Assembly (NCBI GenBank): GCA_963281255.1
Contig: OY725491.1
Coordinates: 6,002,857 to 6,066,856, forward strand
Length of the DNA: 64,000 bases
DNA from: Aphrocallistes beatrix
Taxonomy: Eukaryota; Porifera; Hexactinellida; Sceptrulophora; Aphrocallistidae
Direction of reading: 5' to 3'
Below are positions 1 to 64,000 of the stretch, piece by piece; position 1 is the stretch's first letter, and every line of letters begins with the position of its first letter. Made by a program: the position numbers and the translations under genes. The notes under the pieces were generated by a model. The model searched no databases, had not been told where the DNA came from, and saw only the letters and a list, made by a program, of their open reading frames with translations.

Positions 1-3000
1 AACTAGTGGGCATGTCCTGTCCTTCCATCAAACTTTCTGGCTTATTCATATCAAATAATTCATCTTCATTCTCTACCGATTTCTCTCGATCAAACGGTTT
101 GTGATCCTCCGACTCTTGAATTTCAGTCTTCACCTCATCAACATTCTTCCCAACCTCCATTTCCATAGCGGGAGGTGTCTCTTTATCTTCTTCAGAATTT
201 TCGCTGCTTTTACCTTTTCCGTCCTCAGTTTTATCCTGAGATTCTTCCGGACCTTTCTGGGGCTGATTCCGGAGGGTTTTGTATTCGTCTAGAGCGGCTT
301 TAGCAGCTGCTCGAGCAATCCGATTATCCACCAGACTCGCTATGACATACAGTTTCCATCACAACAACACCAAAGATAATGGAATTTCATGATTATTTGA
401 ATATTTAGCAGATTATATGAATGTGCTAATGTCGAGGTTGCCATGCAAATGTATTTCCTTTAAGAGTTCAGAATAATTCCGATTAACCATATGATCTCTT
501 AATGACAAGTAAATAATCTATTCAACTAATCTTAGTAGTAATAGCAAGGGAAATATTTCATCGTCACTTAGATTAAAATATAATTGGTGCAGGGGAGTTC
601 GGGCATGACTGTAATGTTAATTAGTCTGACAACGTATTAAGAGTGATATGATGGCTCAATTCATGTTAGAGAGAATTATCGCCAACTAGGCTTGATGAGT
701 TACCTATAAACGCGATAGCAGACATGACCGGGTTTCCTTGTTTCGAGAAAGGAAAGGGTTGAGATTTCACAAAATCTGGCCATTTATCTGCCTCCAAGAG
801 AGGATCTTCTATGGGGAGCTTGAGAAAGTGAAGAATGCATTCCTCTTGAGTGCGCGAACCAACCATCTCACTAACTTTATTCCAATCATCTCTACAAAAC
901 AGAATTCAGGTCCATCTTATGAAAACATTTCATTACATTTGAAATACGAGTTATCATATTCCATCTTACAAGGTGCGAAAAATCAAAGCCCACCACTATA
1001 TACAATGCAACTTAATTGCATTGTGTCCTGGATCACGGAGGAATGTCGCATGGAAATAAAACATGTCGCAAAGATGTACAGTAGAGTTACGAATATTTCC
1101 TTCCCCGTAGGGGTTAAAATATGTATTCGTAATACATATATAAATACAAACACAAAACTTAATAGAAGCAAATTTTTGAGGGATTAAGGCAGCATGCTTG
1201 AACACCTGATTAGGCAATTTTAAGAATAAATGTCAGGTTTATTTAGTGGAATTTTGTTCACATTCGAAAAGGAAACTGGTTAGATGGACAATCGGGACAA
1301 ATTACCCCCTCTCAGCTGTAACACATTGCATTTTTTCAATTAGTGTTATGGTCAGGCGACTCAGGTTAAGAACAACATCAAATGCTGAATATTGAGAAAT
1401 ACTGAGTTTTGTCAAATGTACATTCTTCTATTAGTGACCACAATAGCTAGTTTTTTGAAGCGTGTAGGCTAATACTTAAATTAATAATGTGTTGATGGTC
1501 GATAGCAAGTTATAGCAGGAAACCGAACAGATTAAATTCTGCCAGGTTAGTAAACTATATCATAATGTGTTGGCTTAATGAGCTGAATGAAAGCCAGTGG
1601 CGTAGCCAGAGCGTTTGTGATGCCTGGGCCTGCTTCCATGGTCCAATAATTTCAACATTCGAAAATTCGAAAGCTTAGCCAGGAGCACAAGGCTGACGCC
1701 CGGGCCCAGGCCCGGGTTGGCCCGGGTCTGGCTACGCCACTGATGGAAGCTAAGGTAAAGGTTGCCTTCAGGCGGTGAGGTAATGACCATTCGACAAGCC
1801 TGACTTCCTACCTGTATGCCTCAATCGCGTCTAACAATCTTTCCGTTTCAGTGACAGCCCAAGGTCTCATTTCCTTTTTAGGCTTGGAAGGTGGCAACTC
1901 TGGGTGCTTGCTGCTTATCATTGCTGACGAAGGTATAGCTTTCGTTGAATCTATCGAAACAATTCAAATCTCAATTCCTCTACTTACGAGCTATCAATTG
2001 TGACGGAGACCTAACCTATAGAATCTTTGCTTTCCTGCTGTTTCTGAGGTGGAAGGGGCTGTATCCCTAGTGGCATGTCAACGAGAATGTTGTACGCATT
2101 GGTGGCAGACGGTCCCATCTGGAGAGCCTTACGATCTGTGTCAACTTGATAATTAATTAGCCCCCACATCTCGAGGAAGCCATGCACACGCATAATCGCA
2201 CATACATCTCCCACCAGATTGCGTCGACATGCTGTTACCTAAAAGTGTATCCCTCGTTACCTTAATTGAATTGTCAGTTAATTATTCTAAAGATTTGGTA
2301 TTATGACGTTGAAAATCATGGTAGTATAAATTAAATAATTAAAATAGCGTTTAAATTGGGTAACCGCACATTTCTACAAACAATTAACGAATGGATTCTA
2401 ATATTGGCAGTCTTACAGTGAGAAATTCCTTTGGGTTGAGTCTGTATATATCTATCATGAAGTTACGATACCCCATATAGATCTCAGGCTGTTTGCTGCG
2501 ATTTTTCCCACTGAAAAACTCAGTCAAAGCTCGCTTCTCAATTCCGTGAATACTGTCGTATTCGAACCAAGCGGCGTAGGAAGGAATCACGATGATTTGT
2601 CCTTGAGGCGAGAGGCTGTCTAAATGGATAACTTTCGCATCCAAACTGCTCGTTTTTTCTCGCCGCATATTTCGTTCGTTTTCCAACTGTAATTGAATTC
2701 GTTGGAGCTCCGCTTGGTGTGTTTTCTCCAACTCTCTCACCTGCGAATAAAAACCGATACGATTTAAATGATTGTCTATGGCCTATGCAAATCTAAGTTG
2801 GGTAATTAAATGAAAAATGGCAAATATATATTTATTAATTAAAATATAAATTTTAGTATTAGTTTGATAACCAAAAGCAGTTTAAAAGTTGCTTATAAGT
2901 CCAGGTATGAAATACCGAATAGTAAATTCCCACAGGAATTATTCAATTTAGATGCAAATCAATAGCGATGCTTACTGCGTCAGCCTGAAACGACAAATCT

Positions 3001-6000
3001 ACAGAACCTGGCGGGCCTGCCAGAAGTTCGTCGGGGCTGACACTGCCTGACAGGCCCTTGGCTACGCCCCTGCGTCCACTTCACCTGTTCAGCTGTAAGA
3101 GAGCCATCTTCTACAACGCTGCCCTCAGGCAGAATCTGGTGCAGGGGGTGCAGCTCCATCTCATCGTGCTCTGCACCCAGCCCCAAGTGCCCTGGAATCA
3201 CGACGTGCAAGCGGGGGGGAACGGACAATCCTAACGTGTCTAGAGATGTCAGCGCCGTATTTGTGTCCATCTCAGGAATGATTGTGTTCTCGGTTGCAGA
3301 GGTAATTTGATCCTGAGATGCTTCCTCATCAGAATACTCCTGCTTGCTACACGGAGATTCGAGAGATAAGTGTAAGGGGCAGAGTCAAGATTTTTGCATG
3401 TAGATCTACATTTGAATAATTCAGAATGGACAAGAAAACAGATAACACAATTTCGTAGTAAAAGGATAGTATGCTCCACTCAAATTCGATATCTACACTA
3501 TCTTTCATACTCCAATATGTTTCTTGACAACCAGATGTTTCGTATCTACAGAACTCAATGAAGAAGACCATTTGTGGCAAGCACACATACGCTGGGAAAT
3601 GAAGCTACTTCATTGTTACAGTAATTACTTATTAATGTAAGGAAAATAACTGATGAGAGGCAATATCACTGACTCTGAGTTACTCTAGTTACAATGGGGG
3701 CTAACTTAAAAACTCCTGAAATCCGTGGTTTCTAGGCCCTATTTCCTCACCTGAAACCACGACATCCACCCTAGTAAATGCCCCGTTCGACGACAACCTG
3801 AGAGTCTATCTCCAACCCAAAATGCTGCCAAATCGGTCTGAAATGAGTAGCATTCTCCACTGAAAACGATGCGTTATCATCGCAAGAGTCAAGGAGAATC
3901 CTTTCAGAATCCTTATCTCAAGCACTAATTATTATTATGATTAGGTTAAGCGGCCAGATGACACTTCTCGCAATGAGGTTTTTTGGTCCTGTCCAGATGC
4001 TAAAAATTATGTTGAATGTCAGCCAATTTTGTGGTTCCTACGATGTTCAGTTAGTTTCGTTTTTTAGAAAATGTAGAGTGAATCAATATTATAATTATAT
4101 TCAGTCAGGTTCCACTCTAAAGTCTAAGGAGTAATACGTCAAAGTGTTTGAATAGAATTCTATAGCACAGCATAATTATACCAAAGTTTGCCAGATTTTG
4201 GGACTAATATTTCAGCTGTAAATAAAGTATTTTCTAATAATTTCGCCTAAAAAAGTGGTCAATTGTGGTTTGTAGCGATCGTTTTGCTTCGGTAGTTTTG
4301 GTCATTCTTTTTATTATTATCAATTAGCCTTAGCATCGAATTACATTCTATTTATAGTTCGTCAACGGAACGAACAGTACCTGCTGTTAGGTCTCGGTTT
4401 CATTCCTCTCTTCCGCTTAGACGAAGAGGTCTGGAGGGCACCCTGGGAAGAGGGGAGGGAGGAGGTGGGTCGAGGTCTCTTCTTAGAGCTCCGGCGGGAA
4501 TAGGTCGTACTCTCACTGGAACTCTCATCGTCAGAAGAACCTTCATTCCCAGACCTGGAGGTTAGCCTGTACACCTAAGTGGGTGGGTGTTAGCACCAGG
4601 GTTGGGTTTTGTCCGTCCAAAACAGGTTTTGGACAGGGCAGTGGACAAAACCTGGTTTTAACCGGTTAAAACGGACAAAATTGGACAAAACCTAATGGAA
4701 ACTGTAAATCATTGCAGTGGGTACGAAACAGTTTAGGATGTAAAGAGAGCGAGGACAATGAATGGATTTTCTTGCTAACTCCTGTTTATTACCATAACTA
4801 TATTTTGTATTCGATTTATCATGGAAGACACGAACAACACTTGGACAAAACCTGGATATAACGGTTATATCCAAGTTTTGTCCAAGTTTTGCCCAGGTTT
4901 TGTCCAGTTTTGTCCACCCAAGAGGTTTTGGACAGGACGGTTTTGTCCAAGTGGACAAAACCTGCCAACCCTGGTTAGCACACAAGTCATTATGAAAGTA
5001 TATACGTGACTAGTAGCATTGATTTAGCCCCAATGCTAACTGATAAAGAATTAACACGTATTTCAGATAAGATAACATTTCAATGCGTGTGACCACCTGA
5101 GTATTTGATGAATAGAAATAGCAACATTTGATATCAACCAAGATTCTTAGCGATAACAAAAAATATCTGCCTACTCTCAGGGTGATAAATGAAAGTGGGA
5201 TTTTTCTATTTATACTTTGTACCCCAAGTCCAAGTAGGGTTAAATACCTTTGGATATATTGAGAGTTTCATTCAACATATTAGCAGTGCGATTACATTGA
5301 TTCATTAGTTTGAGTACATTTTATTAAAGTTGCTATTGTGGGACAAAGTCACCCCAGTTTACGGTATAATATGTCATACTTGCCAACTGTCCCGTTTTTG
5401 ACGGAACGTCTCACTTTTTCACTCTGCTATTGAGCTAATTTTCTCAAGTATCCCGATTTTACATGAAATTTCTCCATTACGTCCCGCTTTTTGTATTCTG
5501 TGTATAGTACTTTTCCATTGCATCCCGCCATGTCCCGCGAAATTCAACGCTGCGTCCCGCTTTTATCATGGCTCAAGTGGGCATGTATGTTACGTATGTA
5601 TTCAATCGGATTTAACGAACTTGACGCAGGTACCCTCCGAGATTGGGAGTAGCCGTTCTGTATATGGTGTTGCTGAATTCACTTAAGCCTGGGGTGTTGG
5701 CCATAGTTCGCCCGCCCAATTCGACCTGTGAAATAGGCGCCATCAGATAGTCCTCCTCGTTAGGCCACTCATTGAACAGTTCGAGGTCTGACAGCCACCT
5801 CGCGTTGACGTGAATGGGAGAGACTTGCTGCGGGGGATTCTCTGCCACGATTCCAGGGAGCATTTCCGGTGTGAGGTTGGCAGTGTGGTTAAATAGGTGC
5901 ATTTCCTTAAATGGTAATAGTAATAAATTCTTCAATTGTATGAGTAAGGATTGTCCAGCATAATAAGTGCATAGTATTAACAGTACCAAGCAGTGTTTCC

Positions 6001-7580
6001 CTCAGGAATAATTTTGCGAATTTTGTGCGGTTTATTGGTAAATTGCATTATTTAACAGCAAATCAAGTTCCGGGAAACACTGGTACCAAGTATGATCAGT
6101 ACTGTTGCATAGAATTCTGGTCAGTACTGTACATAAGTACATATGGACCAGAGATCCGTAGAATTCTTAGATATTGAGTAAGATGACAAGATGTGAGATG
6201 TATCCATGGTTCGCATTATATTAAATAACCCTAAGAATTTGACGCTTCTTTGGAGTTCAAAGAGTGATTACCAATCGTAAATTCTTGAAAATTTTACACA
6301 TATCTCCCTCATGGGTTTACCTAGGATTTCCAGTCCGGCACTTTTTTTAATGTGATAAAGGTTACATGACACCCAATCAGGGGTTTATCTTGAAATTCCA
6401 GGGGCGGCGGCAACCCGCACCAAAATCGAATCACCCTTCAAGCACCTTAGCTCCTCGGACGATGCCAGGCTGGCACTTATAAGTGCCGGCCGAGCACCTA
6501 GATAAACCCCTGATCTCCCTTGGAACACTTTTCCCCATGAAATAAAACTGAAGCAGTTCGGTACAGCCCTCACCTGCAGCCAGGTGTCATAGGAGTCTGG
6601 GAAGTAGACCCAGTGCACCAGCACTCCTTTCCCCGGCTCCCTGGCGATGACTCTGTACCACGTGTGCTCGTCATCCAGGTGCTCCTCTGGGGGCGACGGG
6701 TGGACGATGTGAGTCACGGTGGCGTCTATCTGGTCCAGAGCTACGATCTTTCCCTGTCTGGACTGGAACAGCTCTGATAAGCTGCTGACCTTCTCCGCCG
6801 GGATGTAGGGGGCGAAGGCGATGCAAGGCGGCTTCCAGATCTCGTTGGCTTCCAGGTCTCTGTGGATTTGCAGGAATAGATCTGTGTTCTTATCAGCTAT
6901 AGGAACAGCCACACATAAGCTAGGAGTACAGGGCAAATATCCTCCATCCCCCGGATGGCTTGGGTTTTTTTCTATTTATAGTACCGTAAACTGGGGCGAC
7001 TTTGGCCCTAAGAGGTGACTTTGTCCCACAAAGTCACCTCTTAGGGCCAAAGTCGCCCAGTTTACGGTAAATAACCCGAATTTTTATGGCTTCCCCGTCC
7101 AAAATGGCTTAAACCGGAAATGACGCGACACATTCCAGGGGTAACGGAGGGTTAAAAAGTTGACTCGTCATTTAATAATGACGTCATCACGCATTAGAAG
7201 AAATAAGATCTCGCATTACCCCTAGCTCTGCCCTGCGAAGAGAAGTCGATGCGTCTCCACCCCTGTTCCTGCTTGACTCTGAGACAGGTGGCCAGGATGC
7301 AAGAGAGTCCGCCGCCTGGGTTCATATCGTTGATCAGCCTGAACGGGAGTTTGGTGAGAGGAGGGTTGGAAGCATTCTTTCCGAAAGCTTCCTCTTGAAA
7401 CACCAGCAATTGCGCTGTGATGGAAGCCAGCTGCTTGTTGGTAGGTGGCTCTACTCCCATGAACTTTTTGTAGTTCTTGATCAACCACTGCCTGATGCCT
7501 TCGAAGGTGTTGATCACTTCCTGTTGCTCGTAGTACTTGGGGTCAGGAGCTCCGTTCTGCTTTTTGATGACGTCACTCAT
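1..7580 (-). CDS. SMARCC: SWI/SNF (BAF) complex core subunit SMARCC, 3' truncated
   Basis: SMARCC (BAF155/BAF170, fly Moira, yeast Swi3) is a scaffold of the SWI/SNF nucleosome remodeller. Ten exons read in phase: 7580-7220, 6896-6574, 5905-5621, 4574-4381, 3346-3085, 2740-2417, 2238-2016, 1950-1812, 891-704 and 339-1; the rest lies beyond the left edge. Exons 1-3 carry the N-terminal module, including the PDSYDTW motif and [10 protein letters not shown]. Exon 4 is a Ser/Lys/Arg-rich nuclear linker. Exons 6-7 hold the SWIRM domain ([17 protein letters not shown], then ACRRNL). Exons 8-9 hold the SANT domain ([18 protein letters not shown], then [19 protein letters not shown]). The last exon begins at the conserved [14 protein letters not shown]. 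An unusual acidic/coiled segment ([18 protein letters not shown]) sits just before SWIRM. The exon 3 donor (CAA|GTTCGT) is weak and was chosen by phase. ATG 7580 is the first Met of the conserved N-terminus. Confidence 0.93.
1595..1742. mobile_element. hAT-like MITE in a SMARCC intron
   Basis: A 148-bp element has terminal inverted repeats, CAGTGGCGTAGCCAGA at the left and TCTGGCTACGCCACTG at the right. It is flanked by near-identical 8-bp duplications, ATGAAAGC and ATGGAAGC. The 8-bp duplication and CAG-type ends fit a non-autonomous hAT element. It has no coding capacity. It lies in the intron between the two SANT exons. A fragment ending TGGCTACGCCCCTG near 3056-3074 may be a decayed relative. 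Confidence 0.8.
4596..4974. mobile_element. 379-bp MITE with 6-bp target duplication
   Basis: Ends are CCAGGGTTGG and CCAACCCTGG, flanked directly by TTAGCA on both sides (4590-4595 and 4975-4980). Subterminal blocks repeat GGACAAAACCT / AGGTTTTGTCC many times in both orientations around a unique core of about 120 bp, so the element can fold on itself. It carries no transposase. It lies in the SMARCC intron just upstream of the Ser-rich linker exon. Confidence 0.8.
5339..5366. repeat. half copy of the 6982-7069 foldback element
   Basis: The sequence TGGGACAAAGTCACC followed by CCAGTTTACGGTA matches the loop-to-end arm of the foldback at 6982-7069, without the opposite arm. It is probably a truncated or deleted copy, in another intron of the same gene. 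Confidence 0.6.
6982..7069. mobile_element. near-perfect foldback MITE in SMARCC intron 1
   Basis: Two arms of about 42 nt are inverted copies separated only by CCC. They begin TACCGTAAACTGG and end CCAGTTTACGGTA, with a single extra G in the left arm. The terminal TA may be the target duplication, as in mariner-type elements. There is no coding capacity. The RNA of intron 1 (7219-6897) would form a very stable hairpin here. Confidence 0.8.
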
Positions 7581-8076
7581 ACCCTACTACACTCTGTAAC
7601 ACATTATCACGCGACACAGGTTTACCATTCACTCTAATAGGAAATGCCATAATTATTCTCATTCCCTTATTATTAGCACCCTCCCTCTCTCTCTTTCTGT
7701 ACAACTCCCCTCGCCCTGTTTCAGGACAGTAGCGGCGTGAGGGTGAGGCCAGGTGGGACACAGCCCCCAGGAGATTCGAGTGTGCCACACCCGCGGCGGG
7801 ACACACTCGAATTCCAAAGCAACACAATATCCTAGAAACTATCCAGATCCACCTTAAAATGGACAACAGCCATCAAAAAATATTTTCAAGAAATGTGTGC
7901 CTCACCTTACTCCACCTGAGCTAGCGCCGCCCTGTTTCAGTGATAAATTTAATGACTGATAAAAAGGTAAAAATAAAACATTTGAAATGAAACTAGAAAC
8001 TAACTCGAAAAAAATAATAAATAAGAAAAGTGTGAAAATAAAGTGTCATTCACTGGGGTAGATGGGGGCAGGGGGC
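7581..8076. other. intergenic: SMARCC promoter side
   Basis: This is the space between the SMARCC start and the 3' end of the synphilin-like gene. It holds a moderately GC-rich stretch (7690-7850) next to SMARCC, probably promoter and 5' UTR, then an AT-rich tail with AATAAA-type signals serving the downstream minus-strand gene's neighbour. I see no convincing exon; the short minus-strand reading frame here lacks protein-like composition. Confidence 0.4.
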
Positions 8077-8634
8077 TTATAGGTCTGAGATGGTGGTGGA
8101 CTTGTGGGTGCTGTATCCAGGTTTGGAGTACTGCGTCTGTTGGTACGGGTTGTGGCACATGGTGGCAGCTCGCTGGGGTGAGTACAAGGTGTTAGGCCAG
8201 GACACATTCTTACGCGCCGCCATTCTCTGAGGTGTCGATGGCAGCGAGAGGTATCCCTGTGGGGTGGGGGCGCTATACGCTTGTGTCGCTCGTGTCACCC
8301 CGGCAGGATTCGTGCCTAGATGCTTGGGCCTCTGACGGATAGCGTCCAGCGAATCAGAAGATTGTCCTAGATACCCAGAGTCCAGCAGCCGCTCCGCCTG
8401 CCGACTATACGGCTCCAGCTTGTGCAGCTTGTTCTGACTTCCGGTCCCCATGCCCGGGTAGGACATGCGTCTGCTGCCTGAGTGCTGGGGGCGAGCTGGA
8501 GCGTAGTGGGCTGTGCTGGCGCTGGCGGGGTAAGGGAGTGTGGTGTCGGTTGGTTGAGCATTCACTCTCGCCTGCTGTTTCACAGCCTCCTGGACAGCTG
8601 TCGCGTGGATGTAGGAGGGCTTACGTCCCTGTGG

Positions 8635-8669
<35 letters not shown>

Positions 8670-11600
8670 GGGGAGGAGGAGGAGGAGGGGGCTCAGGAGC
8701 TGAACGATGTGGGACGAACGCGGATGCAGAGGCGTGGCTGGAGTATTCGCTTTCTGCGATGAAGTCCGTCTCTATGAGGTTAGGTGAGAGCGGGGGCTGT
8801 ACGGTCTGGAGGGTCACCTGGTCGCTCTGTGTGACGGGATGGGCGGTTTCCCGATTCAGAGTATGCTCCTGCCGACTGGAGTTGGAGAAAATCCGTCTCA
8901 GAGCAGTGACCACTTTATAGTGACAACCCGTGGACTCCCCCACGGGGGCGGGCGGACCGATGGAGCTCTCAGCTGACTTTCTGGAAATGCTGTCCTCCTT
9001 CAAGGAGGTTTTGGACGATGTTCTGAATCCAATGTTGCGTTTCTTCCTTTGCAGTGTGTTCTCAGGAGTCGTGCAAGAGGATCCCTCAGTCAGGAAAGGG
9101 TCCGGAGAGCTACGGTACGCAGTCTTGGTCTCCTCCTTCAGTCTCTGCAGGGTGTGCGACAACTCACAGCTCGCATCAGGAACGGGGGCTATCTCTTCCG
9201 AAATTGTGATTTCCTGTATCGCACCCATCTTCAGTGGCGTCGCTTCTTCGCTGGGCTGAACGACAGAATCCCGATGTGTTATCGTAGATACCTCCTCAAT
9301 GGTCGCCAACACCTCCTCGCTACTCCTAGGGGCTGGGGCGGGTTCCGTGTGTGCGGGGGTGATGGGATCTGTTTCCGGGTTACCCAGCTCAGTGTTAGAT
9401 TCCTGGGGAAATAGTTTCGTGTCCAACCTGGGTTCTTCCGGACTAGACTCCTCAGTGGAGTTGAAGTTGGCGTAGAGGGGTAGGATGGTTTTCTTGTGGC
9501 CTTGTTTCGCCGGTAAACTGAACGTCCTCAAGAGACCTCTACGCTTCTTAGACTTACCTCCCTTACCCTCTTTCTTGAGCTCCACATTCCTGAGCAAGAA
9601 GTCCTGCTGCAAATCCTTTCTCCGCACTTCATACTCGTCCCTAACAACGCAAATCTTCTCCTCGAAATCCTCCTTCATCCTGAAACTGGAGTTCTCGACG
9701 AGAGCCATTTTGTCCTGCAGCCTCTGACTGTGCTTCCTCTCCAGCCCCAGCTGTTCGGACAGGTAGCGGACAGAACGGACCATGATCAGGTAGTTAGCCA
9801 CCAGATCTTGTTTCGCCGCGCCAGCCCAATCCATCGGCGTCTGTTTCTGCTGGTCCATGGTCCACAGGTTGCACAGGGCGTCTTGTAACACCTGGAGACA
9901 GTCCAGGTACCCCTGCTGAGCTGCGAAATGCGCCGGAGTGACACCAAACGCGTCTTGAAGGTCCGAGTCCTTGATCACGTTCCCCTGCGTCTCTCTCAAG
10001 TAGTCCAGCAGCCACTTCAGGATGTCTGTCTGCCCGATGTGGGCGGCGTGGTGGAGGAGAGTCTCGTTCCCGAGCTCTTGGATGGTGAGAGGCACGTGAG
10101 CGTCCAGGACTAAGATCTTGACACATTCCAGACTGCCATTCCTGATCGCGAGGATGGCCGGCACCAGTCTGTCCTTATTCAGGGCGACGCAGGCGCCTTC
10201 AGGTGCGAAGAAGACCAACCACTTCAAGCAGCCAGCAGAGCCACTCTCTGACGTCACGTGCACCAGATTGGATTCTGTCCTGGCATCTGTGAATAAGTGG
10301 AAACACCTCTGAATGGCAGAGCGCTTGTCCACTAAATGCGGGTTGTCCGTGTGCTCTGACATGAGAAGTTCCTTCAGCGTATCCAGGTCTCCTCTCCTGG
10401 CCGCAAGGAGTCCCCTCTCCGCCAGAGTTCCAGAATTCAGAGGTTTGGAAGACGAGTCTGGCTTTTGGGACGGAATCTTCTCTGGCATCGGTTCCCCCTT
10501 GGACGCTGCTGCGTAGTTCGGCTCAGTGCTAGAGTGGGAGAGTTTGAGGTGTCCGGACTTTAGTTCTTCGATCAGAGCGCGGCGGATGGCGGATGGATCA
10601 ATCGTGGAGGGCTGTGGTCGCTTCTCCGATCCAGGCTTGGACTGGGCCTCCTTCCCTCTATCTCCTTTCTTATTGACGCGCGCGTAGACAGGATCAGGCC
10701 TCCCTTCCCCATCCGACCTCACACCTGCGGCTCTTTGCCCTCGTTCAAGAGTGCTATCCAGACTGCTAGATGTGATCTTATTGGATAGGATCTTAACGCG
10801 GGCATGTCGGGGAGAGAAACCGCTGTCTTTCGGCCGTCCCTGCGTCCCAGAGGACAGACTCCTCGTGCGCTTAACAGCGGCCCCGCACCGAAGCCCCGAT
10901 ATGTCCCTCAGCTCCTCCTCCGAGGAGGTGGGGGAGGGGATCCTCTGCGGTTGGAGCTTGGCTGTGAAGGCGGAATCGCTGTTATTGTGCGAGCCTCGCA
11001 GCTGTTCGATGCTCTCCTCGCGACTTCTCAGTCCGGTGGGGGGACTCCCAAACTCAGCGTCCAGCTGGTCCGCACTCAGCGACTTCCCTGGCAGCAGGCC
11101 GGAGAAAGGGTCAGACACGCGTCTGCTTTTCATTTTCTTCCTGGTCCCGGTCAGGGAGACGTACTCGTCGATGGGGCGGTTCTCTTGGAGGTACTTGGAG
11201 GTGTCTAGGATGTCGTCGGAGCTCCTGCGTCTTTCGTGCTCAGGCGGCGGAGCCGTCTCCTCGTACTCCTGCTTGACAGGCACACTCTCGACTAGGATGT
11301 CCGCCAGAGTTTTGCCGTGCGTCTCTCTCTTCGCTGCAACCCCGGGCGAGTCAGTGTTGTTGAAAGTGAGCGATTTTGGCAGTTCGAATTTATCTAATTC
11401 AGTTGTTCCTGTGCGTGCCCAGCTCATTAGTCCCTTGTCAGAGCTGGCGGACTTGGCTAGAGGGGGAGTGGTCGACCTCTCTGGGCGGGGGTAGGTGTGA
11501 ACTTTGGGACGAGGCACTGCGAGGGACTTAGACCTGTGCACAGGGTTGTACTGGCTGGAAGTGTTCGGGTTGTGTGGCATTCTCTTGGCTGGAGTGCTGT

Positions 11601-12255
11601 GTGTTGAGGAGACAGCGTACGGATAGCGGGGTAGGTTAGCTGCACCTATATCCAACGGAGTATAGCATTACTGAATGAGAGGGGAAGGCGCTTATTTATA
11701 CAGGAGATGTTACCTTGGAGGTGTGAGGGAGGAAGAGGGAGAGGATCGGTTGCTTTTCTATGCGAAGAGTCCCCTAAATACGGTAGAAACATATTATTTT
11801 ATGCCCAAAGCTCTCTCAATAAATTGTAATCCTGATGCATTCTCCAATGACCCTTGTATCTCAAACAAATCGATCGAGATAGTATTAAGTCAGAAAAAAC
11901 CCCTTGATGTCATAAGTGCACACTACTGAAACGAGTTTCAGAGAAATACTATCCAATTCAAAGTACATATTCGACTGAATGTACCTGATCTAACAGCATA
12001 GTTCCACTGTCTCTGAATGTCACCTGCGATCCTACCCTTCCCTGCTGCTCCACCACGGTTCAATTCAGTGTGAGGATACTGAGGTCTCGCCTGCATTGGA
12101 GAGTTGTAGTAGTCAAATCGAGGTGCGTATCCCCCCTGCGGTACATGAGTCTTGTACACGGAAGTGTACGCGTGAGGGGGCTGCACTCTGTTTCCTGGGT
12201 ATCCGCGTGGGGGAGGGTTGAGGTAGGATCTCTCAAACTGAGCCGCGTAGTCTGA
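8077..12255 (-). CDS. synphilin-1-like ankyrin-repeat protein with polyglutamine
   Basis: Two exons, 12255-11985 and 11645-8077, join in phase to give about 1279 residues. The ATG-like MDIG at 11655 is intronic, since the acceptor TATAG lies inside it. The first exon encodes a Tyr/Pro/Arg-rich N-terminus. A long disordered, Ser/Arg-rich region precedes an ankyrin block at roughly residues 530-720 (ETLLHHAAHIGQTDILKWLL, GVTPAHFAAQQGYLDCLQVL). A coiled coil follows (ANYLIMVRSVRYLSEQLG). The coil directly after the last repeat resembles synphilin-1 (SNCAIP), which has a similar LVMVE-type segment there. The C-terminal third is low-complexity, with a Pro7-Gln12 tract near residue 1080. Family assignment is an inference from order and the coil. 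The cellular role of synphilin outside vertebrates is unknown to me. Confidence 0.7.
8632..8691 (-). repeat. coding CAA-triplet (polyQ) and CCT-triplet (polyP) tract
   Basis: Plus-strand GTT units followed by GGA units encode a Gln run immediately preceded by a Pro run on the minus strand. Glutamine is encoded mainly by CAA. Such tracts commonly vary in length between individuals. Confidence 0.85.
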
Positions 12256-12559
12256 CATTGTCTCAGAACGGTAGCTAACCAATCTAATTGCTGTAATGAA
12301 AAATCCACTTCAGATATCAATGGACATGAATGGGTATGGACGGTAAGAAATGAAGTCACATAATTATACAAACTCTCTGTGATCTCTTCGAACTATGGAT
12401 TGAAGCATGGATAATTGAATATATTCTCTCTTTACCTACTATATTCATGTGAAATTTCCTATATAATCAGCAGCTAGAATAGAACTATAAAACATTCCTG
12501 CCATTCAACATACATGCCATTCAACTTTTCTAGACTATATAAAGGCTCATCCACCAATC

Positions 12560-15500
12560 TCATAATTCCTGTTTAGATTTACTTGTGTTCGTATCTGGAA
12601 TCGTTTCAGATTTCTCTTTGGAGTCATCAGTATCAGTATTCTCTGGGGTGTTGAGTGTAGGCGTTTCAGGCTCTGGAATTTTATCGCTGACTTCTTCTTC
12701 ACCCAAATCCACCTCGATGGTATCTTCGTTACTGGTATCGTTCCCCTCAGCAGGAGGAGGGGTGACAGGGGGGATGGGGGAAGGCTGCTTTGGAGGTTTC
12801 CAGTACTTGAGTTTGTTCATGAGGTAGCGCAGCTCATTCTCTAGAGCAACTCTCTGCGTGTCGACTAGGCTTACGGTGAGAGGAGGGTTCTTATGTGCTG
12901 GCGTTTTTTCTTGTTCTGCTGTAACCTTTTCTAGCCATGACTTCGTCTCGTTGTACTGCCGACTCAGCAGCTTGTAGTCTCCCTCTGTGAACACGAGCTT
13001 AGACACGTTAGAGTATACGGCCATGCTCTCAATGAACTTCTCTGTTGCGTTGAATGTATCGTTCAACTTCTGCAGAGCTAAACGGATTCAAAAACAGGTG
13101 ACTCCGCTTAATCGGGACACTTTTGGTCCGGTATTTTGTCCAGATTAAGCGGAGTCCCCAATTAACCGATGAAATTTAGTATTAATTTCTATGTAAGGGA
13201 ACCATTCCGTTCCCGGAGACTTGTCCCGATTAAGCGGAGTTGACTGCACTTTAAATTCAAAGCTGGATGCTTGTATTTATAGTTATCTAAGCTTTCAAAG
13301 AGTCCATCATAACCTTTTGGCAGTTCCTTTTTCTCCCTGATGCGTATGTACAGGTCCACCGTGATCTCCCTGAGTGCGTGGTACTTCTCATTGAATTCCT
13401 CTTTATTCGTGCTTCCATCTTGTTCGAAGAGCCATTCTGAGGCTCGCATTACCTCGTTTGCCATATCCTCTCTCTGCTCTTCACTTGAAACTGCGATTGC
13501 CTAGCAAATACAACTGTAATACTTGCAATAATATATACATATAAAAATGTATATAGTATGTATAGGGTATAAGGTTACCTCATCCTTAAATAGACGCTCT
13601 TTCAAGTCGTAAATGAAAGCTTCGAGATTATTCTGCGCTATTTCACGCAATCTTTTCTCTTCATCTCTGAGTGCGAGTGTGAGCAGCTTCTGTCTAGAAT
13701 GGACCATGGATGACTCGGTGGGGTCCGGGTAGTCGAGTAGGGTGGTCACTACTTCAAGTGGGAGAGTTTTAATATTGGGCTTCAAAGTCTTATTCTCAGT
13801 TCGAGTGCTGTTCCCATCAAGAGTAGTGTTGGAACTGTTCGTGGAGTTTTCTACGACCTGTTTAGTTTCATTCTGCGTATCTTCCTTCTCAGAAGAAGAG
13901 AAGAAACTGAATATTGAGTCGATCGTAGATTGTTCTTGCTGCTTTTCTTCAAAGACAGCTTCTGCACGCGTGCAAGTGAAAATGCCATCTTCATCCACAG
14001 AGAAGTGTACCTTCACACCTCTGAAATTCTCTTCTCCAAGCTGAGCCAGAGCTTCTCCCACACCCTTCACCTCGATGCGAGCTATCTCACTCCCGTTAGG
14101 ATAGCCGCCTTGAGTCAACACTTCACGGTCGTACATGTTCAACCAAGTTTCATCTAAAAATAAATTGAATTCAAAGCAATTGATTGAAATGGAAAAAAGC
14201 GGAATTGGAATGCTACAGTACCTGTCACGTAGGACGCATGCAATACTAAATCTTTAGTAATGTTCTTGAATGTCATAATCTTCTTCTGCGGTAGCTGGTT
14301 GGAACGATGGAACAGGACTTTATGGATAATCTTAGTTCTGTATTCAGTTTCTTCCAGAACTTCTGTTTCTGTAGGAATTGGAATTCTCTTCTCATAGCTA
14401 ATCTATAAAATAAACTGAGTACAGCGGATGTCGGTTATAAGAACCATTGAGAACTGCATATAATGTTGTTCTTATAACCGGCATAAATTATATAGGGTAT
14501 ATGTCAACCGTTTTCTAGTATAATGTTATAACCGGTGTTCTTATATCCGGCATCTCCCATATTAATTAATATTGTAACATTTCAAAGTATGAATACTATT
14601 ACAACTGAATACCTCGATCGGATAGATGCTCGCATCTTGAAGTTGAAATTCCTGGACTTTAAATCCTTTCGACAGAGAAGCGCCGAGATAAATAGCACCC
14701 ATAGCAGCTGCTTCGTCTCGGTTGATGGTCATGGTGAACTTGTTCTTGTTCAGAGTAGACAACACTATGTCCTGAACCTAAACACCAAAGATTAGTTAAG
14801 TTCACAAATAATTTTCTTTTAAAAATTCACCTTCGGCACTCGACTGGAACCTCCAACAGGCACGACTGAATCCAATTCTCCACGGATGATTTTCGCAGCT
14901 TCGATTGCTTCATTCAATACGTCAGGAATGCGATCGAACAAACTGAAACAGATCCTTTCCATTTCAGTTCGCGTCACTAAAATCTTCATGTCCTTATCAT
15001 CGATCAGCGATTCTATGTGTGCGTAGTGCTCTGCGTTAGCACTCAACACATTTTTAACTCGCTTCGCCTCTTTCAGCAGTTTGGCCATGGCTCTATGAGA
15101 CTTGAACACGTCTAAATGAATGTTCTTACTCGCGAGTTGTTTCATGAATTCAGTGGCAAGATGGTGAGCTAGGAATTTGTCAATGAGAGCTCCGCCTAAG
15201 AAAAGTGTCTCAAGCAACCTGAAACCTTACATTACAACTGACTGTAGCGAACTCACCGAGATATCTATCGAATCCAGTCCCTAGCACAGTAACTTTGGGA
15301 TTCGCGTTTTTCCCTTCAGGCTGTTCGAGCCTAACGACGGTTGCCGTGGTGGCAGTAGCGCCCATGTCGAAGAAGAGGAGAGTGACAGGTTTCTGTTTGT
15401 ACACGTCTCTCTGGAAGCTAGCATAGTGCAGAGCCACGGCAAGATTCGAGTTCAGCAGGTTGACTACCTGCGAGGAGAGTCAAAGTTGGGAATTCAAATT

Positions 15501-16217
15501 TCCGTTCTTAAATCGTGGATCATTATATGCGGAGTATTATTAGTCTTTGAGTCTCACCTTTATTTCGCTGAGGTTGGCCGCCCTCAGCACAGCTCTTCTC
15601 TGCGCTTGGTTGAAGTAAGGAGGGACTGTGAGGACGATGTCTCTGATCGGTTTAAGCTCTGCGAAATCCTCAGAAATCTGTCTTGAATAGTTCAGCATCA
15701 TTCCTAGATTGAGTCAAGCAATGAAACTATCCACTCAACTGCCTGAGAGCTGGAAGGTACCTAGCACTTCCTCTGCGGTGTAGCCAGTGGCGTAGAGGAG
15801 AGTGTCAGGGGAGTCCTTGTCAGGGGACAGTCTCAGCTCGGGAAAGTCGTCCTGGAAGTCCTTCACGAGAGGACTGGAGGGCAGGGCGCCTAGAGTTCTT
15901 GTGAAGTACTTGTGTGTATTCTGCGGCTTTTTCGAAGCAGTCGAGTCATCTCCTGCGGAATTTAACACGTATAACTCACAGTACAGCATCGGTTAAGAAA
16001 GCCTACCTATCAATCTCTCGTCTTTCGATATATACACGTTCATCGGTGACTTCCTCCTACTCTCCTTGTTCAGAACTATCTCCATGGGAACGCCAGGCTT
16101 CACGAGGCCAATTCGCATCCATTCCGAGCCTAGGTCCACCCCGAGCACCGCCCCCTGCACACACCCACCGGAAGCTAGCACCAGCACCAGCAGGAGGTAC
16201 GAGGACAACTGACACAT
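12560..16217 (-). CDS. HYOU1: hypoxia up-regulated protein 1 (GRP170), ER Hsp70-family chaperone
   Basis: HYOU1/GRP170 is the large ER-lumenal Hsp70 relative that acts as nucleotide exchange factor and holdase for BiP. Exons: 16217-16007, 15952-15761, 15703-15558, 15467-15257, 15195-14831, 14777-14613, 14402-14222, 14153-13579, 13500-about 13245 and 13077-12560, giving about 939 residues. The signal peptide LLLVLVLASGGCVQG precedes the nucleotide-binding domain (VDLGSEWMRIGLVKPGVPM, ESRRKSPMNVYISK, VPVGGSSRVPK, RDEAAAMGAIY). The family-specific PRAMAKLL-type helix appears as HRAMAKLLKEAKRVKNVLSANA. A Ser/Thr/Asn-rich acidic loop lies in the beta domain. The C-terminus ends KSKQEL, a KDEL-type retrieval signal. 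The last intron is almost wholly a MITE and its donor is ambiguous. The neighbouring upstream gene is WASHC4, same strand, 318 bp away. Confidence 0.95.
13095..13246. mobile_element. Tigger/pogo-like MITE filling the last HYOU1 intron
   Basis: A 152-bp element with ends CAGGTGACTCCGCTTAATCG and TTAAGCGGAGTTGACTG. The same terminal repeat occurs intact at 19864-20025, where it is flanked by TA. Internal blocks repeat the GACTCCGCTTAAT motif. The HYOU1 intron is about 168 bp, so the element is nearly all of it. The clean TA duplication is no longer visible here. Confidence 0.8.
14422..14568. mobile_element. MITE in HYOU1 intron 6
   Basis: Opposed ends CAGCGGATGTCGGTTATAAG and (reading inward from the right) GGAGATGCCGGATATAAG flank an AT-rich core with further inverted copies of TTATAACCGG. 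The left end follows TA. It occupies most of the 210-bp intron between exons 6 and 7. The right border is approximate. Confidence 0.65.
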
Positions 16218-16307
16218 GCTAAACTGTATAGGTGATATGTGCTATAGTATATGGTTTATTCAAAAATAAAAGTCAGTTCAACTTAAGCCATGGTACGCAC
16301 TTAAATA

Positions 16308-16393
16308 GATTCCATTGCATCTCAAATAGCCAACCAAATTTGAACAAGTGAATTGTACAAATTTGTTTGGCTAATTGAGATGCAACGGAATTC
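16308..16393. repeat. foldback repeat in the HYOU1 upstream region
   Basis: The left arm begins GATTCCATTGCATCTCAAAT and the right arm ends ATTGAGATGCAACGGAATTC, an imperfect inverted repeat with a loop of about 10 nt. A second partial copy of the arm (TCGAATAGCCAACCAAATTT) follows at about 16413-16433. It lies between the HYOU1 start and the WASHC4 stop, so it forms a large part of the HYOU1 upstream sequence. Confidence 0.7.
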
Positions 16394-16402
16394 TAAGGGA
16401 TA

Positions 16403-16412
16403 ACGACGTCAT
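16403..16412 (-). promoter_or_regulatory. possible CRE/UPRE-like site upstream of HYOU1
   Basis: The minus strand reads ATGACGTCGT about 190 bp upstream of the HYOU1 ATG. The TGACGTC core is bound by ATF/CREB and ATF6/XBP1-type bZIP factors, and HYOU1 is a classical unfolded-protein-response target in other animals. One short match is weak evidence; it sits between repeat copies. Confidence 0.3.
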
Positions 16413-16534
16413 TTCGAATAGCCAACCAAATTTTAACACTTCACTTGCATTGCACTGAAACTAATTGGATCTTCATATACACAACATCTCAACAAAGTCC
16501 CACTATCAAATAGAAATATATTTTCACACCTTCC

Positions 16535-19500
16535 CTAGATGGGAATATCTGGGGGAGGGGCCGGGATCCTCGCGATTTGTTCCGGCGTGAGTTCGCTAGA
16601 ATAGCCGGTGCGAGAGGGGGGTTCGGGATTTTCCGCGGTGGGAGCTCTCTCCTCTTCCTCCCCCTTGTCCCCTTCTCCCGATTTCTTACTCTGCTCTTCT
16701 GCCTCTTCTGCGGCTGTTTTATCCGCGCGGAAAAACACACGAGCAGAACTCAACGAAAAGTCTAGCAGCTTGAATTCCCTGTGGAAGTTCTCAATACGCC
16801 TCTGAGTGAATTCCATTGTCTGGTCTAGCTTCGAGTCGCTTCGAGATAGGCGTCTATTCTCCTAATCAAATGAACCGAGTAAATACATTGATTCAATCGT
16901 GCGTAACATTATTATGGATGGTGGGTACCTTCAGTTTTTCGTAGTCCTTCATTCCTTTCTCATTGATGGACTGGGACCAGTGCAACGAATCGAACGCTGA
17001 GTACTGATCCAGCAGTTTCAGGATGTAAGCTACTCCCATCGCGAACCCATCATCCGTGAAGGCAGCTCCGTTCTTGTTCTTCTTGCTCATCTTTTCCTTC
17101 GAGCTGATGAGGTACTCCACGAAACCGAGCGTGAGTGCCGGGATTATTATGTAGAAATTCTGCATGTGTCGATTCTTCTGAGAGCGCATTTCCCCTACGA
17201 ACACGTGCACCAGCAATTTGAAGTAGTCTGTCCCCTCCGCGAAGTTAGAAGTCAAGTCTTCGATCACGGCGTCCAACTGTCCGCAGGCGTCCAGCGTTTC
17301 TTGAGGGAGATCGGACTCGTTGCCGTAGTTCTGGAACGAGACGATGTCTTCCAAGTCTGGGATGAATCGGATAGCGTTGCTGGTGCAGTGGAGACCTCCT
17401 GATCGGATCATACGGATGTACCCCATCGCATTCCCGATCTGAGTTATGACGATGCGGAATTTGTCGAGATAGGATACCCCGTCTTCCGAAGTGCCGAGTT
17501 TTTTGATGGCTCGCGAGACCTTCTCAGCTCGCTCGTGAGGGTATTTCTGATCCAGCTCGTACTTCTGTTCTCTGTAGTAGCGTATCTCCTTGATCAGCTT
17601 GGCCTTTATGTACTCATCCCCGAGGAACTGTGAAAAGATGTAGAATTTCTTCCGCAGGAATTGGAAAATGAAGTTGACCGTGGTGTTCATTATACCTGTT
17701 GAGTGGGTGTGATATGATTAATTAATGAACGAAAAAATGTGTCGTTAGGTTTGGAGTAAAGTAATATCTGAGGTTTAACTCACCTATCCCGTGTGTCCGT
17801 ATGGAGTTAGCGACGTGTCGTATGTTGATAGTGTCCAGATACTTACTCTCACTCTGCTGCTCAATGAATATCTGGTTGTTCAGATTGTAGTAATAATTAC
17901 GGACAAACAGGTGTATATTCCGCATTATCACCAGCACGTCAAGACCTTGCTCCAAGGTTTGGCTAGGTAGGTGCGGCTCTGTCATTTCAATGCCATACTT
18001 CTGTCTAGCCAGCTGCCGCATGTCTCCATACGTTTTCCAGTCGTGCAGCGCGACTGTGTTGAGGTTGTAGAATATCTGATCCAGGTAGTGACGGATGTAC
18101 GCACGTACGTCTACAGTACGTGTGAAAACCTCAATGGGCGGTAGTCGTATGAAATGAGTCAGGTCTGCCATCTGCTCCTTCTGTTTGAAAGGGTTACGGT
18201 CGTCCAGTTTCAGATGAGTGTGGATACTCAGACGTAGGTCTGTCTCCACCTGAGAGCAAACTTGTTCCAACAAAATGGTCCTTATATACCAGTAGGTCTG
18301 CTGTTCTATCGCTGCCTCGAGGGAGCCTAAGAATACACGTGGTTACCTGCAATAGTGCACACTATGAGTGGACAAAGAAAACCAGAAAGTTACCTGTCTC
18401 CAGGTGCTTCCCCCGGCCCAGCAGCTTCAGGCAGTCCTTGAGAGCATACAGCATGTACTGCAGACGTGGCGCCTGGGCTGGGTGGGTGAGCAGGTCGGTG
18501 AGGTAGAGGGGGAGCAGAGAGTCCCGGTACCAGTAGAGGAATGTACTGTCCGTAGCCTCGTCTAGCCACACGCGCACCTCCGCTATCGCCTCGGCCTTCT
18601 TCACAACGCTAGAGAGCTGCTGCGACTCGTCTTCTCGCATTATGCGCGTCCCCACCTGTGAAACAATGTGGAATGCGATCTTGGCGATTATTCTCCGCTC
18701 CTCAGTGCTCGGCCCTGTTCAAACGAAAATATTCTGAACTCAATAGCAGCGAAGACATGAAATATTTTGAGTTCTTACACAACCTTGAAACATATTCATC
18801 ATAATCTCCAGTGAAGCGAGCACATCCAAATCCTTGGCAGAGTACCTCCGGTCAGAGGACATCCTCTTCTTTATGGTGATGAGCGTGGAGAGGGCCATGT
18901 ACTGGAGGCGCTGGTAGATGATGGAGAGGAGAGGAGTCAGTCGGTTCCATCTGCGCTTGTACTGCGCTCGTAGCGCCTGCAACAGCTCCGCGGCTTTGCA
19001 CAGGTTGAGCGCGGCGCTCTTAGTGATCGGCTTCTTCATGTGAGTGTGGAGACCTTGTGATACAGAGGGAATAAATCCCTTTTATACCTGATATGTCCTT
19101 TCTACCCATTAACATGCCCTTTACTTGTAATGTTACTATTCTCTCCTTCCACTTACCAACAAACATTTTAACGATGTTACTGAGGTTATAGGCCTGCAGG
19201 ATTCCTTGCAGGATCAAGTTGGTGTGGCTAGAGAGGAAGCCGGAGAGGTTCTTGAATTCAATGTTAGACACATTCGGAACACTGGTGAGGCGAATGTTCC
19301 ATTGCGTGAACTTGTGACGGAAGTCCGAGACTTCCTGTGCGAATGCCTGGGGCGTGTTCTGGAGGTATTGCTGCCGGACAGTAGCGCCGGCGGTGAGGGA
19401 CTTCTTGTCAACAACCCGATCCAAATCAGGAATGTAACGCCGCAAGAATGTGTCTGGCACCCAGACGATCTGTCCGATGATACTGATGATTGGGAGTTTG

Positions 19501-21020
19501 CGGTGAGTGTCCCAGAGCTGCTTCAGCAGTTTCCTATCGAACTCTCGATTCCTGAATAAGTGGTGGAAGAGGACAGCTAGGCAGTACAAGCCAGGGAATC
19601 TCTGTCGATGTCTAGTCTCTCCGATCTAGAAGATTCAGTTTATATCCGCTGTGTTACATCTACGTAGGCTAATAAGGTGATGGAGTAGCTCGCTTACTTT
19701 TCCTATTTTTGGTTCAAGCTGAGTCAGGAGGGTCCGTACACACGTCTGTAGTTCTTCGGCTAGTTGAGAGTTCTGCGTTACGTGTACTTGGGGAGAATCA
19801 AAATCCTGTCGGAGACAAGTACGAAATATTTCACCTATAAACACAGTAAATAATAATAATATACAGTTGACTCCGCTTAATTTAATCGGGTCACTTTTGG
19901 CAGGACCGGAATAGCTCTTACACATAGAATTTAATACAAATATTTTCGGTTAATAGGGTCCTCCGCTTAATAATCGGGTCAAAATGTTCTCTGACCGATG
20001 TGACTCTATTAAGCGGAGTCGACTGTAATTCAATTTGAAACTAAAGCTACTCCAGTTCACACCTTCTAGCAACTGCCCCTCCCATTTCTGCATGAGTCTC
20101 TCGAAGGGTCTGAGTTTAGTCTGATCGATACCATCGAACTGTCCAGGTGCAGCCTTCTGGATACTGACCAGAAGGCGCTTGTACTGGTCCCAGTGCTCTC
20201 TCAGCTTCGAGCTGGTGTTCTCCTGTCCCATCGGCGGGCACAGCACGAGATCTAGCGTGTGTAGCATAGCCAAACACTCCCCCAATGCTTCCCACAGTGT
20301 GGACAGGTGGACGCCTGTAATACTAATGACAGGTGTCTCCACCTGTCGCCCGGTAGTGGGTAGAGGATACAAGCTACACATCTGCCATAGTATTTGCTTT
20401 ACGCTGTCATTCACGCGAGTCACGAAACTGCTCAGCTTGTGAATGATTTCCAGCATTCGTCCTAAGGAGTTAGGAAGTCAATGGGAGATTAATTATCCGT
20501 AATTTCAAACGTTTAAAATAAAAATCTAAAAAATACCCAGTCTGACTTGAGCTTCTCCTTGCAGGGGTTCCGGTCTCTGGGAGGGGTTGATCTTCACCGT
20601 CTTGTCCTCAGGATCCTCTGGGAAGGGGCCTTCTTCCTCGTAGAGCAGCAAGGGCGGCAGCAGCTCCTGACTCAGCTCCTTGCGGAGTTGCTTCACCTCG
20701 TGACACAGCACGGACAGCACAACGATGACCTTACTCAGAACAACGTTCTCCGTCTTGGCCAGCTGGAGGAAGGTCGTGTTCTCGTGAGGCGTCAGGTTCC
20801 AATCAATGGGAGAGTTGTACAGGCTCGAGTCAGTGTTCTCCGGTCCCGAGGTTGATAAGCTACCGACAGAAAGGGCCTCCTTCATCTCTGAAAGTTTGGA
20901 GGAGTAATCCGAGATGAATTTTAGGTAGGCTTTCTGTTCTTTCTCGATCGCGATCGAATGCGATCCTTCATCGAAACCTGACACTTCCCACCCTTTCTCA
21001 TTCGTACGCCTCTGCGCCAT
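16535..21020 (-). CDS. WASHC4: WASH complex subunit 4 (SWIP)
   Basis: SWIP is a core subunit of the WASH complex, which activates Arp2/3 on endosomes. Nine exons read in phase: 21020-20537, 20461-20063, 19834-19698, 19625-19157, 19053-18784, 18714-18394, 18326-17784, 17695-16929 and 16861-16535, giving 1238 residues (vertebrate SWIP is about 1170). Landmarks matching the family run the whole length: [113 protein letters not shown] and [17 protein letters not shown]. The C-terminal tail is Glu- and Pro-rich. An upstream in-frame Met at 21047 exists, but 21020 ([13 protein letters not shown]) fits the family start better. Intron 2 is nearly filled by a MITE. Confidence 0.95.
19864..20025. mobile_element. 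Tigger/pogo-like MITE in WASHC4 intron 2
   Basis: A 162-bp element bounded by TA on both sides, beginning CAGTTGACTCCGCTTAAT and ending ATTAAGCGGAGTCGACTG. It is the same family as 13095-13246. CAG ends plus a TA duplication are typical of pogo/Tigger elements. It makes up most of the 228-bp intron. Confidence 0.85.
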
Positions 21021-21260
21021 TTCACACTCCAATCCAACTACGTACACAGCGAAACAAGAATGAGAAAATCAGTTCTCGAAATCAAATTGGATCAAGGACA
21101 GACATTTAGTGAAAAGAAAAAAATAACATCAATCAATGCATTGAAATATACATACTGAAGTAGAACATGGTACATCTTGTTGAATTGTTTAAAAGGGATC
21201 CTTATAAAAATATCATTAGAAACGTATCTCTGTTCAGTTAGGATGAGACCACGATGGGAC

Positions 21261-24200
21261 TCAGAACAAGATCTCGAGGCAGACCTCACCCCCTGCCTTG
21301 AGAATGAGCGGCTCTTTCCGGTGGAAATCTACACAGTCAATCACTGAATCGAACTCCAACTCGTTCGGTTTCCCCTCTCCCACTGAGTACTTGCTGTTCC
21401 CTTTCCGCCGTATGCGCAGGTGCCGGATCTCCCCCTGGTAGTAGATGGAGAAGGAGTAGAAGCCGGGGCCGTCGTTAGTGGAAGGCCGCACGATGAAACC
21501 GCCGTCTATCTTGTAGCGGCGGAGGAAGGGGTCGCTGGTGGTCCGCGTGAAGTCCCCCTTGTACCAGACCTGGTCCTCCAAGCGAGCCGGGTCTGGTCCT
21601 GGGACAGCGGCTTTCGGACCGCTGAACTTGGTCTGGATGACGGGGCGTTTTGCGGGAGAGATCTGAAAGGAGAAATTGATAAATTCTACTACGCCATTGT
21701 ATTGTCAGCTGTTTAGCGTCCTTAAGTCTGAACGTGAATTAAATGAATACAGAACTTCACCTGAGGAGGAGTGAGAGGATCGGTTGGCTCATCGAAAGGC
21801 TGGCTGGTCTTCTTCACACCTCTATCCATCGAGAATCCAGAATTCCCTCTGGCTACGACTAGCGGCGGTTTGCTGCTGCCGAACAGTTGCTTGCTGCGCT
21901 CGCTCACTGAAGGCCCTCCGGACTGGAGGTCAGGCTTGACAGGCAGGCCGGGCGGCTTCTTGCCAGGAACATCTACTACAATGCAGAAGTACTAAAATAG
22001 TAAACCTTAGCTTGCAGTTATTGCATGGAAGTATGAGGATACGGGAATACTTTTGGATGCAGGCAGACTATGATTCTTTCCCACTCACTGATCGGTTTAT
22101 TCTGTGTAGGAATGGCTGGTTTTGAGCAGTGAGGAAGTGGAGGGGGGTTTTGTTCAGCTGGGTCGGGCAGGTCGTAGAACTCTTCTCCGTCGTAAGGGGG
22201 AGTGGTCGGAACGGGCGCGGGGTAGCCGTTGTCAAACTCATCAGGAACGCAGTCGTAGTTCTCCTCCGACGGGACAGGATCGGAAGAGAAGAACCCGGGT
22301 TGAAGGGCGGGAGGGGGCGAGAACTCAGGACTAAATAAAAATAGATTAATTAAACCACGCCCCACTCAGGTTGAAATTCTCATGGTCCAGTTTATAATTA
22401 GGACTTTTTAGTATCATATGAATTCTTCTGTGATCTGTAATCGCTACATCTTAACTTGTACTAGCTGATGAGCCTGAAAACAAATTAAACATTAAAGACA
22501 CGCATGTCTAAGTTTGAGTTAAGTGTCTGTGCAGGATGAGTGCATACTCGTACACGACCATCGTCACACAGGTGGCAGGAGTGACGCGAAGAATGGAGGG
22601 CAAAAGTCCCTTGTAGAAACCATGGACACCCTCGTTCCGAGCTATCAGCTTCGCAGACTGTAGAACGCCTCTGTACTGCTCGTTCTTGCTCTGAATTCTG
22701 AAACGCACGACCTGGTAGGGGTAGGTGGTGGAAACCGCGAATACCTTAGAGACAGCGGATAAGGCGAGGTAGGCAGAGAGGGAGGAGGTTATCTCAGTGT
22801 TCGTGCGGCGCCTGTAAGCCCGCTTCAAACAATCGTACGAGACTATCTGCACCACCCCGTGGCTCACCCCCAGCACCCCTGCCAGGTAGCCTCTGTACAA
22901 ACCATGGATGCCTTCTGTGCGCCAAATCTTGCTCAGTGCGTCCCGCACGTTCCTGTAGTAGAAGCCCCCTGCTTGCTCCTGCGTCTGGAGAATCATTCTC
23001 GTCTTGACCACCCAGATCGGATTCATGAAGGAGAGGGTGATGACACCTGACGCACTAGCGGACAGGACCTGTTGTGAGAGAGTAAGGGTGCTGTTGCCGT
23101 ATCTGGATTGAAGCTCAGATTTGAACCGCTCATAGAGAAACAAGAATACACCCCATGAGATACTTGCCCCGATCAGGTTAGGGGTGACACCTTGATAGAA
23201 ACTTTTCACACCTCCGTCTCTATATATAACACGAATGGCGTGCAAAACGCCATTGTATCTGTGGCGGATGTTCTCACTGCCAGAGCCGTCATTAACCGCG
23301 AGGCGCGTCTTTAGCAGCTCAAACGGGTGCAAAGAGATCGTGGATAGAACACCACCGGAGAATCCTCCGATTAGATGCGCGATAGTTTGTGGCTTAGAAT
23401 TAGAAAGTCGATCCTGTGATGCTTTTTTTACCATGATGTAAGTTGCTATGGAAACCTCAAATATGTATATTTAGAACAAACTGTGATGAGAAATAAAACG
23501 TGTGAAAATTGAATAATTTATGACTGTTACTTTTCGTTTCTAGAATCAAGATCAAACAAAGGGAACGAGATGGAATGGAATCAAGAGTTGAAATTGGAAT
23601 TACATCTTCAAAATCATATGACTTTGGGATGGACAAATTATGCATTACATATTTTACTATAGGCCCATATCTATTCGCGAGACCCACCCAAGTAGTAACA
23701 CAGCGCAGATAAGATGTGATAGAATTATTTATCGTGATGAGAAACTAGGATGGATTGTATTTTCCAAGAGACTCGATTCTATGTTTACTGCGGGACCCTG
23801 GCTCTGTTGAGTATCGTGTCCCTTTCCATTTTCTTAGTTCAGTTCATTACTGTATTTTGCTTGTTATCGAGATGTCGACCCTCCCTGGTACCTGAAAGGC
23901 AAGGAATGAAACGCATGGGTAGCGAAGCTCCTCTCCTCCACCCGGTCGAATCAATGGAGCAGGACTTTGAAGATCTCAGGAATGTCAGTTTCATCAGAAG
24001 TGAGATGGACAAGAACGCGATTGAAGCAATTTACGGTCCAAACGAAATCGCGGAAGCCTCCCTCTCCGTGGAGAGGTCGGTCCAGGGAGAGGTGAGGCTG
24101 GAATCCAGACGGTCGAGGCCTGGGCCTGGGAAGGTTACGGATGCCGCCGCAGTGTTTGAGAACGAGACAGCTGTCCAGAGAAGACCTGTTCAGAAATCGG

Positions 24201-25663
24201 CAAAATTCGAGACTGACCGAAAGAAGATAAAATTACTTTCTCAAAATTTCCATGAAGGTTCTCAGATTCCTTCGGGGCTGGTCGCGAAACCTGAAAAGGA
24301 AGAGCCAGTGGAACCGCCACCAGAGGAGCGAGTCAAAAAGAGTCAACCAAAGAAGGCGCCAGTGCCCAGGCGACACAAGGACCCCCCCAGTGTGTTCAAA
24401 ATGAGGAAAGAGAGAGATGACTTCCTGGACGAGGAATTCGCCGATTTGGTCGAGCAGACAAACCAGCGACTTGCCGAGTACACACTTGCTGGGGTAGTTC
24501 CTGGAGAGGTGAGTATTTTCGCGAATCAACGCATCACAGAGAAACACATTCATAAATCCAAATTCGAGTTCAACCAAGCTGCACTCAATCAACAGAAACC
24601 AGAAGCTCACACACGGAAAGTCAGCGACCAAAAGAATCTGCTACTGATGGCGCAATCTGTGTGCGATGACTTCGACACAGATATCCTAGGAAAGAAATCG
24701 CTGGACACCAGTCTTCTGAGCGTAGCCACCCGAGCTACGGACATAACGGCGGTTAGTCGAGAACACGTTTATTCCTGAGCGTCCGCACTCCTACATATAA
24801 TACCCACCCACTTCTGAAACATATTACTTACTCGCTAACTTATTTTTATACGCAAATTTACAATTATAGTATTTTTACAGCTTTTAAAAACATTCTGGTT
24901 TTCATTCGAACGAAAACGTTAAATGCACATGACCAATGTTCTGAACGTCTTACCTCCGAGGAATGTTTCTGGTCGGAGAGAAGTTTGAGGGAGGTAGCTG
25001 TGGGGGCGGCATATCATCTGGATTATCATAAGTATCTTCTGAAAAATCCTGAGTGAGAGAGAGCAATAAAAGAATAAGTTATAACACTAGCATAGCGTCA
25101 AGGATAGATGAACGAGCTAGTGTCAGATCTTAATGGAGACGTCCGTTTACCTGATAATCCTGTCTCCAGCCTTTGTCATCAGGTCCCACGTACACATCCT
25201 CATCGTCCATGTTCGGAGAGTCGGGGGGTGTGACTGGCTGTGGTACCCCGTTACCGAATTGACCGAGAGACTCGGTTGGATCGTCATAGAACTAAGTGAG
25301 GGCATTTATTTACGTATGGACCATGGACAGGAAATGTAGTTCTAAATTGAATGTTACCTCTTCCCCTGGCACCTCAACTCCAGGCGCTGCATACTCATCC
25401 TCGTCAAAGGAACTCCGGTCAGTGAAACCGGTAGGGATGGAGTTCACACTGGGAGGTACAGGCGGGACATCTCGGCGGGGTTTCCAGGTGCCAGGATAGG
25501 TGGCGGTGTTGTCTCGGGGTTCTGGATTCTCAGAGGCGTACGGGGACTTGTAGGTGCGAGGGGGTACTTGGGTGGGGGGGATGGGTGGTCCTTTGCTAGG
25601 GAGTGAAGGTGCTTCCAGTTTGTACTCCTTCGCTCTTTTCGCTTCTTTCTTCTTTCCAAACAT
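21261..25663 (-). CDS. SLP-76/BLNK-like adaptor: YxxP motifs and C-terminal SH2
   Basis: A cytoplasmic adaptor expected to be tyrosine-phosphorylated and to recruit SH2 proteins. Exons: 25663-25358, 25291-25151, 25048-24954, 22330-22089, about 21975-21761 and 21662-21261, giving about 466 residues. The N-terminus is Lys-rich (MFGKKKEAKRAKEYK); then comes a Pro-rich region with five YxxP sites: YAAP (Tyr 91), YDDP (104), YVGP (136), YDNP (156) and YDLP (233). The SH2 domain spans about 366-455, starts WYKGDF, and keeps the phosphotyrosine-binding arginine in FIVRPS (Arg 392). This layout matches SLP-76/BLNK/CLNK except that I see no SAM domain. The third intron is 2.6 kb and contains two other genes; the phase-2 junction across it (AG + T) supports one transcript, but two separate genes remain possible. 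The exon 5 acceptor has two options 3 nt apart. Confidence 0.78.
22508..23434 (-). CDS. SLC25A32: mitochondrial folate/FAD carrier, SLC25A32 family
   Basis: An intronless 308-residue mitochondrial carrier. Three carrier repeats show the Px[DE]xx[KR]x[KR] signatures as PFELLKTR, PIWVVKTR and PYQVVRFR. The tryptophan in PIW is typical of the folate/FAD and pyrimidine-nucleotide branch. Family-wide landmarks include SGGVLSTISLHP, YQGVTPNLIGASISWG, SHGVVQIVSYDCLKR, KVFAVSTTYPYQVVR and RVTPATCVTMVVYE. It should move tetrahydrofolate and/or FAD across the inner mitochondrial membrane; substrate is inferred from the family. It lies on the same strand inside an intron of the SH2 adaptor gene. Confidence 0.93.
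   Translation of the reverse strand: MVKKASQDRLSNSKPQTIAHLIGGFSGGVLSTISLHPFELLKTRLAVNDGSGSENIRHRYNGVLHAIRVIYRDGGVKSFYQGVTPNLIGASISWGVFLFLYERFKSELQSRYGNSTLTLSQQVLSASASGVITLSFMNPIWVVKTRMILQTQEQAGGFYYRNVRDALSKIWRTEGIHGLYRGYLAGVLGVSHGVVQIVSYDCLKRAYRRRTNTEITSSLSAYLALSAVSKVFAVSTTYPYQVVRFRIQSKNEQYRGVLQSAKLIARNEGVHGFYKGLLPSILRVTPATCVTMVVYEYALILHRHLTQT
23750..24778 (+). CDS. uncharacterised single-pass membrane protein, nested gene
   Basis: One intact 342-codon frame beginning at an ATG. A hydrophobic segment at about residues 12-38 (CGTLALLSIVSLSIFLVQF) looks like a signal anchor with a short N-terminal side. The remaining 300 residues are charged and largely disordered, rich in Lys/Glu/Pro, with a basic Pro-rich patch near residue 195-215. 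I recognise no domain. It lies on the opposite strand within the large intron of the SH2 adaptor gene, between SLC25A32 and the adaptor's exon 3. Length, sharp coding composition and start/stop support a real gene. Function is unknown. Confidence 0.7.
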   Translation: MDCIFQETRFYVYCGTLALLSIVSLSIFLVQFITVFCLLSRCRPSLVPERQGMKRMGSEAPLLHPVESMEQDFEDLRNVSFIRSEMDKNAIEAIYGPNEIAEASLSVERSVQGEVRLESRRSRPGPGKVTDAAAVFENETAVQRRPVQKSAKFETDRKKIKLLSQNFHEGSQIPSGLVAKPEKEEPVEPPPEERVKKSQPKKAPVPRRHKDPPSVFKMRKERDDFLDEEFADLVEQTNQRLAEYTLAGVVPGEVSIFANQRITEKHIHKSKFEFNQAALNQQKPEAHTRKVSDQKNLLLMAQSVCDDFDTDILGKKSLDTSLLSVATRATDITAVSREHVYS

Positions 25664-25817
25664 TATAACTAATCTTTTCCTGCATTTATATAAGTACATA
25701 GTAGAGAAGAAATTTAACAAAAATTAAACAATTCGCAGGCATTTTAATACGAAGGAATGATCAAATATACTCAACACATCAAATCTTGTAATGGGAAAGG
25801 TCACAGCACACAAAACC

Positions 25818-26630
25818 TCAAATCACTTTGCTCTTAACCGCGGCGTATCTCTCTTCATATTTATCGTAGCCCTTGACATTCTGGAAATCGGATCCTGAGA
25901 ACAGGTTGCCCTCCAACTTGAGGAGGCTGATCTTAGACTCGGTGAGGATCTCAGTGGCTAAACTCTCGAGAGAAATTTGGTTTTTCTCTGCTTTCAACAC
26001 TTTCAAGTAGCGACAGTGTGCTAGCTCGCTGGGCAATGACACGATTTGGTTGCTGCTAATGTTCAGCTCGTGTGCGTTCAAGTTTGCAATGCAAACTGGA
26101 AGTTGCGTGATGTGGTTATTTGAGAAATCGATAATGGCGATGTTTGGGAGGAATGTGATGGAGGAGGGGAAATCTGGAAAGTCATTTCCGGAGAGATCTA
26201 AGCTCTTGAGGGATTTGAGACTGAGGAATGTTTCTGGCAAGGTCGCAAGCCTATTCGCGGAAACGTTGAGTATTTCAAGTTTTTTGAGCAGACCGATGTC
26301 TTCCGGTAGGAATTCTATCTGGTTGGTGTGCAGAGTGAGTGCTCTAAGAGATTGGAATGCGGCTATTTCCGGTGGGATGACACCGATTTTGTTGCGAGAT
26401 AAGTCTACGGTTCTGAGGTTAGTCAGTGAGAGTATCTCGATCGGGACATGAGACAAGTTGTACTCTTTGAATGTAAAAATGCCAGTCATGGAGGCCTGTT
26501 TGACATGGAGTGATAGAGATTGGGACTTGGTGGGGTTCCCTCTCACCTTGCTGAGTCCACTCGTGCCAGGCTTCGAAGCAGCAACTGCTGCCTTTGATTT
26601 AGGCTGTGCCTGAGACGCTTCATTGCCCAT
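25818..26630 (-). CDS. LRRC57: leucine-rich repeat protein LRRC57
   Basis: An intronless 270-residue protein. It begins MGN, an N-myristoylation-type start shared with LRRC57 of other animals. The Ser/Lys-rich insert after it is longer than in vertebrates. About seven leucine-rich repeats of the LxxLxLxxNxI type follow (LRTVDLSRNKIGVIP, LEILNVSANRLATLP, LKSLDLSGNDFPDFP). The ending matches the family: LLKLEGNLF and KGYDKYEERYAAVK. A membrane-associated scaffold role is implied, but the biochemical function of LRRC57 is not established. Confidence 0.9.
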   Translation of the reverse strand: MGNEASQAQPKSKAAVAASKPGTSGLSKVRGNPTKSQSLSLHVKQASMTGIFTFKEYNLSHVPIEILSLTNLRTVDLSRNKIGVIPPEIAAFQSLRALTLHTNQIEFLPEDIGLLKKLEILNVSANRLATLPETFLSLKSLKSLDLSGNDFPDFPSSITFLPNIAIIDFSNNHITQLPVCIANLNAHELNISSNQIVSLPSELAHCRYLKVLKAEKNQISLESLATEILTESKISLLKLEGNLFSGSDFQNVKGYDKYEERYAAVKSKVI

Positions 26631-27110
26631 GTTTTAACTAAATTATAAAGTCTTGTTCAACTTAAGAACTCCAATACAGTGGAAATTCAGTTATTCGAAC
26701 CCCGCGGTTAACCTAAATAGTACAACATATATAAATTTGGAAATGATCCTACTTGAGCCAAGGAAACTACTAAATTACTAACCACTCCCGATAAGACGCA
26801 TCCATACTATGCTGTAAATCAACTCAATAAAATACCTAATCCATAGAAATACTGCTGAAGTACTTATGATTAATCAATTATTATGTCAAAACTCAGAATA
26901 TGGTAAGTTTGCATATTATGGGTTGTCAAACGGTGAACCCATAAAATATAAACTCAAGTTTTTCTGTTCCATAAACTACAATTAATAGATAAAAGAAGGT
27001 TCTAGCAGCAAACAAATTTTCAATATCTTTATAAAAATAAAAGACAAAATCGAACATTTCCTAAACATGATAAATTACAATCGAATCATTTCAAAATATA
27101 TGCAACTAAG
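26631..27110. other. intergenic, AT-rich, between LRRC57 and glycogenin
   Basis: No exon seen. Near 26674-26705 a short stretch (CAGTGGAAATTCAGTTATTC) looks like one end of a Tigger-type element, but I could not find its partner end. Confidence 0.4.
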
Positions 27111-28334
27111 CTACTTCAATCTCTTCATCAGATTCTGAATGATGAGGTCAGAAGCGTCCCTACCCATGTACTCCATGTGCCCCTTCTGCCAGTCCAACTG
27201 CCACTTCCTCTCATCCACAACCTTCTCCTCCTCCCCTGGACCCTCGATCCTCATGGCGTCTAGGTCCTCAGCCCTGAGGGGTTCAGTTGTCTCCGATGCG
27301 GCCTCTGGGGCGGAGGAGGCGGGAGGAGTGGCTTCGGTCTCAGGCATCGTGATGATGACGTCATCGTGGCGCTCTGTCACGGACGTTTCACTTGGGGGCG
27401 GTTCTGACGGTTTGTCTGTACCAAGTGTCGCAGGCGGTTCAATTGGAGGTGAGAGGGGACCTGTATGTGCTCCTGGATCCATTTCGGTCTCTTCTCCACT
27501 TCCATGAGAATCCACTGGAGATTTTTCTGACGTTTCATGGGGTTTGCATTTAGGTTCGAGGGCTTGGAAGTATCCTTCCTTCTCATTGTAGTATTGCCAC
27601 CATTTCGCATAGAATTCAGTGTTCACATTTTGCGGTAGACCAGACCTCTCATCAGCTGAGGAATAAAACGGCAGCAACCAAGGCTTCGAGGTTCCCAGAT
27701 AGTGCAACACTTTGATAGAATGTTTGAATTTGAGAATTGCAGCGTTGTAGAAGTAAGACGTATTGATTCCGACGTTGAATGTGAACGAAAGCCGTTTTTC
27801 ATGCTCATTGGCCCAGTTACCCCAGTAGGTGTTTAGCAGACCTTGGTCCGCTCCGTCAAATGAGCCAACCTGTTTCGCAAGCTCTATCAAACCGTCGTAC
27901 GTCTCGAGTGACGGAGTGAAAACGAATACCCCCGAGTTGAAACAATCTGGCCAGCCAGTGTCTGGTGCAGCAGACAACTCGGACCTCTGGAACAGCTCGT
28001 CGATGTTCTGAAGAACTAACGTGTCTGCGTCTAAGAAAACGCATTTCTTGAACTGAACCAACTCCCAAATGTGCAATTTTGAGAAAGTTACACCCAATTC
28101 CGGCCGTCCTATTAGTGAAAGATTGTTCAAGTCGTGACTATCCAACACCTCGACCTGTATCACTTGGTCCCAAATACAGCTCAGTTTGCTTCTGAGGTGA
28201 TTTGGAACATTTGGAGAGACCAGAACTACTTTCAAGCGTTTTGTTCGTGTCTTACTCAAGGATATCCCGAGTGTGATGGCACCGTGGTAGTACGATTCGT
28301 TTGTGATGAGAGTTACGTACGCCTCTTCCACCAT
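27111..28334 (-). CDS. GYG: glycogenin (self-glucosylating glycogen primer)
   Basis: An intronless 407-residue GT8 glycosyltransferase. It transfers glucose from UDP-glucose to its own tyrosine to prime glycogen. Conserved features: AYVTLITNESYYHGA at the nucleotide-binding start, the DxD metal motif in FLDADTLVL, the signature AAPDTGWPDCFNSGVFVF, and FDGADQGLLNTYW. The acceptor-tyrosine region reads GINTSYFYNAAI, with tyrosines at the place of vertebrate Tyr195. VLHYLGTSKPW closes the catalytic fold. A Pro/Glu/Thr-rich linker separates it from the C-terminal segment WQKGHMEYMGRD, which matches the glycogen-synthase-binding tail of animal glycogenins. Confidence 0.95.
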   Translation of the reverse strand: MVEEAYVTLITNESYYHGAITLGISLSKTRTKRLKVVLVSPNVPNHLRSKLSCIWDQVIQVEVLDSHDLNNLSLIGRPELGVTFSKLHIWELVQFKKCVFLDADTLVLQNIDELFQRSELSAAPDTGWPDCFNSGVFVFTPSLETYDGLIELAKQVGSFDGADQGLLNTYWGNWANEHEKRLSFTFNVGINTSYFYNAAILKFKHSIKVLHYLGTSKPWLLPFYSSADERSGLPQNVNTEFYAKWWQYYNEKEGYFQALEPKCKPHETSEKSPVDSHGSGEETEMDPGAHTGPLSPPIEPPATLGTDKPSEPPPSETSVTERHDDVIITMPETEATPPASSAPEAASETTEPLRAEDLDAMRIEGPGEEEKVVDERKWQLDWQKGHMEYMGRDASDLIIQNLMKRLK

Positions 28335-28791
28335 TCTCTGCAGTGCTAATCTGTAGCATTCTTCAATAATTTAGTACGAATAATAAATATAAATAAGCTG
28401 TAATTTTTTTACTTGGCGGACAATTGTGTCGCGTGCTCCTGAGTATAAAATAGTATAGACTGTTGAAGCCAGTTTAAATACAGAAAACGGAAATATGCTA
28501 ACCTCTATCACACCTCGTTTCACGGTTGGACAGGTTAGATGAATGGAACCTTCTAGTTTGCAGTCGTAAGTTGAAATGTGTGCTAAAATTACTGACACTT
28601 AATTAATTACGACACTTGATATAACTAGAAATTCAAGCATAAGTTATTCTGGTAAATTGCTATCTAGAATTACTCGAGTCGTAACCAAAAAGTACTGGAT
28701 TTTCTCTCTAGAGATATCTGTTAGATATCTAGTTACAGGTGCATGGTATAAATTCGATAGAGATCTGCAGGCTTGAAATAGGACTACTCGT
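28335..28791. other. divergent intergenic region between glycogenin and the 28.8-kb gene
   Basis: A 456-bp AT-rich space between two divergently transcribed genes, so it probably holds both promoters. No exon, repeat or clear TATA box recognised. Confidence 0.4.
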
Positions 28792-30153
28792 ATGGCAACA
28801 AACGCCGGTGCAGAGCAAAATACGGGAGGTGGCCCGCCACCTGCCAAACAACAAGGCGACCCAACACCAATGGAAAGCGATCCCCCACTACCTCTAGTTG
28901 ACCCAAATCGAGAGCCTGGAGGTGGCGTGGATATAACTGAGCCGGGGGCGCCTGTAAAGGGTTTCAGAATAGCGGAAAGAAGGCCTAAAAGAACGAAAGA
29001 AGAGAGAGCTGAGATTCGCCGACTACAGAAGATACAGTGGGATATAGAAGAGGCGGAGCGGATGAGGATAGAAAATTTAGCGAGGATAGAGCATGAGAAG
29101 TTGGTTGCAATATTCAAGCTGCACTATTACAAGGAAGAGAAAATGCTGTATGATCTTTCAGAGAAATTTTTTCGCTCTGACATCAGCAACCTGAAGATCC
29201 ACGTCAAGATCAAAGATGATCTCTGGAACTCTGTAATGTCCGGGGCGAAATTCTTGGACTACATGAAGAAGATGGACCCGATCAGGCTGTTTAACGGTAA
29301 AACGGAAGAAAGATTTACAGCTAAACACGTGGCTGAATGTCTACACAAATTAGGTAGTTTTATTGTCTAATGCCGCGGTTTAATCGAGGTAATTGCAAAA
29401 TTCTTAACCCACCAATCTCGTGTAGGCAGATATCGACTGAGCAATGAAGCCAGGTGGATCATGATGGTCTGCGGGAGAGGAGTTCCGGGGACAAACGATA
29501 CGATCGGATACTTCTTCGCACTGCTCACAGAGACTCTGAAGATTCCGGATAACAGACACCTCTTGAATGAGCTGAGGTTCAAGGCTGATACGGAGACTAA
29601 AGATGTGGGAGAAGTAAGCTACAGCATTCAGAACGCCGGTCCAATTTTAATTTACTTCGTTTAGATGACGTCAGCATTTCATACACTCGACCTGATCCAT
29701 GCGCCCTGTGGATGCTGCTGGCGAGAAAATATGCGAGTTTGAGAGTAACAAAGCGTAAAATATGTCTGGATTAAGTGCGAAAATTTCTCTTCTTTGACTG
29801 AAGTCAAATGATGTCACAATCTATTGTAAATTTCTAATTTAACCACAACGAGTAATCACTTAAGTTTTCTATTTCGTTCTACTTAAGTAATTAAACTAAA
29901 TTTATTTTTCTAGTTGTTACTTATTCTCGTGAAAAACAAATACTTCGAAAGAAATTTGGTTACATTTTCTTGTGCGCTGGACGACAGAAGGGCGTTTAGA
30001 TGGAAGGAGAAGCTGCAGAGATCCTTCATCAAGTCGTTCCACTACTACAACACTGAAGATCAGTTCCAGGTCAAGCTCCTAGCACTGGCAGAAGAACAAG
30101 CTGGCAAGGGAGCCGATGTGAAGGAGGAAAGCCCACAGCTGATGGAGACTTAA
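28792..30153 (+). CDS. uncharacterised protein, three exons
   Basis: Exons 28792-29353, 29426-29613 and 29914-30153 join in phase (1, then 0) to give 329 residues. The first 60 residues are Pro/Gly-rich and disordered. Then comes a charged helix (RPKRTKEERAEIRRLQKIQW, followed by more Glu/Arg/Lys), probably a coiled coil. The remainder looks globular (KLHYYKEEKMLYDLSEKFF, DDLWNSVMSGAKFLDYMKKM, RWIMMVCGRGVPGTND). I do not recognise the family. Long acidic-basic helices followed by a compact alpha-helical part would suit a cytoskeletal or ciliary component, but that is only a guess. The third exon start (acceptor TTTTTCTAG) is good but the 300-bp intron is longer than most here. Confidence 0.72.
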
Positions 30154-30739
30154 TGAACTTTCGTTAGATTTTGCTTCTCCATTGTTTATTTGTTTGTAGT
30201 TAGTAGCTTTTATTTCGCTCTTGTGTATATTTCGTATATATAATTTTGTGATTGCATTTAAACTGAAAATAATATAGATATTATACACTTCTCTTAAATG
30301 CCACCAGAACAGAGTGGCATAGCCCACCCATGGTTAGACAAGTTGGCTGCAAAGCATCTGAAATTAACTCTCGTTCTCGTGTTTATAATGTTCAGAACTA
30401 GAAACAATAGATTTATTAATCTACAATACTGACTGCACAAACAAAGAACTAAATTCAATTTTCTAAAGTGTTTGCGTGTGATAGTATTTGTTAAATTATT
30501 CAACGCAAACTTCGTAGGATGAAACTCAATTTCTTAATTGAATGATTGAACAGATTTGGTCATGCGATGTACTAAATTTAGGATTGTTACTAAAATAAGA
30601 TTGCAGTATGTGCAATACTATTTTGACTCAACAAAATTGCCTATAAAAGCAGAAAAAACAAGATCAGATCAAAGCATATTTCCGCAAACTTCAAATTCCA
30701 GCTGAGATATTCAGAAATAAGATTGAATCGTGAAAAACA
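30154..30739. other. intergenic, upstream region of the ABCG gene
   Basis: AT-rich, no exon seen. It holds the probable TATA box of the ABCG gene close to its right edge. Confidence 0.4.
30642..30649 (+). promoter_or_regulatory. TATA box of the ABCG gene
   Basis: TATAAAAG lies 91-98 bp upstream of the ABCG ATG, in otherwise AT-rich DNA but with a good consensus. A start of transcription about 30 bp downstream would give a 5' leader of roughly 60-70 nt. Confidence 0.5.
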
Positions 30740-32851
30740 ATGGTAGAAAAGGTACTGGAGTTTTCACTAAGTGTGGAGGTCTTTGATTCCCGGCAATCGC
30801 AGTTCAAAAGGGTTCTCCACCAAATCAAAGGGGAGGTGAAACAAGGAGAGATGATGGCAGTAATGGGACCAAGTGGCAGCGGGAAAACCACCCTCCTCAA
30901 CACCTTGGCGGGGCATGCAGGGCATGTCTACGGATGGGTGAACATACACGGACAGAAAGCAACCAAGCAATTGCAAAAACGAATTGGTGAGTTTGGCCAA
31001 ATTGTATCTCACTTTGGTGCAAAAATAGGATAGCTAGATGGCACTTGTTGCCGTTCATTCTGGTATTTTGGTTAATATCCCGATTTTTGTGCAGTCTAGG
31101 TTAGAAATTATCTGCGGATGTACATAGTAAAGTTTTAAATATTCTCAGTTTTTGATCAGACTCTACCCGTAGGCTATGTGCTGCAAGAAGACAGCTTCCT
31201 GGCCAACCTCACCCTGAAGGAGACGCTGCTATTCATGGCGGTGGTGAAGATGGAGCAGAGGGTTCCGTTCTCAGAGAAACAGGCCCGAGTCAGGGAGATC
31301 ATCCACGCGCTGGGGTTAGACGCCTGCTGCAATACCTTAATCGGTGGTCCAGGGCAGCGAGGGCTAAGTGGAGGTGAGAAAAAGCGGGCGAACATTGCAT
31401 GCGAGATGCTAGCAGAGCCATCCCTTTTATTGTTAGATGAACCTACTTCCGGGCTGGACAGTTCCTACGCACTGAGTATGGTGAAGAGACTGAAGAATCT
31501 CTGCACATCCAAACGCATTTCTGTCGTCGCTTCCATCCATCAGCCGAGTTCTGAGCTGTTTCGAGCCTTCGATAGTTTGCTGGCTCTGAGTGTCGGGCGC
31601 ACTGTGTACTCGGGGCCTATCGACGAGTTGGTGGGGTACTTGAAATTGTCCGGGCTGCCCTGCCCTGATTATTACAACCCAGCAGACCATTTGATGAACA
31701 TTAGCGTCGGTGAGGAGAGCAGCAGTAAGCTGAGGAAGTTGTGGGGAGACCGAAAATCTGAGGTGTCTCATATGCCTAATGGCATTTGTAATAACGCTCT
31801 AGAGGCACCTATCAATATTTCCCCGCCCAGCGTGCCACAGTTCTGCCACCTGTCATATTACCCGAGTTGGTGGGTGACACAATTCGGAGCTCTCCTCTGG
31901 AGAACTTTCAAGAACTCTAAAACCCTAATAGTCAGCACCCACATGACAATCACTATGATTCTCATCTCGTTTATTATCGGTTTCGCTTATTTCCAAATGC
32001 CACACGATGAGGCGCACATTAACGACAGATTCGGGTATCTTTTTTTTACGATGGTCTACTTGATGTTTATCGCGTCTTTCAACAACTTGATAACCTACGC
32101 CGCAGAACGGAATGTCGTGAACAAGGAGCGCGCTTCAGGCTTGTATCACATCTCAGCGTACTACATCGCGAAAAGTCTCGCGGAGCTCCCGATCCAGTTA
32201 TTTCTCCCCAGCCTCTTCTTCAACGTGACCTACTGGCTCTCAGGGGTGCACATGCTGGCACTGGACTGGCCGCTCTACTTCGCACTCTGGGCCAACTTGA
32301 TGCTCATAGTCACCACCGGAAGCAGCGTGGGGTCGTTTTTTGGCGCTTATTTCGTTGACACAGGCATCGCGTTACTGTACATGCCGGTCTTGATTTTGGC
32401 TTGGATGTTGTTTGGTGGATTCTACTCGAGACAGTTTCCGGCGTGGCTTAACTTCTTGAGTATACTGTCCCCCATTAACTATGGATTTGACGCGGCGTTG
32501 CAACTGGTGTTCACAGGAAATATGGTTGTGGCCTGCAACCAGAATAATAATTCACTTTTCGAAGCCTGTAACCAGGGATTACGGAATAACGTGACAGGGT
32601 TGGATGTCCTGAATTCAGGCGCGATTGTGATAGACTATCCGCTGTGGATAAACATTCTAGTATTGGTTTTAACTTCTGTGCTGTTCCGTGCACTCGCCTA
32701 CCTCACTATTCGCTTCATCAACCGCCCCAACAACAGGGTGACCCGTGTGAAGCAAAGAATCAACAACATTACATGGAAACAGTACAAGAGGGTCAAGGAG
32801 CGAGCAGCTGAGTGCTACAGCAGGAGACAAACCTATGAGCTGAATGTCTAG
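30740..32851 (+). CDS. ABCG: ABCG (white-type) half-transporter
   Basis: Exons 30740-30986 and 31173-32851 join in phase 1 to give 641 residues. The ATP-binding domain comes first: Walker A GPSGSGKTT (residues 43-51), GYVLQEDSFL at the Q-loop, signature LSGGEKKRANIA, Walker B LLLLDEPTSGLD and switch histidine in SIHQPSSELFRAFD. The membrane domain follows with about six helices; landmarks are WRTFKNSKTL, VVNKERASGLYHISAYYIAK and GGFYSRQFPAWLNFLSILSP. This nucleotide-domain-first order defines ABCG. Such half-transporters dimerise and export lipids or sterols (ABCG1/4) or pigment precursors (white). The substrate cannot be told from sequence. The tail is basic and cytosolic. Confidence 0.93.
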
Positions 32852-33424
32852 TGTGTGATAGGTAGTGTAGGTGTTAGGGGACTCTGTTTCTTTTATTTGT
32901 TGATTCTGTTAATTTTAGATTATTAAATTGTACTGATCAAGTTAGATATTCACACTAAAGCAGAGTTGGAATTTAACACAAATACTTAAGAGAAAAACCA
33001 GTCTGCTCTATCCATGTAGAGTTTCAGGCATTTGCTAATCATTGCAAACATTGGTTGATTAATTGGTGTGAAAATATGAGGGTATTTTATTGTGTAGAAT
33101 CCGATTTTCGCACTTGTATGGCTATAATGTAATGTTTTCAGGCATATTTTCACACCTCTGGTTGGTGTTTTAATGGAGCTGTATTATCACTCTGTCGGGG
33201 AACATTTTATCATTAGATTAATTAAACTGACTGACTGACTGAAAAACGAAAAGTCTAAGAATTAACGTCGAAATGAATATGATCGAGTTATTACTTATCC
33301 CTGGTTTAAAGTAAGAAATAGGATGCTCAAACTCCAAATTCATTTATTACAGAGAAATAACTTGTATGTTCAAGTTGAACTGGGGGATCTAAATGACGTG
33401 GGAGGGAGCTGGAGAAAAGGGCAA
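32852..33424. other. convergent intergenic region
   Basis: Lies between the 3' ends of the ABCG gene and the mucin-like gene. AT-rich with plausible polyadenylation sequences on both strands; no exon or repeat recognised apart from a short CTGA run near 33228-33241. Confidence 0.4.
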
Positions 33425-34586
33425 TTAAGACTTTAGGTTCCCGAATGCAGGCATGGCATCTTCGAGAGAACGTTTGGACTCCTTCATACGACGGCCGTTG
33501 GTCAAGTTTCGATAGAAATAAGTCTTTATCTAGAAAAAGGAAATAATGAAGATATACTAGATTCGGAACTTCCATGGAGAATTTAAGAATCGGACGTACC
33601 AGGATTTTCCTGTCTTAATTTACTTTAGAGCCATGGAACACACAGGACGGACAATTCCTGAATCCACTGTGGAAAGGAGCAAATATCAAAAACAATATTC
33701 TCCTCAAAAACTGTGCTCCACGTATATTGGATTTTTAGAAACTATGCAATTCTCGGTTACGTATACAAATGATTGGATGACTCACCTTTCTCCTGCTGAC
33801 GTATCCGAAGTAGAAGGCGAGCATTAAAATGATAGAGAAGAAGAGGAAGAAGAGGAATGGAGTCGATTGGTAGAATCTTTTCTTCTCATTCTTCGAAGAT
33901 AACTTTGGTTCAGACCTACCCGAGGAGGTAGCTTCAACCTTTTCCCCACCATTTGGTGCTTGGTCTCCACTCATGCTCGGCTGTAAATCCGAATCAATAT
34001 TTAATGAATCGTTCTTCACACTTGGTTGTTCACTCATTGTTGTAGTCGGAGCCGTACTCGTAGTCGGACTCGTACTCGTAGTTGTAGTTGTAGTCGGACT
34101 CGTACTCGTAGTTGTAGTTGTAGTCGGACTCGTACTCGTAGTTGTAGTTGTAGTCGGAGTCGTACTCGTAGTTGGCGGTGCATCATCATTAGATTGTTCG
34201 TTGTCTTCACTCGTAGTCGTACTCTTAGTCGGCTGTGGATTTGTATCGTTAGATTCTGTATTGTTCAGTAACCCATCGAGTTTTTCTATCATTTTTTGTA
34301 ACTTTTTTCTCTCTTCAACCAATTCGCTTTTCGAACTCGATTTGATTAATTCGTCGAACATCTCCAAGAGCCCATCCTGCAATACATTGATAAGATGATT
34401 CTTAGTGGTATCATTATCATCAGTTAGTTCAGATGTATTTTCAGTTGGATGTGTTGGAGTTTCAGATGAAACTTCAGGTGACGTTGTATTTGTGAGTTCA
34501 GTTTCATCCTCAGCTCTTCCAAAGAAAGTCAAATGAGTCAAGACGACTAATAGCACCAAAAATAATTTGGTAAACTTCTGCTTCAT
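33425..34586 (-). CDS. mucin-like type I membrane protein
   Basis: Exons 34586-33786 and 33529-33425 join in phase 0 to give 301 residues. A signal peptide (LFLVLLVVLTHLTFFGRA) is followed by a Ser/Thr/Asn-rich ectodomain with several N-glycosylation sequons. It includes a charged helix (ELVEERKKLQKMIEKLDGLL) and a Thr/Ser/Pro block with three identical-length ten-residue repeats suited to dense O-glycosylation. A single transmembrane helix (FLFFLFFSIILMLAFYFGYV) leads into a short tail of about 38 residues rich in Lys/Arg, with a YRNL sequence that could serve as a YxxPhi sorting signal. The tail exon was chosen by phase; another frame through the same bases, using a 10-nt micro-exon, is less likely. 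No homologue recognised; it may be a cell-surface or trans-Golgi mucin. Confidence 0.75.
34081..34170 (-). repeat. three 30-bp coding repeats in the mucin domain
   Basis: Three consecutive 30-bp units encode a Thr-Ser-Pro decapeptide each. The first two units are identical and the third differs by one base (GGACTC versus GGAGTC). A partial unit precedes them. Near-identity suggests recent expansion and possible length variation. Confidence 0.85.
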
Positions 34587-34915
34587 TGCGTCTCTAAACT
34601 TTTGAGGTTGAAATGCTATAATAATATCAATATTAAAATACTGAAAATCACGAATCAGTTGAATTCATAATATTATAAGTACGTAAGTATATTAATTCCT
34701 AGTGTTAAAATATTATGGTACAGTTAATATTGACTCGATTAAACTAGATTAATTAAACGAACTAGAATTCTTCTGAAAAGATCGAAGTCTGACGATTCGA
34801 AAAGGTTTGATGAATGTAAAACTATCTAGAATTTAAAAATAAATAAGAAAGGTAATCATGCTATAAAAATCCAATGTCTAGAAGTGATAGAGTAGCCTCG
34901 AAGAGATCAAAGTGC
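34587..34915. other. intergenic, AT-rich
   Basis: Upstream region of the mucin-like gene and downstream region of the MFS gene, both minus strand. No feature recognised. Confidence 0.4.
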
Positions 34916-36358
34916 TTATGTTGCTTGTCTAGTTTTCTTATGGTTGATGCTCTTGGGGAGTGGCATCGCTAGGACGATACAGAAAATGAGCAGAATAGCG
35001 TTCAGAACGAAAATGAGATGGAAATCCAGAGGAAAGGTGTGCACGTTCAGAGAAGCAGCGAACACAGTTCCGCCATAGATCGGGGCCAGTGAGCGGAAGA
35101 TACTGCAGATAGATAGAGACAGTCCGTTCACTGCGCCGAGCATGTCTTCTGTCACGGAGTTGTTGGTAAACATTGACAAAGCTGCGAACACTCCAGAGAA
35201 TAGGCTGCGCATTAAGATGTTGAATATGCCCAACGAGATGTATACAGCGATGTAGTGGGGTAGAGCTGCTATAGCTGGGTACAAAATGGTGACTGGGATA
35301 AGGAGGATAATCATTATGTGGAAGGACCTCAACCCCCCTAAACGTCTCTCCAAGAATTGGAATATAAATAGGATTAACGGAAACGCGAATACCGCACTGA
35401 TGGAGATGATGAGAGAAAAACTACGAATGGACATGCTGAGACCGCCCAACTCATGCGGGACTTTGACCCACAGAGGGAGAACCTCGTCAAATGATAGGGC
35501 AACCACTGAGAATGCGGAGTAGAGCATCAGTACCAGGATAACGACCCAGTCCGTCAGCAGTCTATACAAGACGCTGGTCTGAATCAGATCTAGGAATCTC
35601 TTCCACCTGTTCGTGCTGACGACACGGCCATCTCTCAGCATCACGTCCTCCTCACTTTGCTCTTCCTCGCTGCTCGCGGCCTCCACATTCTCAGATAGCG
35701 GCGTCTTGGAGGCTTCTCTCGGCTTCTGGTTCATGTTGAGTGTCTCTTCCATGAAGAAGTAGACCCATCCCACACCGACGAGCAAGACGAGCGCGTTCAC
35801 TAGGCCGGGGAGGACATAGGGGAATCGGGCGAACAGCCAGAATGATGGAATGCCATACTGCGTGATGGGATCTGCTAGCAATCCGCTGAAACCGGATCCG
35901 AAAACTAAACCTAAACTGAAAGAGGCGCCCAGAAATCCCATCGCGAAAGGCTGTGTCGTATCGTCGCTGAGTTCTGAGATTACAGCCTTTGCTGTCGGAA
36001 CAATTCCGTTGAAAATTCCAACCAAAAATCTGAAAATAACCGCCATGACCACTGATTCTGAGAATCCAAAGCCAGCAACTGCGAATGCAAGACACAGTCC
36101 TGATACAATGAGTACGATCTTCCGTCCGAACCTATCTGCCAACCAACCCCACGAATAAGACCCAACCGCCCGCCCGATGAACTGAGTGGAAGCGATGAGA
36201 CCTGAGTAGTAACCGATGTCTTTCGCTTCCAATCCAGGAATGAGGTGCTGCACCATCCATGGGAGGTAGGGGAACACCTGTACCATGGTGTACATGCTGG
36301 AGAAGAGGGAGATGAGGGCAGGAGAACATTTCTTTAGGAGCAACAGGTACTTGTTCAT
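34916..36358 (-). CDS. MFS transporter, zinc-induced-facilitator/tetracycline-resistance-like
   Basis: An intronless 480-residue major facilitator with about twelve membrane helices. The loop 2-3 signature reads GWLADRFGRK, preceded by FIGRAVGSYSWG, a form typical of the ZIFL/TetA-like H+ antiporter branch. A second family feature is the GIFNGIVPTAKAVISEL stretch in helix 4-5. The central cytosolic loop is acidic (EAASSEEEQSEED). Members in plants and fungi move small organic ions or metals. The substrate here cannot be assigned. ATG 36358 precedes the first helix by only ten residues. Confidence 0.85.
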   Translation of the reverse strand: MNKYLLLLKKCSPALISLFSSMYTMVQVFPYLPWMVQHLIPGLEAKDIGYYSGLIASTQFIGRAVGSYSWGWLADRFGRKIVLIVSGLCLAFAVAGFGFSESVVMAVIFRFLVGIFNGIVPTAKAVISELSDDTTQPFAMGFLGASFSLGLVFGSGFSGLLADPITQYGIPSFWLFARFPYVLPGLVNALVLLVGVGWVYFFMEETLNMNQKPREASKTPLSENVEAASSEEEQSEEDVMLRDGRVVSTNRWKRFLDLIQTSVLYRLLTDWVVILVLMLYSAFSVVALSFDEVLPLWVKVPHELGGLSMSIRSFSLIISISAVFAFPLILFIFQFLERRLGGLRSFHIMIILLIPVTILYPAIAALPHYIAVYISLGIFNILMRSLFSGVFAALSMFTNNSVTEDMLGAVNGLSLSICSIFRSLAPIYGGTVFAASLNVHTFPLDFHLIFVLNAILLIFCIVLAMPLPKSINHKKTRQAT

Positions 36359-36500
36359 TCTCTGACTTTTGAAATATCAGAGCACCTATACTTGTATTTG
36401 TATGTCAGCAGTAGGTGTTAATTGTTACGAAACAGGAACTCCGAATTCATGTATTACGCAACACTCGTACACATTTGTTACTAAATATAGGTCATTACAT

Positions 36501-36521
36501 TAATAATAATAATAATAATAA
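36501..36521. repeat. (TAA)n microsatellite
   Basis: Seven uninterrupted TAA units in intergenic DNA upstream of the MFS gene. Confidence 0.85.
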
Positions 36522-36769
36522 AGAATCAGAGTAGCAAATCTCTTCATGGAAGATGCAGTTACGTCATGTATACTCGCCTTTTTTTGGTGAGTAATAGGAT
36601 CTATGAGAAATTGAATGCTGTGAAAATACATTTTTAGGCTGTGTAGATTGCATAATATAATGAATCAATACAAATGCAGAATATAAGTTAGCTTCTGGGC
36701 CTGTCACTCAATTTTTTGTCAATTTTTTGTGCCGTTTTAAGTAACTGGACATTAAACAATGGCGAGGAC

Positions 36770-36849
36770 ATGGAAGCAGACGTCAATCCTACAGAAGCGC
36801 AGCCTACGACAAACCTGAAGAAACTGACTCTATTTATAACTAATTTAAT
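36770..36849 (+). CDS. possible first exon of an unassembled gene
   Basis: Starting at ATG 36770 the frame reads MEADVNPTEAQPTTNLKKL, then LFITNL, and runs into a strong donor, AT|GTGAGT. An acidic leader followed by a Lys-Lys-Leu and hydrophobic turn looks like the N-terminus of a multi-pass membrane protein. I found no continuing exon downstream that encodes the expected membrane helix, so it may be a relic or chance. Confidence 0.3.
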
Positions 36850-37336
36850 GTGAGTAAAATACACACTGCAAAGTACGTACGACTACCCGTAGCTAAAAAT
36901 ATGCACACCTTATGACTATCAGTGTAGCTACTTTTAGTATCAATATACCATCAGTACACATATGACGTTAAAATTCAATCAACACCTATTTCTACATATT
37001 TGGCAGGATGTAGTAATAAATAATTTGTGGCTATGCTATAAGGAATATCCCACAGGCACTGATTATATTTTATTTCATTTAGTTCCGATTAAAAATCTCC
37101 TAATGAAAAGGCGAAATAGTTTGGCAACTAGTTCATCACTAGGAGCAAGCTATTTCCCTGATCACATATTAAATCTACACATATTTGTAAAAAATCCCAG
37201 GTTACGAAGGTAACGTTTGTATATAAAGGAATAATTTGACAATTATAAATTAGAACACAACAAGTTAAATATAATTCATACATTTAAACATATGGCAAAA
37301 CTATTTATAATATGTGATCTTTTGGTTGCACTACGT

Positions 37337-37455
37337 TTAGAGACGATGATCATCTATGATAGCGCTGACTGCATCCTCTGTAAGCGTTGTTCTCCTGTGG
37401 TTGTGGTTGAATGGTGTATTTGGCGATGGTGGCGTCGCGAGCTCATCTTCCCAAA
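37337..37455 (-). CDS. possible terminal exon of an unassembled minus-strand gene
   Basis: After an acceptor-like AATAG, the frame reads WEDELATPPSPNTPFNHNHR, then about 20 more residues ending at TAA (DDHRL). Composition is GC-richer than the surroundings and protein-like, and all codons are open until the stop. Upstream exons on this strand were not identified. Confidence 0.35.
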
Positions 37456-38591
37456 CTATTGATTAACCTGGTCTACATCTGATCAATTATATCCCGCCAG
37501 CATTCCTATCCCAATTTAAATTCCTGGAACGGTACGAACGTATTCACATTTCAGGCAAACCGACGATGTAGTTTTAATTAATCAGTTGACCCCTCAGGGT
37601 TCAGCTAGTTGCTTAATGACTAACTGTGGTGGACTTGGGACCCACGCATGTACCTTTCCCCAACTGCGGCGTAAGACGATGGCGACAGTCAGAGGGTGGC
37701 AAAGGATGTCTCAACAATACTATGCATGCACACATAGAATGAAGAGACGAAAACACCTAGCCTTTGACACCACGAGCGATTACTACCAGCGAATACACAC
37801 CCCAGGGAAATCCCCTGCACCTAAGCTGCAAGCCAGGACCCGATCACTCCTTTCCCAGGGGAGCAAACCGGAATGACAAGCAATAAGCACAGGGGTAGAG
37901 TGAGAAACAACTGATAGCAATATCAATATCAATGTCAATGGGCAAAATGTCGTAGCGACTGAATATCTGGATAGGTTCCTGGACCGTTTGCCCCAAGGGG
38001 GCATTCAGACGCATCCAGGCCTTTGTGCTGAGGAGCACCGCCTACCACTTGAACGGACGGCGTAATATCCATTAGTGTATCCATGCAGTCCACACTTCAA
38101 CTAGGATAAAACCCGTAATCGCCGCTCTAGATATCCAGTTGACGCCCCACCCCGATTCCTAACCTGATACGCGACTTAACCGTTTTAAAGCCCTGAAATT
38201 AATATAAACCAGACAAACAGACAAAAAAAGAATAGCAACGAACGAATGTTTAGTTGTTAATGCGAAACTTGTTTCAGTTTAAAGAAGACCTTCAGTGGGG
38301 ATGCGGACGGATGGTATCTCATTATTTGATAATACTATGATCAATGATAATTTGATATATAATTAGCTGCAAAATGAAGTATCAATAACCATCAATATAA
38401 AGTGAAATGCTAGTTAGAGTGACTGTAAACTCAATCAGTATTAATGCGGGCGGAATAGCTGAAACATGTTTCCAATTAACAGTGACCTTAGTCTAAGAAC
38501 GCGAGTTTGGTTGACTACAGTAATGTGTGTTCGGTTAACGATCGAACGATTCTCCCACTATCCTAATAATACTATCTCACACTCTCATACC

Positions 38592-38930
38592 TAGACCTCC
38601 ATTGACTGTCAGAATCCTCACGCGCCCTCTCCTTTCGTGGGCACGCTGGGATCCCTAGGTCAATGTGCACATGAGTGCTACGTGAGGATGGGTCCCGATG
38701 CCTTTGCATACCATCACGCAGACCCTACCGAATTGAACATGTTTAGCGCAGGTCCTTGGAGGTACGAGGCGGCGGGACAATGTATATGTGACTTACTTAA
38801 CTATCATCGCAAGTACTCTTCCGCCCCCGAGGAACGCGGATTGTTCCCGGGGAATTTCACAATTGGAAATACCGAGAGCACAGCTGTTTTGCCAGCGACG
38901 CTAACAGGGACGCCAGAAGCGGCAATATAA
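38592..38930 (+). CDS. possible cysteine-containing exon
   Basis: A pyrimidine-rich acceptor (CTCACACTCTCATACCTAG) opens a frame of about 112 codons to TAA. It includes LGQCAHECYVRMGPDAFAYH and GQCICDLLNYHR. The cysteine pattern faintly resembles PAN/apple or WSC extracellular modules. No upstream exon with start codon or signal peptide could be tied to it. A neighbouring frame at 37586-37876 is also open but less convincing. Confidence 0.35.
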
Positions 38931-39344
38931 GTGAAAAGTCAACGGAATTTATAGGCTAGTCATCTTATAAGCCACCCTATTGGCTGCGGTCTTCGTGCGG
39001 CCCTGAGTTTAAGTTTAATCGATTATATATTCTAAGTTTTATCGATTATATATTATGAAAGCGCACAAAATCACCCAACAGCAGTCCTAGAAGAGGGCAG
39101 TAATCACACCAAGGACACAAACAAATATGTGTGTGTCAGAGTGTAAATCTTAATGTCATTTCGTACGTGATAGATAACTGTGTCAACAATAACAAATAAT
39201 GTTTACAGATTCCCTATAGTTCTGTACGGTTGTGTAAGTATTTTGAGGAGTATCATAGAAAAAAACTATGTAACGAATAAAGTTGAGAATTACTAATGCA
39301 TACCTTATCGAACGAACCATGGTCAATGTACAATAATATGATAA

Positions 39345-39504
39345 TGCATGAAGAGAATATACAAAATATAGATAAATGCACGAAGAGAATATACAAAAGT
39401 AGATAAATGCATGAAGAGAATATACAAAAGTAGATAAATGCATGAAGAGAATATACAAAAGTAGATAAATGCATGAAGAGAATATACAAAAGTTGATAAA
39501 TGCA
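39345..39504. repeat. 31-bp minisatellite
   Basis: Five tandem copies of a 31-bp unit containing TGCATGAAGAGAATATACAA, the first slightly diverged, followed by a truncated copy. Intergenic; the apparent reading frames through it are a by-product of the unit length. Confidence 0.9.
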
Positions 39505-39716
39505 ACAAGAAATTATGAAAAAGGTGATATATAAAAAGCAACATCCAGGGAATATATGAGATACTCATAAGAGCAGAGGTATCTAAATTTAGAATTTGCC
39601 TGAGTTAATTTAAGGATTTTACAAATATCGGGCGCCGTAACCTGGATGTTTCCTTTTATATATAAAAGTACTTAATAATACATGAATTAAATAAATATAA
39701 ATAATATATACGTGTA

Positions 39717-39820
39717 GTGGAGTTCGCGTATTAGCTACCCTGTAATCTATTATCTGGCTAACTTGGAACCTGGAATAAACTATCTTACTTCAGAGCATTT
39801 GCAATAAACGAACCCCACTT
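39717..39820. mobile_element. MITE, family A copy 1
   Basis: Ends AGTGGAGTTCGCGTATTAGC and (reading inward from the right) AAGTGGGGTTCGTTTATTGC are inverted. The interior matches family A copy 2 at 40173-40295, including CAGAGCA. More diverged than copy 2. Confidence 0.7.
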
Positions 39821-39850
39821 AATGTACTGCATATAATGTAAAAGTATGTA

Positions 39851-40112
39851 AGTAGACTCTCATTAATTAGACACCAAGGAACTTAAAATTGTTAGCATTG
39901 TGGTTGATGACGAGAGTAACTGGGTGGAGGCAGTTGTGTAGGGCGAGTGGATGGGGCGAGTAGTTGGGTAGTAGTTGAGTAGAATGAGTGGTTGGGTGGG
40001 GGGGGGGGTAGTTGAGTAGAGTGAGTGCGTGGGAAGGGGTTTATGAAAATTTTATAGCCATTTTATATGTACTTAATTAAAATGCTTGGGTTGTATTAAT
40101 AAGAGTCTACTG
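39851..40112. mobile_element. MITE, family B copy 1
   Basis: Left end AGTAGACTCTCATTAATTAG; right end GTATTAATAAGAGTCTACTG followed by TA. The interior contains G/T-rich GAGTGGTTGGGTAG-type repeats and the block ATGTACTTAATTAAAATGCT shared with copy 2. Ends resemble the CAGTRGACTCT start of pogo/Tigger elements. Confidence 0.7.
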
Positions 40113-40172
40113 TACGTATAAATATACAAACATTTACAGTAAAATAAAATAAACAAATGAAAATCAATATAG

Positions 40173-40295
40173 AGTGGAGTTCGCATATTAGTTTGTGTTT
40201 TGCTGTGAATTCGTTGCTAACAGGCAAACTAGGAACTTGAAAAGAACAAAGCTATTTTGCTATCAGAGCAACACAAATAATATGCGAATTCCACT
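40173..40295. mobile_element. MITE, family A copy 2
   Basis: A 123-bp element with 18-bp inverted ends AGTGGAGTTCGCATATTA and TAATATGCGAATTCCACT (one mismatch). No coding capacity. Confidence 0.8.
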
Positions 40296-40499
40296 GTTTT
40301 GTAGAATATATACGTAAATATTAAAAAAATATATTACCGAATAGTAGTCTCGGCGATTTTTAAAGGAAAATTAATATTTCAGATATTTCAAAAGAATTAT
40401 TGTAAACTTTATTCAAAGTGATAGCAGAAACATATTAACGCCCTCTTTGGGGTTGATTATTCGAGGCCTGGCTACTATTCGAGTATATTCGGTATGTAT

Positions 40500-40851
40500 A
40501 GTAAACTCTTGTTAATTGTAAGCCAAGAAAAAATTATTTGTATTTCAAAAGGCTTTGACAGATGTGAGTGAGGCGAGTAGCTGAATGGCGTTGGTTGGAT
40601 AGAGATGTGAATGGGTGAGTAGTTCGGTGGGTAGTTCGGTGAGTAGTTAGATGTGAATGGGTGAGTAGTTCGGTGGGGGCAGTTGAGCTGTGAGGTTGAG
40701 TAGAGTAGTAAAGTAAGTTGATGAGTGAGGCTTTTGAGGCGAGTATATGGGTGGGGTCGATTGAGTAGAAAGGGTAAGTGGTGCTTATAAACTTCAAATG
40801 GTAATGTTGTGTGTACTTAAATGCTTGGGCAGTATTAACAAGAGTCCACTG
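40500..40851. mobile_element. MITE, family B copy 2
   Basis: Left end AGTAAACTCTTGTTAATTG; right end CAGTATTAACAAGAGTCCAC followed by TG and TACG. The interior is longer than in copy 1 and carries GGGTGAGTAGTTCGGTGG-type tandem motifs. The right-hand 60 bp align well with copy 1. Confidence 0.7.
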
Positions 40852-40907
40852 TACGTAAATAAGAAAGCAGTTATTGTAAAATCGTAAATAAAAACCAACC
40901 TTTGGAG

Positions 40908-40964
40908 TCCAAGGACTGCTCCTGTACGAGATGTGGATGGCGGCAGTGCGAATCGGCTGCAGCG
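40908..40964 (-). CDS. possible small internal exon
   Basis: On the minus strand a strong pyrimidine tract and acceptor (TCTTCGTCGTCTCCGCTGCAG) is followed by 57 open nucleotides (PIRTAAIHISYRSSPWTPK) and a donor AAAG|GTTGGT. GC content is much higher than the flanks. It could be an exon of the same unassembled minus-strand gene as 37337-37455, with MITEs in the intron between. Only splice-like ends support it. Confidence 0.25.
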
Positions 40965-41363
40965 GAGACGACGAAGATAGCAGAATAACGCACAATATAC
41001 GTAATAAGGTGTGCACTCAACCACCACATGGAAACGAGAATAACCAGTTGTGTACGGTACGTACTATGAAACACAGCGGACACATATGGTCCGTAAAAAA
41101 GTACAATGAGGTGAATCAGGCTTGACTCACTCATTGAATTTGACATAGCCCATACATATGAATGCGGGTATAAACGATGGAATTTAAGCGATTGTGAAGT
41201 TGATTCAGTCTTACACAGTGCTTAGTAACTTAGCGACAGACATACGATCTGGATAGGATGGTCTCATATTTCTAGTATAATGTTCTTACGATTAGCGACG
41301 ATTCTAATGGGGTGTGAGATCGGATATGAATAACTAGGTTATCCATATCTAGCTCTCCAGGTT

Positions 41364-41447
41364 GCATTTTAACGCTTAACGATTGCACAGAAGCTAAACT
41401 CCCAAAGGTAATAATTATCTGATAACTTTATCGCTATGCATTAACTA
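41364..41447. repeat. degenerate duplicated block, copy 1
   Basis: The block beginning GCATTTTAACGCTTAACGAT recurs 432 bp downstream (41796-41877) with scattered changes. The motif ACGATTAGCGACG also recurs at about 41288, 42021 and 42137. Together they suggest an old satellite or tandemly duplicated non-coding unit. Confidence 0.6.
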
Positions 41448-41795
41448 AAAAAAACAACTGACGCGACGCAATCTAGGTAGCAGAAAATTATAATGGCTAA
41501 TGTTATACACTAACGGCGGACTACGAAATAATGGATCGATATATCGCATGGGGAACGAGGTGTCAATCCGAATTGATTGACTTTACAATATGCCATTAGA
41601 CTTCTAACGACGGTATAGATGCTAAACTCTCACCGGAGGCACCCGATAGCTTAGTAGTCATCACCACTATACAAATCTCAGACCAGACGCCTCAATCCAG
41701 TAAGAAATTTGCAAGCGGGGATGATTTTCTAAGTATCAGATCGATGAGAGATAACACCTGAAGCGAATGGAATTTTTTATGTGTGAATTTCGTAT

Positions 41796-41877
41796 GCATT
41801 TCAACGCTTAACGATTGTACAGAAGCCCAACTCTCAAAGGGGTCTATCTAATTACTTTCCTGCCATGTATTAACTAC
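41796..41877. repeat. degenerate duplicated block, copy 2
   Basis: Begins GCATTTCAACGCTTAACGAT and ends with TATTAACTA, matching copy 1 at both ends and through AGAAGC..AACTC in the middle. Confidence 0.6.
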
Positions 41878-42391
41878 AATGATCATACTAGACGACCCAA
41901 TCTAGCATAAAAATTGTAGAAAAAGCATGACAATCCAGCAATTAGAACAATGAGAGAAGACTTCTGCACCGAATGGGATGGTTGCGAGGTTAATTTATTA
42001 TGAGAATAGTATTGGAATGTTACGATTAGCGACGGAATTACTTATTAACGCATAAATGATGAAGTTTTCGCAGTTAGCATCGCACCGGTATGAAACAAAT
42101 TACGTTAAAATGAATTAAATATGATGCAAGAATTTTTGACGATTAGCGACGGATCGAAAAATTAAATTAACGTAGTTAAAATGAAAGAATTAAAACCTGG
42201 TGTGCTCTTGATACCTGTGCAATATGTGTGGGCTATGCAGGATTTGTGTGAAATAAACAGCCGAGTGACTTCAAAGGAGGTGTGTGATAATTGAGGAGTG
42301 GGAGAGTAATAGGCGACGTGAGTGGTTGAGTGAAATAATGAAATTTACAACTGAGCTGGCATTATATATAATCCGGATATGACTATACACT

Positions 42392-42606
42392 ACAGGAGTG
42401 GACACCTGTCAGTAGCGAACACCTGTTGCTAGTATCTACTAGTTGAAGACAGGAGCAGACACCTGTTGCTAATATCTACTAGTTGAAGACAGGAGCAGAC
42501 ACCTGTTGCTAATATCTGCTAGTGGAGACTCAGGTGTAGACACCTGTCATTAATAAGTGCTCGTTGAAGACTCAGGAGTGGACACCTGTTCTTATTAACT
42601 ACTAGT
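42392..42606. repeat. tandem 40-bp repeats each with a CACCTG E-box
   Basis: Four to five units of about 40-43 bp, typified by CAGGAGCAGACACCTGTTGC followed by TAATATCTACTAGTTGAAGA. Two central units are nearly identical. The array carries seven CACCTG/CAGGTG sites, the E-box class bound by Snail/ZEB and E-protein bHLH factors. It lies about 1 kb beyond the 3' end of the receptor gene and about 5 kb upstream of the nuclear-protein gene at 47.5 kb. Whether it is an enhancer or a simple satellite is unknown. Confidence 0.75.
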
Positions 42607-43375
42607 ACGTATTTGAAATTAAGAAATTACAGGAATAGCTGTGCTTTATATCTGCTACCTTGCACGTAATGAGGATTAAATTTACAATTGTGTCTCTTCT
42701 AAGCGAGGTCTGATAGTCAACTCGTAGGCCTGAAGAGATCTCTCTTAAAGCAACTCTGCCAACTCTCGCGAGAGCTAGGAGTTTGAGAGAATTCTGAGTC
42801 CGTAATGGAGACTTTGTAGCTGAGCACTAAACCCTGTTTCCATTTATTTAAAAATTACTATCTTGTACGAAATAATATGCTTCAACAGCTCTATTAGGGT
42901 TATCCAAAGGATGGATCTACTTACAAAATAAGAATTTCAAATCCCAATACACGATTTGATTTACGAATGTCCACGTCTTGTCATGTTTATAAACGAAACT
43001 TCGATGATATAGAAGCGAGTTGATATCGTATTTCATCAATAATCTCAATTATTACTGTATTTTTACCTCATTGTAAATTTAATTTCGATGTCAGATATTA
43101 TACTCCAATCTAAACTAATTCATTATAAACAAGAACTCACAAATATATTCGCACAATTAAACAAAGCTTTGCAGTGGAGTATTAAATTATCAAAGAGCTA
43201 AAATATGAATATAAACGCTTAAAAAATCCGGGAAGATGCTAAATTTGGTAAAAATCAAAGTATTAAATTTCGCAGTAGCGAGCGTACGGAGATACATACA
43301 TATGGACTGGCGTGGTACCGCTGTCCTTGCCATAAGGGCATCTCTCTACATAAACTTCACTTAAAATGGCCCCTC

Positions 43376-43443
43376 GGACCAAATTTGGCAGCTAAAACTG
43401 GTCCGGGGGGACCAAATTTAGCTAGGGGGGACCAATTTTGGCC
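43376..43443. repeat. short GGACCAAATTT repeat cluster
   Basis: Three spaced copies of GGACCAAATTTxGC-like sequence, with G-runs between them and an inverted GGCCAAAA at the right. Probably the remnant of a foldback element. It is just downstream of the receptor gene. Confidence 0.45.
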
Positions 43444-43614
43444 TAACAGGCCCATGTTAAAACGGTTTAACAATGTTTACCATTATTAGATACAAATTAT
43501 TTCAGATAACAACAACATTCCAGTTTATTATTTACATACAAATGAAGATACAAATCTTCAATTGAGCTTGAATCAAGATTATATTATAATTAGCCCCAAA
43601 TTCAACCACACAAA

Positions 43615-45798
43615 TCACTTTAAGTCGGATAGGCACAGCTGCTCGCTGAAGCTGACTCGACGCTCCTTCGCACTCACACCTTCGACACTGCGCTGCCGTG
43701 ACGCCACAGCTCTATCCTCCTGCTCGGAGACTGAATCGCCTCGAAGTTCATTGAAATCCAGGTGAGAATAATCGAGAGTTTCTTCTAAAGCCGATAGAGA
43801 TGTGACGTAGGTAGGGTTGGGAGCCATCTGGACAACGCTACCCAGTGTTCTGAATAAAGTGGTATTGTCCTTCTCGGTCTCAGAGTCTGATGAAGTGGGG
43901 ATTTGGAGAGGATTAGATTCGGGTTCGGGTTCAGGTTCAGGTTCAGGTTCGGGCTCAGGTTCCGGTTCTGGTGGATTTGGAAGCGCCCTGTCTGACATAT
44001 CGACATATTCATACTCGGGTTGGTTGTTAGCAAATCTTCCGTGCATGTAGTGGTTAGTTTCTGAAAGCTGGTGCATTGGAGTTAAGGAAAAAGGAAGATT
44101 GAAATTGCTCAGTTTAGGTTTCGAACGTATAAAAAAGTAGAAATTAAAGCCTAGACTTAGTAGCAGGAAAATCACAACAACGAACACAGCGAGAGAATAT
44201 GCGATATGGCAGAACGTACACGCTTGAGTCTCACTATCTTTGGGAGAATTGTGTACAGGTTGAGCTGAAACTTTTATTTCGGCCAGAGCAATTTTACTCC
44301 AAATCTCCATATCATCAATAAAAAACTCCAGAAAAATAGAGTTGGTTTTTATAAATGGATGGAGTGATATCAGGTAAATATCTTCAGTAATGAGGGACAT
44401 GAATGGGGTTAAATATGCTCCGTTAACCATCGTCATGCAAGGAACTGCATAGGTCTCGCTCTCTATGTTACTGGTTCCAATAACTTCTATTTTTTCGACG
44501 AAATAAACATCATTTAGTATTATCAAGATCCTGATGCTTGAATTGTTAACATCTGATGCAGTAGAATAGTCCGTCCCATTCAGATCCCATATCACGAAAG
44601 AGTCGGGAGTGGCTGAGACGGCGTCTACAAATGAGAATAATAGAAAGTAAAAATAATGATCCAAATTTAGAATTTTTATACAAATTCTATTCATTTGAGT
44701 TGTCTTAATAAATATTAATATTTCTACAAAATACTGGGATTTCTTACACATGCATATACGTAGTACACACTGCCCTTGCACTGTATAGTATAGGAACTGC
44801 ACTAAAGATTCGAAATCTACCTATTTCATTGTCCGTCAATCTCCCCACTCCTCCAGTGCAAACGCCTCCAGAACATAGTCCACTGTATTTCTCGTCCCAC
44901 AGATACGGCTCCACAAACTGATATTCCAACACTTCGTTTCGACGTAGTTTAGGGATTTCTGTCGTTACGTTACAACCGTACAGCTCGTACTGGACACAGA
45001 ATGTGCCAGGATTCAACAGGACGTTGTCTACCACAACCGCTTTCTTCTCGATCTATTGGACAACTACATCACACACCTCGCAATTTAACATGACATGGCA
45101 GTAGCTATATTGATCAGGGATTTCCCTCTAATCAATATATGTACGTACTGTCATGCGATAATATACCAGCCAATATATTATTAATCCTCAAAAACCAAGG
45201 TGCATCGATCGATACATCTTCGAAATCAAGACGAATCGGCCGATAAGCCTTCGAAAATGCATTGGGAGAACTGCTAATTATAACTTACAATTATTGATTT
45301 CATTTTGGTTGCGTTAATGGCCACTCTGAGCTTATTTTTAGAGTCATTGTCGCTTCCGAAAGCTTGAGTGGGGAATAAAAGGCTTGGAATTATTAGGCCT
45401 CTCTCGGTTCCAGGAGGGTAATCCAGTGAAATATTGTTTTCTTGCAAGGTAGCATAAGTTACGTTAAAATAAGCAATGGGATCATAACGTAGAGAGGATG
45501 GACACAGGTCCATCCCAACTTCCGAATCATTAAATCTCTGCCTAATCCCAATCCCTGTGATGTAGTATTCCCTGTCAAGCGTTATTTCAACTCTATTTTT
45601 TGATCTCTTCGAAGTTTCAAGTAAGAATACTTTATTCGAATCAAACACTGGAAAGGAATAATCATCTCCTCCATTGATAGTGTGCGTTGTAGGATACTTC
45701 ATTGCATGATTTAATAAAATTCTTTCATTACATTTGGGGGGAGCATCTGAAGCGGCGATGAGTAGATTCAGTAGAAATGAAATGGTAAATAACAACAT
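43615..45798 (-). CDS. type I receptor with YxxM, NPxY and ITIM-like tail motifs
   Basis: Exons 45798-45289, 45052-44821 and 44624-43615 join in phase to give 583 residues. A signal peptide (LLFTISFLLNLLIAASDAPP) leads into an ectodomain of about 360 residues. Two parts of it have beta-rich segments such as VEITLDREYYITGIGIRQRF that recall F5/8C (discoidin) folds; cysteines and several N-glycosylation sites are present. A transmembrane helix spans about 388-413 (YSLAVFVVVIFLLLSLGFNF). The cytoplasmic tail holds YVDM (454-457, a PI3-kinase-type YxxM), a Pro-Glu dipeptide run, NPTY (517-520, PTB/endocytosis type) and LDYSHL (531-536, fits the ITIM consensus). No kinase domain. Ligand and family are not recognised. 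A role in tyrosine-kinase signalling is inferred from the motifs only. Confidence 0.75.
43915..43970 (-). repeat. coding hexanucleotide (Pro-Glu) repeat
   Basis: Hexamers of the CCTGAA type, with third-position changes, encode about eight Pro-Glu dipeptides in the receptor's cytoplasmic tail. The extended acidic polyproline-like run probably acts as a spacer between the YxxM and NPxY motifs. Confidence 0.8.
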
Positions 45799-47547
45799 TT
45801 AGTTTGCTTCTTTTAATGTATCTCATGCAATAAATACTTGATGCATATCCTGCTGATTAGTTGAAAATTGAACTGAAAGCAGTATCAGTATATTTCCATT
45901 ACACCTGTTAAGTCGTAATTCAAGCAATTTGATTGTTTTGCAATAAATTAACTCAAATTTGCATTTTGAAACTAGTCTGCTTCATAACTCTAGTACAGTT
46001 GATTTCCAGATGTCCCATCATAATGCAAACGCACATTCTTTCAGTTTCTCTTCATCACAAGAATTGGATATCTATAATTTGAACCATTTAGTGATAAATC
46101 TGCAATTATTATTTTCAGTGTGATATTCATTTTCTACAGTACTCTACTTCTGCTAGGAGAATGTGTGAAGGAAATAGAAGATAATCATTAGAACTAATTT
46201 AAGACAATAGATTATATCACTAACCACTAATTACGTCATTCAGTTAATATCCCACCTATCATCAGAAATTCTACTTCCTACGTTTTCAATGTGTACTAAA
46301 CACGAAACTGACATGCAGCCGCATTCAATATTGTTAAGAATACCAATTAACAGCTAACACCTCGTTACTACATCGTTACGTCGATTTACCTGTTATTACG
46401 CGTCATAATCTAATATCACAAAGAGATGGTAGCATAGTTTGAGCTTCGTATTGTCTCTATCAATGAACTTGATACTACTACCCATTACTAATGATATCAG
46501 TTGGATAATGTGTTGAGTAGTTAACTGACGGAAAATATCGATTTCGTAAGCTGTGTTTATGAATAGAAGACTAAGTCTAAATATTTATCTTGTCTGACGA
46601 GGATGGAATGTGGGGCAATTCAATACTATCGAGATAGCATTTGTCATCTTGGTGAATAGAGAAGATTGAAGATACGAAGTAGCTATCTGACACGATGATG
46701 ATAGTATTTTGATGAATGTGGAAAAGGAGAGTAAACGCAGAGAATTAATTAGTTCCGTAATCATCTCATTAAGATTATATTTGGACTAATTAAGTCAAAT
46801 CCATTTCATTTCGTTCTGTAACGTTGACACAACTAATATCGTGTTAGGTTCACGACAAGTTACGAGATTGCAGATCTTTCTGTTAATCAGACAAAAGAAA
46901 TTCATACAACTACGGTGATTCGAGCAAGTGAGAATGCTTGAATTATCCCAGAACAGTTTGCAAGAGATATTATAATTAGTTGAAACTATTCAAACTAATA
47001 AATTGAGAATTTCCATAGAAACATGTGTGGTAGATTGGAACGAAATTGTATCGAGTAGAGATTAACTAAATTTAGTTGGGAAGTAAATTCCCTTGTGCAA
47101 TAATTGTGGCTAATTATATCTCTTAACCGGTACTTGACTCCATTAAAGTAAAATAGGAATGCAAGACAATATTCACCGGTATAATACCACTTCCTCGCAA
47201 CACGAATGATATAATAAAACGTAGTAATCTTTCTACACAGTAACCACCATTGTAAACCGAGAGTCTACTAGAAACCGAATATTCTCCCTCCCATTGAAGC
47301 AACTAATTGCGAGGAGACAGTGTTTATAGTACACAAAGTTTGTGTATGTAACTACAAATTCAAGTGATATGTTATTACATAACGACGCATGTGTTCAATA
47401 CTATTCACATGCAGTATGCATTACTGCAACCTTAGAAGTGCGCTAGTTAGTATATATAGTGATGCAAGTTTAGACCCATCAAACTCAAACTGAAAGTAAC
47501 TTTACACATTTTCTATTTGGTAAATACTGAAATAATATTGTACAGTA
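45799..47547. other. long AT-rich upstream region between divergent genes
   Basis: About 1.7 kb between the receptor start (minus) and the nuclear-protein gene start (plus). No exon or repeat family recognised. It probably contains regulatory DNA of both genes; a TATA-like box sits at its right end. Confidence 0.4.
47451..47459 (+). promoter_or_regulatory. TATA-like box of the 47.5-kb gene
   Basis: TATATATAG lies about 90 bp upstream of the ATG at 47548. Consensus is good, but AT-rich surroundings reduce its weight. Confidence 0.4.
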
Positions 47548-49192
47548 ATGACAAACTCAAACTCGATTTCATCAATGCAAGTGAAGAATGAGTCACTACA
47601 CTACCTGGAGAGTATCTTCCCCAAATCTAAACTCTACCTCAACCCCATGGCCCAGCAATGCCAAGACGTAGCGAATGGAGGCGATATTCTCAACTTCCTA
47701 AAGTCCGCCACACTCAACTCAGTCAAGCAGGAGACGTGCGAAAAACCGTTCAAGCGTCGTAAGCGAATTGTCCACCCCAGCAAGCATATTATCCGCAACA
47801 TGAACGAGGAAGGTTTGGAATGTAGGGCCTACGCCAAAAGGAGAGTCGGACGCAGACCGAGACCAAATGTTGTCCCTGACGAGGTGATGAAAAGCGAGGA
47901 CTACTTCGATCCCCTCGTGGAGGCACTGTTCACCGATGCCAGCAAGGTAGAACGTCTTCCTGAAGAAGCTTTCAGAACGCCAGAGAAGGAAGGAACGAAA
48001 AGTTTCCTCAACCCACCTAGGCTACGAGGAAGACCGCCCAAGAGGAAGTAAGTTTTTAATTAGCACTCATTTCTAACTTAGTTCTATTTCATAAATTCTT
48101 TTAATACTCATTTAGCAACATTGATTAGATAGTTTCAGTTTACTAACGCATAGTTTACTAATTATAAATTTAATTTAATTAATTCGTATTAGAAAGGGAA
48201 ATTATTTATCGCACACGTTGATTGCGCAATAATCGCCTACGTTGATTAACTCGCACAGCGATTAATTAATCTTCAAATGCTCATTGTTCTATAAAATAAA
48301 CTAATTATAACCGCTATGTTGCAATCACATTACAACGTATCACTAATATCACTGTGTATTTATCTTACTACTCTATTTTCCTAGGCTAACTAATGAAGTA
48401 TCTATGCAGCACTACCTCACACAAGCTAACCTCAACTACAACAACAATAACAACAATAACAACAACAACAATTCACAATGCACACTGAACAATAGCCAGC
48501 AATGCTTCTCTGATCCAGCTTTTGCGAACATCCTGATGGACGAGCTGCCCTTCCTCTCCACCTCGATGGATGAGATATACACCAGCACTCTGCAGACCAC
48601 CTGCTTCACTCCGGCCATGCAGAACCTATCCCTGATAACGCCGAAGAGCCCTAAAAAGCTGCGTCCTTACTCTGAGGTAAGTATTTATTACTGGTACAAA
48701 TTTAAATTATTACACTACAGTGCAAATACTAGACATACTATTGATTATAATTCTTTACTATAGAGACCATGTCGAAGCAGTTGCAGCAGGAAGATTGACT
48801 TCACTGGAACTCCAGCATTCGAGCCTATCCAAATTCAAGACGACTTCTTAATCCCTCCTCCTTCCAAACGTATATGTACCGACAGCCCAGTGCCTCCCTT
48901 GCCTACAGTCAACGCTGTCTCGTACCCATACCCTGCCACCGACCTTATACCGTCCCCAGTAGACCCAGTTCCTTTGGACAGCCTCCCAACCTACTCACAC
49001 TCTGCCCCCTACAACTACTACACGGCTTCTCCTTCCACCGATGGCTCGTTCAATCAGTGGTCAGATGGCTACAACACCAGTTTCTCCACCTCCACAGTAG
49101 AGGCGCCTTATGACCAGGAGCTGGACCGGATGCTGGACCTCTTGGGACAGAGCCAAACTTTCTACTCCAACAACGGAATCCTTGTGGAGTAA
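47548..49192 (+). CDS. probable nuclear DNA-binding protein with AT-hook-like motifs
   Basis: Exons 47548-48047, 48385-48676 and 48764-49192 join in phase (2, then 0) to give 406 residues. Basic segments include PFKRRKRIVHPSKH, KRRVGRRPRPN and LRGRPPKRK; the last two match the AT-hook pattern of GRP or GRRP flanked by basic residues. The middle has a polyasparagine run, and the C-terminal half is rich in Ser/Pro/Tyr/Asp, like an activation domain. No zinc finger, homeodomain, bZIP or bHLH is seen. The gene stands alone with about 1.7 kb empty upstream and 4 kb downstream, an arrangement common for regulated transcription-factor genes. DNA binding is inferred from AT-hooks only. Confidence 0.72.
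48436..48474 (+). repeat. coding AAC-triplet (polyasparagine) tract
   Basis: About twelve AAC/AAT codons in a row in exon 2 of the nuclear-protein gene. Confidence 0.85.
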
Positions 49193-52100
49193 AAGTGAGT
49201 TATTTCCAATCGCTTTTTACACGCAACTACCATGTAATATAGCTACGTCGTTGCTGAAGATCTACGAAAGACGAAACGAAATGTAAATCAGATTTGTAAA
49301 GACGTGTATTTTTGTATATACACTTTGTGTAGCTAACTTGTATTGTGTAATCTTAATCCTTTCTAAATCACTTGTAGATATGTTTATATTGATTATTCGC
49401 TGTGTCTAATATCAAAATTAATGTACAATACTGTTAGTTTTGTATGTAGTGTAACATGCAATTAAACTACTATTATACAAATTCTGTCAATTTGCTAGAA
49501 GGGTCAAGGGCATAGGAAGGGAAATCCTACAAAACAATCAAGTTTAAATATCAAATATTAAACGTAAGTGAACACTAGGGGTAACCAAATTAGGTGGCAG
49601 TTGAAACGAAATAATTTAAAACAGGAATCCCTTGTACAGTGGAAACTTTGCCCTAACATCATCATTATAATAAGATATACAAACGCACTCCTTTGTATTT
49701 ACTAATTGAGAATAGTTAACTCAATTTAGAGAGTGTAGCATAATTAAATTAGAAGTGATGATTCGATTCCGTTTTGATGATGGAATAATCTTCCGCCAGA
49801 GACAAGAATAAACTTGTCTTTAGTACAGTAAGCTATCCAGTTTAAACAATATAATGAAGTGCTAACATTCCAATCCAGAAATCAAATTGTTGTGTAACGA
49901 CAGGATGTGGGTTGGGATATTAGTGCATAACAATCTTATATACGGTTGCTAGCGAATGCTTGTTTAATCTTGTCACTTACAAGAGTGATCTAATTGGTTT
50001 TGTTGTGAGATTGTGCAATACAACGTGATGCATAAATTAATGTAATGAATACATTGATGAGATCACGCGCGGGAAATTTCGCGATTGGAACTAAAAGATT
50101 CAACATGAAAGTATTAGAGTTTCTGTTTATAAAAATAAAATTAATGATTCCATTTTCATAAGAATTCGCTAGTTTTGAAATCTTGAAAAAACTCTCAACA
50201 TATAGGTGTCGAGAGCTTTTTCAAGATTTCTAAATAGATTCAAACCAGAGCTAAATCGAGAATTGCTGAGTAATGTGGTGTGTTACAAGGGCACCTGGTT
50301 ACACTGGTAGGACGTCTTGAAGTTAGAAGGTAACTGTATTAGGTTTCGCTAGAAAAACGTATTCGCTTACAACTCTTTCAATTTCAATTGAAACTATACT
50401 ACAGAAACCGCGATTTGAAGCCAGGTAATGTGAAAATAGAGATCAAATTTGAGGTGTTTATTATACTTCCAAGTTTAATGGATGCGAATTCTTAGCAGAG
50501 ACTCACTTCTTACTGTAAAAGAGAGGTTATCTTAACTAAAATACTCTATACTGTTATATACACACATTTTTAACACACAATAGCGTATCCAAGGTAGAGT
50601 GCTGTTTTGGATCATTCAATCAGAGTAGAGCATCACTGATTCCTCACCGCGATTCATGTCTAATTGCGAATCTGGAATCTGCGTAGTTCAATTTGATTGA
50701 ATGAAGCACTCGTCATTCATTCGTTAAGTGCGTACGAGATTGGTGATGATCTCGCTGCCACATTAAAGCAATCTTTGAAGAAATTTGCAATTAATTAGGT
50801 GTTGGATACTCCCGAATAGTTGTGCAAATTCCTTTGTCCTATACGTGGGGAAATTGGAGATATTAATATTTCGGAACTTTATTAGAATATCGTTATTTTC
50901 TTTGAATTCAAATCAATCACATTCTTCTAAGAAGAATTAGTTAAGACCACAGCTAACATCTTAATTGGTGATGATGCCAAAGTCATTGATTATCTCAAAA
51001 ATTTTAGTTATAACTGTGGAATCATCTAAAAGCGTACATTAGTAATAAATATTCTATAAAAGTTGCAGTATTTATTAAATAATATTTATCCATTTTGGGC
51101 CTGAAGATCTTCTTTAGCATGAGATCCAGGACTGCCATTCATATTTAGCTGCAGAAAGGCTGCTTTATAGATAAGAGATCCTGTGTGGTGAATTTAAAAT
51201 GTTTAAACTCAAAACATGTCTCTCCACAAACCACCACGACATGACAATTACAAAGTCTCATTGATCTTCTAATGGTAAAATGTAGGAGGATAATTTACTG
51301 GTCATCCTACATTCTAGCGATGAAGCTTTTTGTAGAGACCATTGCGGTGCCAAGAATATTGGAAGCATAGCAGGAGAACAAAACATTAAATTGTTTATAT
51401 TCAGAGAAAAACTTCTCGAATTAATTCAATAATGATAGTCAAAACTATTAATACAGGTAATGTCTAGGGTTCAGTCGGATTAATATGTTCACAGATCAAC
51501 GGCGCCGTCGACACGGCATCAAAATTAGAGCATACATTTTCAAGGGTCGACTAAACTAATTACTTTCACATTTAAAATAGCAGCGAGCAAGAATTCCGTG
51601 CTGTAAGAGTATAACGAGATGATACCTGTAATAATTCTCTGTGAAATGATACGAATTCTCGACTTAGGAGGTAATTCATGCAGCTTAATTTGCGAGATAT
51701 GCAATTGTACATGTTAACCGAGCTCAGAACAAGAACAGTAAGTTCGAGGTTTTAGGACATAATTTGATCAATAAATTCAGTCTAAATATACTTTTTGGGA
51801 ATGTAAGAATTTACACTGGAATTAACATGGCTTGCCATATTGTAACATGAACTGTTCAGTTTATTTTATCACTAATTAAGAAATCAATCTTATTTTCAGT
51901 TCCAGAAGTTTGGCTTGAGAGAGAGAGTTTGTGATATATTAAAATAGTTTAGCTCATGTCTTCTGTTTCAGGGTAGAAACAGAATTAGAGTAAAATATGC
52001 AAGTTGCTCTGTATAGCAACGGAATTAGAGTAAGATATGCAGTACTCTGCTTAGCAAAGGATGAAGTGTAAAATATGTAATACAATCTAACAGCATTCCA

Positions 52101-53549
52101 ATGTGACAACCTTAAGGAAATGGTTGTCATGATGTTATTCTAAGTTACATTCCTTCTATATGAAACTGCTCCTAAGGCTATGGGAATCAAAATCGCGAAA
52201 TATTACCATGCTTTTCCTTACCAACACAATACATATAATGGAATGTACTTCTGAACAGTAGTACAATTGAATTCATCAATCAACTATCTGAATTTAACAA
52301 TTCAATTCATTTCTACTGCTGCTTACGAAGAAAGGATAGAGAGACAGAAGCCAGATATTAATCAAATTATGAATTATCCCAATAATAGAATATTTCTAAG
52401 GAAAATAAAGCAAATCGAATTGCACAAGGTTGTAGGTATGCGTTAGATAAAAGCAAACAAAGTACGAACAATTAGTACAAATAAGGAAGAGATGAACCTT
52501 GTAGGTGGTTCGGAGAATTTGCTTTCACTGTCTCTGTACAACACTTTGTTCTTAACCAGCCAGAACGCTAAATAAAAATATTCAGGACATAATATTGATG
52601 TCATGATGTCATTCGAATACTGATTTATATTGCAAATACACGTAATCTAGAATGGTCTTATGACTGAATAAACTTAACACGTTAACCAACCTCATTACAG
52701 CATCAGCTTACTGGTATTTTAGTTCCAAAATGAACACTGATCCAAATTGCATTTCTTTGCTCAACTGCTCAGGAGAAGTAACAGTTCTGATTTTACATCA
52801 GTGCAGTCATTATTGGTCAGACAGTTCTGGTGAATTCGTCTACTATTATATAGGAGACATGCCCACCATGCCACAGGAGAATAAGTGGAGTAAGAACCAT
52901 TGTTTTGCAGTGATAGGAAATGTGCGTTTTATAAAGTCAAATCAGCTGACAGACCAACCACACCATAGTAGTACTTCAATTACATCAGGAAGAATTCCTT
53001 CGCCTTCTAAGGAACATTCCACATGTGTTCGCTACATGTTGATAATCTTTTTTGCAGCAATCATAACCATCCGATCCAAAAATGAGCTTTAGGACGAGTG
53101 TCAACAAATCACCTGCTGATTATCCTAATCAACCATCAAAGGGAAGATGATGTTATATCTCTCAACCATCGGAGCAAGAATGTGTCTGCTTGCAGTTGAT
53201 CGTAAGAGAGCACCAAGTAAGCGAAAATAAATCCTACTTCTAACCTTCAATAGAAGAATTTATAATTATAAAACGAAATACGCTAAAGCACTGAATCTAA
53301 AGAATTAAAGATTAATTAATTGATGCGCAAAGTATTGGAAAATGCAACTAACTGTTTCATGACGAAGGACTTACTTTTGAATTTACACATGTTGATTACC
53401 CCCAATAACTCAGAAATAAAGTTAATAATTGAAAAATGTGATCATACGAGGTCACTCATATAAAGCACATTTCTCAAAATACATCATCACACAAATCTAA
53501 TCTTATTCTAATAATAATAATAATATCATCACTAACACTCCATATACGG
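49193..53549. other. long intergenic region without clear genes
   Basis: About 4.3 kb of AT-rich DNA. It holds a compact hairpin at 50177-50230 and a shorter one near 51276-51310 (AATGTAGGA / TCCTACATT). An open frame of 120 codons at 52730-53092 starts with ATG but has no recognisable composition or domain, and I do not accept it as a gene. Confidence 0.45.
50177..50230. other. 20-bp stem hairpin with 14-nt loop
   Basis: GAAATCTTGAAAAAACTCTC pairs with GAGAGCTTTTTCAAGATTTC with one mismatch. The isolated, high-quality stem in a gene-free region could be a small-RNA precursor, a regulatory hairpin or a minimal MITE end pair. There are no terminal duplications I can see. Confidence 0.5.
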
Positions 53550-54002
53550 TCATTTCTCATCTTCACTGCTGAGGTAGAGAATGAAGAATATGAGACTACC
53601 AATCGCATAAGCGAGGAACATCACGAGATGGAACACGATCTTAACCCAGTGATCGATGTTGAGTTGTTTCAGGGTATTGTGGTTGAGGATGGTAGTCGAG
53701 TCGTAGAGCTCTCTGGTACTCCTGGGTACGCGTTTCACATAGTTGTAGAGAAGGTAGAGCACTAGGGGAAGATTCACGAGAAGAATTACCCATCTGAACA
53801 TGAATAAGCTGAGAAGGAACAACGCAGGGTGCACTGTGTACTCAATGACGAAGAGCTTGTTGAGAGTCCGAGCTGCGTCGATTGGGTTCTTAAAGTCATG
53901 CGACAAGTCATCTAGGATAATTAGACCCCAGCAAACAACTCCAATCAAGACCAAGTTAATCACGAGAAATATGAGGTAGAGTGTCAGGTCTAGTTCGTAC
54001 AT
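53550..54002 (-). CDS. CNIH: cornichon family cargo receptor
   Basis: An intronless 150-residue, multi-pass ER cargo receptor that loads selected membrane cargo into COPII vesicles (in vertebrates also an AMPA-receptor auxiliary subunit). Family landmarks: a first hydrophobic segment, the cytosolic LSHDFKNPIDAARTLNKL (matching the DxKNPIxxxxxLN motif), PEY-equivalent VIEYTVHPALFL, LVNLPLVLYLLYNY and RELYDSTTILNHNTL (matching LYDPTTIMN). These place it nearer CNIH1-3 than CNIH4. The C-terminus is short and acidic (SSEDEK). Confidence 0.92.
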   Translation of the reverse strand: MYELDLTLYLIFLVINLVLIGVVCWGLIILDDLSHDFKNPIDAARTLNKLFVIEYTVHPALFLLSLFMFRWVILLVNLPLVLYLLYNYVKRVPRSTRELYDSTTILNHNTLKQLNIDHWVKIVFHLVMFLAYAIGSLIFFILYLSSEDEK

Positions 54003-54826
54003 GTTGACACAATGAGAGATGGAGGACTTGTGGAGTTATATTGGAATATAATACCTCATTAGATTCCATTACGATTAGGTTAGTTTAGAAGTAATATAAT
54101 ATCAAGTATTACTCAATAAACTGAAGAAAGAATACTAACCAAACTCCCTGTTAATTAAAAGCCCCCATACACGTTGCAACAAAGTTGCATCAATCCAAGA
54201 GTTTGAGAGAGTCAAAGCATCGAAGACACTAATTATTTTCACTGCAGAAAAATTACGTTTTATTTGAACAAATAAAGATAACTCGAACAAATATTATGGT
54301 TTGAGTAATTAGATGTGGAAATGAGACAGACGCGATAGATGAGACTTGAAGTCTGAGCTAGCCTCACTGAAATGTGAAGTTTCAACAAATTTGCAAATCG
54401 TTGCAAATTCAATTAGCTACAGATGATTTCATTACGAGACAATTGGTGACGAATCAGACCAGACTATTAATTATAATCACCACTGTTTATACAACAGAAT
54501 AGGATCCCGAATTTGTGGAGTTTTACTCAGGCGGAGAATTTAAAATTATAGTAAATAAGTAATTTTATGTTTGCGTCATAGCTGTATATCATGCTTGCCA
54601 AGTAATATCTATAGCATATTTCAAAAGCAAGATGGCACCTTATTCTTCAATGGATCACTTTCTACTGAGGTTATTCCAGACAAATTTATATTCATTAACT
54701 GAACCACAAGTCAAGGTAGTAAGTTCCATATCCACGCTGGCTCTGTTGGTAGGTATATAAATTAGAGCAGAAATCAGCTCGAATAGCTAAACCTAAATAC
54801 AAATTCAATTGTACCAGAGCTTTATC
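54003..54826. other. divergent promoter region, cornichon and UNC13-like gene
   Basis: About 820 bp of AT-rich DNA between divergent genes. A TATATAAA at 54754-54761 lies about 66 bp upstream of the UNC13-like ATG and is a plausible TATA box. No other feature recognised. Confidence 0.45.
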
Positions 54827-57800
54827 ATGACTGATCTAGTGCATCAATCTGTGAAGAAGAGAATGTCTCTCAATTCACATACGGCGTTCGAAACGCAATC
54901 TTACATCGGCTCAATCCCACTCACAATGCGGGAGAGTTCGTCTGATGGTTCCAAAAACAGTGGAACTGGGCTAAACAATTCTAAGATTTCAGCGAATGAC
55001 CTGTTTCCCCTTTCCAACTCCATCATCCACAAGAAGAGCCACTACTTCTCCACTAACATACAAACGCTGCTCCATCATATCGAGCAAACGGCTATTAACA
55101 AAGTGGCCGAACAAAACGAAGGACTAAAGTCTTCCAAGCTTAATATTGAGACCAAAAAAGACATTTTCCTACTAGCAGTACGCGCGAATAAATGTCTGAT
55201 TGCCAGTAAGGAACACGAAGCATCGCTGGGGGTGAAAAGGGTACCAACACCGACTAACCGCAAAGAGACACGTCGTGAGAGTAGAGACACACAGACCATT
55301 ATTTCCAAGTTGCAAAAAATGCTGAACGTCACTCCGAGACAGCTCGAAGAGTGGACAAACGAAATCGAGGCAACCACAAACGTAGAGAGGTGGATTGAAG
55401 TGACCATTGAGGAGGCGAACAACTTGATGCAAGGGGACGCATCGACACTTCCTCAGCAACAGCCAAATCCGTACTGCAAATTCGGGCTGATGGCGAGTCA
55501 AGAAGCATTCATGAAGGGTAAAGGAAATGTAACCAATTGGGACGCTTGTGACTCGATTTGTATTTCAAACGCGAAACAGGGTACAAACAATCCGAAATGG
55601 CGTGACTCGTTCAAAATCCCGCTGTTCGCTAACCGTAATGCAATCGTGATAGAAGTATGGGACCAACGCGAACCGCAATTGGAACGGAACTCACGTAGAC
55701 GAGGAAAGTCTCTCGGCTCCATTGGTAAGAACAAGAAGCGAGATGTCGGGAGTCAGTACATCGGGAGATGTGCGTTTGATGTCAGCAACGTCGGGAGTGA
55801 CAAGGAGGTGAGCACAGCGAAACTGCTGTCTCACTCTGGGAAGAGCATCCGTGGTCAGATGCAGATAAGTACGCAGGTGGTCACTACGACACATGATGAA
55901 GCGCTGGAGAACTTGCGGAAAGGTGACAAAAGCTTGGAGCTGTTCCAAATACTCCTCACAGAATGGGGCCGTTACCAACTGTCCAATGGAAAGCCAACCC
56001 TTGAAAACGCTCTCTCAGAAACTTTCCAAATGCTGCTGAAGAAAATCGGAGATCTACTGGGGCTATCTCACTTCCAATCCACCATCGGGTACTGGCCATA
56101 CTACGCGAACTACCTGGTGCCCCACTCCCAAAATAGAGAAATTCTGCTGCAGTCCTTGCTCGAGATTAACTCGCTGTGGGAAAGTGAGAGTCCACGAATA
56201 AGTCAGGCACAAGTAGAGGCACTCGTCAACCACTTGCAACAGATCTACAACCATGATATGAAACTCATTGAGAAGGCCCGTCTAATTTTCCCGCCCAACA
56301 ACCAAGCAGCAGTACATAACCTGACGAACATCACCAAATGCCTGCATCATCTGTTCAATTTCCTCAAGCGCGTGGGTGCCATTGAGGAAGAGGTCAACTT
56401 CCAAACGGAAATGACAGCACAAGTCGAGAAAGATGTGAAGAACTGGTTCAATGTCGTCCTCACTAATGCTCAGCCAAAATTCGCTGTAAATGACGAACTT
56501 GATCAATCGGGGTCATTGGCAGATGTCCTCCAGATCTTAGCACAGGACTTGGCCGATTCTCTGAAGTACTATCCTAACGCGTTTGGGAAGCTAGGCATAA
56601 ACTATTTCGAAATATCGCTTGGAGCATATGACCACGAACTGAACATTACAATCAAAGATTTCTTCAGCTCCTACGACTTTGATTCCTACTTCAGTGACAA
56701 TGGCTCGTACGATGAAGACATGGACGAGATTTGTGAACGTTCGCAATGCTCTCTTGCCCTGTTCCGCCTTTACGTCGGTATTCGTAACCTCGTCGCATTC
56801 AAACAGTTCTCTTCCGACACCAACATCGAACTGTCCCTCGAGAAGTACCACCATCTTTTCAAACCATTCGTGAAGACATGGATCGACAGCTTGCGCTTCC
56901 TCACTCACGTTCATACTGAGACGATCTCCTTAGATACCGAACTGCAGACTTATCAAGACACGAGCTCGAAGATATCCAACTCGGCCTTAGATATTCTGCA
57001 ATGCTTCGAACACTGCCATGACTTCTACAACAAGCTACAGTGGCCATTCATTGAAGACAGCTTCCATTATGCTGTAAGAGTAACCGAAATAGTAAAAGAT
57101 CTTGCAAAACTGTACGTACACTTCGAGAAGGATCGTATGACCAAGAAGACAAAGAGAATGCTAACGAAAGGGGATGGATTCGAAGTTTGCGAAGAGCTGT
57201 GCCTAGCCATGAATAACTGCCAGTTTGTGATCCAATACCTTGAACAAGCGAGGAGCCTCGATAAGTGGACACGACTGACCGACTGTTTCCCATTGCAAGC
57301 AAGCTCATTCATCGAGACCATTGAAAGTATCTACGACCAGTCAATCTACAATATCAACTTACAGATTCAGCAGATGATCAATTCACTGGCAGTCGCCTTC
57401 CAAACTCAGTTCAAGGAATATTTTGTAGGTTTCATGGCGAAACCCGAGATCATTGAAATGAAAAAGGCAATTTACGACCTTGAGAACTGGCTGGAGCAGA
57501 ATATAGCATCTTCAAAGGAACACTTGCCACAGAACCTAGCCACGGTCATGATTGAACAGATGTGGAACAACATAATTAAATCGATTCAACCCTACAAGGA
57601 AGACATTAACAAGTGCGATAAGCAATATGGAAAAATGTTTGATGCTATTCAAAGGTTATATGATATGTTTCTAACCAAAGGACAACTATCACGAGATGCA
57701 CTGGGCACTAATGAATACATCATCATCTATGATTTCTTCCAGCTGCACATCATTAAAACTCCCAAATTAATTGAAGCATATTGCCAAGAGTTAGTAAAGA

Positions 57801-58453
57801 ACGACAAACCACTAACAGAAGACCTGGGCACCTTGACATTCAGCGCCATATACAATGTGAAGTCAGGGAAAATCGACGTTAATGTCATAAAGGCGGCAGG
57901 GCTCAGCTTCTTAGAAGAATTTCAGAACTATAAAGCCTGCGTCAAAGTCGGCGTTTTCCCAGAGCAGCATCGAGTGGACTCTACCAAAACGAAAGTTTTC
58001 AACAGCGGAATTAACCCAAAGATTCTTCAAGAGGTCGCGATCGGTATTCCCATGGAGCTGATGAGCAAAGAAGGAGTCCTGCTGACTCTCTCCGTCTTCA
58101 GCGAGGCCAGCAAAGAGAACGGATATGGAGGCACGATCTACTTCCCACTCAAATCGGTGCAGCAGGCTAGCGCGCAAGGAACAGACAAAGAAGATAAACC
58201 GGTGAAGCCCGAGTCCCTGACGCTACCGTTCATCCTACCGATCCAGTCCGACATTCTGACGGTCCTGCAGGAGAGAACCGGAGATAAGGTAGCTGCTCAA
58301 TTCCTGAAGAAACTACACAAACTGAAATTGACAGAGAAGGTTAAGCAGACGATGCAACGAGAGAAGGACAGCACTTCCCCCACTGAGAGCGTGAAGAGTG
58401 TGAAGAGTGAAAAGAAGGGATCAAAATTCAAAATCGGGAAAAGCAAGAACTAA
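54827..58453 (+). CDS. UNC13-family C2-MUN-C2 protein (Munc13-4/BAIAP3-like)
   Basis: An intronless 1208-residue protein. ATG 54827 is used; the in-frame codon at 54809 is TTG. Order: disordered N-terminus, a helical segment, a first C2 domain at about 190-350 (WIEVTIEEANNLM, NPYCKFGLM, NPKWRDSFKIPLF), a long MUN-type helical region at about 365-1000, a second C2 domain at about 1010-1150 (IDVNVIKAAGLSFLEEF) and a Lys-rich tail. C2-MUN-C2 without a C1 domain matches Munc13-4 (UNC13D)/BAIAP3, which prime vesicles for exocytosis. The calcium-loop DPY of the first C2 is NPY here and the second C2 lacks it, so calcium binding may be weak or lost. Poly-A-type AATAAA follows at about 58573. Confidence 0.87.
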   Translation: MTDLVHQSVKKRMSLNSHTAFETQSYIGSIPLTMRESSSDGSKNSGTGLNNSKISANDLFPLSNSIIHKKSHYFSTNIQTLLHHIEQTAINKVAEQNEGLKSSKLNIETKKDIFLLAVRANKCLIASKEHEASLGVKRVPTPTNRKETRRESRDTQTIISKLQKMLNVTPRQLEEWTNEIEATTNVERWIEVTIEEANNLMQGDASTLPQQQPNPYCKFGLMASQEAFMKGKGNVTNWDACDSICISNAKQGTNNPKWRDSFKIPLFANRNAIVIEVWDQREPQLERNSRRRGKSLGSIGKNKKRDVGSQYIGRCAFDVSNVGSDKEVSTAKLLSHSGKSIRGQMQISTQVVTTTHDEALENLRKGDKSLELFQILLTEWGRYQLSNGKPTLENALSETFQMLLKKIGDLLGLSHFQSTIGYWPYYANYLVPHSQNREILLQSLLEINSLWESESPRISQAQVEALVNHLQQIYNHDMKLIEKARLIFPPNNQAAVHNLTNITKCLHHLFNFLKRVGAIEEEVNFQTEMTAQVEKDVKNWFNVVLTNAQPKFAVNDELDQSGSLADVLQILAQDLADSLKYYPNAFGKLGINYFEISLGAYDHELNITIKDFFSSYDFDSYFSDNGSYDEDMDEICERSQCSLALFRLYVGIRNLVAFKQFSSDTNIELSLEKYHHLFKPFVKTWIDSLRFLTHVHTETISLDTELQTYQDTSSKISNSALDILQCFEHCHDFYNKLQWPFIEDSFHYAVRVTEIVKDLAKLYVHFEKDRMTKKTKRMLTKGDGFEVCEELCLAMNNCQFVIQYLEQARSLDKWTRLTDCFPLQASSFIETIESIYDQSIYNINLQIQQMINSLAVAFQTQFKEYFVGFMAKPEIIEMKKAIYDLENWLEQNIASSKEHLPQNLATVMIEQMWNNIIKSIQPYKEDINKCDKQYGKMFDAIQRLYDMFLTKGQLSRDALGTNEYIIIYDFFQLHIIKTPKLIEAYCQELVKNDKPLTEDLGTLTFSAIYNVKSGKIDVNVIKAAGLSFLEEFQNYKACVKVGVFPEQHRVDSTKTKVFNSGINPKILQEVAIGIPMELMSKEGVLLTLSVFSEASKENGYGGTIYFPLKSVQQASAQGTDKEDKPVKPESLTLPFILPIQSDILTVLQERTGDKVAAQFLKKLHKLKLTEKVKQTMQREKDSTSPTESVKSVKSEKKGSKFKIGKSKN

Positions 58454-60535
58454 CTAAAATCCAAAATCGGGAAAACAAGAACTAATTATTTCGCGTATTT
58501 TCCCACTAAATATCCATACCCTTAGTTAGTCGGTAATTCCATGACCTATGAGTTGTATTTTAGATTTTTATAAATAAATAAGAAAAACATTATTAATGAA
58601 CTAGTACGGGTGGCATTAAATCAGAGCAGCTGTGGAGCTGGAGAATATTCATGGAAAAGTTCTTAGAGCACACTATACACTCGACAACTATGAAATATTA
58701 CCTCTCTAAGATAATAAGTGACGTGTGACGTGTGAAGTAATAAGATTAAATAGTTATGCAAATTGTGGGATCAGACACAATTGTTGCAAATATTCAGGCT
58801 AGGATTACTAATTATCCGTATCCTGTTTTTTCACTGACTAGCTGCTAACCTGAAGTAATTGAAACTAAAGCAACTTAAACTTGAAGTGTGTAACGCAGTT
58901 CCAATAATGTGTTCAAAACATAATTCTTTTTGTGCAATAACTTGCCATAAAAGGTCAGGAACAAACTCGTTGCATTTTCCAATAAATTATTTTAAAAATA
59001 TTATTTGTCTAAATGACGAGTAACAGCTCGCACGAATCATTCAAATTAGCTTGTCAGCGTAATCTGAACCAAGTGGAAGATTCTGCTAACGAATCATAGA
59101 CATTGTGCAATGTTTACAGGTAGAATAATAACGAGAAAGCTTTGGACCCTCTTCACCTTTAAAATTCGATTAGTTTCCCAATAACATAACGCAAACAGTT
59201 TATTATCAAAGCATATAATGAACACTAATGTGATTGCCCAAGCTTACATGTGAAGTTAACTAAAGCAAACCCAACAAATATTTAATCATGAATACCCAGT
59301 AAGCTTTCACAATATTATATGACACATTGCATCGTGAAATGTCAACATTATAAACATGATGCTAGCAGAAGAGAGGAAGAGACGATTAATACTTTATATT
59401 ATTTACTATTAAATATTACACATAGCAGAAATAGAAGCGTATATCAGTAAAATGGGAAGACACGCCTTTAAGCTAATGTTACAGGTACAGAGTAGTATGA
59501 TAAGCAGAAACTATTCCATCAATGCAATTAGTCTCTCACTTATTGAATATATTAATAGAGCATTCTAAAACATTCTAAGAATTAAAAAAATCCCTTCACA
59601 TCTCCACTGTTTGAATTCTAATTGGTACCAGTGTACGTGAGTTATTGATTGTTTACATTTATTTAAACTCAATTGAAAAACTCTGTGTAAACATTTCTTA
59701 AATACTGTTAATTAGAAAATTGTTCACAAAAATTATATGATTACTAACCCCATCGCTTTGAGAATAAATTAATCCCTCACACAAAATCTGATACGGTAAC
59801 TTGTGTCTATGCAATATCTCTATCATCCATTCCCGAAGTCAGAACAAAAGCTTGAGACCAATGATTTCGGAGCATATTCATTATATAATGTCCAAAGGCA
59901 TGTTCACTAAGTTAGAGTTGAAGGGTACCGGGACACCCGATTGTTTCGAGATGGAGAGAGAGCAAGGAATTGTTGAGGTAAAAAGGACCTTAATGTAGTA
60001 TCTATGGTTTCAGACCTAAACACAGGAAATTTCCTTATATCTAAACTATGTATCTCGTCGTGTTAAAGTGATGAGTCACCAAATTATGCTATATTTCAAT
60101 TCTTTTGAGCAAATCGACTCAGTCATGAATGGGCAAGCATAACCATCTCAGGCTTAGAATAGTAGGTATGTGTGTGATAATTATAACAAATCCTTCCTTC
60201 TCACATGAACCCAATGCAAAGTCCTATAAAATGAGTCATACAATGGAATGGAAACTTTGAACCAAAAGGTGTAAATTTAATATTCTAAAATACAGTTATA
60301 AAAACCGGAAGTGGTGGAATTTCTCAAAAAAAATAGATAGCGCATATTTACCATAAAGAGCCGTAATCTGGAATAAATCAGACCATTATATTTCGCAGGA
60401 CCGCACATACGGACATACATGATACATTATCCATGCCAGTGCATTTGCACTAAAGACTAATTTTCAAATTACATTTTGAGTTCATAAAATTTTAGGTACA
60501 CAAGTATCCTTAATTAAAGGTAATTTGAGAAGATC
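58454..60535. other. AT-rich intergenic region
   Basis: About 2 kb without recognisable exon or repeat. A 65-codon frame at 59801-59998 is not protein-like. Confidence 0.4.
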
Positions 60536-61723
60536 ATGGATTGTAACCAAAGCACGAGTTTTGGAAGTCAATCGTCGAGAGAACTTGGTAATAATAATCC
60601 AAGTACAATCTCAAATGTAAATTTTGAAACACCAGAAGATACGCCTCCGAAAGGACAGAATGAAAGTAGCAAGGAAAGCGCAGTTAGCGTTGTAAATCTT
60701 GATAAATCAACGAACGAAATAATTCCGAAAGAAGCCCAATCTAAAATTGAACCAAAACCTCTTCTTATAAATAATATAGCAACGATGCTCGCTGGAACCA
60801 ACATAATCGATCCTACAAAATATGGAAGCTGTGAAGTTAGTTGGAATGATCCACACCTCCAAGTGCTACCCGGACTAAACATACTCGCTGTGTGTAGAAA
60901 TATTGATTGCAAATTCCATTTGAAAGATGTAATGTGCCCAAAGGGAATCTATCCAGAAAATAATGGGTACTGTCCCTTCGACAAGGAGATTCATAAGGTC
61001 CATTGTCCCGTGTGCAAGCAACGAATTAAATTTGACAACTCGTTTGGATACTGTTTCTACCAATGTAAATTTGAAATAAAGTACATGCTAGATAACAATA
61101 ACAGCGGGAAGCTAAACATGGAAGCATCAAACAATACGCTTATATTCGCTAAATGTAGCAATAGTATAAGCGGCCATTTGCAATACCTAGAGCTACAATT
61201 TTATAAGTGTCACACCACTCCACTCCCTACCCCCTCTCTACACCTACCCATCAGTGGAGGGGCGAGTAATCAACCGACTTTCGTTCCGATAGAATTCTAT
61301 GACGTTACAAATGAAAATTGTTTTAGAACAAAAGAATTCTCTTTTAGTGTGACAGATTATGGGAGAGTGTGCAAGGGAATTAATTTTCAAGCTGAATGTA
61401 CTAATAATCCTAGCTGCATATCGATAAAGGCATCTGACAGTGTTTATATTCAGATAGGAATGTGTGGAGACGACGGAGGATTGTGCCCAGTTCGGACACA
61501 AATTACGAAGATGTTTTGTCCTGCTTGTAAGTGCAAAATCCCTTCAAGTAATTGGAGAAATATGGTCTTCACGGACTGTACAGCCAATATTGAATGGGCG
61601 CTAGCAAGTGATGAAGACACCCCTGGGACCACAGAAATCATCGTTCCAAGTGGAAAATGTTATAGAGCGAAAACAATTTGCGAAATAAAGGAATATTCGT
61701 TCCTTAATGTCAAGTTAAAATAG
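60536..61723 (+). CDS. double cysteine-rich domain protein, member 1 of the right-end family
   Basis: An intronless 395-residue protein. Residues 1-90 are disordered. Two tandem cysteine-rich modules follow: the first, about 112-190 (GLNILAVCRNIDC then HCPVCKQRIKFDN and YCFYQCKFEIKY), and the second, about 260-370 (KGINFQAECTNN, FCPACKCKIPSSNWRN, DCTANIEWAL). The shared pattern is GxNxxAxC..C, then CPxCKxxI, then FxxC, which suits a zinc ribbon. Between them, residues about 222-242 match the end of the ubiquitin-like domain of the two neighbours (PSLHLPISGG versus LSLHVPIRGG). So this member seems to have lost the rest of that domain and gained a second cysteine module. I recall this cysteine pattern from uncharacterised proteins of other eukaryotes, some with ubiquitin-like parts, but know of no function. 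Confidence 0.78.
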   Translation: MDCNQSTSFGSQSSRELGNNNPSTISNVNFETPEDTPPKGQNESSKESAVSVVNLDKSTNEIIPKEAQSKIEPKPLLINNIATMLAGTNIIDPTKYGSCEVSWNDPHLQVLPGLNILAVCRNIDCKFHLKDVMCPKGIYPENNGYCPFDKEIHKVHCPVCKQRIKFDNSFGYCFYQCKFEIKYMLDNNNSGKLNMEASNNTLIFAKCSNSISGHLQYLELQFYKCHTTPLPTPSLHLPISGGASNQPTFVPIEFYDVTNENCFRTKEFSFSVTDYGRVCKGINFQAECTNNPSCISIKASDSVYIQIGMCGDDGGLCPVRTQITKMFCPACKCKIPSSNWRNMVFTDCTANIEWALASDEDTPGTTEIIVPSGKCYRAKTICEIKEYSFLNVKLK

Positions 61724-62250
61724 TTTTAATGTGCTGGACACCTAGCATCAGAAGAACAGCTAAGTTGAGTATTGTTAAATAGATTTATTCAACAGAGAAC
61801 TTCCTTATCCCAGTAGTCCTAGCCAGTAGCTCCAATAGTCAGTAGCTTCATGTATGTAATATCGTATAGGAAAGTAGATGTATCTTATTACTCGTATATT
61901 AGGTAGGGTAAATTATCTTAGAAATTAATGTTCTAACACTATGACCCATGTACATGGAAACGATATTTTGGGCGAATTTATATAAAAATTATTAGCACCA
62001 AAAAGGAATACGCAATATTATTGTTGCAATAAATTAGTATTTGCAATTTTTGGACGTTCCATTAAAACAAATATTAAGTAATGAATATAATATATGTATA
62101 TGAATCAAACTTTGCTCAGGATCGGAAATTCTCCGTACAAGAACAAATAATAATGCAGCAGGTTAAGGTTAACGCTCTCTTTCTCTCTCTCTATATATAT
62201 GTACAATGTATTATCTGAATTAAATATTACATACAACTAGCATACTTGCA
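61724..62250. other. spacer between family members 1 and 2
   Basis: AT-rich, with CT-rich and TA-rich simple stretches at 62175-62200. The last 40 bp before the member 2 ATG (ATCTGAATTAAATATTACAT, then CTAGCATACTT) are conserved upstream of member 3, so they probably belong to a duplicated promoter. Confidence 0.5.
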
Positions 62251-62961
62251 ATGCGACAGAAGCGGATCCTACGCATAGAGCTGTCTAGAGGCAGAGGAGG
62301 GAGTGTGTACGTGAGTGTGTCTCCTTCTGACTGTGTTCTCAGCATCAAACACAAACTAGAAACTCTCACAGGCATTCCTACTCTCTCCCAGACTCTCTAC
62401 TATGCTGCTACTCCACTCTCTGACTCCACTCCTCTGCACGAGTTCTGCCACACCGCTCCAGTCCCTACCCTCTCTCTACATGTACCCATCAGGGGAGGAG
62501 CGTGTAATCAATCGAGTAAACTTTTCGATTCGATAAAGTTTTATGATGTCACAAATAAAAATTGTTTTGAAACAAAAGAATTTTCTTCCAGGGCGCCAGA
62601 TTATAGGACAGTTTGCAAAGGGATTAATCTTGAGGCGGTGTGTGATAATCCTAGATGTAGATCTGCAAATGACAATGTTGTTGATATCCAGCTAGGAATG
62701 TGCACAAATAAGGGAGGCTATTGCTCCATTCGGAGAGCAGTATCAGATATGATTTGCCCTGCTTGTAACTGCAAAATCCCTTCAAGCAATTGGAGAAACA
62801 TAACCTTCACCAACTGTACCGCGACAATTGAATGGGCATTAGCCTGCAACGAACAGATCAAGGGAAGTGTAGAACTCATCGTTTCAAGCAATGAATATAA
62901 ACAAGCTAAGACCTCGTGCGAAATGAAGGAATACGCGTATCTTGATGTGGATGTAAAATAG
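62251..62961 (+). CDS. ubiquitin-like domain with Ile-Arg-Gly-Gly end fused to a cysteine-rich module, member 2
   Basis: An intronless 236-residue protein. Residues 1-83 align with ubiquitin along their length: SVYVSVSPSDCVLSIKHKLE matches LEVEPSDTIENVKAKIQ, GIPTLSQTLYYA matches GIPPDQQRLIFA, and LSLHVPIRGG matches LHLVLRLRGG with Gly-Gly at 82-83. The chain continues into a cysteine-rich module (CKGINLEAVCDNPRC, CPACNCKIPSSNWRN, NCTATIEWALAC) that should bind zinc. Ubiquitin and many ubiquitin-like modifiers are made as precursors cut after Gly-Gly, so cleavage and conjugation are conceivable; equally it may be a permanently fused adaptor. The neighbour on each side is a relative in the same orientation. 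Confidence 0.82.
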   Translation: MRQKRILRIELSRGRGGSVYVSVSPSDCVLSIKHKLETLTGIPTLSQTLYYAATPLSDSTPLHEFCHTAPVPTLSLHVPIRGGACNQSSKLFDSIKFYDVTNKNCFETKEFSSRAPDYRTVCKGINLEAVCDNPRCRSANDNVVDIQLGMCTNKGGYCSIRRAVSDMICPACNCKIPSSNWRNITFTNCTATIEWALACNEQIKGSVELIVSSNEYKQAKTSCEMKEYAYLDVDVK

Positions 62962-63369
62962 ATATTCTTGCTCGAGGTATTTAACCAGTAATTTTAGTGT
63001 GTATCTTATACAAGTAATTAGGTGAACATTATAGACTAAGTTAGCTAAGCTCTTAGAGACCTTGCCTGTCTCCAGTAGTTCTAAGCTCAGTGCTTTAGGC
63101 ACTATAGCTCATGTTCTGTATTATACTGTAGATGTGTGAATTGAGATTGGTTACTGTAGGTGAGATAAATTGTTGTTAATCATAGTTACTTGCTTACTTT
63201 TACTGTGACAATGTACTATTCATTATCTGAATAAAATATTACATACAGTCGAAATCGGGTTATTTTGACACCGGGTTTTTTTGTCCCATTGGGTTATTTT
63301 GTCGTCAAGTCAGTGTAAAAATTGTTTTATTCATACGTACGTATGTATATACGACTAGCAATACTTAGA
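62962..63369. other. spacer between family members 2 and 3
   Basis: The promoter-proximal sequence of member 2 is repeated here, interrupted by an insertion at 63246-63350. The 3' flank after member 2 (CTTGCCTGTCTCCAGTAG) faintly resembles the flank after member 1, consistent with whole-gene tandem duplication. Confidence 0.5.
63246..63350. mobile_element. repeat insertion splitting the member 3 upstream sequence
   Basis: Compared with the member 2 upstream region, about 105 bp are inserted after ATTACATAC and before CGACTAGCAATACTT. The inserted piece starts AGTCGAAATCGGGTTATTTT and contains three GGGTTATTTTGTC-like repeats, like one end of a Tigger-type element. A clean inverted right end was not found. 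Confidence 0.6.
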
Positions 63370-64000
63370 ATGCGACAGAAGCGGATCCTACGCATAGAGC
63401 TGTCTAGAGGCAGAGGAGGGAGTGTGTACGTGAGTGTGTCTCCTTCTGACTGTGTTCTCAGCATCAAACACGAACTAGAAACTCTCACAGGCATTCCTAC
63501 TCTCTCCCAGACTCTCTACTATGCTGCTACTCCACTCTCTGACTCCACTCCTCTGCACGAGTTCTGCCACACCGCTCCAGTCCCTACCCTCTCTCTACAT
63601 GTACCCATCAGGGGAGGGGCGTGTAATCAATCGAGTAAACTTTTCGATTCGATAAAGTTCTATGACGTTACAAATGAGAATTGTTTTGAAACAAATGAAT
63701 TCTCTTATAGTGCGCCAGATTATAGGAGAGTGTGCAAAGGAATCAATTTGCAAGCCGAATGTAATAATCCTAGATGCACATCCGTAAGGAGATCCGATGT
63801 TGTTATTGTTCAGATAGGAATGTGCACAAATAAGGGAGGCTATTGCTCCATTCGGAGAGCAGTAACAGAGATGATTTGTCCTGCTTGTAACTACGAAATC
63901 CCTTCGAGAAATTGGAGAAACATACTCTTCACCAACTGTACCGCGACTATTGACTGGGCATTAGCATGCAACGAAAAAATCAAGGGAAGTGTAGAACTCA
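63370..64000 (+). CDS. ubiquitin-like/cysteine-rich protein, member 3, 3' truncated
   Basis: Runs off the right edge after 210 codons. Residues 1-83 differ from member 2 by a single residue (Lys to Glu in IKHELE), again ending IRGG. The cysteine-rich part is clearly more diverged: NLQAECNNPRCTS for NLEAVCDNPRCRS, and CPACNYEIPSRNWRN for CPACNCKIPSSNWRN, so one non-paired cysteine is replaced by tyrosine. The paired CPxC motif and the NCTATI cysteine are kept. Confidence 0.82.
   Translation, partial: MRQKRILRIELSRGRGGSVYVSVSPSDCVLSIKHELETLTGIPTLSQTLYYAATPLSDSTPLHEFCHTAPVPTLSLHVPIRGGACNQSSKLFDSIKFYDVTNENCFETNEFSYSAPDYRRVCKGINLQAECNNPRCTSVRRSDVVIVQIGMCTNKGGYCSIRRAVTEMICPACNYEIPSRNWRNILFTNCTATIDWALACNEKIKGSVEL

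What the first reader, a model, noticed from the sequence alone, without database searches (positions are those of the whole stretch)
60536..64000. Tandem family of ubiquitin-like proteins with a Gly-Gly end fused to a zinc-type cysteine module
Members 2 and 3 begin with a domain alignable to ubiquitin over its whole length, ending LSLHVPIRGG, and continue into a cysteine-rich module. Seen directly: the alignment, the Gly-Gly at residues 82-83, and the tandem order. Established: ubiquitin, NEDD8, SUMO and ribosomal-fusion ubiquitins are cut after Gly-Gly. Inference: these may be precursors of a lineage-specific modifier, or fixed fusions where the ubiquitin-like part recruits ubiquitin machinery. 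A cluster of such genes that changes fast in the cysteine part would suit a defence or regulatory role.
Basis: partly seen in the sequence, partly recalled or inferred. Interest (0 to 1): 0.78.

Follow-up and report, generated by a model that had tools for sequence, protein, structure and literature searches.

The report
Ubiquitin-like cysteine-module fusion gene family
This genome carries a family of genes in which a ubiquitin-like leader ending in Gly-Gly is joined to an unnamed cysteine-rich domain; the junction looks built to be cut, and the same domain turns up in Chlamydia-like bacteria.

Summary
Window members 2 and 3 are ubiquitin-like (UBL) domains ending IRGG, joined to a cysteine module. 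Member 1 is an in-frame fusion of two modules around a UBL remnant. The cluster runs past the window (14 modules in 13 ORFs). In the whole genome I found 14 intact UBL+module ORFs on five contigs (a lower bound). Off C4 and C14 the UBLs are 15-28% identical to member 2's, yet Gly-Gly is present in 14 of 14. Tandem copies share a nearly identical UBL reading frame (DNA 96-99%) while their modules have drifted to 42-88%. Three neighbours lack the UBL and start with Met where Gly83 would be. The module reached no Pfam or NCBIfam cut-off. It has clear relatives in 6 of 232 genomes of the phylum of a Parachlamydiaceae MAG, fused there to ubiquitin-LRGG, U-box, PARP or patatin domains. Best reading: a cleavable ubiquitin-fusion precursor, built like Ub-eS31, that releases a UBL and a cysteine-module protein. 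Cleavage, conjugation and metal binding are unproven, and conjugation by the ordinary ubiquitin E1 looks doubtful. Both structure predictions failed. New variant of a known kind.

The parts
60536..60814 (+). Member 1 (P0001), variable low-complexity N-terminal part, as in the other 'A-type' genes of the cluster
   Evidence: no Pfam match there
60815..61207 (+). Member 1, A-type cysteine module
   Evidence: module HMM hit; alignment
61208..61261 (+). Member 1, remnant of the UBL 3' end (CHTTPLPTPSLHLPISGG); 61 of 72 bases identical to member 2 from here on (the 72 bases run 18 past the remnant)
61262..61723 (+). Member 1, B-type cysteine module and stop
   Evidence: alignment
62251..62499 (+). 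Member 2 (P0002) UBL domain, ends IRGG; Gly-Gly codons 62494-62499
62500..62961 (+). Member 2, B-type cysteine module and stop
63370..63618 (+). Member 3 (P0003) UBL domain, ends IRGG; Gly-Gly codons 63613-63618
63619..64000 (+). Member 3, B-type cysteine module, cut by the window end (complete in locus L009 2476-2940)

Best explanation
These genes encode ubiquitin-fusion precursors. A ubiquitin-like leader ending in Gly-Gly precedes a cysteine module, and a deubiquitinase-type protease cuts after Gly83, as in the ribosomal fusions Ub-eS31 and Ub-eL40. The cut releases (1) a UBL and (2) a module protein starting at Ala84, which is the working product. Shown by sequence: homology of both domains, the invariant Gly-Gly, the non-proline residue after it, UBL-less paralogues starting at the cut site, and homogenisation of the UBL frame. 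Inferred: cleavage itself; that the UBL serves mainly as a removable folding or expression leader and only perhaps as a modifier; that the module binds metal through C-x4-C and C-P-x-C and acts as an adaptor, as its fusions to U-box, PARP and patatin domains in Chlamydiota suggest.
For: Gly-Gly in 14 of 14 intact UBL+module ORFs (C4 x4, C14 x3, C12 x1, C20 x5, C15 x1); of 81 UBL columns filled in at least ten rows only Met1, one Leu and the two Gly are invariant. The residue after Gly-Gly is Pro in 0 of 14. The five fixed UBLs of this genome that I looked at (not a survey) lack Gly-Gly at the end: the first UBL of four two-UBL proteins on C10 ends VRAG, and the UBL inside a C11 protein has none. 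Three of three UBL-less B genes on C4 begin Met-Ala at Gly83-Ala84, aligned by eye. UBL DNA is 96.4-99.2% identical between C4 copies (dS 0.015-0.047) and 97.6-98.8% between C14 copies (dS 0.030-0.095); the modules of the same nine pairs are 42-88%, with dS above 1 or undefined in 8 of 9. A Chlamydiota genome, G227, has Ub-Ub-LRGG-module; its second unit is 73% identical to ubiquitin. A free UBL on C1, two exons joined by me, ends LPGG plus a four-residue tail, the layout of a modifier precursor (recalled).
Against: No cleavage, expression or mass data. Two of three chlamydial UBL+module proteins lack Gly-Gly (L075, L077), so the architecture can live as a fixed fusion. Position 72 is Pro in 7 of 14 and Arg in only 2 of 14, which argues against charging by the ordinary ubiquitin E1 and perhaps against ordinary deubiquitinases. 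By my estimate the 14 members are about 8 independent lineages. Structure predictions failed, so the fold rests on sequence. Whether the UBL-less B genes lost a UBL or never had one is unknown.
Confidence: 0.58

Rival explanations
1. Fixed fusion: the UBL stays on and recruits ubiquitin receptors, the proteasome or E2/E3 enzymes, as in UBL-UBA shuttle proteins; Gly-Gly is a relic.
For: Two chlamydial UBL+module proteins have no Gly-Gly (L075, L077), and the module is also fused to a U-box there.
Against: A relic should not be the best kept part of a UBL otherwise down to 15% identity; the five fixed UBLs looked at in this genome have no Gly-Gly; UBL-less paralogues start at the cut site.
Confidence: 0.25
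2. Dedicated modifier system: the UBL is cut free and conjugated by lineage-specific E2s, with the module as a specificity factor.
For: 29 E2 stretches and 14 UBL stretches within 0.32 Mb of C1, and 18 E2 stretches on C7:223564-390021; a free UBL-GG gene beside an E2 gene.
Against: No E2 stretch lies in the C4 cluster (one search lists C4 only at 432997-434493). The tail differs from ubiquitin at Arg72 in 12 of 14. 24 ThiF stretches do not by themselves show extra E1s.
Confidence: 0.15
3. Chance or assembly artefact: short tandem copies misassembled, ubiquitin likeness accidental.
For: Member 1 is an odd in-frame fusion.
Against: Same architecture on five contigs and in Chlamydiota; significant matches to ubiquitin; purifying selection on the B2-B3 module pair.
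Confidence: 0.02

Closest known systems
Ub-eS31 (RPS27A), Ub-eL40 (UBA52) and FUBI-eS30 (FAU) fusion precursors
   Same: N-terminal ubiquitin-like unit, Gly-Gly junction, small partner downstream, concerted evolution of the ubiquitin part (passages of PMC8122580; the FUBI-eS30 example is recalled)
   Different: The partner is not ribosomal: a module-only profile gives 15 weak PDB hits, none ribosomal. Some ubiquitin-eS31 alignments of the full profile run on into eS31 and gain a few bits; I judge that chance. The UBL is highly diverged, and the leader is homogenised while the partner diverges.
Other ubiquitin fusions, incl. Ub-NiSOD of algae and ubiquitin-zinc-finger fusions
   Same: Ubiquitin joined to non-ribosomal partners; zf-AN1 and zf-RRN7 partners are reported (PMC6332867 abstract; PMC8122580 passages)
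   Different: Those partners have Pfam names; this module reaches no Pfam cut-off
Chlamydiota proteins carrying the same module (L075 and L077 of G001, L080 of G227, L082 of G158 and others)
   Same: Homologous module (profile comparison E 8e-24; all eight chlamydial loci read are hit by the animal module HMM); Ub-LRGG-module in G227
   Different: Also fused to patatin, ankyrin and PARP and U-box domains; 2 of 3 UBL versions lack Gly-Gly; the seven chlamydial modules in the tree group apart, with modest support 81/93
Polyubiquitin genes
   Same: Concerted evolution of ubiquitin sequence (passage of PMC8122580)
   Different: Here the homogenised units are leaders of separate genes with unlike upstream flanks

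Membership tests
Type I ubiquitin-like modifier | beta-grasp domain homologous to ubiquitin | tested here: met
   Sequence homology only; fold predictions failed
Type I ubiquitin-like modifier | Gly-Gly at the mature C-terminus | tested here: met
   Gly-Gly at the UBL end in 14 of 14 intact members
Type I ubiquitin-like modifier | proteolytic exposure of Gly-Gly | not testable with these tools
   Needs protein data
Type I ubiquitin-like modifier | activation by an E1 and conjugation | not testable with these tools
   Indirect signs are mixed: E2-rich genome; Arg72 in only 2 of 14
Ubiquitin-ribosomal protein fusions | partner homologous to eS31, eL40 or eS30 | tested here: not met
   Module profile against PDB: 15 hits up to E 10, none ribosomal
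Ubiquitin-ribosomal protein fusions | N-terminal ubiquitin-like unit joined through Gly-Gly | tested here: met
Zinc ribbon / zinc finger | two conserved cysteine knuckles | tested here: met
   Cysteines 48, 53, 86, 89 and 106 of the module are invariant across 22 rows
Zinc ribbon / zinc finger | bound metal | not testable with these tools
   None
Any named Pfam or NCBIfam domain (for the module) | match above the curated cut-off | tested here: not met
   Module-bearing proteins scanned: module region matched nothing over a cut-off; PHROGs and PADLOC were not scanned

The most novel reading that the evidence does not exclude
The cysteine module is an unnamed adaptor domain of the ubiquitin world, shared by an animal and by Chlamydia-like bacteria that live in eukaryotic cells. 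In both it can be delivered as a Gly-Gly-cleavable ubiquitin fusion. In this animal the leader is kept uniform by gene conversion while the modules diversify, as one arm of a lineage-specific expansion of UBLs and E2s.
Probability: 0.3. Interest if true: 0.85.

Novelty: new variant of a known kind. Interest (0 to 1): 0.63.

Why it matters
Ubiquitin is only rarely fused to proteins other than eS31, eL40 and itself, and why evolution keeps such fusions is called a mystery (passages of PMC8122580). Here one genome offers modules with a UBL leader and modules without, starting at the same residue, which allows a direct test of what the leader does. An unnamed domain shared between a eukaryote, probably an animal, and intracellular Chlamydiota, next to ubiquitin-type domains in both, would point to a shared host-side partner.

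Tried and rejected
Viral relatives of the module: four scans of viral contigs confirmed none; plasmids none. Solved structures for the module: best E 0.043, nothing convincing. Structure prediction: both jobs failed, so no fold search was run. A donor copy elsewhere for the identical UBLs: the UBL DNA matches only the seven known places (the tool warns that a DNA search can skip common words). Selection on silent sites alone was judged unlikely to give dS 0.015-0.047 beside saturated modules; gene conversion was not tested with a dedicated program. Literature: the listings of searches (several cut to the first 8 or 20 papers, seen as titles and abstract starts) showed no paper on a UBL-Gly-Gly fusion to this module. 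PMC4209131 (Chlamydiae ubiquitination families) has 0 occurrences of 'ubiquitin-like', 'PARP' and 'zinc' in its main text (a word search only). I recall, from no call, similar cysteine modules behind ubiquitin in ciliates, rotifers and Naegleria; no collection with eukaryotes was at hand to check.

Species of the window: not identified. 'Animal' is my guess from neighbours: a C2-domain protein that looks like Unc13, WASH subunit 7, a mitochondrial carrier, an ABC transporter (Pfam; the name Unc13 is recalled) and a CARMIL-like protein seen by eye. None of these is proof.
Full report
What is there. The window is C4:6002857-6066856 of an assembly of 100.5 Mb in 28 contigs, a eukaryote by its introns and genes, probably an animal. 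At its right edge lie three ORFs on the plus strand. P0002 (62251-62961) and P0003 (63370 onward, cut by the window) start with an 83-residue UBL ending VPIRGG and go on into a cysteine module. P0001 (60536-61723) has a variable N-terminus, a first module, a UBL remnant ending PISGG and a second module. From the remnant's Cys codon on, 61 of 72 bases are identical to member 2 (the last 18 lie past the remnant), while the 30 bases before it match in only 6. It looks like a deletion that fused an 'A' gene to the middle of a 'B' gene.

The cluster. In the 30 kb fetched from C4:6064000 the array goes on to about C4:6079900. A module HMM built from family members finds 14 modules in 13 ORFs, window included, 4 of them with a full UBL. 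Two gene types mix: A (variable N-terminus plus module) and B (UBL plus module, or module alone). UBL-bearing and UBL-less module genes also lie together on C14 and C12.

The family in the genome. Searches with P0002 (59 matches) and with a C20 member (67 matches) include some plain ubiquitin genes. They give UBL+module ORFs on C4, C14, C12, C20 and C15, single-module genes on C3, and proteins with many modules on C2, C18 and C10 (nine module stretches in one 1094-residue piece). Counts are lower bounds, as the tool says. Fourteen intact UBL+module proteins were aligned; P0001 was left out because its UBL is truncated, though it keeps Gly-Gly.

Gly-Gly. All 14 end the UBL in Gly-Gly directly before the module: IRGG, VKGG, LRGG, LEGG, ISGG or LLGG. 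Of 81 UBL columns filled in at least ten rows only Met1, one Leu and these two Gly are invariant. Identity to P0002 is 87-99% on C4 and C14 but 15-28% elsewhere. The 14 rows are perhaps 8 independent lineages, my estimate. As a contrast, the first UBL of four two-UBL proteins on C10 ends VRAG, and the UBL in a C11 protein with E2 and U-box domains has no Gly-Gly. I did not survey the other ubiquitin-type hits of the genome (150 scored) for this.

The homogenised leader. Within C4 the UBL DNA of four genes is 96.4-99.2% identical with dS 0.015-0.047; within C14 three genes give 97.6-98.8% and dS 0.030-0.095. The modules of the same nine pairs are 42-88% identical, with dS above 1 or undefined in 8 of 9. 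Between C4 and C14 the UBL is 88.0-91.2% identical. Upstream of ATG, ungapped 50-base blocks have at most 24 identical bases, though B2 and B3 look alike for a few bases by eye. In ungapped 30-base blocks identity is 30 of 30 just before the junction (bases 211-240), 19-22 across it and 5-9 after it (bases 271-300) in three of four pairs shown; small gaps in the module exaggerate that fall, and B2-B3, the youngest pair, stays similar. The UBL DNA has seven places in the genome and no outside donor was found. Gene conversion of the leader, as in ubiquitin genes, is the natural reading; it was not tested with a dedicated program.

A natural cut. Three of three UBL-less B genes on C4 start ATG GCT where UBL-bearing genes read Gly83-Ala84 (aligned by eye). 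The module is thus made both behind a UBL and alone, from the same residue.

The module. Eight columns are invariant over 22 modules: G, C, C, V, C, P, C, C. It reaches no Pfam or NCBIfam cut-off and no solved structure convincingly.

Relatives in bacteria. One pattern-based scan of 84,980 species' contigs gave one confirmed relative, a Parachlamydiaceae MAG, L075, with three adjacent ORFs ending in the module: patatin with ankyrins, UBL, and PARP. Of 232 genomes of that phylum, 6 have a match at E 1e-4. The animal module HMM hits all eight chlamydial loci that I read, of six genomes, at 5.3e-9 or better except the two weakest fusions: 1.2e-7 for the L075 PARP protein and 3.6e-7 for the U-box protein; a short extra piece in L077 gives only 0.005. 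G227 encodes two ubiquitin units, the second ending LRGG, then the module, beside the U-box plus module gene. PARP-like domains in G158 and G161 are read by eye. Profile comparison of animal and chlamydial modules gives probability 99.6 and E 8e-24; the G227 module finds the animal family in the whole genome at 2e-12. In a tree the seven chlamydial modules group together (81/93, with long branches), which argues against recent contamination. The direction of transfer is open, and no completeness figures were given for these genomes.

Setting. The genome is rich in ubiquitin-type genes: 99 E2 stretches at E 0.001 (stretches, not genes), 29 of them on C1 between 11.66 and 11.96 Mb, where 14 UBL stretches also lie up to 11.99 Mb. 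I read one of those 14: a free UBL in two exons ending LPGG-YPLS, beside an E2 gene.

Mechanism and limits. I commit to a cleavable fusion (0.58). The shown steps are sequence facts; cleavage, metal binding and the module's adaptor role are inferred. Against a modifier role stands the loss of Arg72 in 12 of 14; that Arg72 is an E1 contact of ubiquitin is recalled. Ub-eS31 gives the model: the ubiquitin part is thought to aid folding and is removed, while in Giardia the fusion is not cut, presumably because of an extra Ala between the glycines (passages of PMC8122580).

Novelty. Ubiquitin fusions are known and said to be commoner than appreciated (abstract of PMC6332867). I found no report of this partner domain, its spread to Chlamydiota, or a homogenised leader before diverging partners, within the listings named under Tried and rejected.

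Noticed in passing
own genome C1:11667106-11988231: A dense stretch with 29 E2 (PF00179) and 14 diverged UBL stretches; the one UBL read is a free precursor-like gene ending LPGG-YPLS next to an E2 gene.
   Followed up: partly
own genome C7:223564-390021: 18 E2 stretches, many in open frames near 1000 aa, with ThiF stretches at 359851-360342.
   Followed up: no
L074 (C11:323400-327000): A 1159-residue ORF with ubiquitin, E2, U-box and zf-Nse matches above cut-off and weaker vWA and SAM matches in one protein.
   Followed up: partly
own genome C15:555014-584647: At least ten open frames made of diverged ubiquitin units in a row.
   Followed up: no
L073 (C10:4445500-4451500): Four two-UBL proteins ending in CNIL, CCFI or CSIL, CAAX-like ends (a recalled prenylation signal); 2 of 4 single-module C3 proteins read end in CVIL, and a chlamydial module protein (L082) ends in CIIV.
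   Followed up: no
L035, L038, L041 (C2), L039 (C18), L037 (C10): Long open frames of up to 1294 residues with many copies of the module in a row.
   Followed up: partly
window 60536-61723: In-frame fusion of an A gene to the middle of a B gene's UBL, leaving only its last strand and Gly-Gly.
   Followed up: yes
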